A program made the position numbers and the translations under genes. This document shows, in pieces, positions 1 to 52,005 of a DNA stretch of 52,005 nucleotides. Positions within the stretch are counted from its first letter, which is position 1. Each line of letters begins with the position of its first letter. Location: the IMG/VR virus record IMGVR_UViG_3300013131_000059, positions 1 to 52,005 of that record; one strand, written 5' to 3'. Source of the stretch: a virus. Under the pieces are notes generated by a model. It saw nothing but the letters and a program-made list of their open reading frames with translations, was not told the DNA's origin and ran no database searches.

Positions 1-177
1 TATAATGAAATTAGAATCATTTACATTACCGGAATCTATTCGCAACTTTATGCAATACCTGGTTGGAGCAGAAATACCTGGTATCTTAATTCGTTACAAA
101 AGTCACTTCTTTCTGATTATAGGAATAATGCATTCCCATACAATAATGAAACTATTACTAAGTCACCACCTGCATAG
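1..177 (+). CDS. 3' end of a virion-type protein (partial)
   Basis: Frame 1 is open from the first base and ends at TAG 175-177, giving the last 58 residues of a gene that starts outside the window. The visible tail is rich in aromatic and polar residues (segments such as 'YSQLYAIPGWSRNTWYLNS' and 'NNAFPYNNETITKSPPA'), a composition common in phage tail and baseplate proteins. A longer-looking ATG frame at 5-202 overlaps it but gives an unlikely Ile/His-rich peptide, so I prefer frame 1. The next gene begins 26 nt later after an A-rich leader. The function cannot be named from the fragment. Confidence 0.6.
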   Translation, partial: YNEIRIIYITGIYSQLYAIPGWSRNTWYLNSLQKSLLSDYRNNAFPYNNETITKSPPA

Positions 178-203
178 AATAAATAAAAAAAGAATTTACT
201 AAA

Positions 204-1991
204 ATGCCTTTTAATTTACAAGAGTATATCTTATTTAGAACTGAGATTAAACGAGAGCTTCTAAATTTTGAAGTTGATAATAACTTTAAGATGGTTGCTA
301 ACCCATGGGTTTCCAACAGGGTATACGATGAAGGAAATATTGTCTATCATCCTGTTCAGGTTACCGGTCCTACAGGTGGTCCTACCGAAACTCTTGTGTG
401 GTGGAGAGCTAATCAAAGAACCACACAAAGTATATTTGATACTAATGAATGGGATCTGGTTGGCGGTGTTGGAACTGGCGATGTTACTTTAGCAGCTGCA
501 AACGGGTTTGGTAGAATTCGCGTTAATTATACAGGAGCAGTAGTTTCATGGCAAACTGCAAATGATGGACTTTTACTTTCAACAAATCCAGATTCATATC
601 TTAATCTTGTTGCTGGGTCTGGTACCAGTTTACAATATGATACAACAACCAATTCAATTAAGATTATTAATATAGGTTCAACTGGTGAAATTAATCATGG
701 ACAAAACATTGGTAGTGGAATTGATGTTTATGCCGGAATGAATGGTACCGATTTAACATTTAGAGGTTTTGATATAGGTCCTACAAGTAGCCCAGCTCTT
801 ACGGTAGCTTTAGATCCTGTAAATGAAAATGTAGAATATAGTCTTGATGAAGGTGACATTGATCTACAAAACCTAAATAGCGGTTCACCTACATTAGATC
901 TTTTATCAGATGTTCAATATGTAACACCACCTGCTAATAATGAAATTCTTCAATGGAATTCTGCAGCTGGTGCATGGAGAAATGTTAGCTTAGCTTCATC
1001 AGGTGCCCAAGGTCCACAAGGTTCACAAGGTGGAGTTGGTGCAACTGGATTAACAGGTTCTGGTGCAACAGGGGCTACTGGTTCTGTTGGTTTTACTGGT
1101 GCAAGCGGACCGGCTGGAGCCGACGGATCAAATGCATTAAGATGGACCGCTGCTGCCAGTGCGGTTGCAGCTGGTACATGGTCAATAAATTCATATCCAT
1201 CTTTCGTTGGTGCAACTAAAATATTCATAAATCAACAGGTTATTGCTGGTCGTGGTATTGTTAATGCTGGAGCTTGGTTGGCTTCAATAGGTGCAGGTGA
1301 TACTATAAGTATAACATCAAGCGATGCTACTGATAATTTTGGTATATACACAGTTGCCACTGCAACTAATGCAGGATCATATTGGGAATATGATGTTACA
1401 GAAGTAATAACAAGTGGGTTGGTTAACTCAATTTCTCCTTTTACTACATCTATTTCATATTCTAAAAAAGGTAATACAGGTTTTATTGGTGCAACCGGTG
1501 GAGGTGCAACTGGTGCAACCGGTCCACAAGGATTTAATGGAGCAACCGGTTCACAAGGTGGTACTGGAAGTGGAGCAACAGGTGCTAGCGGATCAACTGG
1601 CCCACAGGGTAATAATGGTGCAACTGGTGCACAAGGCCCTTCGGGTTCTATGACATGGAGTGTATCTTCTGGGATAAGTGGAAGTGTTGGACTTACCTCC
1701 GCAGGAAATGGAAGTATCGTAAAAGCAACTAACGGTTCACCTGCAACAATTACTATACCTCTAGAGGCTTCTCAACCTGGTATCACACAAGGTACACAAA
1801 TGCTATTTATAAGAACAGGTGCTGGTGGTGTTCAATTTGCTCTTGCTACTCCAGCTGTTCAAGTATATTCTCCAGGTGGTCTTATTGGTAGCGGTGGTGC
1901 CGATTCTCTTGCAGTAACAGGTTCTTCCGCTATATTAGTTAAAGGACCTACTGGTACTCAGGAGTGGTATTTGTACGGGGATGTAATTTAA
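204..1991 (+). CDS. Collagen-like tail fibre / appendage protein
   Basis: A 595-residue protein with a fibre architecture. The N-terminus (about 1-75) contains '[16 protein letters not shown]' followed by an aromatic segment like small carbohydrate-binding modules ('[11 protein letters not shown]'). Two blocks of G-X-Y triplets lie at about 267-310 and 423-482, separated by a beta-rich segment. The C-terminal 60 residues end in '..[19 protein letters not shown]', which resembles the end of the protein at 20032-20685 ('GEWYVIGGVGYTIS'). Triplets are dominated by G-A-T, G-P-Q and G-x-T with little proline, as in many bacterial and phage collagen-like trimers. It probably forms a trimeric fibre or whisker. 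The receptor or attachment role is inferred; no specific family is recognised. Confidence 0.7.
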
Positions 1992-2008
1992 ACAATTTCT
2001 TTTTGTTT

Positions 2009-2017
2009 CATATAAAA
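2009..2017 (+). promoter_or_regulatory. ATATAAAA element, weak promoter candidate
   Basis: CATATAAAA lies in the 34-nt gap before the gene at 2026. It is a poor match to the TATATAA-type motif seen in many other gaps of the window and may only be the usual A-rich leader. Confidence 0.2.
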
Positions 2018-2025
2018 AATAAACT

Positions 2026-2517
2026 ATGGATAGTAGTACAGAAACAATAGAGCCTATAAAACTTCAGTGGATTAAAGGTGATAAGATAGGAAATGTTGAA
2101 ACTGTAAAGGGTGCTGATTCTGAATGGACTACTTTTGAAAGTGGCGCTAGAATATCTTCATCATTAATTAACGAGTTTATGATTCCAATTGGATCATATG
2201 ATCCTGTACTAGATTTCGATTCGGCAGTTTCTGAAGTACCTAATACACCAAGAAAGCGTGAATCTTCCCCTCAGCAAAAAAGTCCAATCAGAATTCTTTT
2301 TGATAAGCAAAAAAATGCAGATGAAGTTAGTCTAACACTATCCTTACAAATAACGGTTCCTAAAAAAGATGTTTTTGATATTATGAGTGTTTCTTTTGAA
2401 GAAGACGAAGTAATAAAAGAACTCCGCTCATTTATAGCAGATCAAATAAAAGATGAACGTGTTAAAGAAGCCATTAAAGAAAGTGTATACTCCTTAATAG
2501 AGGAGAGATATATGTGA
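2026..2517 (+). CDS. Hypothetical acidic protein
   Basis: 163 residues, not recognised. The N-terminal two thirds is polar with a Ser/Pro/Lys-rich linker (about 75-90, 'NTPRKRESSPQQKSP'). The C-terminus is a likely amphipathic helix rich in Glu and Lys ('EEDEVIKELRSFIADQIKD'). It starts after an A-rich leader ('aaaaataaact' then ATG) and ends at TGA 2515-2517. It is the first of five small consecutive genes between the fibre gene and the baseplate block. Such genes in T4-like phages are often assembly factors or minor virion components, but nothing in the sequence decides this. Confidence 0.55.
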   Translation: MDSSTETIEPIKLQWIKGDKIGNVETVKGADSEWTTFESGARISSSLINEFMIPIGSYDPVLDFDSAVSEVPNTPRKRESSPQQKSPIRILFDKQKNADEVSLTLSLQITVPKKDVFDIMSVSFEEDEVIKELRSFIADQIKDERVKEAIKESVYSLIEERYM

Positions 2518-2538
2518 GTCTATCACATCAAATCCAGA

Positions 2539-2549
2539 TAATATATAAT
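2539..2549 (+). promoter_or_regulatory. TAATATATAAT late-promoter-like motif
   Basis: TAATATATAAT lies 12 nt upstream of ATG 2562. It matches the AT-rich motif seen in most other gaps and helps choose 2562 over the GTG at 2514 as the start of the following gene. The promoter role is inferred. Confidence 0.35.
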
Positions 2550-2561
2550 AAAATAAACATT

Positions 2562-2936
2562 ATGAATAACATACCTACAAGAAGAGAACGCCGAGCCGCG
2601 ATGAAATATCAAGGAATCTTAAAGATGAAAAGTAAATTACCTTTTAGTAAATGGTGTGAATTTACAACTAATACAATTAAAGCCGGAAAAGAAATTTTTG
2701 AGGCCAACAAAGATCGTATGGAAAAATCCATCGGAGAACAACTTGAAGCAATTGAGGCTAAGTTAATTTCATCATGGAGAGAGATGGGTTATAATGACTC
2801 TGAAATTGAGCAGTTAAGAGAAGCTAATGCAATCTTAACGGTAAGAGATATGGAAACCTGGAAAACTGATAAGAAGGTTGCTAGAAAAATAATGAAAGAA
2901 GTTCATCAAGAATTATTAAGCAGATCAAATGGTTAA
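2562..2936 (+). CDS. Hypothetical basic helical protein
   Basis: 124 residues from ATG 2562. An upstream GTG (2514) in the same frame would add 16 residues, but ATG 2562 has the A-rich leader typical of this genome ('aaaataaacatt') and the TAATATATAAT motif just before it. The N-terminus is basic ('NNIPTRRERRAAMKYQG') and the rest is predicted alpha-helical with many Lys and Glu and little hydrophobic core ('REMGYNDSEIEQLREANA'). It overlaps the next gene by 8 nt, so the two are probably translationally coupled. I do not recognise a family; the composition would suit a scaffold or chaperone-like helical protein, which is speculation. Confidence 0.55.
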   Translation: MNNIPTRRERRAAMKYQGILKMKSKLPFSKWCEFTTNTIKAGKEIFEANKDRMEKSIGEQLEAIEAKLISSWREMGYNDSEIEQLREANAILTVRDMETWKTDKKVARKIMKEVHQELLSRSNG

Positions 2937-3258
2937 GATAGTTTTAGAACCTGCAGGCAATGGTGTTATAAAAAGAGTCATTGATGATAATCATGGTGGA
3001 GGTAAAGAACAGTGGACTTCAACAGAGGTTTATGAAGACTCCGGTAATGATGCTGATAGACATCAATATATTATGAGATTCTTTTTTGATTTATGCGAGG
3101 ATTTAGGAATGAATCTCGGCAGTAAGTTTAATAAAGATGTTATTACAATCAGAACCGAGTGGGGTAGTCATTTTGAACCATCTGAAAAGGATCTTAACTC
3201 TAAAATAAAAGAGCTTGAAGCAAAGCTTCAATCCCTTAAAGAATGCAAGAAGTCTTAG
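2929..3258 (+). CDS. Hypothetical protein with C-terminal coiled coil
   Basis: 109 residues, overlapping the previous gene by 8 nt and the next by 16 nt. The first ~80 residues form a compact mixed domain ('VKIVLEPAGNGVIKRVIDDN', 'ADRHQYIMRFFFDLCEDLG'). The last ~25 are a charged heptad-like helix ('LNSKIKELEAKLQSLKE'). It ends at TAG 3256-3258. No family is recognised. The overlaps with both neighbours indicate one transcription unit and coupled translation. Confidence 0.55.
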   Translation: MVKIVLEPAGNGVIKRVIDDNHGGGKEQWTSTEVYEDSGNDADRHQYIMRFFFDLCEDLGMNLGSKFNKDVITIRTEWGSHFEPSEKDLNSKIKELEAKLQSLKECKKS

Positions 3259-3641
3259 AATTTTATTTTGTTTACTCAAAAGATGCAGTAAAGATTAAGG
3301 GGTTCATAGATTCGATACCTCGTAACATTGAGTGTATCAACTATATTGACATATATAATAAGCTAGCGAAAAATGATTACTTTCAATCCGAACCATCGGA
3401 TGCAGTAGTATCTTCATACCTAATGAGACAACTCCAAACGGCCGTTAGTAGAAATTCAACTATGAATATTTACTATGTACTAGGTAATATTGAAAAGGAT
3501 GTTATAGAAGGTATTCAGTCATATGTAAAGACACTAACAGATCGTGATATAGAGTTTAAGATATATCATACACCCGAAGTCCAGTTAAATGGTATGAAAA
3601 AACTCTTTTGTGATATCATACCGTTTGAAATTGATTATTAA
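3243..3641 (+). CDS. Hypothetical protein
   Basis: 132 residues, starting inside the previous gene and ending at TAA 3639-3641, which overlaps the next ATG by one base (TAATG). The sequence is a balanced alpha/beta mix ('MQEVLEFYFVYSKDAVKIKG', 'MNIYYVLGNIEKDVIEGIQ', 'MKKLFCDIIPFEIDY') consistent with a small globular protein. No catalytic motif is visible and I do not recognise it. Confidence 0.55.
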   Translation: MQEVLEFYFVYSKDAVKIKGFIDSIPRNIECINYIDIYNKLAKNDYFQSEPSDAVVSSYLMRQLQTAVSRNSTMNIYYVLGNIEKDVIEGIQSYVKTLTDRDIEFKIYHTPEVQLNGMKKLFCDIIPFEIDY

Positions 3642-4204
3642 TGAAAGCTCATAGAATATTTACTAAAGGGCAGATTGTCTATTGTCTGTTGTCATCCCAC
3701 AACAGACCAAATGTTCTATTGCCAGTAAAAGGCTTAATTATTGATACTGCATGGGATCCGGTAAATCCTTTATATAAGATTAAGATTATTAAGATGTACG
3801 ATAATATGAAATTCTTAAAGTCATATTTTTTTGATATGAACTTTAGATATGAATTTGATAATCGTGCTAGAAAAATGCCACTTAAGAAGGAAGACTTTAA
3901 GACAACGCGTTCTTTAGAGGAAAGATTTAATCAACAGGATGCTGAAAGATTCTATGTTATTGTTGAATCTGTTATGTGCTCAAAAACTAAAGTTGATCTT
4001 GGGCAATTATTTGAAAGAGTTCAATTTTACATCATATCAAAAAATCTTAAAGAAATTAGAGAATCTGCAGTTAGGCCATTTCTTAATGGTGTATTTTCTC
4101 TGGATAGTACTCAAGAATTTGACATTAGGTTTAAAAAAGGATGGTCTGACCGATTTGAAAAATCACAATTGGACATTAATAAGTATCTAGCCAGCCTTAA
4201 TTAA
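3641..4204 (+). CDS. Hypothetical basic protein
   Basis: 187 residues, coupled to the previous gene by a TAATG overlap. The N-terminal ~65 residues look like a small beta-barrel ('RIFTKGQIVYCLLSSHN', 'VLLPVKGLIIDTAWDPVNP', 'YKIKIIKMYDNMKFLK'), and the remainder is helical and basic. It is the last of the five small genes before the baseplate block at 4231. No known family is recognised; a role in tail assembly is possible only by position. Confidence 0.55.
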   Translation: MKAHRIFTKGQIVYCLLSSHNRPNVLLPVKGLIIDTAWDPVNPLYKIKIIKMYDNMKFLKSYFFDMNFRYEFDNRARKMPLKKEDFKTTRSLEERFNQQDAERFYVIVESVMCSKTKVDLGQLFERVQFYIISKNLKEIRESAVRPFLNGVFSLDSTQEFDIRFKKGWSDRFEKSQLDINKYLASLN

Positions 4205-4213
4205 ATATATAGT
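4203..4213 (+). promoter_or_regulatory. AAATATATAGT late-promoter-like motif
   Basis: An AT-rich element overlapping the previous stop codon and 17 nt upstream of the GTG start of the baseplate gene at 4231. It resembles the motif at 11900, 39122 and 46136. The promoter role is inferred. Confidence 0.3.
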
Positions 4214-4230
4214 AAAAATAGTGATACATT

Positions 4231-6030
4231 GTGGCTAGGGAAATTATATCAGATCTAAATAGTGCTCTTCCAGCTGGGCCTAATTCTAACAATGCAGTAC
4301 CTTTAGGTGTTTTTGGTGGAGAATCGGTAGGTTTTGCTGGTGACATCATGAATGAAGTTACTAAAAACTTTTATGTTTTGAAAGCCGAGCCTGATGCATA
4401 TACAGTTGCAAAGGGTATGACTGCAGCAGTTCCTAGATCAATTTTTAACGAATATGCACTATTTAACTTTAGAGGTATGTACGGTGGTCTTACTGGTGAC
4501 CTTCCTTTTAGTTACTTTAAGGATACACCTGATAATCCTTTAGTGGGTGGCAATGATGCACATAATGTTTCTGTTGCAAAAATCATTGAATTTTTTGATA
4601 CATTTTATCCTAAGATTGGGTATAAAGCACAAGACTTTTTATATCTAAAGTATTATAAGCAAATTCCTGTTAACCATCTTATTACGCTAAGAAGATTTCC
4701 AACACCAGTAAATGATAATATATTTGAGCTATCATTAACGCCTGCATCTAAAGGTGAAGCTGGTGTAGATGTTGAAGCGGTGGATGCAACACAGGTTGCT
4801 GGAGTTACTGCTGTTACTTATATGGGCGAGACTGCCGGAAATAAACTCGATGATATTCTTAAATTTTCTTACGGATTAACATGGAAGAAGATTGAATCCG
4901 AAATGGAAAGTATTCAAAGTCAAGATGGTGGATATACACAACAGCCTTTTTATAATAAGATGGGTAACATTGGTAGGGCTACGGCTGATGCATTTAAAGG
5001 AATAGGTGCAGGAACTAAATTCAGAAGACAACAGTATGCTGATGGGTCTGATAGATTTGGTACCACTTATGCTAATTTCGTAATCGGTCCAGTAAACGTT
5101 GTTAAAGAGACTAATGTTAGAGATAGAGGAATTAATTTTGCAAATGATATTAAGCTTAATTTTGAATATGAGTTAAAGTCATTAAATTACGTTAACCCTA
5201 AAATTGCAATGATTGATATCATAAGTAATATGTTAACCATGTCTACTAATAATGGTCAATTCTTTGGAGGAGGACATAGATATTATGGATCAAGTGGATA
5301 TGTTGCAAGCCAGTTTGGTGATATTAGTAAACTAAGAAATGGTGATTTTGCTGGATACATTGGTAGTGTAGTTCAAGATGTTGAAACCGGGTTTAAGAAT
5401 GTATTTGGTGGTGGCACTGGTGAATTCAATTTAGAAAATGGAATTGAAGGTATATTAAAAGTAGGTAAGACCTTATTAGGAAATATGTTAGGTGGATTCC
5501 TTAGTGAAAATGTTGGAGCTGTTGGAGGAACACAAGCAACCAAGGCATTTATTAGTGGTGAACCTACCGGGGATTGGCACTTAACTGTTGGAAACCCTCT
5601 TAACCCAATTGTAATGATGGGTAACATGTATTGTGATAATGCTATTATGACATTAGGACAAGGTTTAGGATATGATGATTTTCCAATGGAGGCTAAGTTT
5701 GAAGTAGATCTTAAACATGGTAAACCTAGAGATAAGGGTGATATAGAAAATATGTTTAACGGTGGCCGCGGTAGGATATATGCATCTGTTGCAAATACTA
5801 AAGATGTTCTAAATTTAAGAGGAACTGATGTTGCTACATACGGATCTGTTAAAGCAGGAACCGTTAATTTACAAAAGACACAATCTGGTGCACAAGCAAG
5901 TAGCTTTAAAAATTCACAGATACAAAATATAAATGGAAGTAAAGCTAAGACAAGATCTAAATCTAGCATATTTGCTGATAATGATGCTCAGTATGTTGAT
6001 AACTTAGTGTCTATAATGATCGATTCATAA
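4231..6030 (+). CDS. Baseplate / tail-tube-junction type structural protein
   Basis: A 599-residue protein starting with GTG. It opens the block that contains the gp53-, gp27- and gp5-like genes, so a tail or baseplate location is likely. The C-terminal part (about 450-525) carries a conserved-looking tube/baseplate pattern: '..GDWHLTVGNPLNPIV', then 'GYDDFPMEAKFEVDLKHG', then 'PRDKGDIENMFNGGRGRIY'. From memory this resembles large-myovirus tail-tube or gp48/gp54-like baseplate-tube proteins. The middle is Gly-rich and low in complexity (about 350-440), possibly a flexible loop. The exact T4 counterpart is uncertain; a central baseplate component is the best guess. Confidence 0.6.
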   Translation: MAREIISDLNSALPAGPNSNNAVPLGVFGGESVGFAGDIMNEVTKNFYVLKAEPDAYTVAKGMTAAVPRSIFNEYALFNFRGMYGGLTGDLPFSYFKDTPDNPLVGGNDAHNVSVAKIIEFFDTFYPKIGYKAQDFLYLKYYKQIPVNHLITLRRFPTPVNDNIFELSLTPASKGEAGVDVEAVDATQVAGVTAVTYMGETAGNKLDDILKFSYGLTWKKIESEMESIQSQDGGYTQQPFYNKMGNIGRATADAFKGIGAGTKFRRQQYADGSDRFGTTYANFVIGPVNVVKETNVRDRGINFANDIKLNFEYELKSLNYVNPKIAMIDIISNMLTMSTNNGQFFGGGHRYYGSSGYVASQFGDISKLRNGDFAGYIGSVVQDVETGFKNVFGGGTGEFNLENGIEGILKVGKTLLGNMLGGFLSENVGAVGGTQATKAFISGEPTGDWHLTVGNPLNPIVMMGNMYCDNAIMTLGQGLGYDDFPMEAKFEVDLKHGKPRDKGDIENMFNGGRGRIYASVANTKDVLNLRGTDVATYGSVKAGTVNLQKTQSGAQASSFKNSQIQNINGSKAKTRSKSSIFADNDAQYVDNLVSIMIDS

Positions 6031-6043
6031 AATAAGTAAAGAG

Positions 6044-6610
6044 ATGAATATAAAATCATTAACGCTAAAGAATAAATTAATAGATGAAAAAACAGGCGAG
6101 TTTTATTTTGATTTAACCGCGCCTTCATTTGTTTATGATGCAGATTTAGGCATAAAGACATTACACTATGTTATGCCTGATCAGGTAGGTCGTATTGATA
6201 AAATTTCCGAAATATATTTTGGTAGTGGTGAATACATTGATGCAATATGTGTAGTTAATAATATCTTTAACCCATTTAGTGTTCAAGAAGGTGAGGTATT
6301 AGTAATACCAAATTTAACTAGACCTGATCTTGTTTATAAAAGACCTGATCCTGCGTCTAGACCAACATCACCAAAAACTCCTTATGTTGATACAGGAAGA
6401 CAGAGTGAAAAGGATCAGTCAAGAATACAAAGACTTGCTAAAAAAGCACAACAAAAACCGGCTGGTGTAGAAACACCACTACCACCTAATATGTTACAAC
6501 CAAATGAAACTGCAAAGGTTTATGAGAATGGAAAGATTAAGTTAGGTGCAAATTTACCATCTAGGAATACTTTTATTAATTCTAACGATCAAACTATATC
6601 AAATAGATAA
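6044..6610 (+). CDS. Baseplate wedge protein, gp53-like (LysM-like domain)
   Basis: 188 residues. The segment at about 40-105 ('HYVMPDQVGRIDKISEIYFG', then 'YIDAICVVNNIFNPFSVQEG', then 'VLVIPNLTRPDLVYKRP') has the LysM-like layout seen in T4 gp53 and related baseplate wedge proteins: a beta strand, two helices with an 'NNIFNPF' turn, and a closing 'G-x-x-L-x-IP' strand. The C-terminal ~70 residues are Pro/Lys/Gln-rich and probably disordered. It is followed by the hub gene with a one-base TAATG overlap. In T4, gp53 joins neighbouring wedges around the hub. The family call rests on motif and context. Confidence 0.65.
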   Translation: MNIKSLTLKNKLIDEKTGEFYFDLTAPSFVYDADLGIKTLHYVMPDQVGRIDKISEIYFGSGEYIDAICVVNNIFNPFSVQEGEVLVIPNLTRPDLVYKRPDPASRPTSPKTPYVDTGRQSEKDQSRIQRLAKKAQQKPAGVETPLPPNMLQPNETAKVYENGKIKLGANLPSRNTFINSNDQTISNR

Positions 6611-8097
6611 TGTCAGCTGTTGAAAGAAACATACTATCGGTACTTAAACCTACTATAGTATTAGATGAATTGGCTATACCGGATGTAGAAAGTGGTACTG
6701 ATAATTCAGGTGGTGCTGCTATTAAGGAACCTTTGTCTAAATTTAGTACAATGATTCCTATCATCAGAATTAATCAGTATGATGTTCAGGCAGATCGTTT
6801 GAACTTTTTTACTCTTGATTGTACAAGTTTTTATCCAACGTGTCGCTTTTCATTTTTTGATAGAGATGGCTTATTTACAGCAAGACATTACCCAAAGGAT
6901 GGTGATATTATTCAGGTCTATATAAGATCTGCTGGTGAAGAGACAACATTTAAACCTATCAGAATTGATTTTACTATTGAAGACATTAAACCTTTAGGCG
7001 GCGGTGGCTCTACTGAAAGCTCAAGTGAATTACTAGTTGAAGGTAGAATGAATGTTCCTAATCTTTTTACAGAAAAGGTAGAATATCAAAATGATACAAG
7101 CTGGAATGCACTTCTTAATATAGCCGAGACATTAAAATTAGGATATGCTTCAAATGTTGAGGATACCTCCGATCAACAGGTTTGGACTAATCCTTATGAT
7201 ACATCAGAAAAATTTATTCGTGACATCACTGCAAATTCTTATCTTGATGATGAGTCATTCTTTTCATGTTATATTGATCCTTATTATAATTTAACATTAG
7301 TTGAAGTTAATCGTTTGTTTGATCAAACCGATACAGATTTAGAGACATCTAAAATGTTTACACAGAATGCAGGAGACACAATGGGTTCTGGTTTACCTGA
7401 GGAAAGTGAATACGATTTTCCTAATCTATTGAGTAATATGATACAAATGCAAGGTACTGCTAGATACATATCTACATATCAGCAAATTAATAAAAGTGGT
7501 CAAATAAGTAAAAATAATGGGTATAAGAGATATACACAGTATTGGGATTTAGGTGAAAAGAAATTTATAAGTGAATTTATTGACCCATTTACAGGAGATA
7601 CTCCAGGAATGGTTCCTGTAACAAAAGGTCGGGTTTTACCTGATGGTGAAGTTGAAGGACCAAGAAATGATCAAGTTAAATATAAATACTTAGGGACACA
7701 GGGTGATAATGTTCATTCTAATTTTTATTATAGTGCTATTCTTAATTTTCAAAATAATGCAGAAATTGAAAAATTTGGAATGGTATTAGAACTTGATACA
7801 GTTAATCCTGCAATATCTAGATATACCAGAGTATATTGTCAAATTTTAGAATTTGCATCAAATGTTAAGAGTGTATTAATGGCATCAACCGATGATGAAG
7901 ATGCACCAAGTGGGACACAAAGAAGACAAGACAGAACAGACAATGCAGGGAATGATAAGTCATCTGATAATGGTGTATTAAATGAATACTTAACCGGGTT
8001 TTATGTTATAACAGGAATTGAGTACTTTTTAACAAGGCCAGGCGGCTTAAGACAACGATTACATTTAAGAAGACGAGAAGTGGTACCAAGTACCTAA
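6610..8097 (+). CDS. Baseplate hub protein, gp27 / gpD-like
   Basis: 495 residues. After an N-terminal linker, 'STMIPIIRINQYDVQADRLNF' begins a beta-barrel region. The segment 'DTSWNALLNIAETLKLGYAS..' followed by 'TNPYDTSEKFIRDITANSYL' and 'FFSCYIDPYYNLTLVEVNRL' matches the hub fold of T4 gp27, Mu gp44 and phage gpD proteins, where an Asp/Tyr-containing helix and 'Y-I-D-P-Y-Y-N-L' precede the second barrel. The C-terminus ends with 'GFYVITGIEYFLTRPGGLRQ..LHLRRREV', a typical last barrel strand. It should form the trimeric hub on which the spike at 9464 sits. It is preceded by the gp53-like gene and followed by another tail protein. Confidence 0.7.
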   Translation: MSAVERNILSVLKPTIVLDELAIPDVESGTDNSGGAAIKEPLSKFSTMIPIIRINQYDVQADRLNFFTLDCTSFYPTCRFSFFDRDGLFTARHYPKDGDIIQVYIRSAGEETTFKPIRIDFTIEDIKPLGGGGSTESSSELLVEGRMNVPNLFTEKVEYQNDTSWNALLNIAETLKLGYASNVEDTSDQQVWTNPYDTSEKFIRDITANSYLDDESFFSCYIDPYYNLTLVEVNRLFDQTDTDLETSKMFTQNAGDTMGSGLPEESEYDFPNLLSNMIQMQGTARYISTYQQINKSGQISKNNGYKRYTQYWDLGEKKFISEFIDPFTGDTPGMVPVTKGRVLPDGEVEGPRNDQVKYKYLGTQGDNVHSNFYYSAILNFQNNAEIEKFGMVLELDTVNPAISRYTRVYCQILEFASNVKSVLMASTDDEDAPSGTQRRQDRTDNAGNDKSSDNGVLNEYLTGFYVITGIEYFLTRPGGLRQRLHLRRREVVPST

Positions 8098-8120
8098 AAT
8101 AAATAAAATAAAGGTCGCTA

Positions 8121-9464
8121 ATGCCAATTTCAGAACCATATAATCCTATTAATGATCCGGCTATTAATCCGCTTAGAAGACGAGTCTCAATTAATGCCGA
8201 TATCATTAAAAGATTTGTTACGCCACAGTCTTCGGTTAGTGGTGGTAGCAACGGTGTGACAGGTCTTGATGACCCAACATATTTAGGGTTTTCATTATTG
8301 TTTGATATATCATCTCCTCTTTTTAATGGTGCAACCGTCGGTGATCCTGCTGATCCAGGAACTAATATACCAGACGGTGAATCCGCGCTTGGCTATTTAA
8401 TAACGGTAGGTCAAGCCGATAGAGCAAAATATCTTAAAGCATTTATACAAGGTTTACAAGAGATTAATAAAACTCGCCCCTATTACTGGCAAACGGTTGA
8501 AGGATTAAGCGATGCATGGTCTAAATCTAATAATATGCTAGATCCTTTTAGTGGATCTGGTGAAGATGAAGGAATAGCCATAGGATGCTTAGAGGCAATA
8601 GATCTTAAAATGTCTGCTCTTTTTAATTTATATAGGGCGGCTGTCATTGATAATGAATACAATAGATTTGTCTTACCGAAAAATCTTATGTATTTTAATG
8701 TTTATGTAGAGATACATGAGATAAGAAATTTTAAGTCAACTGTTTCGTGGTTGGATAAGATTAGTAGTTTAAGAAGTGGTGAATCTTTACCTCAGACCGA
8801 CGTGGATCGTTTTCTAAATAGCAATACATCAAAGATAACATTTAGGTTTAATGATTGTATTTGGAATATGAATGAAAGTGGTAAAGTCTTTGAAAAGGTT
8901 ACTAATGCAGGTGGTAATGAAATAGCTGCAACATCGATGAAATGGGGTTATAAGAGACTTAGCGTTGAAGGTATTTTTTCTGGATATAACGGGGAAAAGG
9001 TAACTGCGGATGGTGGAAATTTAACGCAAAGTGGTAATATTGGTGAAGCAATTAAAGCAGCTGCAAGAGAAGCTGCAATAGAAGCTGCACAAAAAGCAGC
9101 AAACTCTGCAATAGAAAGGGCAAGACAAGCCGCCGCTGCGCGGTTACAGGGTTTGCTTTTAGGAAATGTATTTGGACTAAGAAATCGGGTTTTTGCTGCA
9201 TTATCAAACCCAGGTGCATTAGCAGCTGCTGCGGCTGGTGCAGGTAGAGCAATAATTAATGCATTTGGGGAAAAGACTCCATCTGGACCAGCGTTAGGTG
9301 ATAACCCATTAGGTAATCCTCAGGCTATACCAGCTTCTTTACCTTCTGAAAATTTATTTCTTGGTCAAGGCGAAGTTGAAGGAGGTCCTTTAGATTCTAC
9401 AAATCTATTTGGTCCTGGTCCTTCTGGTCCACCTCCACTTAAATCTACAAATGTATTTGGATAA
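8121..9464 (+). CDS. Tail/baseplate structural protein
   Basis: 447 residues between the hub-like and spike-like genes. Residues ~45-300 contain beta strands and helices reminiscent of tube-initiator or baseplate proteins ('YLGFSLLFDISSPLFNG', 'TRPYYWQTVEGLSDAW', 'NLMYFNVYVEIHEIRNFKS', 'KITFRFNDCIWNMNESG'). These suggest a tail-tube-like beta barrel with a long insertion. An Ala-rich helix lies at about 310-360 ('IKAAAREAAIEAAQKAANSA'), and the tail is Pro/Gly-rich ('GPGPSGPPPLKSTNVFG'). The start at 8121 follows 'aataaaataaaggtcgcta', one of the few leaders with an SD-like AAGG. The stop overlaps the next ATG by one base (TAATG). The exact homologue is not recognised. Confidence 0.55.
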   Translation: MPISEPYNPINDPAINPLRRRVSINADIIKRFVTPQSSVSGGSNGVTGLDDPTYLGFSLLFDISSPLFNGATVGDPADPGTNIPDGESALGYLITVGQADRAKYLKAFIQGLQEINKTRPYYWQTVEGLSDAWSKSNNMLDPFSGSGEDEGIAIGCLEAIDLKMSALFNLYRAAVIDNEYNRFVLPKNLMYFNVYVEIHEIRNFKSTVSWLDKISSLRSGESLPQTDVDRFLNSNTSKITFRFNDCIWNMNESGKVFEKVTNAGGNEIAATSMKWGYKRLSVEGIFSGYNGEKVTADGGNLTQSGNIGEAIKAAAREAAIEAAQKAANSAIERARQAAAARLQGLLLGNVFGLRNRVFAALSNPGALAAAAAGAGRAIINAFGEKTPSGPALGDNPLGNPQAIPASLPSENLFLGQGEVEGGPLDSTNLFGPGPSGPPPLKSTNVFG

Positions 9465-10354
9465 TGGGAAGATTAACCACTAAAGAATTAAAAGCCGATA
9501 ATTTAACAGGTACACAATGGGTTGGAATAGTTGAGGATAATGTAGATGAACTATTTGAAGGCCGTTGTCGTATCAGAGTATACGGTAAAATGGATCAAAG
9601 AGTTGATCCTGCGGATCCTACTAGTGATTTCGTTTTGCCTAAAGAAGCTTTGCCTTGGGCTAGACCTTCTGTAAGTTCTTCAGGTGGAAGCAGTACAGGA
9701 AGTGGTACATTTTCTATTCCTAAACTAGGAACTATTTTAAGAGTTACATTCGATGGCGGAAGTTACTATTCTCCAGTATATCATGAGAGCCTTTATCCAT
9801 CCGATGAAGTAAAGGCAGAGATTCAAGCGTCTTATCAAAATTCTCATATACTTATTTATGATACTGCATTTGGTTTAACTGGCGGCGGTAATGAAGAAGT
9901 TACAAATGAAAGAGAAGGAGAAAGCATTAAGGTTTTCTTTACTGAAGAAAAAGGTTTAATGATGGATTATACAACAGCAACAGGTCCAACCACTGTTAAC
10001 ATTAAGCCAGATAACTCCGTTGAAATCATTAATGCAAATGGTGATAAAATAGTTATGCTAAACGACGGTAACATTACATTTACTCATTCTGCAAAGTTCA
10101 TAATTAATAGTACTGATAATACAGAGATCAATTGTAAAGATGCAATCATTAAATGTGAAAACATGGTTGTTAATCATTCAACATCTATTGAGCTAGGTCA
10201 GGGCGCAAGTGAAAAATTAGTATTAGGAGATTCATTCCTAAAGCTATTTAATCAGCATACTCATATTGGTAACTTAGGTGCCCCAACAAGCCCACCTATA
10301 GTTCCAATGACACCTGCACAACACTTAAGTAAGAAACAAGTTAAAACAAAATAA
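9464..10354 (+). CDS. Baseplate spike protein, gp5 / gpV-like (no lysozyme domain)
   Basis: 296 residues. The N-terminal OB-fold (about 15-125) shows 'QWVGIVEDNVDELFEGRCRI', 'RVYGKMD' and 'LPWARPSVSSSGGS..GTFSIPKLGTILRVTFDGG', the pattern of spike OB domains in T4 gp5 and VgrG-like proteins. Residues ~150-250 are a repetitive beta-rich stretch ('SVEIINANGDKIVMLNDGN', 'INSTDNTEINCKDAIIKCEN') suited to an intertwined beta-helix. It ends with 'LFNQHTHIGNLGAPTSPP', a His-containing tip motif. Unlike T4 gp5 there is no lysozyme domain between the OB-fold and the helix. It is in tandem with the hub-like gene, and the small gene after it may be a tip-associated component. Confidence 0.75.
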   Translation: MGRLTTKELKADNLTGTQWVGIVEDNVDELFEGRCRIRVYGKMDQRVDPADPTSDFVLPKEALPWARPSVSSSGGSSTGSGTFSIPKLGTILRVTFDGGSYYSPVYHESLYPSDEVKAEIQASYQNSHILIYDTAFGLTGGGNEEVTNEREGESIKVFFTEEKGLMMDYTTATGPTTVNIKPDNSVEIINANGDKIVMLNDGNITFTHSAKFIINSTDNTEINCKDAIIKCENMVVNHSTSIELGQGASEKLVLGDSFLKLFNQHTHIGNLGAPTSPPIVPMTPAQHLSKKQVKTK

Positions 10355-10357
10355 GAT

Positions 10358-10648
10358 ATGCCATTAGTACAACCTACATTGAATATTGCATTGGAACAGG
10401 CCTTTGATAAGGCTATGTTTGTGTTTGCCGAAACGATTGCAAATAGTCCACAAGGAACTAATGTTGCAGATAAAGCAAGAAAGGCTGCAGCTAAAGTATT
10501 TGCTAATATAGCAACCCCTGCAATTGATCTTTATATCAAATCTGCAACTATTACCATTCCGCCCGGACAAGTAGTTTCTTCCGCTAGCGCAGCCGGCCCG
10601 GTTTTAGGGGCTACTACATTACCATCACCGCCTGCAATTATAATTTAA
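10358..10648 (+). CDS. Small spike-associated / baseplate protein
   Basis: 96 residues, starting 3 nt after the spike gene stop. The first 60 residues are helical and Ala-rich ('IALEQAFDKAMFVFAETIAN', 'DKARKAAAKVFANIATPAI'). The last 30 are Gly/Pro/Ser-rich and hydrophobic, ending in 'LPSPPAIII'. Similar short genes often follow the spike gene in large myoviruses. The position suggests a minor baseplate component or spike accessory. It is not a recognisable PAAR protein because the Pro-Ala-Ala-Arg pattern and metal-binding histidines are absent. Confidence 0.5.
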   Translation: MPLVQPTLNIALEQAFDKAMFVFAETIANSPQGTNVADKARKAAAKVFANIATPAIDLYIKSATITIPPGQVVSSASAAGPVLGATTLPSPPAIII

Positions 10649-10691
10649 ACAAATCCTATCCTACTAGGTATAAACAATAGTTTGACAAGAG

Positions 10692-10702
10692 TAATATATA
10701 AT
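10692..10702 (+). promoter_or_regulatory. TAATATATAAT late-promoter-like motif before S1 gene
   Basis: TAATATATAAT lies in the 82-nt gap before the S1-like gene, 28 nt upstream of its ATG. A TTGACA hexamer sits just upstream at 10682-10687, but its spacing is too short for a standard sigma-70 pair with this element. The gap is one of the longer ones in this block, consistent with independent transcription of the S1-like gene. Confidence 0.35.
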
Positions 10703-10730
10703 CTATAGATAATCTTCTAAATAAAAAACA

Positions 10731-11885
10731 ATGATTGAACAAGAAATTACGATCCGCGTAAGCGATGACCCGTTTGACACAAAAACATTTAAGGTTAGAG
10801 TACCTAAAGGAACAAAGATATTAAGTACTGAACCGTATGCATTAGAAGCATTAGCTCAATACGGCTTAATGGAATCTGTTGAAGACCAACTTAAGTTATG
10901 TGAAACAAGACAATCGTATACTACTGAAGGTATAATCATTTCAATTACAAAAGACAAAGAAGGAAATAAGGTAAGCGCGTTAATTGATATTGGTACAAAA
11001 TATACCGCAGCATGCTCTCTTCTTAAAGAACCTAAATCTATTCTTGAGCAATTAACGATTGGTATGATTGTTAATGTTAAAGTTAAACCAGGTGCTCATG
11101 GTATGGTTTCTGCATCTATCTCTGATGCAATAGATGAGGTTAAGACCAATGAGATAATGAATTCAATCGGTGATAAATCTGTTGCATTTACCGGTAAAAT
11201 TACAGAACTTATACATGGTGGTTATTGGGTTGAAGTAGGTGGAATTAAATGCTTTATGCCAGGATCATTAGCAGGATTAAATAAATTACATAATTTTGAA
11301 TCCTTGGTTGGCCAAGAACTTATAGTTATGCCAATTTCATTCTCTGATGAAAAAAATACAATCATTGTATCTCATCGAGCATATCTTAAGACTCTTATTC
11401 CAACTTCTCTCGACAATCTCCAAGAAAATATTAAAGAACCAATTACAGGATTTGTAACAGGTACAACTAAATTTGGTATATTTGCTGAATTTAATAGTTG
11501 CTTAACCGGTTTGATTCCAGATACTGTGCTTGATGATAAGACTCGAGAATTATTCCAGCGTGAAGGTATTAAGCCTGGCGATCCAATATCATTCTGGGTA
11601 CAAGAAATCATATCCGATAAAAAGATCATATTAACCCAACAGGGACCGCGCGAAGATTTATGGGATGGTGCATCTGATAAGTATAAACCAATGATGATCG
11701 CACCAGGAACCGTTACAAAGGTTACTAAATATGGAGCCTTTGTTGAGTTAGAAAAAGGCATCAGTGGTTTAATACATAAAACTAAGATGAAAGATACTGA
11801 ACTAAATCGTGGGGATAAAGTTTCAGTAAAGATTTTAAGTATCAGCCCTAGTGATAGAAAGATTACGATGGCGTTGACCGACTAA
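10731..11885 (+). CDS. Ribosomal protein S1-like protein with four S1 modules
   Basis: 384 residues with about four tandem S1 (OB-fold RNA-binding) modules. These lie at about 62-130, 150-216 ('FTGKITELIHGGYWVEVGG', ending 'NTIIVSHRAYLK'), 235-304 ('ITGFVTGTTKFGIFAEFNS') and 322-382 ('PGTVTKVTKYGAFVELEKG', then 'ISGLIHKTKM', 'GDKVSVKILSISPSDRKITM'). The last two show the canonical G-x-V-x-x-x-x-x-x-G-x-F-V-x-L core; the first is diverged. It most likely binds mRNA and/or the ribosome. Cellular S1 helps load mRNAs on the 30S subunit, notably those lacking SD sequences, and nearly all leaders in this phage are A-rich and SD-less. A role in favouring phage mRNAs is inference. The gene has its own 82-nt upstream gap and sits inside the tail region. 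Confidence 0.8.
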   Translation: MIEQEITIRVSDDPFDTKTFKVRVPKGTKILSTEPYALEALAQYGLMESVEDQLKLCETRQSYTTEGIIISITKDKEGNKVSALIDIGTKYTAACSLLKEPKSILEQLTIGMIVNVKVKPGAHGMVSASISDAIDEVKTNEIMNSIGDKSVAFTGKITELIHGGYWVEVGGIKCFMPGSLAGLNKLHNFESLVGQELIVMPISFSDEKNTIIVSHRAYLKTLIPTSLDNLQENIKEPITGFVTGTTKFGIFAEFNSCLTGLIPDTVLDDKTRELFQREGIKPGDPISFWVQEIISDKKIILTQQGPREDLWDGASDKYKPMMIAPGTVTKVTKYGAFVELEKGISGLIHKTKMKDTELNRGDKVSVKILSISPSDRKITMALTD

Positions 11886-11899
11886 CCATCAGGTTATTA

Positions 11900-11910
11900 G
11901 AATATATAAA
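11900..11910 (+). promoter_or_regulatory. GAATATATAAA late-promoter-like motif
   Basis: An exact GAATATATAAA element 15 nt upstream of the amidoligase ATG, in a 40-nt gap. The same 11-mer occurs at 39122-39132 and 46136-46146, and a one-base variant at 43461-43471. T4 late promoters have TATAAATA at -10; this looks like the equivalent. The function is inferred. Confidence 0.45.
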
Positions 11911-11925
11911 CAAATTAGATAATGA

Positions 11926-13224
11926 ATGTATTCTAACGAACAACTTAATGCAATTTATTCTTCTAATATAGGATTTGAATTTGAATTCTTTGCCAATGAA
12001 GATATCCAAAAGGCAAAGGAAAGCATAGCAAATACTCTTAATAAGAAGATCCGAATAGAGGAAAAGGCCCATAGTGACTTTGCCCCATCCGGTGATGTCT
12101 TTAAAATGGAACCCGATAATTCAGGTGGAACTGGTATGATTGAGCTTGTAACCGGTTCATTACCCTTTGTTGAGTCCAAATTGATTTTAGCAAAAATGCT
12201 AAAGTGGATAAGAGAGAATGGTTCAACTAATGATAGATGTTCAATACACGTTAACATTTCATTTGATGGTAAGAAATTAGGTCCTGTTGCCAATATGACA
12301 AAATTAGATATTGGTAAATTTGTACTTAACTTTAATGAGGATAAAGTATACGAAGCATTCCCAAATAGAAAAGATTCAGTATATGCTAAGTCCATTAAGT
12401 TTATCATACCTCTTAGTGGAATGACACAGCCTTCACCAGAACGAGCATTATGGAAGAACTATATGTTCGTGAATGAAAAGTATTATGGGATAAATTTTAC
12501 AAAGATCCCAAAAGGATACATTGAATTTCGTTATTTGGGTGGTGCTGATTATGAAAAGAAATATTCCACGATTTTATCAATGATGGAACATTTTATAACT
12601 TCATTGTTCGAAACTCTTGATAATCCTACATACGGTCCTGAAGATATTAAGAAATTAAATCTTGTTCTTGAAAAACACAGAGGCGTTGTTCAATCATATA
12701 AGACATACAGTAGGTTTAAAGAAATCTTTCCAAACATTACTTTAATGGTTGATCTTCAATCCGCAAAACAGATTGTTGAAATGTATTATCCTAAGATTAG
12801 AGAAAAAGTATTTGAGCTTTTAACAAAGGCTGATATGGATAGCGGATTAATTAATTATGATTCCGACACCGGAAGAATACAGATTAAAGATGCAGATCTT
12901 AAAAGATGCTTTGAAATTACAGGTGTTGATATTGTTGAATGTAAAGTAAAAGGAAACATAAAAGGTTGTGATATTTTTGATTCTGAAATCCATGATGCTT
13001 CACTATTTGAATCAAATGTATTTGGCGGAAGCACTGTAACAGGCTGTAAAGTTGAAGATTCATATGTAAGCAGAAATGTTATAGTTGATAACTGCTATGT
13101 TTTTGGACACAGAGGTGTATTCAGTGGAGAAATGGAAGGTGGTATTTTTAGACAAGGAAGAGCCACTAAATTTGCAACATTTTCAGATTCAACTGAAATC
13201 ATAGAAGTAGAAAAAATTGATTAA
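11926..13224 (+). CDS. Amidoligase-family protein with C-terminal beta-helix-like repeats
   Basis: 432 residues. The N-terminal ~300 residues match the amidoligase / glutamate-cysteine-ligase-like fold. They begin with 'NIGFEFEFFA' (Glu18, Glu20), continue with 'SGGTGMIELVTGSLPF' (Glu73) and then 'CSIHVNISFDG' (His108, Asn110), which correspond to the E-F-E, E-x-V-T-x-P and H-x-N elements of that superfamily. Such enzymes make amide bonds using ATP and are found in peptide-tagging and peptidoglycan-modifying contexts. Residues ~315-432 form short periodic repeats of polar turns ('GCDIFDSEIHDASLFESNVF', 'CKVEDSYVSRNVIVDNCYVF') like a right-handed beta-helix, an unusual fusion. It lies between the S1-like gene and structural genes. 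The substrate is unknown; a virion or cell-wall target is inference. Confidence 0.65.
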   Translation: MYSNEQLNAIYSSNIGFEFEFFANEDIQKAKESIANTLNKKIRIEEKAHSDFAPSGDVFKMEPDNSGGTGMIELVTGSLPFVESKLILAKMLKWIRENGSTNDRCSIHVNISFDGKKLGPVANMTKLDIGKFVLNFNEDKVYEAFPNRKDSVYAKSIKFIIPLSGMTQPSPERALWKNYMFVNEKYYGINFTKIPKGYIEFRYLGGADYEKKYSTILSMMEHFITSLFETLDNPTYGPEDIKKLNLVLEKHRGVVQSYKTYSRFKEIFPNITLMVDLQSAKQIVEMYYPKIREKVFELLTKADMDSGLINYDSDTGRIQIKDADLKRCFEITGVDIVECKVKGNIKGCDIFDSEIHDASLFESNVFGGSTVTGCKVEDSYVSRNVIVDNCYVFGHRGVFSGEMEGGIFRQGRATKFATFSDSTEIIEVEKID

Positions 13225-13229
13225 AGAGT

Positions 13230-14072
13230 ATGGCTTACGTAAATTGTAATGATCCTAGTTCACAAGCATGTTTAGATGCTCTTATTAAGGAAATTAATGA
13301 TGACTTAACAATAGGTTGTCAAATTCCTTTTACGGTTCCTAAAAATGAATTGGCAAGAATCATAAATAGAGCAAAGGACTATTTCTATAAAATATATGAA
13401 GATAGTGTTGAGGAAATGTATATTGCATTACCTGCAACTGCTTGGAATAAACCCAGCTTTAATAAAGGGATCGATGATTCTAGTGATACACTGTCAAGTT
13501 CAAATGTAAATAGTACAAGAGGTGTTGTTCCAATGCCTTCAACAGTTTTCTCTGTTAATAACGTGTTTGAATGGAATGGCTTTGGTGGTGAAGATGGTGG
13601 TTTTGGAAACCGTTCATTTTCTGCTGGTGACTCTGACTTTTCAATTGACAAATTTATCTACTCGGATACATACGGTGCAGGTATAGGTTCAGAGAATTTA
13701 ATGTACTATGTAATTAACTCTAGCTTTATTGATACTGCTAGGCAAGTTTTACTTCCGCAAATATCTTACTCATATAATAGGTTAACCCATAAGTTTAGAT
13801 TCCAGGGAGAATTGCCAACACATGCATGTATATTCCAAGTTTATAACACAATTCCTGATTGTGCATTATTTCAGGATGAAATGTTTATCAGATATTGTAT
13901 TGCCAAAGCAAAAATGCAGTTAGCTAGAATATTAGGTACATTCTCATTTAATCTACCTGGTAACATTACCATAAACTATGATATGATCGCTACTGAAGGT
14001 AAAGACGAGATTGATGCTATCATTGAAGAGATTAAAGGAGATGAAGGTGTTGATTACTTCTACACTGGTTAA
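13230..14072 (+). CDS. Virion structural protein (neck/baseplate candidate)
   Basis: 280 residues, starting 5 nt after the amidoligase stop. The C-terminal third ('CALFQDEMFIRYCIAKAKMQ', then 'RILGTFSFNLPGNITINYDM', then 'EGKDEIDAIIEEIKGDEG') resembles phage connector/neck-type proteins. In these a helix is followed by 'x-L-P-G-x-[IV]-T-x-[ND]' and an acidic helix; from memory this pattern occurs in gp13-type neck proteins of T4-like phages. The middle is Ser/Gly-rich with aromatic residues. The following gene is gp25. The structural role is likely; the specific T4 equivalent is not certain. Confidence 0.5.
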   Translation: MAYVNCNDPSSQACLDALIKEINDDLTIGCQIPFTVPKNELARIINRAKDYFYKIYEDSVEEMYIALPATAWNKPSFNKGIDDSSDTLSSSNVNSTRGVVPMPSTVFSVNNVFEWNGFGGEDGGFGNRSFSAGDSDFSIDKFIYSDTYGAGIGSENLMYYVINSSFIDTARQVLLPQISYSYNRLTHKFRFQGELPTHACIFQVYNTIPDCALFQDEMFIRYCIAKAKMQLARILGTFSFNLPGNITINYDMIATEGKDEIDAIIEEIKGDEGVDYFYTG

Positions 14073-14100
14073 TTTATAATATAAGACCAGTAAATTTTTA

Positions 14101-14129
14101 AGAGAATATATATTAAAAGAATATTCTCT
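14101..14129 (+). promoter_or_regulatory. Perfect inverted repeat abutting the gene 25 start codon
   Basis: AGAGAATAT (14101-14109) and ATATTCTCT (14121-14129) are exact reverse complements separated by 11 nt. The second arm ends on the base before ATG 14130. In mRNA this forms a 9-bp hairpin placed at the translation start. The 5' arm also contains the GAATATATA promoter-like element (from 14104), so it may act as DNA operator, promoter or RNA structure. T4 gene 25 is known to have a hairpin in its initiation region, which makes this placement notable. Confidence 0.5.
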
Positions 14130-14492
14130 ATGATCAACGATATTTATAGCAGAGGCCCGTCCGAGAATAAATATACGCCAGATACAATTGACGTAACGGA
14201 TGGATTGTCTCAACTTATCCTGAAAATAGAAAATGTTTTATTTACTAGAAAAGGCGATGTTTTAGGTGTTCCTGATTTTGGATGTAATCTTGAAGATTTG
14301 CTATTTTCTATTATATTAAACGAGTCAGTAATTCAGCAAAGAATTGCAAGTCAAATTCAAGCATATTGTTTACCTAATGATAATTTATATGGAATCGATG
14401 TTAGAGTATCATTTTTTAATTCGGAAGGTAGAGATGGTGCTTTAGTTGATATTTATGTAAATGAACAAAGAGTAATTGGAGCACTTTTCTAA
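14130..14492 (+). CDS. 25: Baseplate wedge protein gp25 (gpW/gp25 family)
   Basis: 120 residues, close to T4 gp25 (132). The sequence has the family layout: 'DVTDGLSQLILKIENVLFTR', then 'KGDVLGVPDFGCNLEDLLF' (the G-x-x-x-x-x-P-x-F-G-x-x-L motif typical of gp25/IraD-like proteins), then 'NESVIQQRIASQIQAYC' and a closing beta hairpin ('IDVRVSFFN', 'ALVDIYVNEQRV'). gp25 connects wedge and sheath initiation in contractile tails and is the most conserved baseplate protein of this class. It is followed 14 nt later by gp6. A hairpin immediately precedes its ATG. Confidence 0.85.
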   Translation: MINDIYSRGPSENKYTPDTIDVTDGLSQLILKIENVLFTRKGDVLGVPDFGCNLEDLLFSIILNESVIQQRIASQIQAYCLPNDNLYGIDVRVSFFNSEGRDGALVDIYVNEQRVIGALF

Positions 14493-14506
14493 AAATATTA
14501 TAATTA

Positions 14507-16363
14507 ATGTCATTCTTTAGTAAAACAAGATTAAGAGCAAAGGAGTTATTCTTTGATGCATTTGAATTTCTCCAAAGAACATATGATCAGGCCTCTGAGG
14601 TGTTTACACCTGCATCACCATTTGGACAACTTTTAACAGTTGTCGCAAACTTAGGTGAGATGATTTTTTATTACATTGAATCTGTTGCAACGGAACTTAA
14701 TATTTATAGAGCAAGAAATATTGAATCAATTTATGGCCTTTCTAGATTAACTGGGCATGATCCTACGCGAGGTATTTCTGCCAGTGGTGTAATTGGATTA
14801 AGACTAAACACAAAGGCAGGAAATCTTTTTAGTGGTGATTATGTACAAATACTAAACGGTGCAAAATTAGAAATCGGACAAAATGGGTTAACATATTTCA
14901 TTAAGTTTGATAGTGACTTTATAAGACTTGAAAAAACTAATAAGCAATTTATTAATGTAGAATTGATTCAAGGGGAAATCGATTCACAAACTTTTACTGG
15001 AAGTGGTTTACCGTTACAAAGTTATAACTTGACTACAAAAGAACCAACAGACCAATACATGGTTACATTAACGGTTGATGGTGAAATGTGGAAAAAGGTG
15101 GATTCACTTTATGATATGGGGCCTGGCCATAAAAACTTTATGTGTAAGACTAGTGTAAATGGAGGATTAAGTATATTCTTTGGAAATAACCAGTTTGGGT
15201 ATTTACCGCCACTAGGATCATTAATTATTGTTACTTATGTTAAGACTCGAGGTGCGGCTGGAAATATAGGTGGCAAAAATCTCGATATTAAATTTGTTGA
15301 TCCTGGTACTGATTATCTAGGACAGGAAGTTGACCTAAATGAAGTTCTTTCATTAAACATTGTTAGAAACCCAAATTTTGGATCAAACAGCGAGGATCCT
15401 GCATTTACAAGATTGATTGCTCCGTATCAGAGTAATTCATTCGTACTAGCAAATCCTAATAATTACATTTACTATTTAAGTAAGTATGATTTCTTTTCTT
15501 TTGTAGATGCATATAATACAAAGGACGACAAATATATTAATGATGATAACATCATATATCTTTTTCTCATTCCTGACATTAATAAAAAAATTACAAGCGA
15601 TAAAGATTATTTTAATGTAGCACTTGAAGAATTTACTTTAACTCAGGATGAAAAAGATCAAGTGATTGAAATCTTAAATAAGAGTGGTCGACAAGTTGTT
15701 ACCGCCGAGGTCAGAATAAATGATCCTATTGTAAAGAAGTATGCTATTAATGTAGTTACTCGTTGGATTGAAGGTTATGATAAAGATCAATTAGTGACGG
15801 CAATAAGAAGCACTCTAAATGATTATTTCTTAAAAGTTAATAGAAGAGATCGCATTCCTAGATCTGACTTAATTTCATTGATAGAAGATATTCCTGGTAT
15901 AGATTCAGTTAATCTATTCTTTATATCTGAAGAAAATGAAAAAGCCATCAGAGATGGTTTCTATTTTGTTCCGGTGTATGGAATTGATCCGGCTACAGAT
16001 CAAAAGGTTTTAATTGAAAACAAAAAGATTGTATTAGCCGAAGGCGAAGATCCTCAATTAGGATTAGATGAATTTGGTGATATTGTAATAGAATCAGGTG
16101 ACTTAGTTGTAATAAGAGGTGGATGGGAAGATCGTAATGGAACTTATTTTGAAGAAATTCCAATAAAGAACGGTATTGGTTCTCTTAATGTATTCTTTAA
16201 GAATGTTACTCTTGATAATCTTTATAATAAGACACAGCAGGAAAGATTTGATAAGCTTAAGAGAAACCGAGGTACTACTATTGCAACCGGAAATAATTCC
16301 AGATCAACCAACACTGGAAGATTATTGGATAACACAACACAAAAAGTAATTAAGAATCTATAA
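14507..16363 (+). CDS. 6: Baseplate wedge protein gp6 / baseplate J-like
   Basis: 618 residues, similar in size to T4 gp6 (660). The N-terminus ('FFSKTRLRAKELFFDAFEFL', 'ASEVFTPASPFGQLLTVVAN', 'EMIFYYIESVATELNIYRAR') and 'SIYGLSRLTGHDPTRGISAS' match the start of gp6/gpJ baseplate proteins. There 'A-x-x-x-G-H-D-P-x-R-x-x-x-A-x-G' leads into the beta-rich central domain. The region at about 390-470 ('QVVTAEVRINDPIVKKYAIN', 'YDKDQLVTAIRSTLNDYFLK', 'RIPRSDLISLIEDIPGIDSV') is the typical C-terminal baseplate J segment. It directly follows gp25, as in T4. It forms the wedge dimers that ring the hub. The last ~40 residues are Asn/Thr/Arg-rich. Confidence 0.8.
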   Translation: MSFFSKTRLRAKELFFDAFEFLQRTYDQASEVFTPASPFGQLLTVVANLGEMIFYYIESVATELNIYRARNIESIYGLSRLTGHDPTRGISASGVIGLRLNTKAGNLFSGDYVQILNGAKLEIGQNGLTYFIKFDSDFIRLEKTNKQFINVELIQGEIDSQTFTGSGLPLQSYNLTTKEPTDQYMVTLTVDGEMWKKVDSLYDMGPGHKNFMCKTSVNGGLSIFFGNNQFGYLPPLGSLIIVTYVKTRGAAGNIGGKNLDIKFVDPGTDYLGQEVDLNEVLSLNIVRNPNFGSNSEDPAFTRLIAPYQSNSFVLANPNNYIYYLSKYDFFSFVDAYNTKDDKYINDDNIIYLFLIPDINKKITSDKDYFNVALEEFTLTQDEKDQVIEILNKSGRQVVTAEVRINDPIVKKYAINVVTRWIEGYDKDQLVTAIRSTLNDYFLKVNRRDRIPRSDLISLIEDIPGIDSVNLFFISEENEKAIRDGFYFVPVYGIDPATDQKVLIENKKIVLAEGEDPQLGLDEFGDIVIESGDLVVIRGGWEDRNGTYFEEIPIKNGIGSLNVFFKNVTLDNLYNKTQQERFDKLKRNRGTTIATGNNSRSTNTGRLLDNTTQKVIKNL

Positions 16364-16632
16364 TGAATCAATTAACGGAAAAGAGAAGAGGTTTTGAAAG
16401 TCCTTATAAGATTGCATATGAGACCGATTGGGAGTTGAAAAATACTGGATTTGATTATGAAGAAAAGTTAATGGTTAAATCATTATCCCCTTATATGTTT
16501 CAAAATGAAAGACTGTCAAAATTTATTCTTGAGCATCTCCAACCTATTATGGTATTCTTTATTAATAAAGTTAAGTTTTTAAGAATCTATTATAATTTTG
16601 CAGTACCTAAAGATTATCAAAAAATAAACTAA
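16363..16632 (+). CDS. Small conserved-position baseplate-region protein
   Basis: 89 residues, one-base TAATG overlap with gp6 and 1 nt before the next large gene. It is helical with many aromatic residues ('RGFESPYKIAYETDWELKN', 'LSPYMFQNERLSKFILEHLQ', 'KFLRIYYNFAVPKDYQKIN'). Not recognised. The tight coupling with gp6 and the large wedge-position protein suggests a small wedge component or an assembly partner. Confidence 0.5.
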   Translation: MNQLTEKRRGFESPYKIAYETDWELKNTGFDYEEKLMVKSLSPYMFQNERLSKFILEHLQPIMVFFINKVKFLRIYYNFAVPKDYQKIN

Positions 16633-16633
16633 T

Positions 16634-19600
16634 ATGAATCGCTGGAGTCACATATACTTTTTTGATAAGAATGGTAAGTATTACAACTTTGATTATGATC
16701 AAACGAATGATATTTGGACAGGAAACATTTACTTACCACAAGTATCCACTGGATTATTTGAAGTAGGACAACTATTTATTCTGCAGGAATTTATTGACGC
16801 TTCAAATAATCTTAAAAAGTTTGGATATCCACATTCTTATGATCCTCACCCTGTTACCGGTCAAACTGGTTTTACTGGGCAAGGTAATACTGGTAGTTGT
16901 GATTGGATTGTTGAATGGGAAACGAGTGATCCTGAAGAAATCTTTTTATTTCAATTTAATGAAAACTTTGTCACTGGTACAAATTCTGCTCTTAGTATAG
17001 AAGTTGCAGGTCCACCTCTTGTTAAATACGATCAAATTGCTATTCCTCTTGATTATGATCCATATCAATACTTTGATGGAGATTACATAGTAACTAGTCA
17101 AATAAGATCACAAACACTACAGATTAACTTTACTATAAACTCGGATGAAGAAGATACATTTAAAAGAACTCTTATCATTAAGGATGAATGTACTGGTACA
17201 ACTGTTGCAAAATTAACTGTCTTTGGAGAAACCGTAGGTGAAGATGAACGCCTTAGAACAATGACAGAAAACTTTGGATATAGTATTGCTCTTAATGATA
17301 CTCATATCTTTAGAGATACTAATATCTATGAACAGAGACCAGACTTTATTGAACTAAACAGAAAGAGAAAAGAACTCATGATGGAAGGTCATAACATTTA
17401 CCCTTTCATTGGTTCATATAAAGGTCTTATAAATGCAATTAACTTTTTTGGGTATAACAATTTACAAGTAAAAGAGTTTTGGAAAAATATTAATAAGTCA
17501 TCGCCTAGATATGGAAAGTACATCCAATCTAATGCTATAAATCTATTTGATCCTGAGGTTAATTATAATGATATGACAATTACTCTTCCTAATAAAAACT
17601 TTAGGAAGACAAATATGTTTAGTCTTATCTATAAGATTAATCAGGTTAAAAACGGTTTTTATGATGAAGATGATCTTCCACAAACAGAAGAAGTATTTGA
17701 CTATACTTTGGAGGAAGTTCTTATTAAGCTTTTTGGATTAAAGAAAAAATTAGAAAAAGAATTCTTGCCACTTAATGCTCATATTAAAGACATTACTGGT
17801 GAGGCTGACTTTTTTGGATTAGCTGAATTAACTAATACAATAAGTAGGAATGATAAAAGAAATATTCAAGTAGGTATAGCGGCTGATTTTAAGGTTAGTC
17901 CTGATGGTTGTACATATTTAGAAGACCTAAGAAATTTTGCAGATTTTTGTTATCAGCAAGAAGGGGTTGTAGGTAGTGCAATAGTTAACTTTTGTAATGC
18001 CTATGTTGCTCCACTATTAGCATACGCCACGGGCGGTGGAAATAGTTCAGGAGTACAGACATATAGAAACTTAGTATTAGGACCTTACAATAGCGGTGAT
18101 CCATTACCGGCTCCACCAATTGGTCCTGATCCTAATAGTATTTTAGGCGCTCCTTTTGGTGCTCAGGTTTTTACTATTAATGATATTGCAAATGTATATG
18201 CTTCTTACTTTACGAGGTATTCTCCTAGTACTGTAACTGCATTGGCTGATAAACCAGGAATTCCTGTTGGTGCATTAGTGGTATTAGAAAATACTTCATT
18301 TGGTAACTTAACCTGGGATAACATTGAAATGACATGGAATCAGGTATCAAATGCAAATACATTTCATACATTTGATTTTGATCCACAAGGTGCTAATGTT
18401 GGTGATGAATTTAGAATATATGATCCTGTGACAGGTTCTCAAGCATCATATATAGTTCAACCTGGTGATACTGATAATACCGTAACCACCGCTCTCTATA
18501 ACCAATTAGTAAACTTAAAGAACAGTTTTGTGGCCCCTTGGTTGTTCTTTGATATTAGTCAAGTAACATTGAATTTTGGTACAGCAATAAGACTTTATGG
18601 AAGTAATACACAAAACATTCAGGTTGAGGTTATTCGTACACCAATAAGTGGGGCTGCATTTTTTAAGTTTGATAATCCTGGCGAAATTCTATATACTTGG
18701 AATTCAATCCAAAGATCAAACTTTAGTGAAATTGAATGGACTATCTTTAAAGAAGAAACTGAAACATCACCTGAATACTTTTTTACAATCAGAGGACCGA
18801 TAAACATTTACAACAGTTTACCAATAACTTTACCGTATGTTGGTACATATAATGTTGAAATGAAATTATTTGATATGTATAATAACATATCATCTATTGT
18901 TAAGTCAGATGCAATATGTATAGATAGTAAAGAAGTAGAATATTCTGGCTGGTATCAGGCCAGAAAGTATGAATATACTTGGCAGAATGAAGGTAAGTGG
19001 AAATGGGAAGATTATGGTTCCATGTGGAACCTTCCTATTGAACCAAGCGTGACATGGGATGAAGAAACACCAAGTTTATATGATTCTCTTGACAGAGTTA
19101 ACGCAATCTTAAATACATTTGGCTTAGGAGTTTCCCCAAACTTTAGACTACTAAATTACCAAGATAATGGAAACACCAGTTTCGTAGGACCTTACTATTG
19201 GGATAATCTTAATACTGGAGATTGGAATGATACTTATCATTTGTGGTGGGATCTTACTGCAATAACTGGGGATACGCCGGCATTTTTCCAATTCAAAGAA
19301 ATTGTTCCATTTTCATATTTAAGGGTTGTTGATCTTAAAGGTAATATAGGTTCATTTTTCTTTGATCCTTCTTTAACCACATTATCTCAGGTTGCAACAC
19401 AGCTTAATTTAAGTAACGATCCTATTCTTAATAAGTACATATATAATGTAGTACTTGATGCTACAAGTAATGAAAAATTTATACAAGCAGTATCAAGATA
19501 TTATGGCCAATACGGCGATTGGGAGGATGTTGATATTGTGGATGTTAATGGTAATCGTGTATGTGCTTCAACTGGAAACACTGGTAATACCGGAAATACA

Positions 19601-20023
19601 GGAAACACTGGTAATACCGGAAATACAGGAAACACTGGTAATACCGGAAATACAGGAAACACTGGTAATACCGGAAATACAGGAAACACTGGTACCGGTT
19701 GCCCTAGCATAATTTATAGAAAAGGCTTGCATCGTTCCAGTAATCCTACATGGAATACTGCTAAGTTTATTAACGATGGGAAGACTCTTCCTAAGATGAC
19801 ATGGCTTATGTTTGTATATGATAAATGCAAAATAAATGGAAAAGGTAAACCTAAATGGATAATACGAAATACTTCCAATCCTAACACATCTGATATATAT
19901 TTTGAAAGCAAGTACTTAACATACCTGTTTCAAGATCCCGGTAGATACGAGATAGGCTTAGAACTAACAGATTCTAATGGGAATAAATATAAAAAGGAAA
20001 GAAATATCCTAATCATAAAATAA
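16634..20023 (+). CDS. Large baseplate protein in the gp7 position, with glycine-triplet insertions
   Basis: 1129 residues. It sits two genes after gp6, where T4 has gp7 (1032 residues), so a wedge protein is likely. The central segment 'MMEGHNIYPFIGSYKGLINA' with 'INFFGYNNLQVKEFWKNIN' resembles the tail-protein-I-like motif of wedge proteins. Ig/PKD-like beta domains appear at about 690-800 ('VGTYNVEMKLFDMYNNIS') and at the C-terminus ('DPGRYEIGLELTDSNGNKYK'). A short T-G-x block lies at about 74-88. A longer T-G-N block at 981-1020 is encoded by a perfect 27-bp tandem repeat. Trp/Tyr-rich stretches ('WKWEDYGSMWNL') are unusual. The gp7 equivalence is by position and partial pattern only. 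Confidence 0.55.
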   Translation: MNRWSHIYFFDKNGKYYNFDYDQTNDIWTGNIYLPQVSTGLFEVGQLFILQEFIDASNNLKKFGYPHSYDPHPVTGQTGFTGQGNTGSCDWIVEWETSDPEEIFLFQFNENFVTGTNSALSIEVAGPPLVKYDQIAIPLDYDPYQYFDGDYIVTSQIRSQTLQINFTINSDEEDTFKRTLIIKDECTGTTVAKLTVFGETVGEDERLRTMTENFGYSIALNDTHIFRDTNIYEQRPDFIELNRKRKELMMEGHNIYPFIGSYKGLINAINFFGYNNLQVKEFWKNINKSSPRYGKYIQSNAINLFDPEVNYNDMTITLPNKNFRKTNMFSLIYKINQVKNGFYDEDDLPQTEEVFDYTLEEVLIKLFGLKKKLEKEFLPLNAHIKDITGEADFFGLAELTNTISRNDKRNIQVGIAADFKVSPDGCTYLEDLRNFADFCYQQEGVVGSAIVNFCNAYVAPLLAYATGGGNSSGVQTYRNLVLGPYNSGDPLPAPPIGPDPNSILGAPFGAQVFTINDIANVYASYFTRYSPSTVTALADKPGIPVGALVVLENTSFGNLTWDNIEMTWNQVSNANTFHTFDFDPQGANVGDEFRIYDPVTGSQASYIVQPGDTDNTVTTALYNQLVNLKNSFVAPWLFFDISQVTLNFGTAIRLYGSNTQNIQVEVIRTPISGAAFFKFDNPGEILYTWNSIQRSNFSEIEWTIFKEETETSPEYFFTIRGPINIYNSLPITLPYVGTYNVEMKLFDMYNNISSIVKSDAICIDSKEVEYSGWYQARKYEYTWQNEGKWKWEDYGSMWNLPIEPSVTWDEETPSLYDSLDRVNAILNTFGLGVSPNFRLLNYQDNGNTSFVGPYYWDNLNTGDWNDTYHLWWDLTAITGDTPAFFQFKEIVPFSYLRVVDLKGNIGSFFFDPSLTTLSQVATQLNLSNDPILNKYIYNVVLDATSNEKFIQAVSRYYGQYGDWEDVDIVDVNGNRVCASTGNTGNTGNTGNTGNTGNTGNTGNTGNTGNTGNTGNTGNTGTGCPSIIYRKGLHRSSNPTWNTAKFINDGKTLPKMTWLMFVYDKCKINGKGKPKWIIRNTSNPNTSDIYFESKYLTYLFQDPGRYEIGLELTDSNGNKYKKERNILIIK
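19574..19690 (+). repeat. 27-bp perfect tandem repeat (4.3 copies) encoding T-G-N triplets
   Basis: Four identical 27-bp units occupy 19574-19600, 19601-19627, 19628-19654 and 19655-19681, plus a 9-bp partial copy (19682-19690). Each unit encodes G-N-T-G-N-T-G-N-T using the same codons in every copy. Perfect identity between copies implies recent expansion or ongoing slippage/recombination. Copy-number changes in multiples of 27 bp keep the frame, so the spacer length in this virion protein could vary. Confidence 0.9.
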
Positions 20024-20031
20024 TAAAAAAA

Positions 20032-20685
20032 ATGGCTATAAGCGTAACAGAAATTCTTGGAACCGATTCGTTATCTGGATCAAGATTAGTTATCAATGAT
20101 AACTTTAACATTCTTGCTAGTGAGATTAATGCAATGGAGGTTTATTTTAATCCAACCGCAGGAACTTTTAACAACCTAAATGATGTTAAAACAGAATCAT
20201 TAAGAGTAGGTTTAAGTACAGTATTACTTGACATTAATGCTAGTACATTTAACATATTAACTCGCGTTAATATGAGTGGTAATCTTAACCTAAATGGTGC
20301 TGGTTTATTTAGAAATGATGTTGACCCACAAACACTTAATGATACTTTTGCCGGGCCATCGATGACTATTCAGGTAGGTACCAGTACTGCAATTCCACCT
20401 TACACTATTGAAAGAGTTGGAAATGCTAATACAGGTTCTCCTCTTAACCTTTTACTTAATGATGGTTCAATCGGCCAAGAAATAATCTTTACATACTCTG
20501 AAGCTGCTACTGGTGCCGTTGCAATCAAAGGTGCAGTAAATGCTCTAATCTTACCAGGCGCTGGTGCAACACCAACGGTTACTTTGGATGAGAAAGGTGA
20601 TTCTGTACATTTACTTTGTATTGATGATGGTACAGGTAATGGTGAATGGTATGTAATCGGTGGAGTTGGTTATACAATATCCTAA
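20032..20685 (+). CDS. Small appendage/fibre protein
   Basis: 217 residues. The N-terminus 'MAISVTEILGTDSLSGSRLV' with 'INDNFNILASEINAMEVYF' closely parallels the start of the 779-residue protein at 31448 ('MAITIQELIASDTISQAVNK', 'INFNFDQLLLNG'), suggesting a common attachment module. A beta-helical middle ('NLNLNGAGLFRNDVDP') leads to a C-terminal beta domain (~125-217) ending 'GEWYVIGGVGYTIS', similar to the end of the fibre protein at 204. It probably assembles as a trimer on the baseplate or fibre. The leader is 'ataataaaaaa' directly before the ATG. Confidence 0.6.
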   Translation: MAISVTEILGTDSLSGSRLVINDNFNILASEINAMEVYFNPTAGTFNNLNDVKTESLRVGLSTVLLDINASTFNILTRVNMSGNLNLNGAGLFRNDVDPQTLNDTFAGPSMTIQVGTSTAIPPYTIERVGNANTGSPLNLLLNDGSIGQEIIFTYSEAATGAVAIKGAVNALILPGAGATPTVTLDEKGDSVHLLCIDDGTGNGEWYVIGGVGYTIS

Positions 20686-20706
20686 TAAAAACTAATAAGT
20701 TAATAG

Positions 20707-22821
20707 ATGGCCACAACGCCTTTAATTAAAACGCCACAGGCAGACGGAGGAACCTTTTATACTTTCTCTTCAGCAGCAAGAGACCTTTCTAAGACTCTAA
20801 ATAATGAGAATCTTAGGTTGGTCTTTTCTAAGTTTGCACTTCTTAATATACCAGACTTTGATAGATTGGATCCTTCTACATTTAGTAATTATCAAAACTA
20901 TATGCAGTTTGATACCATTGACGGTATGATCCAAAATGGTGGTCTTAAAGGTGATCCTAATGTTAACTGGGCAGAGGGTTTTCAGAATTATGCACTTAAC
21001 TTAGAGGAATTAATTTTAAGTAATTCCGGGTATGATAATACTGTAAGAAGAACTGTCACTGAAAGAGTATTCTTTAAATGGCTAAAAGAAACAGGTGCAT
21101 TAAGATTTAGAACTGCAACTGCTTTAGAAAAAAGCGGTTCTGTTTCTGGTGATCTTTTTGTTGAAGAGGATGAAATTACAACAGGGACTGTTCAGTATAG
21201 AAGAGTTGTTAAATATCTAGGTGAGATTGACATTGTAAATAATGTAGATAAAGCAGGGGAGGCTTATACTGAACTTTATATTAATGTTCCAACTGAAGTT
21301 GGAAATACTCCTACTATTTTATTTCAGACAATATCTGATGCAAATTATCAACCTAGTCTAAAGATCCAAGGTGCTAATGAATTCATCTTAGGAAGAAATG
21401 CCGCGACTATTCATCCTCAGGGATTAGATATTTTTGCCTTTTATGATTATGACCAGCCTCTTTTAGGTGGTGGTCCTGCAGGATATACTGATCCTAATGC
21501 AAACTGGATGAATGAGACAACACCCCCTAATACGGTTGATGCATACTTTACTGAACCTATCACATTTGGGGATTCTGCTAATGCTGACATTAGAAAGTAT
21601 CCTACCGATTATGGAAGTCCTGCTGGTTTTTCAGGATCTGCTTATCGTAGAAGTAAATTAGATGGAATAAGCCTAGACTTTAATCCAACACACTATCAAC
21701 AAATTGTTGAAGATCCTACTATCTCTACAATATCACAATTTAATGGAATTGATTTATCAAGCACATTTGAATTTAATGCTGTATTAGTTTACTATGATCT
21801 AGTTGATTTAAGTAATAATGCAAATACCGTAACTAACCTTTATGGTATTCTTTTACTTGATAATATTACACCTACGGTGGACGGTGGATTTATTCAAAGA
21901 TATCCTAAGTATAAGCCAAATAGAGTTACTGGTCAAAATGGTAACAGCTATGGTTTTAAGATTAATCTTAGATTTGATGCTTCACCAGGTACGGCCGGTA
22001 TTGATACAATAATCAATGATTACAATACTTTCTCTATGGGATTGTTTGCTGATGCAACTGCACAGCTTCAAGAGTCTGCTAAAATTTTCCAAAGACAACA
22101 AATAGAGATAAGTCAATTAGAACAAAGAGTACAAGGCCTGGAAAATAATATTGATGCTTTATCGAGTTCGGCTTCTTTACAGGCGCAAATCAATAGTTTA
22201 CAACAACAATTTGATAATGCATCATTATCAATGTCAAATGGAAGTACATTGTTGGATCTTATTGCAAAAAATGCCGATGAGATTCAATCAATTGCAAACG
22301 GTAATGTTTCTGCCACACTGCAGTATAATACAGAAGTGCTAAGATCTGGTCCTGGTATATCATTAAATAAAAATACACCTAATCAAGTCAGAGTTGATTT
22401 GGTTACACAACAATATACATTTATGATACCGTTTGATGAAAACGGTAATGAGATTACTTCGAGTAACCCTCTTGATCTTAATGTAATATCACCTAATGTA
22501 TTTACTTCATTAGAGACATTTACTAATATGTTAAGAATAAGTACAATAAATGCTGCAGGTGGGGATCTATTAATTTACATAGATGATTCAGATATTCAGT
22601 GGAAGACCGGTCAAACAATAAGACTTACATTTAATAATAATCTGGATATCTCTTCAAAGAATATAAGAATTTATACTGATTCATTAAATAGACTAAATCA
22701 AGGTGTGTACGGTGTTACCATCGGGGTTATTCCTAATAATGAAATCTCAACTAAACCTATTATTGAATTGATATGTACCGAACAAGGAGTATTAACTTTT
22801 GTGTATGATATTATCAAATAA
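20707..22821 (+). CDS. Virion structural protein with central coiled coil
   Basis: 704 residues. The N-terminal half is globular with many aromatic residues ('FYTFSSAARDLSKTLNNENL', 'VFFKWLKETGALRFRT', 'VKYLGEIDIVNNVDKAGEAY'). Residues ~445-520 are a long coiled coil ('FQRQQIEISQLEQRVQGLEN', 'SLQAQINSLQQQFDN'). The C-terminal ~150 residues are beta-rich ('GPGISLNKNTPNQVRVDLVT', 'LDISSKNIRIYTDSL'). This head, stalk and tip design suits a baseplate or fibre-stem protein. It lies in the block downstream of gp6 where T4 places wedge and short-fibre genes. No specific family is recognised. Confidence 0.55.
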   Translation: MATTPLIKTPQADGGTFYTFSSAARDLSKTLNNENLRLVFSKFALLNIPDFDRLDPSTFSNYQNYMQFDTIDGMIQNGGLKGDPNVNWAEGFQNYALNLEELILSNSGYDNTVRRTVTERVFFKWLKETGALRFRTATALEKSGSVSGDLFVEEDEITTGTVQYRRVVKYLGEIDIVNNVDKAGEAYTELYINVPTEVGNTPTILFQTISDANYQPSLKIQGANEFILGRNAATIHPQGLDIFAFYDYDQPLLGGGPAGYTDPNANWMNETTPPNTVDAYFTEPITFGDSANADIRKYPTDYGSPAGFSGSAYRRSKLDGISLDFNPTHYQQIVEDPTISTISQFNGIDLSSTFEFNAVLVYYDLVDLSNNANTVTNLYGILLLDNITPTVDGGFIQRYPKYKPNRVTGQNGNSYGFKINLRFDASPGTAGIDTIINDYNTFSMGLFADATAQLQESAKIFQRQQIEISQLEQRVQGLENNIDALSSSASLQAQINSLQQQFDNASLSMSNGSTLLDLIAKNADEIQSIANGNVSATLQYNTEVLRSGPGISLNKNTPNQVRVDLVTQQYTFMIPFDENGNEITSSNPLDLNVISPNVFTSLETFTNMLRISTINAAGGDLLIYIDDSDIQWKTGQTIRLTFNNNLDISSKNIRIYTDSLNRLNQGVYGVTIGVIPNNEISTKPIIELICTEQGVLTFVYDIIK

Positions 22822-22843
22822 ATAATAAAAGTATCTAAATTAA

Positions 22844-24763
22844 ATGGCTGAAAATAATTCAATATCAACACTGTTACCTGAACTGCTAAGACTTTTTAAT
22901 AATTCATTAGAGAGTTTTGAGAGAGTGAACCAGGCAATTACTTCTAGCCAGGAGTCAGTTACGATAAACATACAGAACGAGGATGGTACATTATCTCGCT
23001 TGACTATTCCGTCATTTGGGTACTTAAAGAATTCTATTAATCGTTTAGATAATAACATACAAACCATAACCAATGTCGGCGGTGGTGCAAGTTCAGTTAG
23101 ACTTGCAGATGGTACATTTAGAAAATTAGTATTAGCTAAGCTTCCAACCGAGGCGCCTAACCTAACTGCTATAAATTCTGTTAATGAATTCAATATAAAG
23201 CCTAACTGGTTTTTTGAAGAACTTATTAACCCTCTTCTTTACATATCATTTGATTTAACTGGTCAGGTTCCTATCGATACAGAAAAGGCAATTATTCAAA
23301 GATATATTTTAGACACCAATACTCAGGCTAAAATACAATTCTTTGAAAATACATTTAACGCGAAATCTGATATTGATTACTTTACATTTTTACAACAGAT
23401 AGTAGAGAGAAACATATCATATGTATTGGATGAGGCCGTTGTTGATTTACCGCCAAGAACAAAAAGATACACCGGTAACTTTAGTGTAACTAGGATATCG
23501 GATATTACTTTTACTGAGGATATTAATGGTGTTTCTGTCACATCTCAGAAGAAATCTTATAAGTTAAATAAGGTACTATATACAGATTCATTGGCTGACT
23601 TTGATGATACAATACAGTTAAAGGTAGGCGATAGTTTAGAGGTTGTATCTAACCCGGTTGATACGAGATACATTGTAAAGAGCGTTGATACTAGTACAAA
23701 TTCAGTTATACTTGATCTTGTTGAAGGGACTAAAGCAATTCAAATTGGAGCAGATGCTCTTAAGATTGGATCTGCTATAAATGATAATGTACAGGTTGAT
23801 GTTACCGTAGGATTTAATGAAAGATGCGTTGTATTCATTAAACCAATTGATCCAGATTCTAAGATACCTTCTGTTAATTGGTCTCCTGGTGCTGGATTCT
23901 ATACTAACACATTAACTACTATTGCCGCCGATGGCACACAACAAACTTTAGCTGACTATTATCAAAGATATGCAGTTGACTTTGGTAAATTCCTATTATC
24001 ATTTGCACAAGATAAATTACCAACATCAAGAGAAGGATTAATTCCTAATTCGCCATCTTTGGCTTCAACTGATTTTAAGGTTAAGTTGGTAAATGGACAG
24101 GTAACCAATTCTGATGCAATTGTACAATTACAGGATCTTAATAACCAGAAAAATACACTTACATCTAGTCTTAAAGAATTAGATACCGCAATTTCTCAGT
24201 ATAGAGCAAAAATTCAAACAACGAATTATAATACAAATGTTGAGAGGGATGCTGATAAGAATGCTCTTCAGGGTTTAATAACCGATAGAAGTACACAGGC
24301 AGAATTATATGCATCAATAGTAAAAGAAATTGATGCAAACAGTAAAGACAATTCTGTAGCAAGTATTGTTCCTAAATATAGAGTTCGTGGTTTTTGGCCA
24401 ATGCCTCAGGAGAAATCAACTCCAGCAACCGGACCACAATCTATTGTTAAGTTTAAGATAAGATATAGATATCTTTCTCAGGATGGTGCGGCTAATCCAG
24501 TTGATCAATTTACTTTTGTAGACGGTAATGGTACTAGCCAAGGTGCATTTTCAAATTATGAAATTATTGAAAGTGTATTAAGACCACGATCAAAAAATCC
24601 AATCACCGGTCTTTATCAATGGGATCCTATCAATAATGATAATGCAGATGCCGTTAATATTAATCAGATTGATTTACCTATTAGAAAGGGAGAGATTGTT
24701 GAATTCCAAGTTAAATCAATATCGGAAGCAGGATGGCCATCTAATCCATTAGAAAGTGAATAG
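22844..24763 (+). CDS. Virion protein, 5' part of an amber-interrupted ORF
   Basis: 639 residues ending at TAG 24761-24763. The N-terminal ~90 residues are helical ('ISTLLPELLRLFNNSLESFE', 'GYLKNSINRLDNNIQTI'). The middle contains beta domains and a coiled coil at about 425-500 ('VQLQDLNNQKNTLTSSLKEL'). The C-terminal ~110 residues look like a fibronectin-III-type domain ('YRVRGFWPMPQE', 'IVKFKIRYRYLSQDG', 'EIVEFQVKSISEAGWPSNPL'). Its expected last strand is missing and instead continues in the same frame after the TAG, into the next ORF. The stop is therefore probably a nonsense change or a programmed readthrough site rather than a natural gene end. Function: tail or baseplate component by context. 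Confidence 0.6.
   Translation: MAENNSISTLLPELLRLFNNSLESFERVNQAITSSQESVTINIQNEDGTLSRLTIPSFGYLKNSINRLDNNIQTITNVGGGASSVRLADGTFRKLVLAKLPTEAPNLTAINSVNEFNIKPNWFFEELINPLLYISFDLTGQVPIDTEKAIIQRYILDTNTQAKIQFFENTFNAKSDIDYFTFLQQIVERNISYVLDEAVVDLPPRTKRYTGNFSVTRISDITFTEDINGVSVTSQKKSYKLNKVLYTDSLADFDDTIQLKVGDSLEVVSNPVDTRYIVKSVDTSTNSVILDLVEGTKAIQIGADALKIGSAINDNVQVDVTVGFNERCVVFIKPIDPDSKIPSVNWSPGAGFYTNTLTTIAADGTQQTLADYYQRYAVDFGKFLLSFAQDKLPTSREGLIPNSPSLASTDFKVKLVNGQVTNSDAIVQLQDLNNQKNTLTSSLKELDTAISQYRAKIQTTNYNTNVERDADKNALQGLITDRSTQAELYASIVKEIDANSKDNSVASIVPKYRVRGFWPMPQEKSTPATGPQSIVKFKIRYRYLSQDGAANPVDQFTFVDGNGTSQGAFSNYEIIESVLRPRSKNPITGLYQWDPINNDNADAVNINQIDLPIRKGEIVEFQVKSISEAGWPSNPLESE
24761..24763 (+). other. In-frame TAG interrupting a ~1285-residue ORF
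   Basis: Both flanking ORFs are in the same frame, with no other stop between 22844 and 26701. The peptide across the stop reads 'NPLESE', stop, 'SDSVRVDFPADLS'. A Trp at the stop (TGG instead of TAG) would give 'SEWSDSVRVDFP', the usual last strand of a fibronectin-III-like domain. TAG ends other genes here (3258, 46013, 177), so it is not generally reassigned. Confidence 0.55.
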
Positions 24764-24778
24764 TCAGACTCGGTAAGA

Positions 24779-26701
24779 GTGGACTTTCCGGCAGATTTAA
24801 GTTCTGATAGTGCAGTCGAGGCAATACTTAATCAAAATAAACAAGACATTGCAAAAGTAAGTCTTGAGGAAAGTCTTAGAGCAAAAGGAATTGATCAACA
24901 TTTAAGCAGTTCATTTACTGCTAATGAAAAATATTATGCTCATACCTCTACGGTTATTGCTTCAGGATTCTTATCAGAGAATCAAACACCAGTAGATCTA
25001 TTTTCTAAACTGGTTGAAATGCAAGCTAGGCTTGACGAGTTCTCTGAAATTCTTAGAAATGCTGCAGGCGAACTTGTGGTTAATCTAATTGATGATCAAG
25101 GAAATACAATTGCAATTAAGCGTAATTCAACAACTAAAGTATTCGCAGGATTCTACTTTAATGAAGTTAAGAATCTTGATGACCCTAGAGGGTCAATCGT
25201 TACAAAGACCTTCTTTATTAATCTTTCTAATGCAGAACAAACAGGATTAAGATTAATTGCAAGAATCGCAGGATCTCGTACTCGTATGGTTAAGCAATCA
25301 GAATCACCTGGTTATACAAACAGTGAGGCTGCATCAGGTTCTGTTATTTTACCTGCAACATATTCATGGTTAGATAACAGTGCTGCTAATCAGAGCACAG
25401 GTAGAGCTACATTTGAAACGAATGACAATGATTATAATACAATTCGTAAATATGATTTGGCTCCACTAATCTTAACTAACCCAACAGTTACATCTGCTAA
25501 TAAGTTTGGTCAAGACGTTTCATTAGCGCCTTATCAATCTGCACAGAATAAAAATCAGTTTATATTCTCAAGATTTAAAGATGTTTCATCAGAGGAGACT
25601 TTTTACAACTACATAAATCCTGATGATGATTATACATTCAACCTAGATACTTGTGAAAACTTTTTCTTAAAGGATAACTTCTCATCAACTATAACCGCAG
25701 GTCAATTTATTTGGGGTGGTGGATTTGATGCGGCCGGTAATCCAACTACAGCTGCAACATATGATTTACCACAAGGTGATGATAGTATAGAGGTACATAT
25801 TAATCACCCATGGGTGGCATCTTATGCCGCATATAGAGCTGCATATGTATATGTAACGGGTGATACAACAACTTTACCTGCTTCATTAACATCTGCGATA
25901 GATTGTACGGCACCTACTGGTAATGGTACGGCTCGTGTATTATTTAGACATTCTAAATTTATACCATTAGCATCCGATCAACTTAAAGGTAAACAACAAT
26001 CAATTTATCTAAATGAAAATGTTGCTGACTTAAATCAATTGGCATCAACATTAATTAACTTTAATAGCGGACAAACTCTCCAGGCTAGCCCAACATTAAT
26101 GTTTATTCCTGCATTAAGTGATAATACAGATCCTAATTTTGTTGACTATTCAAGGAATACTAAAACATCATTTGAATCATTTGACCAGTATTTGCTAGGA
26201 AGACAAACGTGCGGATCTTATCTATTCATATCTGCGGATGATCATGAAATGATTCAGGTTGATGGAGACTCTGTTCAGTCTAGTAAGATTATTCAATTTG
26301 GAAGTCAAAATTCAATAAATATTCCTATGGTGTTTCAGTACAGAATGACTGACTATTTTGGTACTGGATCTGGTTCAGCTGGTGGTTTAGGAAATATAGC
26401 AGGAGATTCTACCGGTGCAATTACCAATTTAACATATGCTAAGAAAATTGGTTTTGATATCTGGCCAAATGCGGATAATGTTTATCAGTATGATATTGAA
26501 GTATTTGCTAAGTACAAATCCGATAATCTTAACGTCGATGTGTTCCCATCAATATCTGTTACAAAGGGACTTAGTGATCTTGAAAAAGTTATTTCTCAAC
26601 TTAGACCAAGTGTAGTAGAAACTAAAGTTAACCAAACGGTTAGATCAGGTGGTGTTATTCAAGGTGGTTTAACTAGAGGATCCGAGCTACAAAATCTATA
26701 A
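24779..26701 (+). CDS. Virion protein, 3' part of the amber-interrupted ORF
   Basis: 640 residues if started at GTG 24779; the open frame actually begins right after the TAG at 24764 and runs to TAA 26699-26701. The GTG has no A-rich leader like those before nearly all other genes, and the next in-frame ATG is about 80 residues in. The first residues ('VDFPADLSSDSAVEAILNQN') read as the continuation of the preceding domain. The body has helices ('LFSKLVEMQARLDEFSEILR') and long beta-rich stretches with phage-structural composition. I treat it as the C-terminal half of one ~1285-residue tail/baseplate protein, with independent translation from GTG as the alternative. Confidence 0.55.
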   Translation: MDFPADLSSDSAVEAILNQNKQDIAKVSLEESLRAKGIDQHLSSSFTANEKYYAHTSTVIASGFLSENQTPVDLFSKLVEMQARLDEFSEILRNAAGELVVNLIDDQGNTIAIKRNSTTKVFAGFYFNEVKNLDDPRGSIVTKTFFINLSNAEQTGLRLIARIAGSRTRMVKQSESPGYTNSEAASGSVILPATYSWLDNSAANQSTGRATFETNDNDYNTIRKYDLAPLILTNPTVTSANKFGQDVSLAPYQSAQNKNQFIFSRFKDVSSEETFYNYINPDDDYTFNLDTCENFFLKDNFSSTITAGQFIWGGGFDAAGNPTTAATYDLPQGDDSIEVHINHPWVASYAAYRAAYVYVTGDTTTLPASLTSAIDCTAPTGNGTARVLFRHSKFIPLASDQLKGKQQSIYLNENVADLNQLASTLINFNSGQTLQASPTLMFIPALSDNTDPNFVDYSRNTKTSFESFDQYLLGRQTCGSYLFISADDHEMIQVDGDSVQSSKIIQFGSQNSINIPMVFQYRMTDYFGTGSGSAGGLGNIAGDSTGAITNLTYAKKIGFDIWPNADNVYQYDIEVFAKYKSDNLNVDVFPSISVTKGLSDLEKVISQLRPSVVETKVNQTVRSGGVIQGGLTRGSELQNL

Positions 26702-26719
26702 TTAGGTTGTTATCTGGTT

Positions 26720-26739
26720 TTCACTAATCGTTTAGTGAA
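26720..26739 (+). other. 8-bp hairpin in the gap after the interrupted ORF
   Basis: TTCACTAA (26720-26727) pairs with TTAGTGAA (26732-26739) around a TCGT loop. It lies between the TAA at 26701 and the start at 26763 and is followed by an A-rich stretch, not a U-tract. It is the clearest structure in this 61-nt gap and might be an RNA-processing or weak terminator site (or a terminator for the other strand). Confidence 0.35.
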
Positions 26740-26762
26740 TAAATAAAAAAAGTGATAATTAG

Positions 26763-29700
26763 ATGGCAGAGCCTTTATTTGATAAAGCTTCATACAGTTT
26801 AGTACGTACTAATCCAAAATTAACCGGTAATGTAAAACTTGTATCGAATGGTAATGATTTGTACCTAGAGTCATTTAGTGCAAATACTCAGCTTGCCTCA
26901 TCTTCATTTAAAGCATTTAAGATAGACGGTACTTCAACTTATGATAAAGATGTATTTAGATTTTTTAAGAACGGAACATTTCCTACTGAATTAGCATATG
27001 AAGTATTTCAAGAGTTTCGTGATACATCAGTTTTATCTTCATTCGACGGTCAATATGAAATGTTTTATGCATACGGTACAAGATCAATTGCATCAGAATC
27101 ATACACAGAAGATTTAGGTTTATTGGCACCTCTTTGGTTAAATGAACAAATACCAAATTATTTTGTAGTTTTTAGATTAGACGATCCTTCTGCTGTCAAT
27201 AATTATAATGCAGCATCTTCTAATAACGGAGAATCATCCGCTCAAACCGCAGAAGAATTTTCAAAGTTTGTTTTACAAAATTGTACTGCAATTAAAACCT
27301 TTGATTTAAGAGAAACATCAAAATTAGGTTCTTATCTTAGAACTTATAGATCACAAGATGCATTTCCTAAGGCGCCTTTAACGGTTAGCTGGAGACAGGA
27401 CGAGCCTATAACATGGAATGGGATATCCTATTTCAATGGCGGGTTTACATCGTCTGGTAGTTTTTCATATGATGATTTAATTGTAAAGGATGCATCTATT
27501 CTACAAAATGAGTATTACATTACTCAAGGATTCCAGAGAAACGGTGTCTTATTGGCAAATCTAATAAACCTAGAGTTTTTATTTAGTGATGCCGATGCAG
27601 CAGACTATTCAATGAATAGGTATTTTGGATTGTATGTTAATGAAATAGAAGAAGGGACTTTTAAGATATCGGGTACAGGCTTTTATGAAGGAACTGAAAA
27701 AACACAGCTGCCTACAATCACTACAATTAATCAGGTATCACAATTTCTAAATACACCATTTAATATAACAAATGAAAGAGGAATAGTTTTATATCTTGAC
27801 CCATTATCAATAAACACGGTAACCGGTATTCCAACTCCAAATAGAGTAAATGAAGTTGAATCCATTTTCTATGTTAAGGATAAAGATGATCAATTTCATA
27901 CAGTTAAGAAAGGATCTGTTTGGGGTACAAATCAATTAAGACTTTTTGATAAAAAGCTAGATGTATCTCTTTTAGCAGGATATGATAAGCTTGATACTTT
28001 TGCGACAGCAGAAACCATAAATAGATTAGGTAAAGCCACGGCATACCTAAAAGTTATAGGAGAAATTCCAGTTGGTGCTTCAATAACCTTCTATGATGGA
28101 ATAAATCAAATAGGACAAGTATCTGCAAATACATCATTAACATCAGGACCTGGTACTTCATTTGAAAGTTTCTTTAATCCAACAGGTACACCTACAGAAA
28201 TTGCATCAGCTATTTCTAAAGCAATTACATTTGGTATTAATGCAGATTCCAGATTTTTTGATTCTTCTATAAATGGATCAACCGTCTACTTACAGTCTAG
28301 GTTTGGTGGGAGTAGATTTAATAGACTTAATTTTTCCGTTTCGTGGATAGCATACCCAGAATTAATTGATTCTTTAGTTACATATCCTTTAACCTCTGAT
28401 GTAAATCCTGGTGCATTTTTCGTAGGAGGAAATGATACTCCACAAGCTTTACTTAAAGTTTCGGCAGGAGACCAAGATAGATTTGTAAAAGGTGATTATG
28501 TTAAATCTAAAGCAGGTTATGTATTAATATCTGATTGGGTCCCATACCTAGATGAACCTATATTTAGCGGAAACGGTACTCAGACAGGATATAGAGGAAT
28601 TGATGATTATGTTATAATTACTTTAGATAATAATCAAATTGAAGTTAGTAAATCTAGCCAAGTTGCTTTATATGCTGACTTTACACCTAAGTTTGGCAGA
28701 TTTTCATTATTTCCTATAAGAGATTTTGATTTTGATTTTTATGATAACACCTATAGCCAATTAGGGGAGTTAAATTATGAAATATCAAGATATAATCAAG
28801 GTACACCACCAGCCACTGGAGTAACGGGTGTTACTGGTTCTATAAATTATTTTGGTGTAAGTGATTGGCCTGACATTAGATCATTTTATAATGACGGCGG
28901 TTTTTCCAATCTTATTGGGCTACTTAAAGGTTCTGATCCTGATGTGAATACCGAAGTTGATATAGAATCAGAATATCAAAGACTTGAAGAAAATTACTTA
29001 AAGGAGCAGGCCGTTGCGTCCAGAGTAGTACCTTACATTAATAAGTGGTGTTGGTACGATGGCGGTACTGATGTAAGAAATAATCCGTATAGATTGGATA
29101 TTAATCTTGCATTTGGAATTAATAACTTTGCACCATCACAATGGAATACCGGAAGATCACCCGATGGGTTTAGCCATGAATGGTATTATTTGTGTGAATT
29201 TCCATCTTATTTTACAAATGATGCAATAAGAGAATCGTGGAGTTATTTTGATCAATCACCAACCGATACTTTAGGTGCTAACCCTGGTACATTTCAGCGT
29301 GTTGATAGAAACTATTTTGATGAGTATTTTATAGCAGATCGATTTATTAATGGAAATACCATTAATCTTATTGATAGACAATTAAGATATGGAAGATTCT
29401 CTGGTGGTAATAAATTAAATTATGCAGAGTCATTTTTAAGAGGCGTTAGAATTATTGCAAAGAAGAAATCATCTGGTGATGAAAAGTCAAATTTTAATGC
29501 CGATAAGCTTTCATATATTAAGGATGGTTCATTTAATGATTATAGGTTTTCTGTGATGTTAATTCCTAATGAACCAGGAAAACCAAAAAAGCAGATTAAG
29601 TTTATTAAGAATGAAAGGTGGAAGACAATAGTAATGTTGATTTTCATATCATTTGAAAATGAATGTTTAAATCCTACTGGAAAGTCAATAGATAGAACTT

Positions 29701-31439
29701 CTCTTTATTCATTAAACAGTTCAATTCAAACTTTAACTGATTGTACGCCTATAGGAAATTCATCATATGAAAATTCTATAATGCAAGGTGCTATAAGTTT
29801 TACTGCATCTTCATTTGCACCGGCAATTGGGCAATACTTAATTCAAGGTATAAGTGACTTTGAAGGTAATGCTACTAGATTTATTAGAGATATTACAATA
29901 GGATCAGGCGGTCAGTATAATTCAATAGAGTTTACGATAGACGGTGACTTATATAGAATAGAAGGAATATCAAGAATTGTTTCTGATACTCAATTATATG
30001 CAACAACTATTCTTAAGAATGGTTTGACTTTTACTTTACCTTCACCTACACCAACAACAATAAAACTTAAGTTTGCTGTTTACACTGTGATAGGCGGTGG
30101 TTTTAATGGCTATTTAAGTACCTTTGATAGTTTAAGTTTTGCAAACATAATCACTGATGTTAATTTAGGAAATCCTGCTATCATATATGAAACTATTGAT
30201 AAAAATGGAAATCAAGTTCTTGCAAGTGATGGTAGTCTTGCTCAAACTTTTTCAATTCAACTAAGACCGCAGGATGATATCCTTAAGTCAATATATGTTG
30301 GAATTTTACCTGATCAAAATAAGCCTACTATCTTTAACTTAACAGATATTATTGGTTATGATTTATCTCTATTAGATAAGCCTAATCTTACACCAATGGC
30401 TAGACATTCAGGTTGGTTTAAACCTTTAGCTAAAGATATTATTTTCTTTAGAGACCCTTATGCTAACGTAGACTTTTCTAATGGTTATTATACAGGAACG
30501 ACCGGAAATACTGGTCTAACTGGAATTACCGGAAATACCGGAAATACCGGAAATACCGGAACTACTTCAACTGGTAATCCAATTCCGGATGAATTGTATA
30601 AGTGGAAAGTATTTAATTTATGTAGATATTCAAATTCACAGTTTTATAGTCAGCATGAATTATTCGGAATACTTAAAAACTATTTTTATCATAAAGTAAA
30701 CCAAGAAGATCCATCGACCGTTTTAGAGTTATCTTCTGATAGTGCATTCTTAAGTCTCTATCCACTAATTAATGAAGTAGGAATTGATTATAAAGACTAC
30801 TACATTTTTTCATCTAACTGGGAGCCTGGGTATTTTACAAAGAGTATTGATAAGTCTAAAATACAATCAGTTATTGGAACCGTTTCAATGCTTGAAAAGA
30901 AATCATTTTTTGGATCTAAATATTTGAAAGTTCCTCAACAAATAACGCTCGAAACATTTATTCCATCAGAATATTTCCAGGATGCAATAAAAGATCCTAG
31001 CTTAATAGATGGAACATTTATGTATAATGAAACCGTACCTTATGTTCAATTTTACATGTTTATACAAAAGAGATTAACTGAATACCTATTTAACTACATA
31101 AAGCCACAATTTGAAAAGTATGTTAATACTGCATTTGGGTTTGGTGACATAACAACTCTTAATGATGATGTAAATAAGTATATTGAATTAAATATCTTAA
31201 GTCTTTACAAAGTAGGAAATATTGATTTTTATGTTAGATCATCTAGAGAAAAGACTGGATCAATTTACACAACGGCCGAATTAACAAACAGTGAAAAATC
31301 GGCAGCTGGGTTAAACATAAATCAGAATGTATCCACCAAGATACTTAATACTAATCCGTTTGATTTAAGCTTAATATATAACAAAAGGACTGGTTTCTCT
31401 GAGTCTTTCGGGTTCAGCGTTACAATAGTTAAAAAATAA
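26763..31439 (+). CDS. Very large virion protein (1558 aa) with T-G-x insertions
   Basis: The longest gene in the window. It is beta-rich throughout, with many Phe/Tyr/Ser/Asn residues ('EPLFDKASYSLVRTNPKLTG', 'EQIPNYFVVFRLDDPSAVNN', 'TYSQLGELNYEISRYNQGT'), and has no catalytic motif I can see. Two short glycine-triplet insertions interrupt it: about 684-693 ('ATGVTGVTGS') and 1244-1271 (T-G-N/T-G-T repeats). The latter contains three tandem copies of the 9-mer GGAAATACC at 30531-30557. The size and place among the downstream baseplate genes suggest a peripheral baseplate or tail-fibre network protein. The family is not recognised; a tape measure is unlikely because long helices are absent. 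Confidence 0.55.
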   Translation: MAEPLFDKASYSLVRTNPKLTGNVKLVSNGNDLYLESFSANTQLASSSFKAFKIDGTSTYDKDVFRFFKNGTFPTELAYEVFQEFRDTSVLSSFDGQYEMFYAYGTRSIASESYTEDLGLLAPLWLNEQIPNYFVVFRLDDPSAVNNYNAASSNNGESSAQTAEEFSKFVLQNCTAIKTFDLRETSKLGSYLRTYRSQDAFPKAPLTVSWRQDEPITWNGISYFNGGFTSSGSFSYDDLIVKDASILQNEYYITQGFQRNGVLLANLINLEFLFSDADAADYSMNRYFGLYVNEIEEGTFKISGTGFYEGTEKTQLPTITTINQVSQFLNTPFNITNERGIVLYLDPLSINTVTGIPTPNRVNEVESIFYVKDKDDQFHTVKKGSVWGTNQLRLFDKKLDVSLLAGYDKLDTFATAETINRLGKATAYLKVIGEIPVGASITFYDGINQIGQVSANTSLTSGPGTSFESFFNPTGTPTEIASAISKAITFGINADSRFFDSSINGSTVYLQSRFGGSRFNRLNFSVSWIAYPELIDSLVTYPLTSDVNPGAFFVGGNDTPQALLKVSAGDQDRFVKGDYVKSKAGYVLISDWVPYLDEPIFSGNGTQTGYRGIDDYVIITLDNNQIEVSKSSQVALYADFTPKFGRFSLFPIRDFDFDFYDNTYSQLGELNYEISRYNQGTPPATGVTGVTGSINYFGVSDWPDIRSFYNDGGFSNLIGLLKGSDPDVNTEVDIESEYQRLEENYLKEQAVASRVVPYINKWCWYDGGTDVRNNPYRLDINLAFGINNFAPSQWNTGRSPDGFSHEWYYLCEFPSYFTNDAIRESWSYFDQSPTDTLGANPGTFQRVDRNYFDEYFIADRFINGNTINLIDRQLRYGRFSGGNKLNYAESFLRGVRIIAKKKSSGDEKSNFNADKLSYIKDGSFNDYRFSVMLIPNEPGKPKKQIKFIKNERWKTIVMLIFISFENECLNPTGKSIDRTSLYSLNSSIQTLTDCTPIGNSSYENSIMQGAISFTASSFAPAIGQYLIQGISDFEGNATRFIRDITIGSGGQYNSIEFTIDGDLYRIEGISRIVSDTQLYATTILKNGLTFTLPSPTPTTIKLKFAVYTVIGGGFNGYLSTFDSLSFANIITDVNLGNPAIIYETIDKNGNQVLASDGSLAQTFSIQLRPQDDILKSIYVGILPDQNKPTIFNLTDIIGYDLSLLDKPNLTPMARHSGWFKPLAKDIIFFRDPYANVDFSNGYYTGTTGNTGLTGITGNTGNTGNTGTTSTGNPIPDELYKWKVFNLCRYSNSQFYSQHELFGILKNYFYHKVNQEDPSTVLELSSDSAFLSLYPLINEVGIDYKDYYIFSSNWEPGYFTKSIDKSKIQSVIGTVSMLEKKSFFGSKYLKVPQQITLETFIPSEYFQDAIKDPSLIDGTFMYNETVPYVQFYMFIQKRLTEYLFNYIKPQFEKYVNTAFGFGDITTLNDDVNKYIELNILSLYKVGNIDFYVRSSREKTGSIYTTAELTNSEKSAAGLNINQNVSTKILNTNPFDLSLIYNKRTGFSESFGFSVTIVKK
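30492..30575 (+). repeat. Short glycine-triplet (T-G-x) repeat tract
   Basis: A run of ACC/ACT-GGA-AAT type codons encoding T-G-T, T-G-N, T-G-L and T-G-I triplets inside the 1558-residue protein. It includes three consecutive identical 9-mers (GGAAATACC, 30531-30557). The codons match those of the 27-bp repeat at 19574, suggesting a shared source or convergent slippage. Confidence 0.7.
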
Positions 31440-31447
31440 AAAGAATA

Positions 31448-33787
31448 ATGGCGATCACGATACAAGAATTAATAGCATCAGATACCATTTCACAGGCAGT
31501 AAATAAGATCAATTTTAACTTTGATCAATTATTGCTAAATGGTGGTGGTCCTGTTGGCCCCCAAGGTATTCCTGGACCTACTGGTCCAGTTGGTGGGCGA
31601 GGATTACGTGGTGCTACTTGGTATGATGATCCTGCCGTTGCACCAGGAACGGATCCAAACACATTAATTATACCTACAGTTGAAGAGGATGATTATTATT
31701 TACAATCTAATGGTGATGTTTGGGAATATAACGGAACACTTTGGGTATTAACAAATACAAATTTAACCGGACCTACTGGTCCTTCTGGTTCTAGCTTTGG
31801 CTTTAATTATGCCGGCGGTTATCCTGGTGCTGCTTCTATAAATAATCAAAATACTGCATATATAGTTCCTATGCCAGGTGGAACTTCATCTGGTGCTAAT
31901 CAAGTAACTAATGAAGGCATATCGGTTGCAATTCTTGGTGGGGTTGCTTCAACTGCAATACCCCCAAGCGGTATAAGCTTTACCTCGGCGTTTCTTATAC
32001 CTGATGTAATGACCAAGTCTTTGGACTCAAGCATACTTTCAGTATTGGTACATCAAAAAGATTCAGCTGCAGCTGCTATTAAATTTATGGGTGGTGGTGC
32101 AATTGCTGGCGATAAATTTGAACAAAATACAGTTGCAAATCTTTCTGATATTTCTTTAGGTATTGATGATTCATTAAATATTAATGTACCTAAGGCAGCT
32201 ACATCTCCGCTATCTTTATCTGACCTTATTGGATTTAATCTTAATACACTTAGGAAAGGACAGCAGTTTTATTCTGGTAAACAAATTAATTTTATATCGG
32301 GTGTTGATGCTACACCAAGCGGATTAGGATCTGAAATATCTGACATCTCATTTGTAGTAGGAACTTCTAATTCTTCTATACCTGCAAAATTTTCAGTATC
32401 AACTTCTTTTGCAAGTGCGTCTACTCTGTTTGAAATTGGTGGTAATATCACAATACCTACCACAACCACTACTAAGACGGGTACAATATTAAGTGAGGCT
32501 AATAATATTACACATTGGGGTAATACTGTTTTGATGGCTTCTTCTGCAAACAATAGAATTAGGGTTGACACTAGTGGTATTTTATTAAATAGCAGTATTG
32601 GAACTATTGATATATCTACAACATTACAAAATATCACAATTTCTGCAGGTCTTGTTCTTAACATGGGAGGCGCTGCAATTAATTTAACTTCTCCAAGTGG
32701 CGACATTACAATTAACACAGGCAATTTAGGTAACATATACTTAGAACCTGCAACCTCTACTAATTCATTAAGGGTTGATAATACCGCCGCTTCTGGTTTG
32801 TATGGAGCTGTAAGAATTAAAGGTAACTTAGCATGGGGTGCAACATCATACGGTTCTCCTGCTACTACAGGATATAAGCATATTCATGTCAATGGCGATG
32901 GCATTGCAACTAATCAGTATCCAATTTGGGTAACTAGACAATCTAACGGAGCTGCAGTTGCACCTTTAATGGCTACATTTAGAAAAAATATTTTGGGTAC
33001 TACGATAGAAAGAGTTGATATTACAACATCCTCTGTTGAAATCTATAACACTTCAGGTATTAATGGGTTTGTAGGATTCCAAGTAACTAATTCTTCAGGT
33101 GCTAGTGAAGGTGTAAACTTTGGTGTACAAGTTGTTGGTAGAGATAGTGTAACCGGTAACACTGGTACTAAGTTTCATGCCAGAGAAGACATGACAGAGG
33201 TAAGTAATAGATTTAGATACACCAGAAAACAGGTAAAAGTTAATCCTCTTACCGCTGGTCATTCTGCTGGTTATGGGTATATAATACCTTCCTCTGCAAT
33301 GGACAGTTCATTCATAGACGTTTATATAGGATACGAAGGGGATCCGTATGCTTCAATTTCTGCTTCAAGTAATAATTTTGATCTTACTATACCAGACGGA
33401 GTTTATCCTGGGCAGAGATTAGCTCTTCATGTTTTAGTATGTCCAACTAGAATTTACGATGGAGGTACTCAATATAATTGGCCTAGCACCGGTAATAGTG
33501 GAAATATAGGAATTTACATAAATAAATTTGCAGAAGGTACATCGGCACAGATCGGAACTGCTACTACATCTGCTTGGAATTCTTCACCACCAATGGCCGG
33601 GGAATTTTTTGTAGAGTTAATGTGGATAGGAACTAATTATACAACGGCATATAATGACGTTAGCGGTACTACTATTTATAATACTGAGCGTGGCTGGGTT
33701 ATAACAAATGTGTTAAGTCCTACTATTGGCGGTGCTTCTGCAACAAATACTGATGCTCAAATGAAGGCACAGGTTGATCTTTACTAA
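31448..33787 (+). CDS. Collagen-like tail fibre / appendage protein
   Basis: 779 residues. The N-terminal attachment-like module is shared with the protein at 20032 ('MAITIQELIASDTISQAVNK', 'INFNFDQLLLNGG'). A G-X-Y block follows at about 34-56 ('GPVGPQGIPGPTGPVGG') with another at ~106-116 ('LTGPTGPSGSS'); these are more proline-rich than the T-G-N tracts. Residues ~120-520 are repetitive beta strands ('INLTSPSGDITINTGNLGN') like a triple beta-helix. The C-terminal ~200 residues form a distinct domain with Trp/Tyr ('TERGWVITNVLSPTIGG') that may bind receptor. This is a classic fibre layout; receptor binding is inferred. Confidence 0.65.
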   Translation: MAITIQELIASDTISQAVNKINFNFDQLLLNGGGPVGPQGIPGPTGPVGGRGLRGATWYDDPAVAPGTDPNTLIIPTVEEDDYYLQSNGDVWEYNGTLWVLTNTNLTGPTGPSGSSFGFNYAGGYPGAASINNQNTAYIVPMPGGTSSGANQVTNEGISVAILGGVASTAIPPSGISFTSAFLIPDVMTKSLDSSILSVLVHQKDSAAAAIKFMGGGAIAGDKFEQNTVANLSDISLGIDDSLNINVPKAATSPLSLSDLIGFNLNTLRKGQQFYSGKQINFISGVDATPSGLGSEISDISFVVGTSNSSIPAKFSVSTSFASASTLFEIGGNITIPTTTTTKTGTILSEANNITHWGNTVLMASSANNRIRVDTSGILLNSSIGTIDISTTLQNITISAGLVLNMGGAAINLTSPSGDITINTGNLGNIYLEPATSTNSLRVDNTAASGLYGAVRIKGNLAWGATSYGSPATTGYKHIHVNGDGIATNQYPIWVTRQSNGAAVAPLMATFRKNILGTTIERVDITTSSVEIYNTSGINGFVGFQVTNSSGASEGVNFGVQVVGRDSVTGNTGTKFHAREDMTEVSNRFRYTRKQVKVNPLTAGHSAGYGYIIPSSAMDSSFIDVYIGYEGDPYASISASSNNFDLTIPDGVYPGQRLALHVLVCPTRIYDGGTQYNWPSTGNSGNIGIYINKFAEGTSAQIGTATTSAWNSSPPMAGEFFVELMWIGTNYTTAYNDVSGTTIYNTERGWVITNVLSPTIGGASATNTDAQMKAQVDLY

Positions 33788-33797
33788 AACTAAAAAT

Positions 33798-34040
33798 ATG
33801 AATACTGAAGAAAGAATTGAACTTAAAGAATTTGTAGATCGTTATAAAGAAATTGAAACATCTATTGATTTAATGCAAAAGAGTATTGAGAGTTTAGCAA
33901 AAAAGAGAGATACTCTATTTGATGAACTTGATACTTTAAAGAAAAAGGAAGGTGATTTTATGAATCGCCTAATTGAAAAATATGGAGCATCTGAAGTTAC
34001 TCCCTATAAACTTTTACAAATATACGAAGAAGGCATATGA
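33798..34040 (+). CDS. Small coiled-coil protein
   Basis: 80 residues from ATG 33798, which follows 'taaaactaaaaat', the genome's usual leader. A TTG at 33774 in the same frame would overlap the preceding gene and is less likely. The protein is almost wholly helical and charged ('EERIELKEFVDRYKEIETSI', 'DLMQKSIESLAKKRDTLFDE'), a probable coiled coil. Its stop overlaps the next start (ATGA). The close coupling with the membrane protein that follows suggests a shared role, possibly lysis or tail-completion; unrecognised otherwise. Confidence 0.5.
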   Translation: MNTEERIELKEFVDRYKEIETSIDLMQKSIESLAKKRDTLFDELDTLKKKEGDFMNRLIEKYGASEVTPYKLLQIYEEGI

Positions 34041-34867
34041 TAAATGTAATTAAAAAGGTATTAGATTTTATCTTAAATCCAAAAAGCAGTAGACTCCTAT
34101 TAATAGGCAGTATTGTAATTCTTGTATTGCTACTATTAAGGCAATGTAACGTTGCAAATGATGCAAAGAGAGAGGCAGAAAGAAACCTACATAATTTATT
34201 AGCAGAACAGGATAGTGTTAGAACAATAAATTCAAAGCTAGGAAATGTTCTTGTAGAAAAATCTGCATTTCAGCTTAAGTATAACGAGTTAACAAAAGAC
34301 CAAGAAAAACTTATTGCTCAGCTTGAATTAGAAAAGAAAAAAAGACCCGGTGTTATAATTGAAACACAGGTTATGTATAAAGATACATCTATCTTTGTTC
34401 CGGTAAAAACTGAAATTAAAGATGGTTCAAGTTTTTTAACATTCTTATATAACCCAACTTTACCAGGATCTAATAGATTAAGTATTGGTGGAAAATTACC
34501 ATATACACTTAAAGGTGATACTTTGGAAGACGGTACTTACTATCCTTCAATAACTGCAGGTAATGCTCAATTATCAATTGAACAGAGAATAGATTTAGTT
34601 ACAGGTCTTTATAGAGATCCTAAAACAAACAGACTTTATGTAAGAGCATCAACCTCGTTTCCAGGTATAACGTTTAATGATATACAGGCATTGGATATGG
34701 TTGATGATCCTGGGACTAGAAAGGCATTAAAGGCCGAGAGAAAAACTTTTGGATTAGGCTTTACTTTAGGATACGGCGCAGTGGTGCTTAATGGTAGTAT
34801 TGTACCAGGACCTATGATTGGTGTAGGTTTACATTACACTCCTAAGTGGTTACAGTGGGGTAAATAA
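34037..34867 (+). CDS. Membrane-anchored coiled-coil protein, spanin-like candidate
   Basis: 276 residues. One membrane segment lies near the N-terminus (about 19-34, 'RLLLIGSIVILVLLLL') after a basic stretch, giving N-in topology. A coiled coil follows at about 42-100 ('AERNLHNLLAEQDSVRTINS', 'LTKDQEKLIAQLELEKKKR'), then a beta-rich C-terminal region ending 'GAVVLNGSIVPGPMIGVGLH' and 'YTPKWLQWGK', which resembles a small outer-membrane-type beta structure. This anchor, coil and glycine-rich beta end is, from memory, common in phages of Bacteroidota, where it is a candidate Rz/spanin-like lysis protein. It is not a lipoprotein (no lipobox at Cys37). The spanin role is inferred; a virion role is also possible because virion genes flank it. 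Confidence 0.45.
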   Translation: MINVIKKVLDFILNPKSSRLLLIGSIVILVLLLLRQCNVANDAKREAERNLHNLLAEQDSVRTINSKLGNVLVEKSAFQLKYNELTKDQEKLIAQLELEKKKRPGVIIETQVMYKDTSIFVPVKTEIKDGSSFLTFLYNPTLPGSNRLSIGGKLPYTLKGDTLEDGTYYPSITAGNAQLSIEQRIDLVTGLYRDPKTNRLYVRASTSFPGITFNDIQALDMVDDPGTRKALKAERKTFGLGFTLGYGAVVLNGSIVPGPMIGVGLHYTPKWLQWGK

Positions 34868-34876
34868 ATAGAACAA

Positions 34877-36238
34877 ATGGAATCATCTAAATTTATACAA
34901 TTATCGGAAAGCATTCTAGTCGAGTATATTTACATCGACCAGGCAAACCCTGGTCCAAATACATTTAATACTGGAACCTATCCTATTGAGATAATGAGAG
35001 ATGGTTATACCAACGGTTCTTATTTCTTTAATACAGATACTGTTGCTGCTACGATGGGTAACTATAGAGACATCTCTGCTGTACCTATTAATGCTGCTAA
35101 GTCACAATATGTTTATCTTGATACAAGTATAGGTATACCGTATAATGACTATGATCCTGAGTTAACACCAACTCCTCAGTTATTACAAACATTTTCACCT
35201 AACCTAAATATTGAATATGATAGAGTAAAAGTACATTTTGTTGCAGGGTTTTCCTTTGAGGATTATGATGGTATCATATTTGATGTAACTACACAAAAGA
35301 GGAATGGTGATGACATTGTACTTTCTTCAATAAACTTTTTAAAGACCGATACACCAGTTTTTAATCCTGATCCACTTCTTATTGCTGATAAGTTATATTC
35401 TACTTACATTGAATGGAGAGTACCGTCTCTCTATAATATAAGCCAGAATTTTAATCCTAATGTATCAAACGGTTTAGGATATAAGTTAACCGAAGGATTA
35501 GGATTTATTACTAGTCCTACATTAACTATTAGAGCATTAGGTATTTTAAGTACACAAACCGTTAATGCATATAGTTTTTATGAAATAAAAGAAATCAATG
35601 CATATACAATTCTTAATAGAGATATTTATGACTATCTATATGCAAGTGTAGTTGAATCACCAGTTGGAGACTATTTTGAATTAACTGGGTTGGTAAATGG
35701 TTCTTCTCTTTCTAATCTTATTGCTGAGCTTAATTCAGCTGGCGGTAACTATGTAGTATTTCATGAAATTACATTAAGCGAACAGATAGGAAATACTTAT
35801 ATCCAAACAAATAATCAAATTGTTTCACAGACTAATGATTTTGATAATCCCATCCTATATAGACCGATTGTTCTAAATAGTGGAATAGCGGTATCATTTG
35901 CAATTAATTATGTACTGAGACTCTATAATAGGGCTGATAATTCTCAAATCATTAAGAATGCTAGATTAACTTCATTTGATGTTAAGAAGTACGGAAGAAG
36001 ATTAATGAAGATAAATTTAGGAACCGTTCCTACTGTTGCAAATGTGGTTAATCAAATTGCACCAGATGATGGAAGAAACATTATCATATCAACAGGATCT
36101 GGTAATAATCGTGCAAATACAACTGAACAAATCACAGAGAAATTGGTGGTAAAGACTAAGTATGTTACTAGTTTTAGGGATAGGATAAATATTAAAGCTG
36201 CAATATCACCTGCAAAAATACAAAACATTACTGAATAA
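34877..36238 (+). CDS. Virion structural protein
   Basis: 453 residues, beta-rich, with no signal peptide or catalytic motif. Motifs include 'LVEYIYIDQANPGPNTFNTG', 'SPNLNIEYDRVKVHFVAGFS' (a jelly-roll-like or Ig-like core) and 'YVVFHEITLSEQIGNTYIQT'. Asn/Tyr/Ile abundance matches its neighbours. The next ATG follows within 2 nt. By position between fibre-type genes and the tail-tube-like gene, a tail or baseplate component is likely. Not recognised at family level. Confidence 0.5.
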   Translation: MESSKFIQLSESILVEYIYIDQANPGPNTFNTGTYPIEIMRDGYTNGSYFFNTDTVAATMGNYRDISAVPINAAKSQYVYLDTSIGIPYNDYDPELTPTPQLLQTFSPNLNIEYDRVKVHFVAGFSFEDYDGIIFDVTTQKRNGDDIVLSSINFLKTDTPVFNPDPLLIADKLYSTYIEWRVPSLYNISQNFNPNVSNGLGYKLTEGLGFITSPTLTIRALGILSTQTVNAYSFYEIKEINAYTILNRDIYDYLYASVVESPVGDYFELTGLVNGSSLSNLIAELNSAGGNYVVFHEITLSEQIGNTYIQTNNQIVSQTNDFDNPILYRPIVLNSGIAVSFAINYVLRLYNRADNSQIIKNARLTSFDVKKYGRRLMKINLGTVPTVANVVNQIAPDDGRNIIISTGSGNNRANTTEQITEKLVVKTKYVTSFRDRINIKAAISPAKIQNITE

Positions 36239-36239
36239 G

Positions 36240-37142
36240 ATGGCAGTTAATACAGAAATACCACTATCAGAGAAAGAGACTCAGGTTTATAAGAGGTTTG
36301 TCAATCTTTCAGTAAACGAAGAACCTAAACCTCAAGGTGAAGGTACAATTAAGATATCGCCGTTTGACGACTATTTTATTTTTACGATCTTTGATGAAAC
36401 TGATGGGGTTAATACTCCAATTGATCTTAGTAACGTAGGTACTCTTTATATGGTATTCATTGGAGCGAAGGATGAAATTAGAGTTCCTAATTACACCAAT
36501 GTTCAAAATGTTGATATGGCATCAGGACAAGTTCTTTTCAGAATAGATAGCGATGATGCCAAAAAAATTCTTGCTTTAGATAACAGAAACTTTTATATCT
36601 CAACTAAAATGGTTGATCCTAGCGGAGAATCTGATGAATCGGTTTTATATACAGGAACATTCTTATCTTTCACAGAGGAACCTAAAGTTTCTTTAAGTGC
36701 TCAGTTAGAAGAAGCTAGGCTACAATACTCAAAGGAAATTGCATCTTTACAAAGCCAAGTTGAAAAATTAACGGCTGACATACAACAAAAAGATCAGCTC
36801 ATAAATGAGCAAACCGTTGTAATTGGATCTCTTAAAGAAAGTAATCAAAATCTTTCAAATGAAGTTGCTACATTAAGTGAAAATATGGGATCTTCTACTG
36901 CTGCAGAATTATTATCACAGGCAACTGCTGCTCAGCAAGCAGAAGAATTAGTAAAATATCAAAGACAGCAAATTGAGTCAATTAATAAAGTAAAAGAAAC
37001 TGCTTCAACTGCCGCTAAGCAGAAAGCATTCTTTACACAAGCGGCCGCACAGCTAATTAAGACAATACCTGGTGTTAATCAAGTAACATCTGGATTAAGC
37101 AGTTTAGGTGGTTTTACAAGCGGTACAAACGGTATTCAATAA
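36240..37142 (+). CDS. Baseplate-type protein: Ig-like N-terminus, coiled coil
   Basis: 300 residues. The N-terminal ~140 residues form an Ig-like domain ('DYFIFTIFDETDGVNTPIDL', 'GTLYMVFIGAKDEIRVPNYT', 'ASGQVLFRIDSDDAKKILAL', 'ESVLYTGTFLSFTEEP'). This is the layout of BppU-like baseplate N-terminal domains, which hold receptor-binding proteins. Residues ~150-260 are a long coiled coil ('LQSQVEKLTADIQQKDQLIN', 'AEELVKYQRQQIESINKVKE'). The tail is Gly/Ser-rich. It probably holds or extends an appendage at the tail tip. The BppU comparison is by pattern from memory. Confidence 0.5.
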   Translation: MAVNTEIPLSEKETQVYKRFVNLSVNEEPKPQGEGTIKISPFDDYFIFTIFDETDGVNTPIDLSNVGTLYMVFIGAKDEIRVPNYTNVQNVDMASGQVLFRIDSDDAKKILALDNRNFYISTKMVDPSGESDESVLYTGTFLSFTEEPKVSLSAQLEEARLQYSKEIASLQSQVEKLTADIQQKDQLINEQTVVIGSLKESNQNLSNEVATLSENMGSSTAAELLSQATAAQQAEELVKYQRQQIESINKVKETASTAAKQKAFFTQAAAQLIKTIPGVNQVTSGLSSLGGFTSGTNGIQ

Positions 37143-37152
37143 AGATTAAGAT

Positions 37153-37707
37153 ATGCTACTAAGTGCAAGAAATAACCAATTTAGATTTTCGTTTCCTAGA
37201 AACTTTATTCCGCCAGTAATTGCTGATAAGTATAGACCTTATTTTAATCGTATGCCGGGCGGTTTGATCAAAGAGCCTATTGACTACTTTAATTATGGTA
37301 TTCAATCGCTAAATTTGCCAGGTCCATCATATACACCAACCGAGCAGAATAATTATCCTGGTTATACCAGAGGATATAGATCAAGTCTACCTGTAGAAGA
37401 ACTCTATGAAAGTGAGTTAACTGTTACTATGCAAGCCTTTGATGGTTGGATTAATTACTGGATGGCAATTGATACTTTTAACTATTATTATAATCTTAGT
37501 GGCAAAGCTTCACATGTACCTGAAGGTAATGGAATACAAATGCTTGACGGCGAAGGAAATGTTTTAGTAACTGTTAAGTTAAGACAAATGATTTGGATTA
37601 GCGTAAGTAACCTGGATCTTAACTTCTCAAGTAACACTGTAGAATTTCAAACATTTGATTTAACATTCCATCATAACTTTCTGGAATTCAAGGTAGATCT
37701 AGTCTAA
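37153..37707 (+). CDS. Tail-tube-like protein (gp19 / tube-paralogue fold)
   Basis: 184 residues, close to T4 gp19 (163). The layout is that of a tube or tube-initiator fold: an N-terminal loop with 'NQFRFSFPRNFIPPVIADKY', a hydrophobic helix 'MQAFDGWINYWMAIDTFNYY', a strand 'MLDGEGNVLVTVKLRQMIWI', and the closing strand pair 'SVSNLDLNFSSNTVEFQTFD' and 'LTFHHNFLEFKVDL'. The two-strand ending is characteristic of tube-like proteins, where the last strand adds to the inner barrel. It could be the major tube protein or, given its place near the baseplate genes, a tube-initiator paralogue. Confidence 0.55.
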   Translation: MLLSARNNQFRFSFPRNFIPPVIADKYRPYFNRMPGGLIKEPIDYFNYGIQSLNLPGPSYTPTEQNNYPGYTRGYRSSLPVEELYESELTVTMQAFDGWINYWMAIDTFNYYYNLSGKASHVPEGNGIQMLDGEGNVLVTVKLRQMIWISVSNLDLNFSSNTVEFQTFDLTFHHNFLEFKVDLV

Positions 37708-37715
37708 TATATAAT
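37705..37715 (+). promoter_or_regulatory. TAATATATAAT late-promoter-like motif
   Basis: Starts at the end of the tail-tube-like gene's stop codon and lies 14 nt upstream of the ATG at 37730. It is identical to the elements at 2539 and 10692. The promoter role is inferred. Confidence 0.35.
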
Positions 37716-37729
37716 TAAATAAAGAACAG

Positions 37730-38083
37730 ATGAAAACTTTTAAAGACTACATAATTGAATCCAAGGCTGATACTAATGATCTTCTTAAGGTGTTAAATGA
37801 ATCAGAATTAACCGAAGAACAGAATGCCGCAATTGATGAAGCAGTACAAAGAATTGTAGATGCTCATAATAATGGAAGAAACCTTGATGAAATAGTCGAA
37901 GAAATTGTTAATGAAGGAATCTTAGGATCTATTTTTGGTGGTCTTACTGGCTTTGCATTAGGCAAGAGTATTGGTGAAGCCATTTGTAAAGTACTAGGTA
38001 TTGAAAAAGGTGCTCTTTATGATCTATTAACCAGTCGACTTGTTGGTGCTGCATTAGGTGCAGTATTAGGTAAGAGACTCTAA
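37730..38083 (+). CDS. Small Gly-rich protein with T4-type capsid-targeting N-terminus
   Basis: 117 residues. The N-terminus 'MKTFKDYIIESK' aligns position by position with the T4 internal-protein capsid-targeting sequence 'MKTYQEFIAEA': Lys2, Thr3, aromatic 4, acid 6, aromatic 7, Ile8 and Glu10. 'IIE' followed by Ser fits the (L/I)-x-E cleavage rule of the T4 prohead protease. After an acidic helical region (20-62), the C-terminal half is Gly-rich and hydrophobic ('GSIFGGLTGFALGKSIGEAI', 'LVGAALGAVLGKRL') like a glycine-zipper membrane or pore-forming segment. A head-internal protein delivered with DNA is the natural inference; the function is unknown. Confidence 0.55.
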   Translation: MKTFKDYIIESKADTNDLLKVLNESELTEEQNAAIDEAVQRIVDAHNNGRNLDEIVEEIVNEGILGSIFGGLTGFALGKSIGEAICKVLGIEKGALYDLLTSRLVGAALGAVLGKRL

Positions 38084-38094
38084 TCTACATTTTT

Positions 38095-38751
38095 GTGATA
38101 AGAATAGGTATTGATTTTTCGCTGAATAGTCCAGCTGTATGTATAAAGAATCATGAAGGTCAATATGTCTTCATTTCATTTTTTAATTTTGGAGACCGCA
38201 TCTGGGATGATACTAAAAAAATGCCAAAGGCATTTGGGGTTCATAAAGAACTTATTGATGATAGAGCAATTTTAGGATTTCCTTATTTTCGTAATATTAT
38301 AGCAGATTCATTTCTCGTTAGAGAAAGAGAAAAGCTTGAAGACTGTAAATCTATTGCAGACCTTATTTCAAACTCTCTTATAACCTTTTTTGGAACCAGT
38401 GATACTCACATATCGCTAGAAGGATTCTCTTATGGTTCAACTGGAAATTCTTTTATTGACATTGTACAATACAATTCATTCTTAAGAGCTGCTCTATTAG
38501 ATACTTATGGATCTGAAAAGATATCAATTTTTCAACCTTCACATGTAAAGAAGTTAGCAGGTAAAGGAAATGCAAATAAACATTTTATGATTAAAGCATT
38601 CCAGGATGATGTCCTTAATGATAAAGATTTAAGAAATACAAAATTATGGAAATATGTACAAGGAAAAGATTACAGTCAAAAAATTCCAAAACCACTTGAT
38701 GACCTTGTAGATGCATACTTCATCCTTAACTCTCAAACCACTAGTAAATAA
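38095..38751 (+). CDS. RuvC-like RNase H-fold nuclease (Holliday junction resolvase candidate)
   Basis: 218 residues from a GTG start. The acidic residues of the RuvC/RNase H fold are visible: Asp7 in 'RIGIDFSLNSPAV', Glu109 in 'THISLEGFSYGSTGN', and Asp202/203 and Asp206 in 'PLDDLVDAYFI'. 'QPSHVKKLAGKGNANK' is the usual 'P-x-x-V-K-K-x-x-x-G-x-G-x-A-x-K' segment of phage RuvC-like proteins. It probably cuts branched DNA during recombination-dependent replication and packaging. T4 itself uses the unrelated endonuclease VII (gp49), so this is a replacement. It precedes the GroES-like and gp32 genes. Confidence 0.7.
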   Translation: MIRIGIDFSLNSPAVCIKNHEGQYVFISFFNFGDRIWDDTKKMPKAFGVHKELIDDRAILGFPYFRNIIADSFLVREREKLEDCKSIADLISNSLITFFGTSDTHISLEGFSYGSTGNSFIDIVQYNSFLRAALLDTYGSEKISIFQPSHVKKLAGKGNANKHFMIKAFQDDVLNDKDLRNTKLWKYVQGKDYSQKIPKPLDDLVDAYFILNSQTTSK

Positions 38752-38781
38752 ATACTATTCTTTCAACTAATCAGATAAATT

Positions 38782-38792
38782 TTATATATAGA
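38782..38792 (+). promoter_or_regulatory. TTATATATAGA late-promoter-like motif
   Basis: An AT-rich element in the 66-nt gap before the GroES-like gene, 25 nt upstream of its ATG. It is a weaker match to the GAATATATAAA motif. Confidence 0.28.
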
Positions 38793-38817
38793 GTTTTTAA
38801 CTTAGTTTCAGATTCAT

Positions 38818-39105
38818 ATGATAAACGCGATAAAAAATAGAATATTTCTTAAAAAAGATGAATATCCTGAAAAGATAGGTCTAATTTATGTACCTAAACT
38901 GGAGGGGCAGCATGCTCCACCTTATTCAGGAATTGTCATATCAGTAGGTCCTGATGTAACCGATGCAGATATTCAAGTTGGTTGTAGAATCATTTTTCAT
39001 GATTTAGCTGGTACCGAATTTACGGTTAATGATGAAAAGATATTTAGTATTAGAGACATTGATGTGGTAGGAATAATTATTGATGAAAATCTAAATATTC
39101 TCTGA
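38818..39105 (+). CDS. Co-chaperonin, GroES / gp31-like
   Basis: 95 residues, the usual GroES length. The layout fits: N-terminal strand 'IKNRIFLKKDEYPEKIG', a mobile-loop region before 'LEGQHAPPYSGIVISVGPD' (G-x-V-x-x-V-G-P, diagnostic of GroES), then 'IQVGCRIIFHDLAGTEF' and the C-terminal 'IFSIRDIDVVGIIIDENL'. T4 uses gp31, a GroES replacement needed for folding the major capsid protein in GroEL. This gene probably plays the same part. It lies just upstream of gp32, separated by a promoter-like motif and a long leader. Confidence 0.75.
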   Translation: MINAIKNRIFLKKDEYPEKIGLIYVPKLEGQHAPPYSGIVISVGPDVTDADIQVGCRIIFHDLAGTEFTVNDEKIFSIRDIDVVGIIIDENLNIL

Positions 39106-39121
39106 AACTAAGTACCATTGT

Positions 39122-39132
39122 GAATATATAAA
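39122..39132 (+). promoter_or_regulatory. GAATATATAAA late-promoter-like motif upstream of gp32
   Basis: An exact copy of the element at 11900 and 46136, 16 nt after the GroES-like stop and 147 nt upstream of the gp32 ATG. If it is the promoter -10 element, the gp32 mRNA would carry an unusually long leader. Confidence 0.4.
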
Positions 39133-39279
39133 TAACAAAGGAACTGATTTATCAGGGAATTTGTAACTGGCATTAACAAGGCAGAGTTTTTATTGGCAAT
39201 CCCGGGCACGTAAATAGGCAATGCTAAGTTATGCTTTTAATTAACTTAAAAACAAAACTTAAAAAAAAAGGCAACTAAA
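39133..39279 (+). promoter_or_regulatory. Long 5' leader of the ssDNA-binding protein gene
   Basis: About 147 nt without a gene, long for this compact genome. Visible elements: GCATT (39170-39174) and AATGC (39220-39224), which can pair; two GGCAAT copies (39195 region and 39217 region); a TTTTAA/TTAAAA stem with a TTAAC loop near 39235-39251; and a purine-rich A tract just before 'ggcaactaaa' and the ATG. T4 gp32 represses its own translation by binding an unstructured A/U-rich leader next to a folded element. A similar autogenous operator here is inference. Confidence 0.35.
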
Positions 39280-40194
39280 ATGGCAAATGAATTCGACATT
39301 TTCAGTGTGAGTGTTAACGACCTCGACACGGGAGATCGCCCTTCAGGTGGAGGCAGCGATCTTTATTCTCCAAAGCCCGATCAAGGGCAAGACGGTACAT
39401 ACCGTTCTCTACTTAGGTTCTTACCTAATATTAAAAATCCCCGCAAACCTTTCGTTCGTAAATTCGTCTATTGGTTAGAAGACCGAGACGGAAATGGTTT
39501 CTATGCAGATTCTCCATCAACAGTAGGCGAGAAATGTCCGGTACAGGATATGTTCTTTAAGCTTCGTAACAGTGAATCCGCCGTAGATAAAAAAATGTCC
39601 GAGAGTTTAAAGCGTAGGGAAGTATTCTATGCATTAGTTCAAATCGTTAAAGATCCACAAAATCGTGATCTTGAAGGTCAAATCAAAGTATTCAAATTTG
39701 GATATAAGATTAAGGCTAAAATTGATGAAGAACTAAATCCTCAATTTGATGAACCTACTCAAGTATTTGATCCTTTTGAAGGTAAGAACTTTGAATTGGT
39801 TCTCTCTAAGAAAGGTGGTTATCCAAACTACGATTCATGTAAATTCCAAGGCTCTCGTTCTGCTATGACCATTAATGGTGAAAATGTAACCGATACAAAT
39901 GAAGGTCGTAAAATGATTTTGGACTATCTTAAAGATGCTCCTGATCTTGTTAACTTTGATTATAAATCTTGGAACGATGAACAGAGAGGTAAGGTAATGA
40001 ATATCCTTTCTCAATACTCTTCACCAGGTTCTTCAATCGGTACTCTAACATCAGGCTCTAAAGCAGCCTCTAAAGCTGCTCCTAAATCTGCCCCTAAGGC
40101 AGAAGCAGCCCAAGAGAGTTTTGAATCTGAAGAAGTACCTTCTTCTGAAGGCGGTGAAGACTTCAATGATTTCATTAATGGATTAGATCTCTAA
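39280..40194 (+). CDS. 32: ssDNA-binding protein, gp32-like, zinc knuckle absent
   Basis: 304 residues, near T4 gp32 (301). The core matches gp32: 'RSLLRFLPNIKNPRKPFVRK' and 'FVYWLEDRDGNGFY', then 'RREVFYALVQIVKDPQNRDL', 'EGQIKVFKFGYKIKAKIDEE', 'PFEGKNFELVLSKKGGYPNY' and 'DSCKFQGSRSAM'. The C-terminus is acidic and ends 'EDFNDFINGLDL', like the T4 gp32 tail that recruits partner proteins. T4 gp32 has a His-Cys3 zinc site. Here only Cys86 ('GEKCPVQDM') remains in that region, so the zinc knuckle appears lost. It coats ssDNA in replication and recombination with the primase and UvsW genes that follow. Confidence 0.85.
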   Translation: MANEFDIFSVSVNDLDTGDRPSGGGSDLYSPKPDQGQDGTYRSLLRFLPNIKNPRKPFVRKFVYWLEDRDGNGFYADSPSTVGEKCPVQDMFFKLRNSESAVDKKMSESLKRREVFYALVQIVKDPQNRDLEGQIKVFKFGYKIKAKIDEELNPQFDEPTQVFDPFEGKNFELVLSKKGGYPNYDSCKFQGSRSAMTINGENVTDTNEGRKMILDYLKDAPDLVNFDYKSWNDEQRGKVMNILSQYSSPGSSIGTLTSGSKAASKAAPKSAPKAEAAQESFESEEVPSSEGGEDFNDFINGLDL

Positions 40195-40198
40195 TCCT

Positions 40199-41269
40199 AT
40201 GGCTACAGAAGTTATGATATCTTCTGATATGAAGACTCGGATTATCGATAAGATAGTCCGAGTTCTTCATCATAGCCATTCTCATCCTGAAAAAAGAAGA
40301 ATACTTGAAGGGCGGGATCGGTTAAACTTTGCATGTCCTTATTGTGGAGATTCAACAACCAGTCCTAATAAGAAAAGAGGCAACCTATATTGGAATGATT
40401 TATTTGTTCATTGTTATAATTGCTCTGCTCACGTTTCTCTAGACATTTTTCTTAAAGATTTTAATTCTAACTTTGAAGGTGAAGACCGGGTTGAGGTACT
40501 TAACTACATTAAAGAAAATAAGAAATCTTTTTCTTTAGGTGAGTCTCTTGATTTTTACCTATTTGATAAGATAAAGGAATTGGCGTTAACATTTGATGAA
40601 TTGGCGGTAGGTTTTAATGTCTATCCAATTAATTCATTAACATACAGGGCATACCCTTATCTTAAGAGTAGATTGTTACAACATAAAACAAATCAATTTG
40701 GTTATGATCCTCGTAGAAAGGAACTCTATGTTTTTAACCTTACTCCAGATGGAAAGGTAATTGGGTTTCAGACTCGTGATTTGGAAGGTAACGGTCCTAA
40801 ATATAAAACATGGAATATCCAGAGAATCTATGATAGGTTAAAGAAACCTTTAACCGTTTCAGAAGAAGACCTTGATAATCTTAATAAGATATCAATGTTA
40901 TTTGGAATTTTAACTGCCGATTTAAGTAGAGACTTTACAATCTTTGAAGGCCCTATTGATGCAATGTTTATGACCAACTCAATCGGTCTAACTGGTGTTA
41001 AAAAACAGATACTGGAATTTAATGAAATTCCAACGGCAAGATACTTTTTTGATAATGATATTGAAGGAAAGACTAGAATGATTGAAAAACTTAAATCTGG
41101 TCAAAATGTATTTATGTGGGATAAGTTTCTTAAAGACTATTCAATCCCAAGTAAAAAAGTAAAAGACTTAAATGATTTAGTAAAATATGAATATGAACAT
41201 CGAACCGGGTGTCTAAAGAGCATTGATAGATATTTTACAAATAATCATTTAGATATTATCTTTATATGA
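40199..41269 (+). CDS. 61: DNA primase, gp61-like
   Basis: 356 residues, near T4 gp61 (342). The N-terminal zinc ribbon is intact: Cys46-x2-Cys49 ('NFACPYCGDSTTSPNKKRGN') and Cys72-x2-Cys75 ('FVHCYNCSAH'). The Toprim-type core is visible in 'DFTIFEGPIDAMFMTNSIG' (catalytic Glu region) and 'TARYFFDNDIEGKTRM' (D-x-D). 'RRKELYVFNLTPDGKVIGFQ' with 'TRDLEGNGPKYKTWN' is the usual strand before the Toprim region. It synthesises RNA primers for lagging-strand replication with a hexameric helicase located elsewhere in the genome. It starts 4 nt after gp32 and is followed by two small genes and UvsW. Confidence 0.8.
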   Translation: MATEVMISSDMKTRIIDKIVRVLHHSHSHPEKRRILEGRDRLNFACPYCGDSTTSPNKKRGNLYWNDLFVHCYNCSAHVSLDIFLKDFNSNFEGEDRVEVLNYIKENKKSFSLGESLDFYLFDKIKELALTFDELAVGFNVYPINSLTYRAYPYLKSRLLQHKTNQFGYDPRRKELYVFNLTPDGKVIGFQTRDLEGNGPKYKTWNIQRIYDRLKKPLTVSEEDLDNLNKISMLFGILTADLSRDFTIFEGPIDAMFMTNSIGLTGVKKQILEFNEIPTARYFFDNDIEGKTRMIEKLKSGQNVFMWDKFLKDYSIPSKKVKDLNDLVKYEYEHRTGCLKSIDRYFTNNHLDIIFI

Positions 41270-41487
41270 TTGAGATAAAAAAATATGAATCGTTTGTGAA
41301 CGAACAGATAGAAGACTTTTATGGAGACTATGAAGATAGTCAAAAACGGATTAAGCTATTTACTTCGTTTACTAAAAGTAAACTTTCTCATGAAAGAAAG
41401 GATATTAAGGTTAATGAACCTAAGAAAAAATTCCAACCTAAAATAAAGGTTGTTAAACATACTAATAACGATAAAGGAATATTCTAA
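41266..41487 (+). CDS. Small basic protein with capsid-targeting-like N-terminus
   Basis: 73 residues, overlapping the primase stop by 4 nt (ATGA) and the next ATG by one base (TAATG). The N-terminus 'MIEIKKYESFVNEQIED' resembles the capsid-targeting pattern (Lys-Lys-Tyr-x-x-Phe-Val-x-Glu), though it sits in the replication block. The remainder is very basic and probably unstructured ('ERKDIKVNEPKKKFQPKIKV'). The function is unknown. Confidence 0.45.
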   Translation: MIEIKKYESFVNEQIEDFYGDYEDSQKRIKLFTSFTKSKLSHERKDIKVNEPKKKFQPKIKVVKHTNNDKGIF

Positions 41488-41933
41488 TGGCATTTGATGA
41501 TACACAAATAAAAGCAGCTAACGAAGAACTTGAAAGTAGATTATCTAATGATAGAATTGATTGGAAAGATAAAATCAACTCTCTTATTCAAAAGATTAAA
41601 AATATGAATGAGCTAGCCGACTGTCAGGTGAATATGCTTTCATATAGACAAATTCTTTTGGATAAGGTTACTGATTTTAAGACAATGATATATAAAAGAA
41701 ATGCAACCTGGGAAAGATATTATAGATCACAATATCGAGACTATACTTTAAATTATGATGTTAAACTAACGAGCGGCGAAAAACATCAATTCATTAAAGC
41801 AGAGCTAAGTTCATTAAGAACTCAAATAGACATGTTGCAGGCTCATGTTGATTATTACCAGGAATGTATTAAGACCTTGGATAATCTTGCCTTTGCAATT
41901 CGTAATCGTATAAGACTCGATGATGAACAATAA
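41487..41933 (+). CDS. Hypothetical helical protein between primase and UvsW
   Basis: 148 residues, coupled to both neighbours by one-base TAATG overlaps. It is almost entirely alpha-helical ('AANEELESRLSNDRIDWKDK', 'RQILLDKVTDFKTMIYKRNA', 'SLRTQIDMLQAHVDYYQECI'), a likely helical bundle. The tight coupling with UvsW suggests a replication or recombination accessory role; the sequence does not identify it. Confidence 0.5.
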   Translation: MAFDDTQIKAANEELESRLSNDRIDWKDKINSLIQKIKNMNELADCQVNMLSYRQILLDKVTDFKTMIYKRNATWERYYRSQYRDYTLNYDVKLTSGEKHQFIKAELSSLRTQIDMLQAHVDYYQECIKTLDNLAFAIRNRIRLDDEQ

Positions 41934-43435
41934 TGGAACTATCACTATCAGATAATAAAAAGTTTTTAGTAATTGATTCATGTACCGAATTGGAATATGA
42001 ACAGCTAAAAAGCAGTCTTACAAAAAAGATTGATGGCTGGCGTTTTCATCCACTTGTTAAAAAGAAAGTATGGGATGGTAGCATATCATTTATTAAAAAG
42101 AATAAGATACCTGGCGGTTTATGGAAAGAGGTGATTGATATATGTAAAGAATATAATCTTCCGCTTTCATTAAACGGGGTTACTAATATATTTGATCAAT
42201 CTATAACCATAGAATCTTTTACCGAATGGGTAAATGATTTCTTTGAGGACTCCGATATAAAGCCTAGGGATTATCAAATTGATGCAGCATTCAAAATATT
42301 AAAGTATAGAAGGTGCCTCGCAGAATTGGCAACGTCTGCTGGTAAAACTTTAATATCATTTATGGTTGTGGCTTATATGATGGAACAATTAGGAAAAAAG
42401 AAAATCCTAATGATCGTTCCTAATGTAAGTTTAGTTGTCCAGGCGACTGGGGATTTTGAACAATACAATAAAAGTCGAGTTCCTATTAGGATCCAGCAGA
42501 TTTATGCAGGTGTAAAACTTAGAAAAAGTTCTAATATTGTTATTGGGACATACCAATCACTTGTCAAATATGAAGAGGATTACTTTACTCAATTTGACGC
42601 TGTATTTGTAGATGAGACCCATAAGGCAAAGGCAACTTCAATCCAACAAATTATGGACAAATGTTGGCATTGCGATTATCGTTTTGGACTAAGTGGAACA
42701 ATTCCTAAAAGAGGATCCGTTGATCGTTTAAGTCTTATGTCGGCAATGGGCCCTCTAGTAACACAAGTAAAGGCAAATTATTTACAAGACGAAGGACATA
42801 TTGCAAAATGTAAAGTATTACAGATCTTAATGGAATATGCAACCGATGCACAAAGAGAAGCATTCTCCAGCTTATCAAAGAACCCCTATGATCGTCAAAA
42901 ACTGTTTTCATTAGAACAAAACTTTATTAACGAAAGCGAAAAACGGTTAGACTTTATTTGTAATGTAATTAAAAAGTCCACCTCAAATTCTCTGGTACTT
43001 TTCCATAAAATTGCATACGGTGAAAAGATCTATCAAAAGCTTAGACAGATAACTGATAAAAAGATCTATTATGTGGATGGATCTGTTAATGCAGATATTA
43101 GGGAAGACTTTAAAGCAAGAATGGAAAAGAACGATGATGTAATAATTGTTGCTTCCTACGGAACCTTTTCTACTGGTATCTCAATTAAAAACATACATAA
43201 CATATTTTTTACCGAATCGTTTAAGTCAGAAGTAATTATCCGCCAATCAATCGGTCGTGGTCTTCGTTTACATGCATCCAAGGATATTGTCAAAATATAT
43301 GATTTTATTGATGATATTCGTTACAAAACCGAGGATCATGACTGGATGAACTATATCTATCGACATGGTATGGAACGGAGAAAAATATATAAAGAGGAGA
43401 AATTTCCGTTTGATGTACAATCCATCAAATTCTAA
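41933..43435 (+). CDS. uvsW: DNA helicase, UvsW-like (SF2)
   Basis: 500 residues, almost the T4 UvsW length (503). SF2 motifs are in order: Walker A 'ATSAGKTL' at 133-140 (Lys138), motif II 'VDETHK' (Asp227-Glu228-Thr-His230), motif III 'FGLSGTIPKR', a C-terminal domain with 'IIVASYGTFSTGISI' and motif VI 'RQSIGRGLRLH' (437-447). The N-terminal ~100 residues ('GWRFHPLVKKKVWDGSISFI') match the UvsW N-terminal substrate-binding domain. UvsW remodels branched DNA and R-loops and helps turn off origin replication late in T4 infection. With gp32, primase and the RuvC-like nuclease it forms a replication/recombination set. Confidence 0.85.
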   Translation: MELSLSDNKKFLVIDSCTELEYEQLKSSLTKKIDGWRFHPLVKKKVWDGSISFIKKNKIPGGLWKEVIDICKEYNLPLSLNGVTNIFDQSITIESFTEWVNDFFEDSDIKPRDYQIDAAFKILKYRRCLAELATSAGKTLISFMVVAYMMEQLGKKKILMIVPNVSLVVQATGDFEQYNKSRVPIRIQQIYAGVKLRKSSNIVIGTYQSLVKYEEDYFTQFDAVFVDETHKAKATSIQQIMDKCWHCDYRFGLSGTIPKRGSVDRLSLMSAMGPLVTQVKANYLQDEGHIAKCKVLQILMEYATDAQREAFSSLSKNPYDRQKLFSLEQNFINESEKRLDFICNVIKKSTSNSLVLFHKIAYGEKIYQKLRQITDKKIYYVDGSVNADIREDFKARMEKNDDVIIVASYGTFSTGISIKNIHNIFFTESFKSEVIIRQSIGRGLRLHASKDIVKIYDFIDDIRYKTEDHDWMNYIYRHGMERRKIYKEEKFPFDVQSIKF

Positions 43436-43460
43436 ATGTAATATCTTTCTCCAATGTCAT

Positions 43461-43471
43461 GGATATATAAA
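43461..43471 (+). promoter_or_regulatory. GGATATATAAA late-promoter-like motif
   Basis: A one-base variant of GAATATATAAA, 25 nt upstream of the acidic-protein gene at 43497 and after the UvsW stop. It probably opens the block of tagged proteins. Confidence 0.38.
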
Positions 43472-43496
43472 AAAAGAATAAAAAAATCAAATACAA

Positions 43497-44732
43497 ATGA
43501 AGCCTATTAAAAAGTTTTCAGCCGCCTCTAATGGTAGTCTATCTATTTTGGAGTCAGCAAACCTTAGCCCAGAAGCTTTAGCAGAATTAGTTCAAAAGCT
43601 AGGTTATAACAATATTGATGAAATCAAAAAAGAAAAAGCACTTCTTTCTAAATTAGAAGCTTTACTAAAAGAATTTAATCCTAAGCAAGATGTTAGCGAA
43701 GATGACGCTGAAGATATCGAAGACGAAATCAATGATCTCGGCGAGCCTAAATCATTAGAAGATAAGAATGGTGAAAAAGAGGAAGATAAGGAAGTAGGCA
43801 GTACAACCGCTGAAGTTGCTGAAGAAGCTGATGAAGAAGAAGGCGACGAGGAAACCGAAAAGACCGAAGATGTATCTAAAGAAATTGAAGATACTATCGT
43901 AGATTTAGGAGAACCTGAAGATAAGGAAGAAAAGGAAGGCGAAGAAGTTGTAACTAAAGATCAAGAGGTTACTGCTGAGGTACCTGCCGAAGGTGACGAT
44001 GAGGAATCCGGTAAAGAGATTGAAGAGGAGACCGAAGAGAAGCCTGTTGCTAAACGTAGAATAATGACCTTTGAAGATTTCGTAAAAGAAGAAGAGGTTA
44101 CTGTTAATAAGAATGTTAGTTATCAAGATGATGAAGAGGAAGACGAAGACAATGCAGTTCCTGTAGCAGATTCTTATGCTAACGAAGAGGAAGAGGAAGA
44201 AAAGAAAGAAGAGATTGAAGAAAATGTATCTCGTGTTACATCAAGTATTAAATCATTCTCTCAATTTGTTTCTGAATCATATCTTTCTGAAGAGGCCGAT
44301 AATGGCCCAGAATTAAAGGAAGAAACTCCTGATCAAAATGGAATTGCCCTTCCTATTGCAAAAGGAGACGGTACTAAAACTGCCGCCGCCATTGCCGATA
44401 AGGACACTGCGTTAGGAGAACCTGAAGAAAAGGACGAAAAGGAAGGTGAAGAATTAGTAACTAAAGATCAAACGGTTACCGAAGAACCTGCTACTGCAAA
44501 AGATGAACCTGATGTTCAAGGTACTGTGGTTGTAAAAGAAGGAAAGATTTCTGAAAAGGAAATTAAGTCTGATGCTGAATTTGCAGAATATGCAACTGAA
44601 ATATTAAAATCTGCTCATGGTGATAAGTTTGATGAAGCAAAAGCCAAAGAAGTTATCGATGGTCTTACCTCTAAATATAAAGGTGACTATGGTGCAATGG
44701 TTGGAGCTTTACAATCTACTATGGGAAAGTAA
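43497..44732 (+). CDS. Highly acidic protein with three capsid-targeting-like peptides
   Basis: 411 residues, dominated by Glu/Asp with long acidic runs. Three tag-like peptides are embedded: an N-terminal one ('MKPIKKFSAASNGSLSILES', with Ile17-Leu18-Glu19), one at about 190-200 ('MTFEDFVKEEE') and one at about 251-261 ('IKSFSQFVSES'). The last two fit the aromatic-x-acid-Phe-Val-x-Glu pattern. A repeated 'LGEPEDKEEKEGEEVVTKDQ'-type unit occurs near 140-155 and near 305-325. A helical domain lies at the C-terminus ('DAEFAEYATEILKSAHGDKF'). T4 heads contain acidic scaffold or internal peptides cut by the prohead protease. A head scaffold or internal polyprotein is the best inference. Confidence 0.5.
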   Translation: MKPIKKFSAASNGSLSILESANLSPEALAELVQKLGYNNIDEIKKEKALLSKLEALLKEFNPKQDVSEDDAEDIEDEINDLGEPKSLEDKNGEKEEDKEVGSTTAEVAEEADEEEGDEETEKTEDVSKEIEDTIVDLGEPEDKEEKEGEEVVTKDQEVTAEVPAEGDDEESGKEIEEETEEKPVAKRRIMTFEDFVKEEEVTVNKNVSYQDDEEEDEDNAVPVADSYANEEEEEEKKEEIEENVSRVTSSIKSFSQFVSESYLSEEADNGPELKEETPDQNGIALPIAKGDGTKTAAAIADKDTALGEPEEKDEKEGEELVTKDQTVTEEPATAKDEPDVQGTVVVKEGKISEKEIKSDAEFAEYATEILKSAHGDKFDEAKAKEVIDGLTSKYKGDYGAMVGALQSTMGK

Positions 44733-44741
44733 TTTCTACAA

Positions 44742-46013
44742 ATGAAATATATTAAACTATTTGAACAATGGCTGGCCGATAAAAGCCAGCCATTACTTTT
44801 AGAGGGTGGCGCTGCTGGTCACATGAATCATCCTTTTGATGATAAGGGGCTAACCTTTGGTGACTTTAAAAGTATTATTGATGCCGGTCTTCGTGGTGAA
44901 TTAAACTTTGAAGAAGATCCTACCGAAAAGACTGATGGGCAAAACGTATGGGCTACTATTCAAGACGGTCAGGTAAAATTTGCAAGAAATAAAGGTGAAA
45001 GTATTTCTCCAATGTCTCTTTCTGATTTTAAGCAAAAATTCCAGGATCATCCAAGTGCAACTGTTAGGGATACTTTTCAGTATGCTGCACAAGACCTTGC
45101 AGATCTTTTGATTAAATTACCTGCCAAAGTTCAACAGGATACATTTGATAACGGTAAGAACTTTATGAATATGGAACTTATCTATTCAAGAAATCCTAAT
45201 GTTATTAATTATGATACTGATGTTATTCAATTTCATAACATAACTAAAACAGATGGTAACGGTAATGTAATAGGTACTGATGCTAGACCTGCTAAAGAAA
45301 TTCCTGCTATTTTATCAAAGGTTCAAGCTGACTTAGGAAAAACATTTAAGATTATTCCTCCTAGAATAATTCAGTTACAACAGGATATAGACTTTAGCCA
45401 AAATAAGCAAAAGTTTATTAATAAAGTAATTGAACTCCAAAAGAGATATGGTCTTAATGATGGTGATGAAGTATCAAGGTATCATGAAATGTGGTGGAGA
45501 GAATTAATTGATAAGGAATTTCCAAATGCTCCACAGGATATTAAAGAAGGTCTTTTGAGAAGGTGGGCATATGATGATAAGACCACGTTAAATATGAGAT
45601 CCTTGGATAAGACATTAACACCAGACGAAGCTGAAAAGATTAAGAAGTTTGATAAGGAAGATGTAAAGAAAAAGTACAAAGAAAACATTAGACCATTTGA
45701 AGATCTATTCCTTGAACTAGGTTCAGTTATATTAAGTAATGCCAGTAATTTCTTAGCAGCAGATCCAACCGGTGAAACCGCCAGACTTCGTGCATATCTA
45801 CAAGCCGAGGCCGATAAGATTAGAAAAACTGGTGGAGCCGATCAAATCAGAAAGGTTGAAGATGAATTGGCCAGACTTGACAGAATTGGTGGAATAAATT
45901 CAATTTTTCCAACTGAAGGGATTGTTTTCAGATATAATGGAAAACTTTATAAGTTAACCGGAACCTTTGCTGCACTTAACCAATTACTCGGAATAATTAA
46001 GTACGGTAGATAG
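44742..46013 (+). CDS. Ligase-superfamily nucleotidyltransferase (RNA ligase-like)
   Basis: 423 residues. Covalent nucleotidyltransferase motifs are visible: motif I 'TEKTDGQN' (Lys63-x-Asp-Gly66) as the AMP/GMP-accepting lysine; a motif III-like Glu145 in 'MNMELIYSRNP'; motif IV 'TEGIVFRYNG' (Glu392-Gly393); and motif V 'KLYKLTG' (Lys401, Lys404). Between them lies a long helical insertion (about 200-380), so the layout is larger than a minimal ligase. The N-terminus 'MKYIKLFEQWLADK' looks like the capsid-targeting tags of its neighbours, followed by 'LLLEGG'. The substrate (RNA end, DNA or protein) is unknown. Ligase-type chemistry is likely; packaging in the head is inferred. Confidence 0.6.
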   Translation: MKYIKLFEQWLADKSQPLLLEGGAAGHMNHPFDDKGLTFGDFKSIIDAGLRGELNFEEDPTEKTDGQNVWATIQDGQVKFARNKGESISPMSLSDFKQKFQDHPSATVRDTFQYAAQDLADLLIKLPAKVQQDTFDNGKNFMNMELIYSRNPNVINYDTDVIQFHNITKTDGNGNVIGTDARPAKEIPAILSKVQADLGKTFKIIPPRIIQLQQDIDFSQNKQKFINKVIELQKRYGLNDGDEVSRYHEMWWRELIDKEFPNAPQDIKEGLLRRWAYDDKTTLNMRSLDKTLTPDEAEKIKKFDKEDVKKKYKENIRPFEDLFLELGSVILSNASNFLAADPTGETARLRAYLQAEADKIRKTGGADQIRKVEDELARLDRIGGINSIFPTEGIVFRYNGKLYKLTGTFAALNQLLGIIKYGR

Positions 46014-46036
46014 TACCAGATCTTACATTCAGTAGG

Positions 46037-46053
46037 TTATCTATTTTAGATAA
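46037..46053 (+). other. 7-bp hairpin TTATCTA / TAGATAA
   Basis: TTATCTA (46037-46043) pairs with TAGATAA (46047-46053) around a TTT loop, 24 nt after the ligase stop codon. There is no following U-tract. It is a weak structural element in the 155-nt gap that also holds the stronger hairpin at 46082. Confidence 0.3.
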
Positions 46054-46081
46054 TAAGGTAACTGTTTTCAATAAATTCAAT

Positions 46082-46119
46082 AACGATAATGGGTGAGCTA
46101 TTGTCTCACTCTTGTCGTT
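46082..46119 (+). terminator. Strong hairpin, terminator or RNA-processing candidate
   Basis: A 15-bp stem with one bulged U (46090). AACGATAA (46082-46089) pairs with TTGTCGTT (46112-46119), and GGGTGAG (46091-46097) with CTCACTC (46105-46111), loop CTATTGT. The stem contains two G-U pairs. The following bases ('tgtagtaattt') are not a proper U-tract, so Rho-independent termination is only possible. It lies between the two ligase-like genes, just before the GAATATATAAA motif at 46136, which suits a unit boundary. Confidence 0.5.
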
Positions 46120-46135
46120 TGTAGTAATTTCCACC

Positions 46136-46146
46136 GAATATATAAA
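46136..46146 (+). promoter_or_regulatory. GAATATATAAA late-promoter-like motif
   Basis: An exact copy of the elements at 11900 and 39122, placed after the strong hairpin and 22 nt before the ATG of the 943-residue gene. The hairpin-then-promoter arrangement supports a transcription-unit boundary. Confidence 0.45.
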
Positions 46147-46168
46147 AGGTAATACAAAAATAAATTAA

Positions 46169-49000
46169 ATGAAAGAATTAGCTAGAATTTATAAAGAGTT
46201 AGGCCAAGATTTTATTAATGATCTCGCTAAAGACTATCTTGTAGTAACTGAGAAGTTATCAGGATCTGCTTTTTCGTTTGAAAAGTCTGGTACATCACTA
46301 AAATTCTTTAAGTCTAATGATAAGCCAATTAATCTTGTTGATAGAACATTAATGGTTTATTATGAAAATCCTATTAACTACATAAAGCAGACTACACTAT
46401 CATTTATTGACTCTATACCTGCAAACTGGAGATTTTGCTTTCAGTATTTTGTTCATAATGAACCTGGTGTAATTAAATATGATAAGTTACCTAAAAATAA
46501 TCTAGTCTTAACCCATATCCAGGTAAAGAATCAAAACGGTAAATTTATTAAAGTTATTGAAGATCCTAGAGTTATTCAAGACTGGTCAAATGCATTAGGA
46601 GTTACTCCCTTACTTCCTATCTTTAAAGGTTACTTAACAGATGAGCAAAAGGATAGCATTAAAAACTTTATCAATACTCCAATTGAAGACCAGCTAGAAA
46701 TTTTCAAAACATCTTCATTTGCAGAATATCTGATTAAGATTCTTAATCCAAAATTGAGTTCTACTATTTTACAGGATGATTTAACTAAACCAATTGAATC
46801 AATCATATTTAAGTTTTATAAGCCAGGTACTACACAATCTATTTCTGCAAAGTTAATTGATCCTTACACGGCGAATCTTTTAAAGCATAAAGAACCTATT
46901 GATCCTAAAAAGGCTCCTGCTGATATTAATGAAATTCTTATTCTTGATATACTTGCATTTATTGAGGAAAGAGGTTTAAAGAGTGGTGAATTATTAAGTA
47001 CTACACCAGATGAAAGATACCTAGAATTAATATCATCAATATTTAATGAGTATGTAACCAGGAGAGGTAAGGGTCTTAAAGACTTAGGAATAGAAAAAGC
47101 TGAATTTGCAAAGGGTGATGAATTCAAATTAAATGTTGATCTTATTCCTAGCCAAGCTACACAAAGTATTCTTAAGGGTAATGATACTATGCAAGACCTA
47201 TTTAAGATTATGTTAGGATCTCTTCGTAAAAAGAGAAACCCTGAAAAGGTAGGTAACATTCTAACACCATCTGTAGTGGAAGACTTTAATGAATTGGTTA
47301 CAAAAATTGAAGATGCAATTAATAAACCAGTAGATGATAAGTTTAAGACATTCAGTGATTATCTTAATCTTAAAAAGACCAATGAGTCTTATGAAACTGC
47401 TGAGGATATAATTATTGAAGAAAGAACATTAAACTATAATGGCTTTATTAATCTAGGTAAAATTGAAATTCCATACTCAAACAAATTAGAAGAAGCTGCG
47501 GGTTTAACTAAAAGACAACAGGAATGGATTAAAAAGTATGAAAGATTTACCGGGTCTTCAAATTGGATTAAGCCTAAATCTAAAATACGAGGAGAAGTAC
47601 TTAGAGCAGATTTTGGAATGAATGATGGCACTGCTGAGAAAAACATTGAAAATTTTTTACTACAAGGATTAGGAATAAAAAGAACTGACTATTCAATTGA
47701 ACAGATAAAGGTTGGTACGTATGTTCCTAATGCAGGTGGTAAAATCTCAAGTGACTATGATTCGTATGCAATAACGATCATTAATCCAATAAAAGATAAT
47801 CTTGGTGACAATTATAAAAATGGAGATATCTTTTACATAACAAATCGTGTAAAGATTGAAAAGAGTACCGGCACTGCTGCAATGATCGGTAAAAAAGATC
47901 TTACACCTGATGCAATAGGATTACCTACGAGTGAATATAAAGATGCACAAAGTTTATTTTCAAAGGTAGAAAGTTATGTAAATAGATTATCATACCCAGA
48001 TAATTATAAGAATTTTATTATTGAATCTACTAGAGAATTAATTACAAATTCTAAAAATGCAAATTCTTTTTCTGATTTTGAAACGTATGCAAATGCATCT
48101 ACTGGGTATTTATTCTATGATATAACCGATTCTCTTTTTGATGGTATAGATTCAATTTCAATTAATAACTTCCAAAATGACTACGGTGAAATTTTAGGGG
48201 GCTTTATGCTATTTAATTTATTAAGGGATGCTGGATCTGGATTAAGATATCCTACTGCTTCTAATGAAAAGTTAGTAGACTTTTTCTTCGATGATTATAG
48301 TATTTCTTCTAAAGCAGGAAGCGGTGGTACACCAAGCGGTGATACAATAATACAAAAAATGTATTCTATGTATAACTCCGGGCACCTTCACTTTGACACT
48401 CAACCTGAAATTGATTTTCTAAATAATGTGATTAAGCAATGGGTAAACCCACCAAAGCTTGATAATAGCATGATTTATAATAACGTTATGAATTTATGTA
48501 GTGTTAATATTCCAAGTTCAACTAGCAATTCTGGGTATTGGTATATCTTATCTAAGGCAAATTTACAACCAAATTCTGCATATAAAGATATGTTAATTAC
48601 TTATATGGATGATCTGTCTAATGATGAACAAGAGTTCAAAACAGTAATGTCAGAATTTTATTCAAAGACAGGTGTTGACAAATCTAAGTTACCTGCACAA
48701 AAGGTATATGATCTATATGTAAAGCAAAAGGCTGCATCTGATAAAAACAGAATAGGCTTTATATTTTACCCTCTTATGGTTGAGATTGAAATAATGTTGA
48801 ATAATAAGTTTCAAAAACAACTAACCAAATACGGTCAATTGGTAACCGACATTAAGCAGCTTTACCTGGATGTTTTAGTAAAAGGGGGTGTATTTAGATT
48901 TAAGACAGTTCCTTTCAAAACAGCAGAATTTAAGTTTGAAAGAAAAGGTAGTATTCCTAATCCTTTTAATGCGAATATAGGTATTAGAATTCTTAAATAA
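46169..49000 (+). CDS. Large protein with diverged ligase-like N-terminus and internal tag peptide
   Basis: 943 residues. The N-terminal ~240 residues look like a second covalent nucleotidyltransferase: 'VVTEKLSGSAFSFEKSG' (Lys29-x-x-Gly32, motif I), 'WRFCFQYFVHNEPGVI' in place of motif III (the usual Glu is lacking), 'IESIIFKFYKPG' (Glu210, motif IV-like) and 'ISAKLIDPYT' (Lys228, motif V-like). It is more diverged than the protein at 44742. At 391-401 'KFKTFSDYLNL' resembles a capsid-targeting tag, followed by 'AAGLTKRQQEWIKKYERFTG'. The remaining ~500 residues are helical with no motif I recognise. It may be a fusion, or a precursor cut at the internal tag. Enzyme activity is uncertain. 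Confidence 0.5.
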   Translation: MKELARIYKELGQDFINDLAKDYLVVTEKLSGSAFSFEKSGTSLKFFKSNDKPINLVDRTLMVYYENPINYIKQTTLSFIDSIPANWRFCFQYFVHNEPGVIKYDKLPKNNLVLTHIQVKNQNGKFIKVIEDPRVIQDWSNALGVTPLLPIFKGYLTDEQKDSIKNFINTPIEDQLEIFKTSSFAEYLIKILNPKLSSTILQDDLTKPIESIIFKFYKPGTTQSISAKLIDPYTANLLKHKEPIDPKKAPADINEILILDILAFIEERGLKSGELLSTTPDERYLELISSIFNEYVTRRGKGLKDLGIEKAEFAKGDEFKLNVDLIPSQATQSILKGNDTMQDLFKIMLGSLRKKRNPEKVGNILTPSVVEDFNELVTKIEDAINKPVDDKFKTFSDYLNLKKTNESYETAEDIIIEERTLNYNGFINLGKIEIPYSNKLEEAAGLTKRQQEWIKKYERFTGSSNWIKPKSKIRGEVLRADFGMNDGTAEKNIENFLLQGLGIKRTDYSIEQIKVGTYVPNAGGKISSDYDSYAITIINPIKDNLGDNYKNGDIFYITNRVKIEKSTGTAAMIGKKDLTPDAIGLPTSEYKDAQSLFSKVESYVNRLSYPDNYKNFIIESTRELITNSKNANSFSDFETYANASTGYLFYDITDSLFDGIDSISINNFQNDYGEILGGFMLFNLLRDAGSGLRYPTASNEKLVDFFFDDYSISSKAGSGGTPSGDTIIQKMYSMYNSGHLHFDTQPEIDFLNNVIKQWVNPPKLDNSMIYNNVMNLCSVNIPSSTSNSGYWYILSKANLQPNSAYKDMLITYMDDLSNDEQEFKTVMSEFYSKTGVDKSKLPAQKVYDLYVKQKAASDKNRIGFIFYPLMVEIEIMLNNKFQKQLTKYGQLVTDIKQLYLDVLVKGGVFRFKTVPFKTAEFKFERKGSIPNPFNANIGIRILK

Positions 49001-49018
49001 ATAAAAAAAGACACTTAA

Positions 49019-50365
49019 ATGAAAAATCTTAAAAATATTGATACCTTTTTAGTTGAAAAGAAAGTTGCTGTTAAAAGGAGATACACAGAGAATCATCCTG
49101 CTAAGTTTGTTTCTACTTCGGCTAGAATAAGAAATGTTCTTTTAGATTCAATTGGGGATGGTCATTTAACAGAGGATGAAATAATTAAGATCTTATCCGA
49201 GATTAATGCCAATAAAAGATGGCTAAAAAGAAACCTTGACCTATTTAATATTAGTGAAGACCAGGAAGGTATTAAAAGATACTCACTTTCTCCATTTGGA
49301 AATAGAATTAGAAAGGCTACTAAAGTTACTTCTATTACCGAGGCATTAAATGTTCCTCATAAGGATCAAGGAAAAAAGAAGGTTAATATCTTTGTTGGTC
49401 GTTTTCAACCTTTTACATTAGGGCATGTAAAAGTATTTGAACAAATGTATAAAAAGAATGGACACCCTGTTGTAGTATTCTTAGTAAGAGGTGGCAAACC
49501 TGATCCTGAAAAGAATCCATTTAGTGAAGAATTACAACAGGCAATGTTTGCTGAAATGACAAAACAGTATCCTTTCTTGGAGGCTGCATTTGTAGTTCCT
49601 AATGGTGCAATTGATACTCTCTTTGCAACCGCAAGACCTGCGTATGAACCTGTTATGTGGGGGTATGGTACTGACAGAAAACGTGCATATGATTCAATGA
49701 TTGATAAGCCAGCATACAGAGAGCAACTTGGAGTGGATCCTGAATTTACAGGATTTGAAATAGGAAGAACTGATGATGACATATCTGCATCAAAAGTTCG
49801 TAATGCCTTAACAATAGATGATGAAAATACATTTAAGAAAATGACCCCTAAGAGTATTCATAATTTTTATAAAACTCTCCAGGATACGTTATCACCAATA
49901 AAAGAAAGTAATAAAATGAAAAACTTAAAATCACTTAATGAATTTCTAGTAATAGAAAAAGATGAAGAAAAGGCAAAGCCCGTAACTCCAAAGGTTGATA
50001 CCTCAGAAGGAACATTTAGAGAAATGGATGTTAATGGTGAAACCTATAATGCTGTCCTATCAACATTTGAAGCTATTGGTTCTAAACAAAGGGCAATGGG
50101 AAAGGATGTAGTAGGTCTTATTTCATTACCAGGTGATAATGAAGTTTATGAATTACTATCTAAGGATGATGAAAAGAAAGAGTCTGTTAATGAAGAATAT
50201 ATTGAGGTAATGGATCCTATCCGTATGGCCAATGCATTAGGAGAACTTCAACAGATTTGGCAGCAATGGAAAAACGGTCCTGCCACTGAGCCTAGAGATA
50301 TTAAACCTGCTCAAAAAGAACTTAAAGGTTGGATAGACCGCTGGTTTAAAGATTATATTAAATAA
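49019..50365 (+). CDS. Cytidylyltransferase-fold enzyme with two tag-like peptides
   Basis: 448 residues. The N-terminal tag is 'MKNLKNIDTFLVEKK', and a winged-helix-like region spans about 30-95. Then comes a nucleotidyltransferase domain (about 121-285) with 'NIFVGRFQPFTLGHVKVFEQ' (T-x-G-H at 133-136) and 'ISASKVRNAL' (255-264, the ISxTxxR-type motif). This fold transfers a nucleotide to a phosphate-bearing acceptor, as in NMN, pantetheine-phosphate or FMN adenylyltransferases; NAD synthesis or salvage is one option. At residue 300 a second tag, 'MKNLKSLNEFLVIEKD', starts a separate C-terminal domain. Its ATG (49916) follows 'agtaataaa', like real starts here. It overlaps the next gene by one base (TAATG). 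Confidence 0.65.
   Translation: MKNLKNIDTFLVEKKVAVKRRYTENHPAKFVSTSARIRNVLLDSIGDGHLTEDEIIKILSEINANKRWLKRNLDLFNISEDQEGIKRYSLSPFGNRIRKATKVTSITEALNVPHKDQGKKKVNIFVGRFQPFTLGHVKVFEQMYKKNGHPVVVFLVRGGKPDPEKNPFSEELQQAMFAEMTKQYPFLEAAFVVPNGAIDTLFATARPAYEPVMWGYGTDRKRAYDSMIDKPAYREQLGVDPEFTGFEIGRTDDDISASKVRNALTIDDENTFKKMTPKSIHNFYKTLQDTLSPIKESNKMKNLKSLNEFLVIEKDEEKAKPVTPKVDTSEGTFREMDVNGETYNAVLSTFEAIGSKQRAMGKDVVGLISLPGDNEVYELLSKDDEKKESVNEEYIEVMDPIRMANALGELQQIWQQWKNGPATEPRDIKPAQKELKGWIDRWFKDYIK
49916..50365 (+). CDS. Possible internal-start product with its own tag
   Basis: The in-frame ATG at 49916 begins 'MKNLKSLNEFLVIEKD', nearly repeating the N-terminus of the full-length protein. It follows an A-rich leader like those of true starts. 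A 149-residue product would carry the C-terminal domain ('GTFREMDVNGETYNAVLSTF', 'DNEVYELLSKDDEKKESVNE'). Separate initiation, or proteolytic release at this tag, are both possible; a simple fusion of two tagged genes would also look like this. Confidence 0.35.
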   Translation: MKNLKSLNEFLVIEKDEEKAKPVTPKVDTSEGTFREMDVNGETYNAVLSTFEAIGSKQRAMGKDVVGLISLPGDNEVYELLSKDDEKKESVNEEYIEVMDPIRMANALGELQQIWQQWKNGPATEPRDIKPAQKELKGWIDRWFKDYIK

Positions 50366-50742
50366 TGCCTGCACAAAGTAAAGCACAGCGTAGACTATTT
50401 GCTCTCGCTCTTCAATATAAGAGAGGAGAGCTTTCTGCATCTGAAATATCTGATGAGGTAAAAGAATTATCTAAATTACCAGAAAAAGATTTAAGAGATT
50501 ATGCTAAGACTAAAGAAGAAGGTTTACCTGATAAAGTAGCCGAAGAAACAGTAACTCTTAATCCAAATATGAATGTACAGGGAATGGGTCCTGTTGAATT
50601 TCCAGGAGATCCTGGTTCAGCGAATTCTTTTGCAGCACAACCGGTTGGAAGTGGTGATATACCCGGTGGTTCAAAAAAGAAAAAGAAGAAACTTAGACTG
50701 TTATCATTTGATCAATTCTTAGATCTTATGAAAGCAAAGTAA
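50365..50742 (+). CDS. DUF3008-like small protein with C-terminal tag
   Basis: 125 residues. The N-terminal ~50 residues ('MPAQSKAQRRLFALALQYKR', then 'EVKELSKLPEKDLRDYAKTK') match the short phage/bacterial DUF3008-type pattern 'MPAxSKxQxRLF..A'. A Gly/Pro/Asn-rich middle follows. The C-terminus is a Lys run and 'LRLLSFDQFLDLMKAK', resembling the capsid-targeting peptides of the neighbours but placed at the end. Its start overlaps the previous stop by one base (TAATG). The function is unknown; an internal head protein is inferred. Confidence 0.55.
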   Translation: MPAQSKAQRRLFALALQYKRGELSASEISDEVKELSKLPEKDLRDYAKTKEEGLPDKVAEETVTLNPNMNVQGMGPVEFPGDPGSANSFAAQPVGSGDIPGGSKKKKKKLRLLSFDQFLDLMKAK

Positions 50743-50753
50743 TAATATATAAG
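50743..50753 (+). promoter_or_regulatory. TAATATATAAG motif before the collagen-like gene
   Basis: This matches the AT-rich motif of other gaps but ends 2 nt before ATG 50756, too close for a normal leader. It may be coincidental, give a leaderless mRNA, or act as part of translation initiation. Confidence 0.25.
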
Positions 50754-50755
50754 GT

Positions 50756-52005
50756 ATGGCCATACTTCCTAAATATCAATTAAAGCAATTATTTGAATCA
50801 GGTGATCTAATTACACAAAGTACATTAGATCAATTCATTGACGCATCTTATAACCCTACACTTGTTGCGGGGACTAATATAGTTATTACCAAGGTTGATA
50901 CACCTTCAGGTTCAACTATTACAATATCAACAATCGGAAATAGCGGAAGTGCTGGCGCAACCGGGGCAACAGGTATTAGTGGTGCTACTGGTGCCACTGG
51001 ACAATTTGGTAATCAAGGATTTCAGGGTGGTACTGGTCCAGGTGGCCCAGGTGGAGTAGGTTCAACTGGAGCCACTGGTGCTACGGGTGCCATTGGTCAA
51101 CTAGGATTTCAGGGAAGTACTGGCCCAGGAGGTCCTGGTGGAGTAGGTTCAACTGGAGCCACTGGTGCAACCGGCGGCGCAGGTGCAACCGGCGGCGCAG
51201 GTGCAACTGGTCAACAAGGTTTTCAAGGAGGTACTGGTATAGGAGGTCCGGGTGGAGTAGGTTCTTCTGGATCTACTGGAGCTACTGGTGCTACCGGTAC
51301 TGGTGGTCGTCAAGGTTCTACTGGTTCTACTGGTGCAACAGGAGATCAAGGCTTTCGAGGTTCAACTGGTAATCAAGGAAGTATAGGTTTAGAAGGAAGT
51401 ACAGGTTTCCAAGGTGGAACTGGAGCAACTGGAAATACAGGTAATCAAGGAAGTACAGGATTAGAAGGTTCAACTGGTTATCAAGGCGGAACAGGAGTTA
51501 ACGGAAATCAAGGTTCTCAGGGTGCAACTGGTGATCAAGGTTTTAAGGGCTCCACTGGATTAGAAGGATCAACTGGTTTCCAAGGCGGAACTGGACCTGA
51601 TGGTTCAAGTGGTAATCAAGGTTTCCAAGGCGGAACTGGTTCAAATGGTGAACAAGGTTTCCAGGGTGCAACTGGTAATCAAGGTTCTCAAGGTTTCCAA
51701 GGAAGTACCGGTGGAGATGGTTCAAGTGGTAATCAAGGTTTCCAGGGTGCAACTGGTGAACAAGGTTCAAGTGGTTTCCAAGGTGGAACTGGAGCAACTG
51801 GTTTCCAAGGTGCAACTGGTTCTCAAGGTTCTCAAGGTTTCCAAGGTGGAACCGGTGGAGATGGTTCAAGTGGTAATCAAGGTTTCCAAGGCGGAACTGG
51901 ACCTGATGGATCAACTGGTTTCCAGGGTGCAACTGGTAATCAAGGTTCTCAAGGTTTCCAAGGAAGTACAGGTGGAGATGGTTTAAGTGGTTTCCAAGGT
52001 TTTCA
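50756..52005 (+). CDS. Long collagen-like fibre protein (3' end outside window)
   Basis: An open frame from ATG 50756 to the last base with no stop; over 416 residues are visible. The N-terminal ~60 residues ('MAILPKYQLKQLFESGDLIT', then 'STLDQFIDASYNPTLVAGTN', 'IVITKVDTPSGSTITIST') are an attachment domain. From Gly61 onward every third residue is Gly without interruption (~118 triplets). Common triplets are G-A-T, G-S-T, G-F-Q, G-N-Q, G-G-T and G-S-S, with very little proline. Thr in the third position suggests a glycosylatable or Thr-stabilised triple helix, as proposed for bacterial collagens. It probably forms a long trimeric fibre or whisker. Longer DNA repeats recur within it. Confidence 0.8.
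   Translation, partial: MAILPKYQLKQLFESGDLITQSTLDQFIDASYNPTLVAGTNIVITKVDTPSGSTITISTIGNSGSAGATGATGISGATGATGQFGNQGFQGGTGPGGPGGVGSTGATGATGAIGQLGFQGSTGPGGPGGVGSTGATGATGGAGATGGAGATGQQGFQGGTGIGGPGGVGSSGSTGATGATGTGGRQGSTGSTGATGDQGFRGSTGNQGSIGLEGSTGFQGGTGATGNTGNQGSTGLEGSTGYQGGTGVNGNQGSQGATGDQGFKGSTGLEGSTGFQGGTGPDGSSGNQGFQGGTGSNGEQGFQGATGNQGSQGFQGSTGGDGSSGNQGFQGATGEQGSSGFQGGTGATGFQGATGSQGSQGFQGGTGGDGSSGNQGFQGGTGPDGSTGFQGATGNQGSQGFQGSTGGDGLSGFQGF
51590..52005 (+). repeat. Nested collagen-triplet DNA repeats
   Basis: Near-identical segments of 25-40 bp, encoding the sequence 'GDGSSGNQGFQG' and 'GATGNQGSQGFQGSTG', recur around 51712, 51855 and 51970, interspersed with related units. Near-identity at the DNA level implies recent duplication or gene conversion, and the region is prone to length change and to mis-assembly. 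Confidence 0.75.

Follow-up and report, generated by a model that had tools for sequence, protein, structure and literature searches.

One reading frame interrupted by a single TAG

Does the in-frame TAG at positions 24761–24763 of this virus sequence separate two genes, does it allow two forms of one protein to be made, or is it a defect within a single gene? We addressed this question in the complete 52,005-base virus record IMGVR_UViG_3300013131_000059, the whole of which we refer to as the window. Frame analysis confirmed the original prediction that two ORFs share one frame and are parted by this TAG alone. Indeed, the frame running from the ATG at 22844 to the TAA at 26699–26701 comprises 1285 codons, and its sole interruption is the TAG (plus strand) at codon 640. 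The 5′ part (22844–24763, plus strand) consists of 639 codons followed by the TAG. The frame reopens at 24764, straight after the stop, and the 3′ part (24764–26701, plus strand) consists of 645 open codons followed by TAA. The downstream ORF as listed (24779–26701; 640 aa) starts with GTG, ends at this TAA and lies in the same frame as the ORF at 22844–24763.

Both parts match the same protein family profile, phrog_29329: the 5′ half at profile positions 7–629 (E = 2.1e-89) and the 3′ half at the adjoining positions 631–793 (E = 7.6e-52). Because the matches of the two halves adjoin on one profile, and because all 80 homologues described below align through the site, they represent one gene and not chance neighbors. 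The proper annotation of this gene is a single disrupted CDS, not two CDSs.

Codon 640 in related phages

We searched IMG/VR with the read-through protein as the query and kept 80 loci (66–97% identical). All 80 homologues align straight across the site and present an aromatic codon at position 640, without any stop: 61 carry TGG, 16 TAT, two TAC and one TTC. In the closest loci (97% protein identity), GAA TGG TCT is found where the window reads GAA TAG TCA. Trp was also found at this site in eight more distant phage records (LR756500.1, MaF61, pT24, PAU, LR745206.1, Lak-A1, PTm1 and PTm5), and the codon is TGG itself in all of the first six. The expectation that a Trp (TGG) would stand at the stop was borne out, and none of the relatives examined has the gene split at this position.

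A pattern scan of IMG/VR with TAA or TAG at the codon-640 position returned 39 stretches, none of them a homologue, and the same pattern with TGG returned at least 76 homologues; the pattern also demands nearby conserved bases and would miss diverged copies. Scanning IMG/VR around the exact site gave no second copy of the window's haplotype, and a search of the genome collection gave no relative of the window. A second copy of the TAG haplotype, in a very near genome, could lie beyond the records searched. Judged from these alignments, this record alone carries the stop, none of the relatives examined sharing it. It is most simply explained by a single-base change from TGG to TAG, a direction that we infer.

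Among known phages, PAU gp264 (Sphingomonas), BPT24_178 of pT24 (Tenacibaculum) and ORF153 of MaF61 (Flavobacterium) are homologous to the protein along most of its length. These phrog_29329-like proteins present Trp at the aligned position and are encoded by single uninterrupted CDSs (1076–1094 aa), in contrast to the window's copy with its TAG at codon 640.

Identity of the interrupted protein

The original prediction described the product as a virion protein. The surrounding genes make this likely: a baseplate wedge protein (Baseplate_J) is encoded at 14507–16363 (plus strand; phrog_219, E = 1.7e-23; PF04865, E = 1.2e-4) and a protein with matches to tail fibres (collagen-like; phrog_5073, phrog_6320 and others) at 16634–20023 (plus strand). 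In pT24, the homologous gene directly follows a head-completion gene and precedes the gene of a tail-collar protein. This synteny suggests that the product is probably a virion protein of the baseplate or tail-fibre region, although its role itself is deduced from gene order. The source would be a large myovirus, with Bacteroidota as the presumed host group.

The sequence around the stop had also been read as one domain resembling fibronectin type III (FN3). We found no match to FN3 in Pfam, and a sequence search of solved structures gave no match. An AlphaFold model of part of an intact relative (mean pLDDT of 67, i.e., moderate confidence) presents a long helical hairpin and then a beta-rich region, with the Trp of codon 640 placed between the final two strands of the latter. 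Foldseek searches of this model against the PDB returned weak matches, among which FN3-bearing receptor ectodomains were prominent (best E = 4e-3). An FN3-like domain spanning the stop is plausible, though no more than that, from the moderate-confidence beta-rich model and the weak structural matches, against the lack of a Pfam match.

Selection on the two halves and quality of the contig

We compared the two halves of the gene with their counterparts in the relative L003 and obtained nearly identical dN/dS values before and after the stop (respectively, 0.050 and 0.054). Comparisons among the relatives behaved in the same way. Both halves are under purifying selection. The 3′ half shows no decay, so that either the change arose very recently, or it is not real, or this half is still made.

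We then considered in-frame stops elsewhere. Only three were found in 420,041 aligned codons from homologues of this gene and of its neighbors; all three concern gene 33774 and were attributed to a listed TTG start that is probably too early. The genes of the window, compared with the four nearest relatives, presented no in-frame stops save for the small ORF at 5–202 and the ORF at 51600, both of which lie at the edges of the window and are probably not genes. The window presents private changes at only three of 1677 otherwise invariant residues, a count that falls inside the spread seen for the other contigs and argues against an error-laden contig. The scarcity of private changes and the intact neighboring genes indicate that the TAG is an isolated anomaly rather than a sign of a poor contig.

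A private change within one ancestral gene

We consider it very probable that the locus represents one ancestral gene of ~1285 codons in which the conserved aromatic codon 640 was converted from TGG to TAG by a private, non-programmed single-base change. This change may well be a real nonsense mutation in the genome, at a likelihood slightly short of even. It may just as well be a base or consensus error in the assembled sequence, which likewise falls a little below an even chance. Both origins had been rightly proposed as candidates. In a population of lytic phages, real stops in so conserved a gene would be expected only rarely, and a consensus error within an otherwise clean contig is likewise unusual.

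If the base is real, translation would stop after 639 residues, leaving the FN3-like domain without its final strand and the protein without its C-terminal half, so that the genome would be defective or dependent on complementation. A consensus error, by contrast, would mean a normal protein. Overall, the TAG resembles an ordinary, isolated defect rather than a new way to make two forms of a protein. This case calls for caution: when a metagenomic phage contig presents a lone in-frame stop, relatives should be compared before recoding is called.

Amber suppression and the use of TAG

Among the alternatives, the one that survives best is amber suppression, although we regard it as improbable. 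A tRNA with a CUA anticodon, encoded by the phage outside the 52 kb piece, by a co-infecting phage or by the host, would then place an amino acid at the TAG and yield the full-length protein with or without the short form. The constraint on the downstream half is consistent with such a scenario, and the tRNA clusters of the relatives sit away from this region. In addition, the distant phage LR756500.1 (462 kb) possesses a tRNA that folds well and carries a CUA anticodon, i.e., that of an amber suppressor (L115:4653–4721, minus strand; 43.7 bits, above the Rfam cut-off), and suppression therefore stays a minority option. There is also precedent in other phages: recoding of TAG to glutamine in structural proteins of crAss-like phages was shown by proteomics (PMC9523058) and tRNAs with a CTA anticodon were reported in code-15 jumbo phages (PMC13037316).

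However, the search for a suppressor tRNA that the original prediction had proposed for the full genome gave none within the 52,005 bases of the window, and no CUA anticodon was found among the tRNAs of 16 relative records, all of which are fragments. A DNA pattern for CUA tRNAs matched the distant phages at chance level and was uninformative. Moreover, only one TAG interrupts any gene of the window, TAG is found at codon 640 in none of the relatives examined, and TAG terminates the gene at 2929–3258 (in the window and in relatives G002 and G003) and the gene at 44742–46013 (in the window and in G004). These shared ends show that TAG serves as a normal stop codon in this lineage, and even the distant LR756500.1 closes 22 of the 441 ORFs examined with it. 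The combination of many in-frame TAGs and no TAG terminators, which marks a TAG-recoded (code 15) genome, is not observed in the window. The difference is apparent relative to Prevotella phage Lak-A1 (code 15, TAG = glutamine), whose protein is homologous to the first ~706 residues: the gene of Lak-A1 contains 18 in-frame TAGs under table 11, yet presents TGG at this site, whereas the window has a single TAG in the gene and ends other genes with this codon. We give correspondingly little credence to a scenario in which the record captured a recent amber allele of a virion gene and in which synthesis of the complete protein would require a CUA suppressor tRNA of the phage, a co-infecting phage or the host. 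Were suppression to be shown, the record would capture the beginnings of stop-codon recoding beyond the known code-15 phages.

Gene fission and programmed readthrough

It is very unlikely that the gene has split into two separately translated proteins, the second of which would start at GTG 24779 or at a later ATG. The records of Tenacibaculum phages PTm1 and PTm5 do annotate this gene as three and two ORFs, respectively, but the breaks lie at other positions, where A-runs have apparently lost 1 nt, and both phages present Trp at this site; we rejected them as a precedent. The original prediction had noted that the downstream ORF lacks a convincing leader, and this was confirmed: the GTG at 24779–24781 (plus strand) is unlikely to be a real start, as the 20 bases upstream of it are the least AT-rich of 41 gene starts compared (60% A+T relative to a mean of 81%). 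The next in-frame ATG occurs only at codon 726 (25019), and its leader is also unconvincing. Finally, the cut would lie within a domain.

Intrinsic programmed readthrough, in which a leaky stop would set the proportion of the short to the long product, is similarly far from probable. Qβ A1 and the TMV replicase are genes with programmed stop-codon readthrough, and the window resembles them in that its single in-frame stop precedes a lengthy frame that is open and, here, constrained. In contrast to those genes, the stop of the window is conserved in none of the 80 homologues and no stimulatory context was found. The base after the stop (+4) is a U, which usually provides a good termination context; we found no stable RNA structure downstream (fold z-scores from +0.3 to +0.9), and the stop falls inside a conserved domain. 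Together with the terminator role of TAG and the lack of a CUA tRNA in the window and among the tRNA clusters of close relatives, these observations leave the suggestion that amber readthrough produces a short and a long form of the protein unsupported.

Additional observations in the window and its relatives

The apparent deletions of the Tenacibaculum phages are located at L348:2787–2916 and 3591–3640 in PTm1 and in L349 in PTm5; one is common to both phages and one is specific to PTm1. They could be either sequencing errors or real frameshifts. In LR756500.1, an ORF of 596 aa (L336:7767–9558, minus strand) ends with TGA and is followed by 387 in-frame open codons without an early Met, and it is possible that this represents another split gene.

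We also identified tRNA-like RNAs at L108:6065–6153 (plus strand), L110:8066–8174 (plus strand) and G008:37436–37524 (minus strand). Their acceptor, D and T arms are intact, and a longer hairpin replaces the normal anticodon arm. Their acceptor stems differ in sequence and still pair, and the three RNAs have GGGACGC and GUGACGC in common. ARAGORN made no call on any of them.

Finally, three regions of the window differ from its relatives or present repeated matches. The gene at 34037–34867 shares only ~37% identity with the corresponding gene of the nearest relatives, with flanking genes at 95–98%, and may have been locally replaced or be fast-evolving. Around position 11880, the nearest relatives shift from ~84% to 92% nucleotide identity with the window and carry ~450 extra bases, making this a possible recombination joint. 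Between positions 51181 and 52005, the window aligns repeatedly, with overlaps, to the end of the relative record G003. These matches suggest repeats, probably within a fibre gene that runs off the window.
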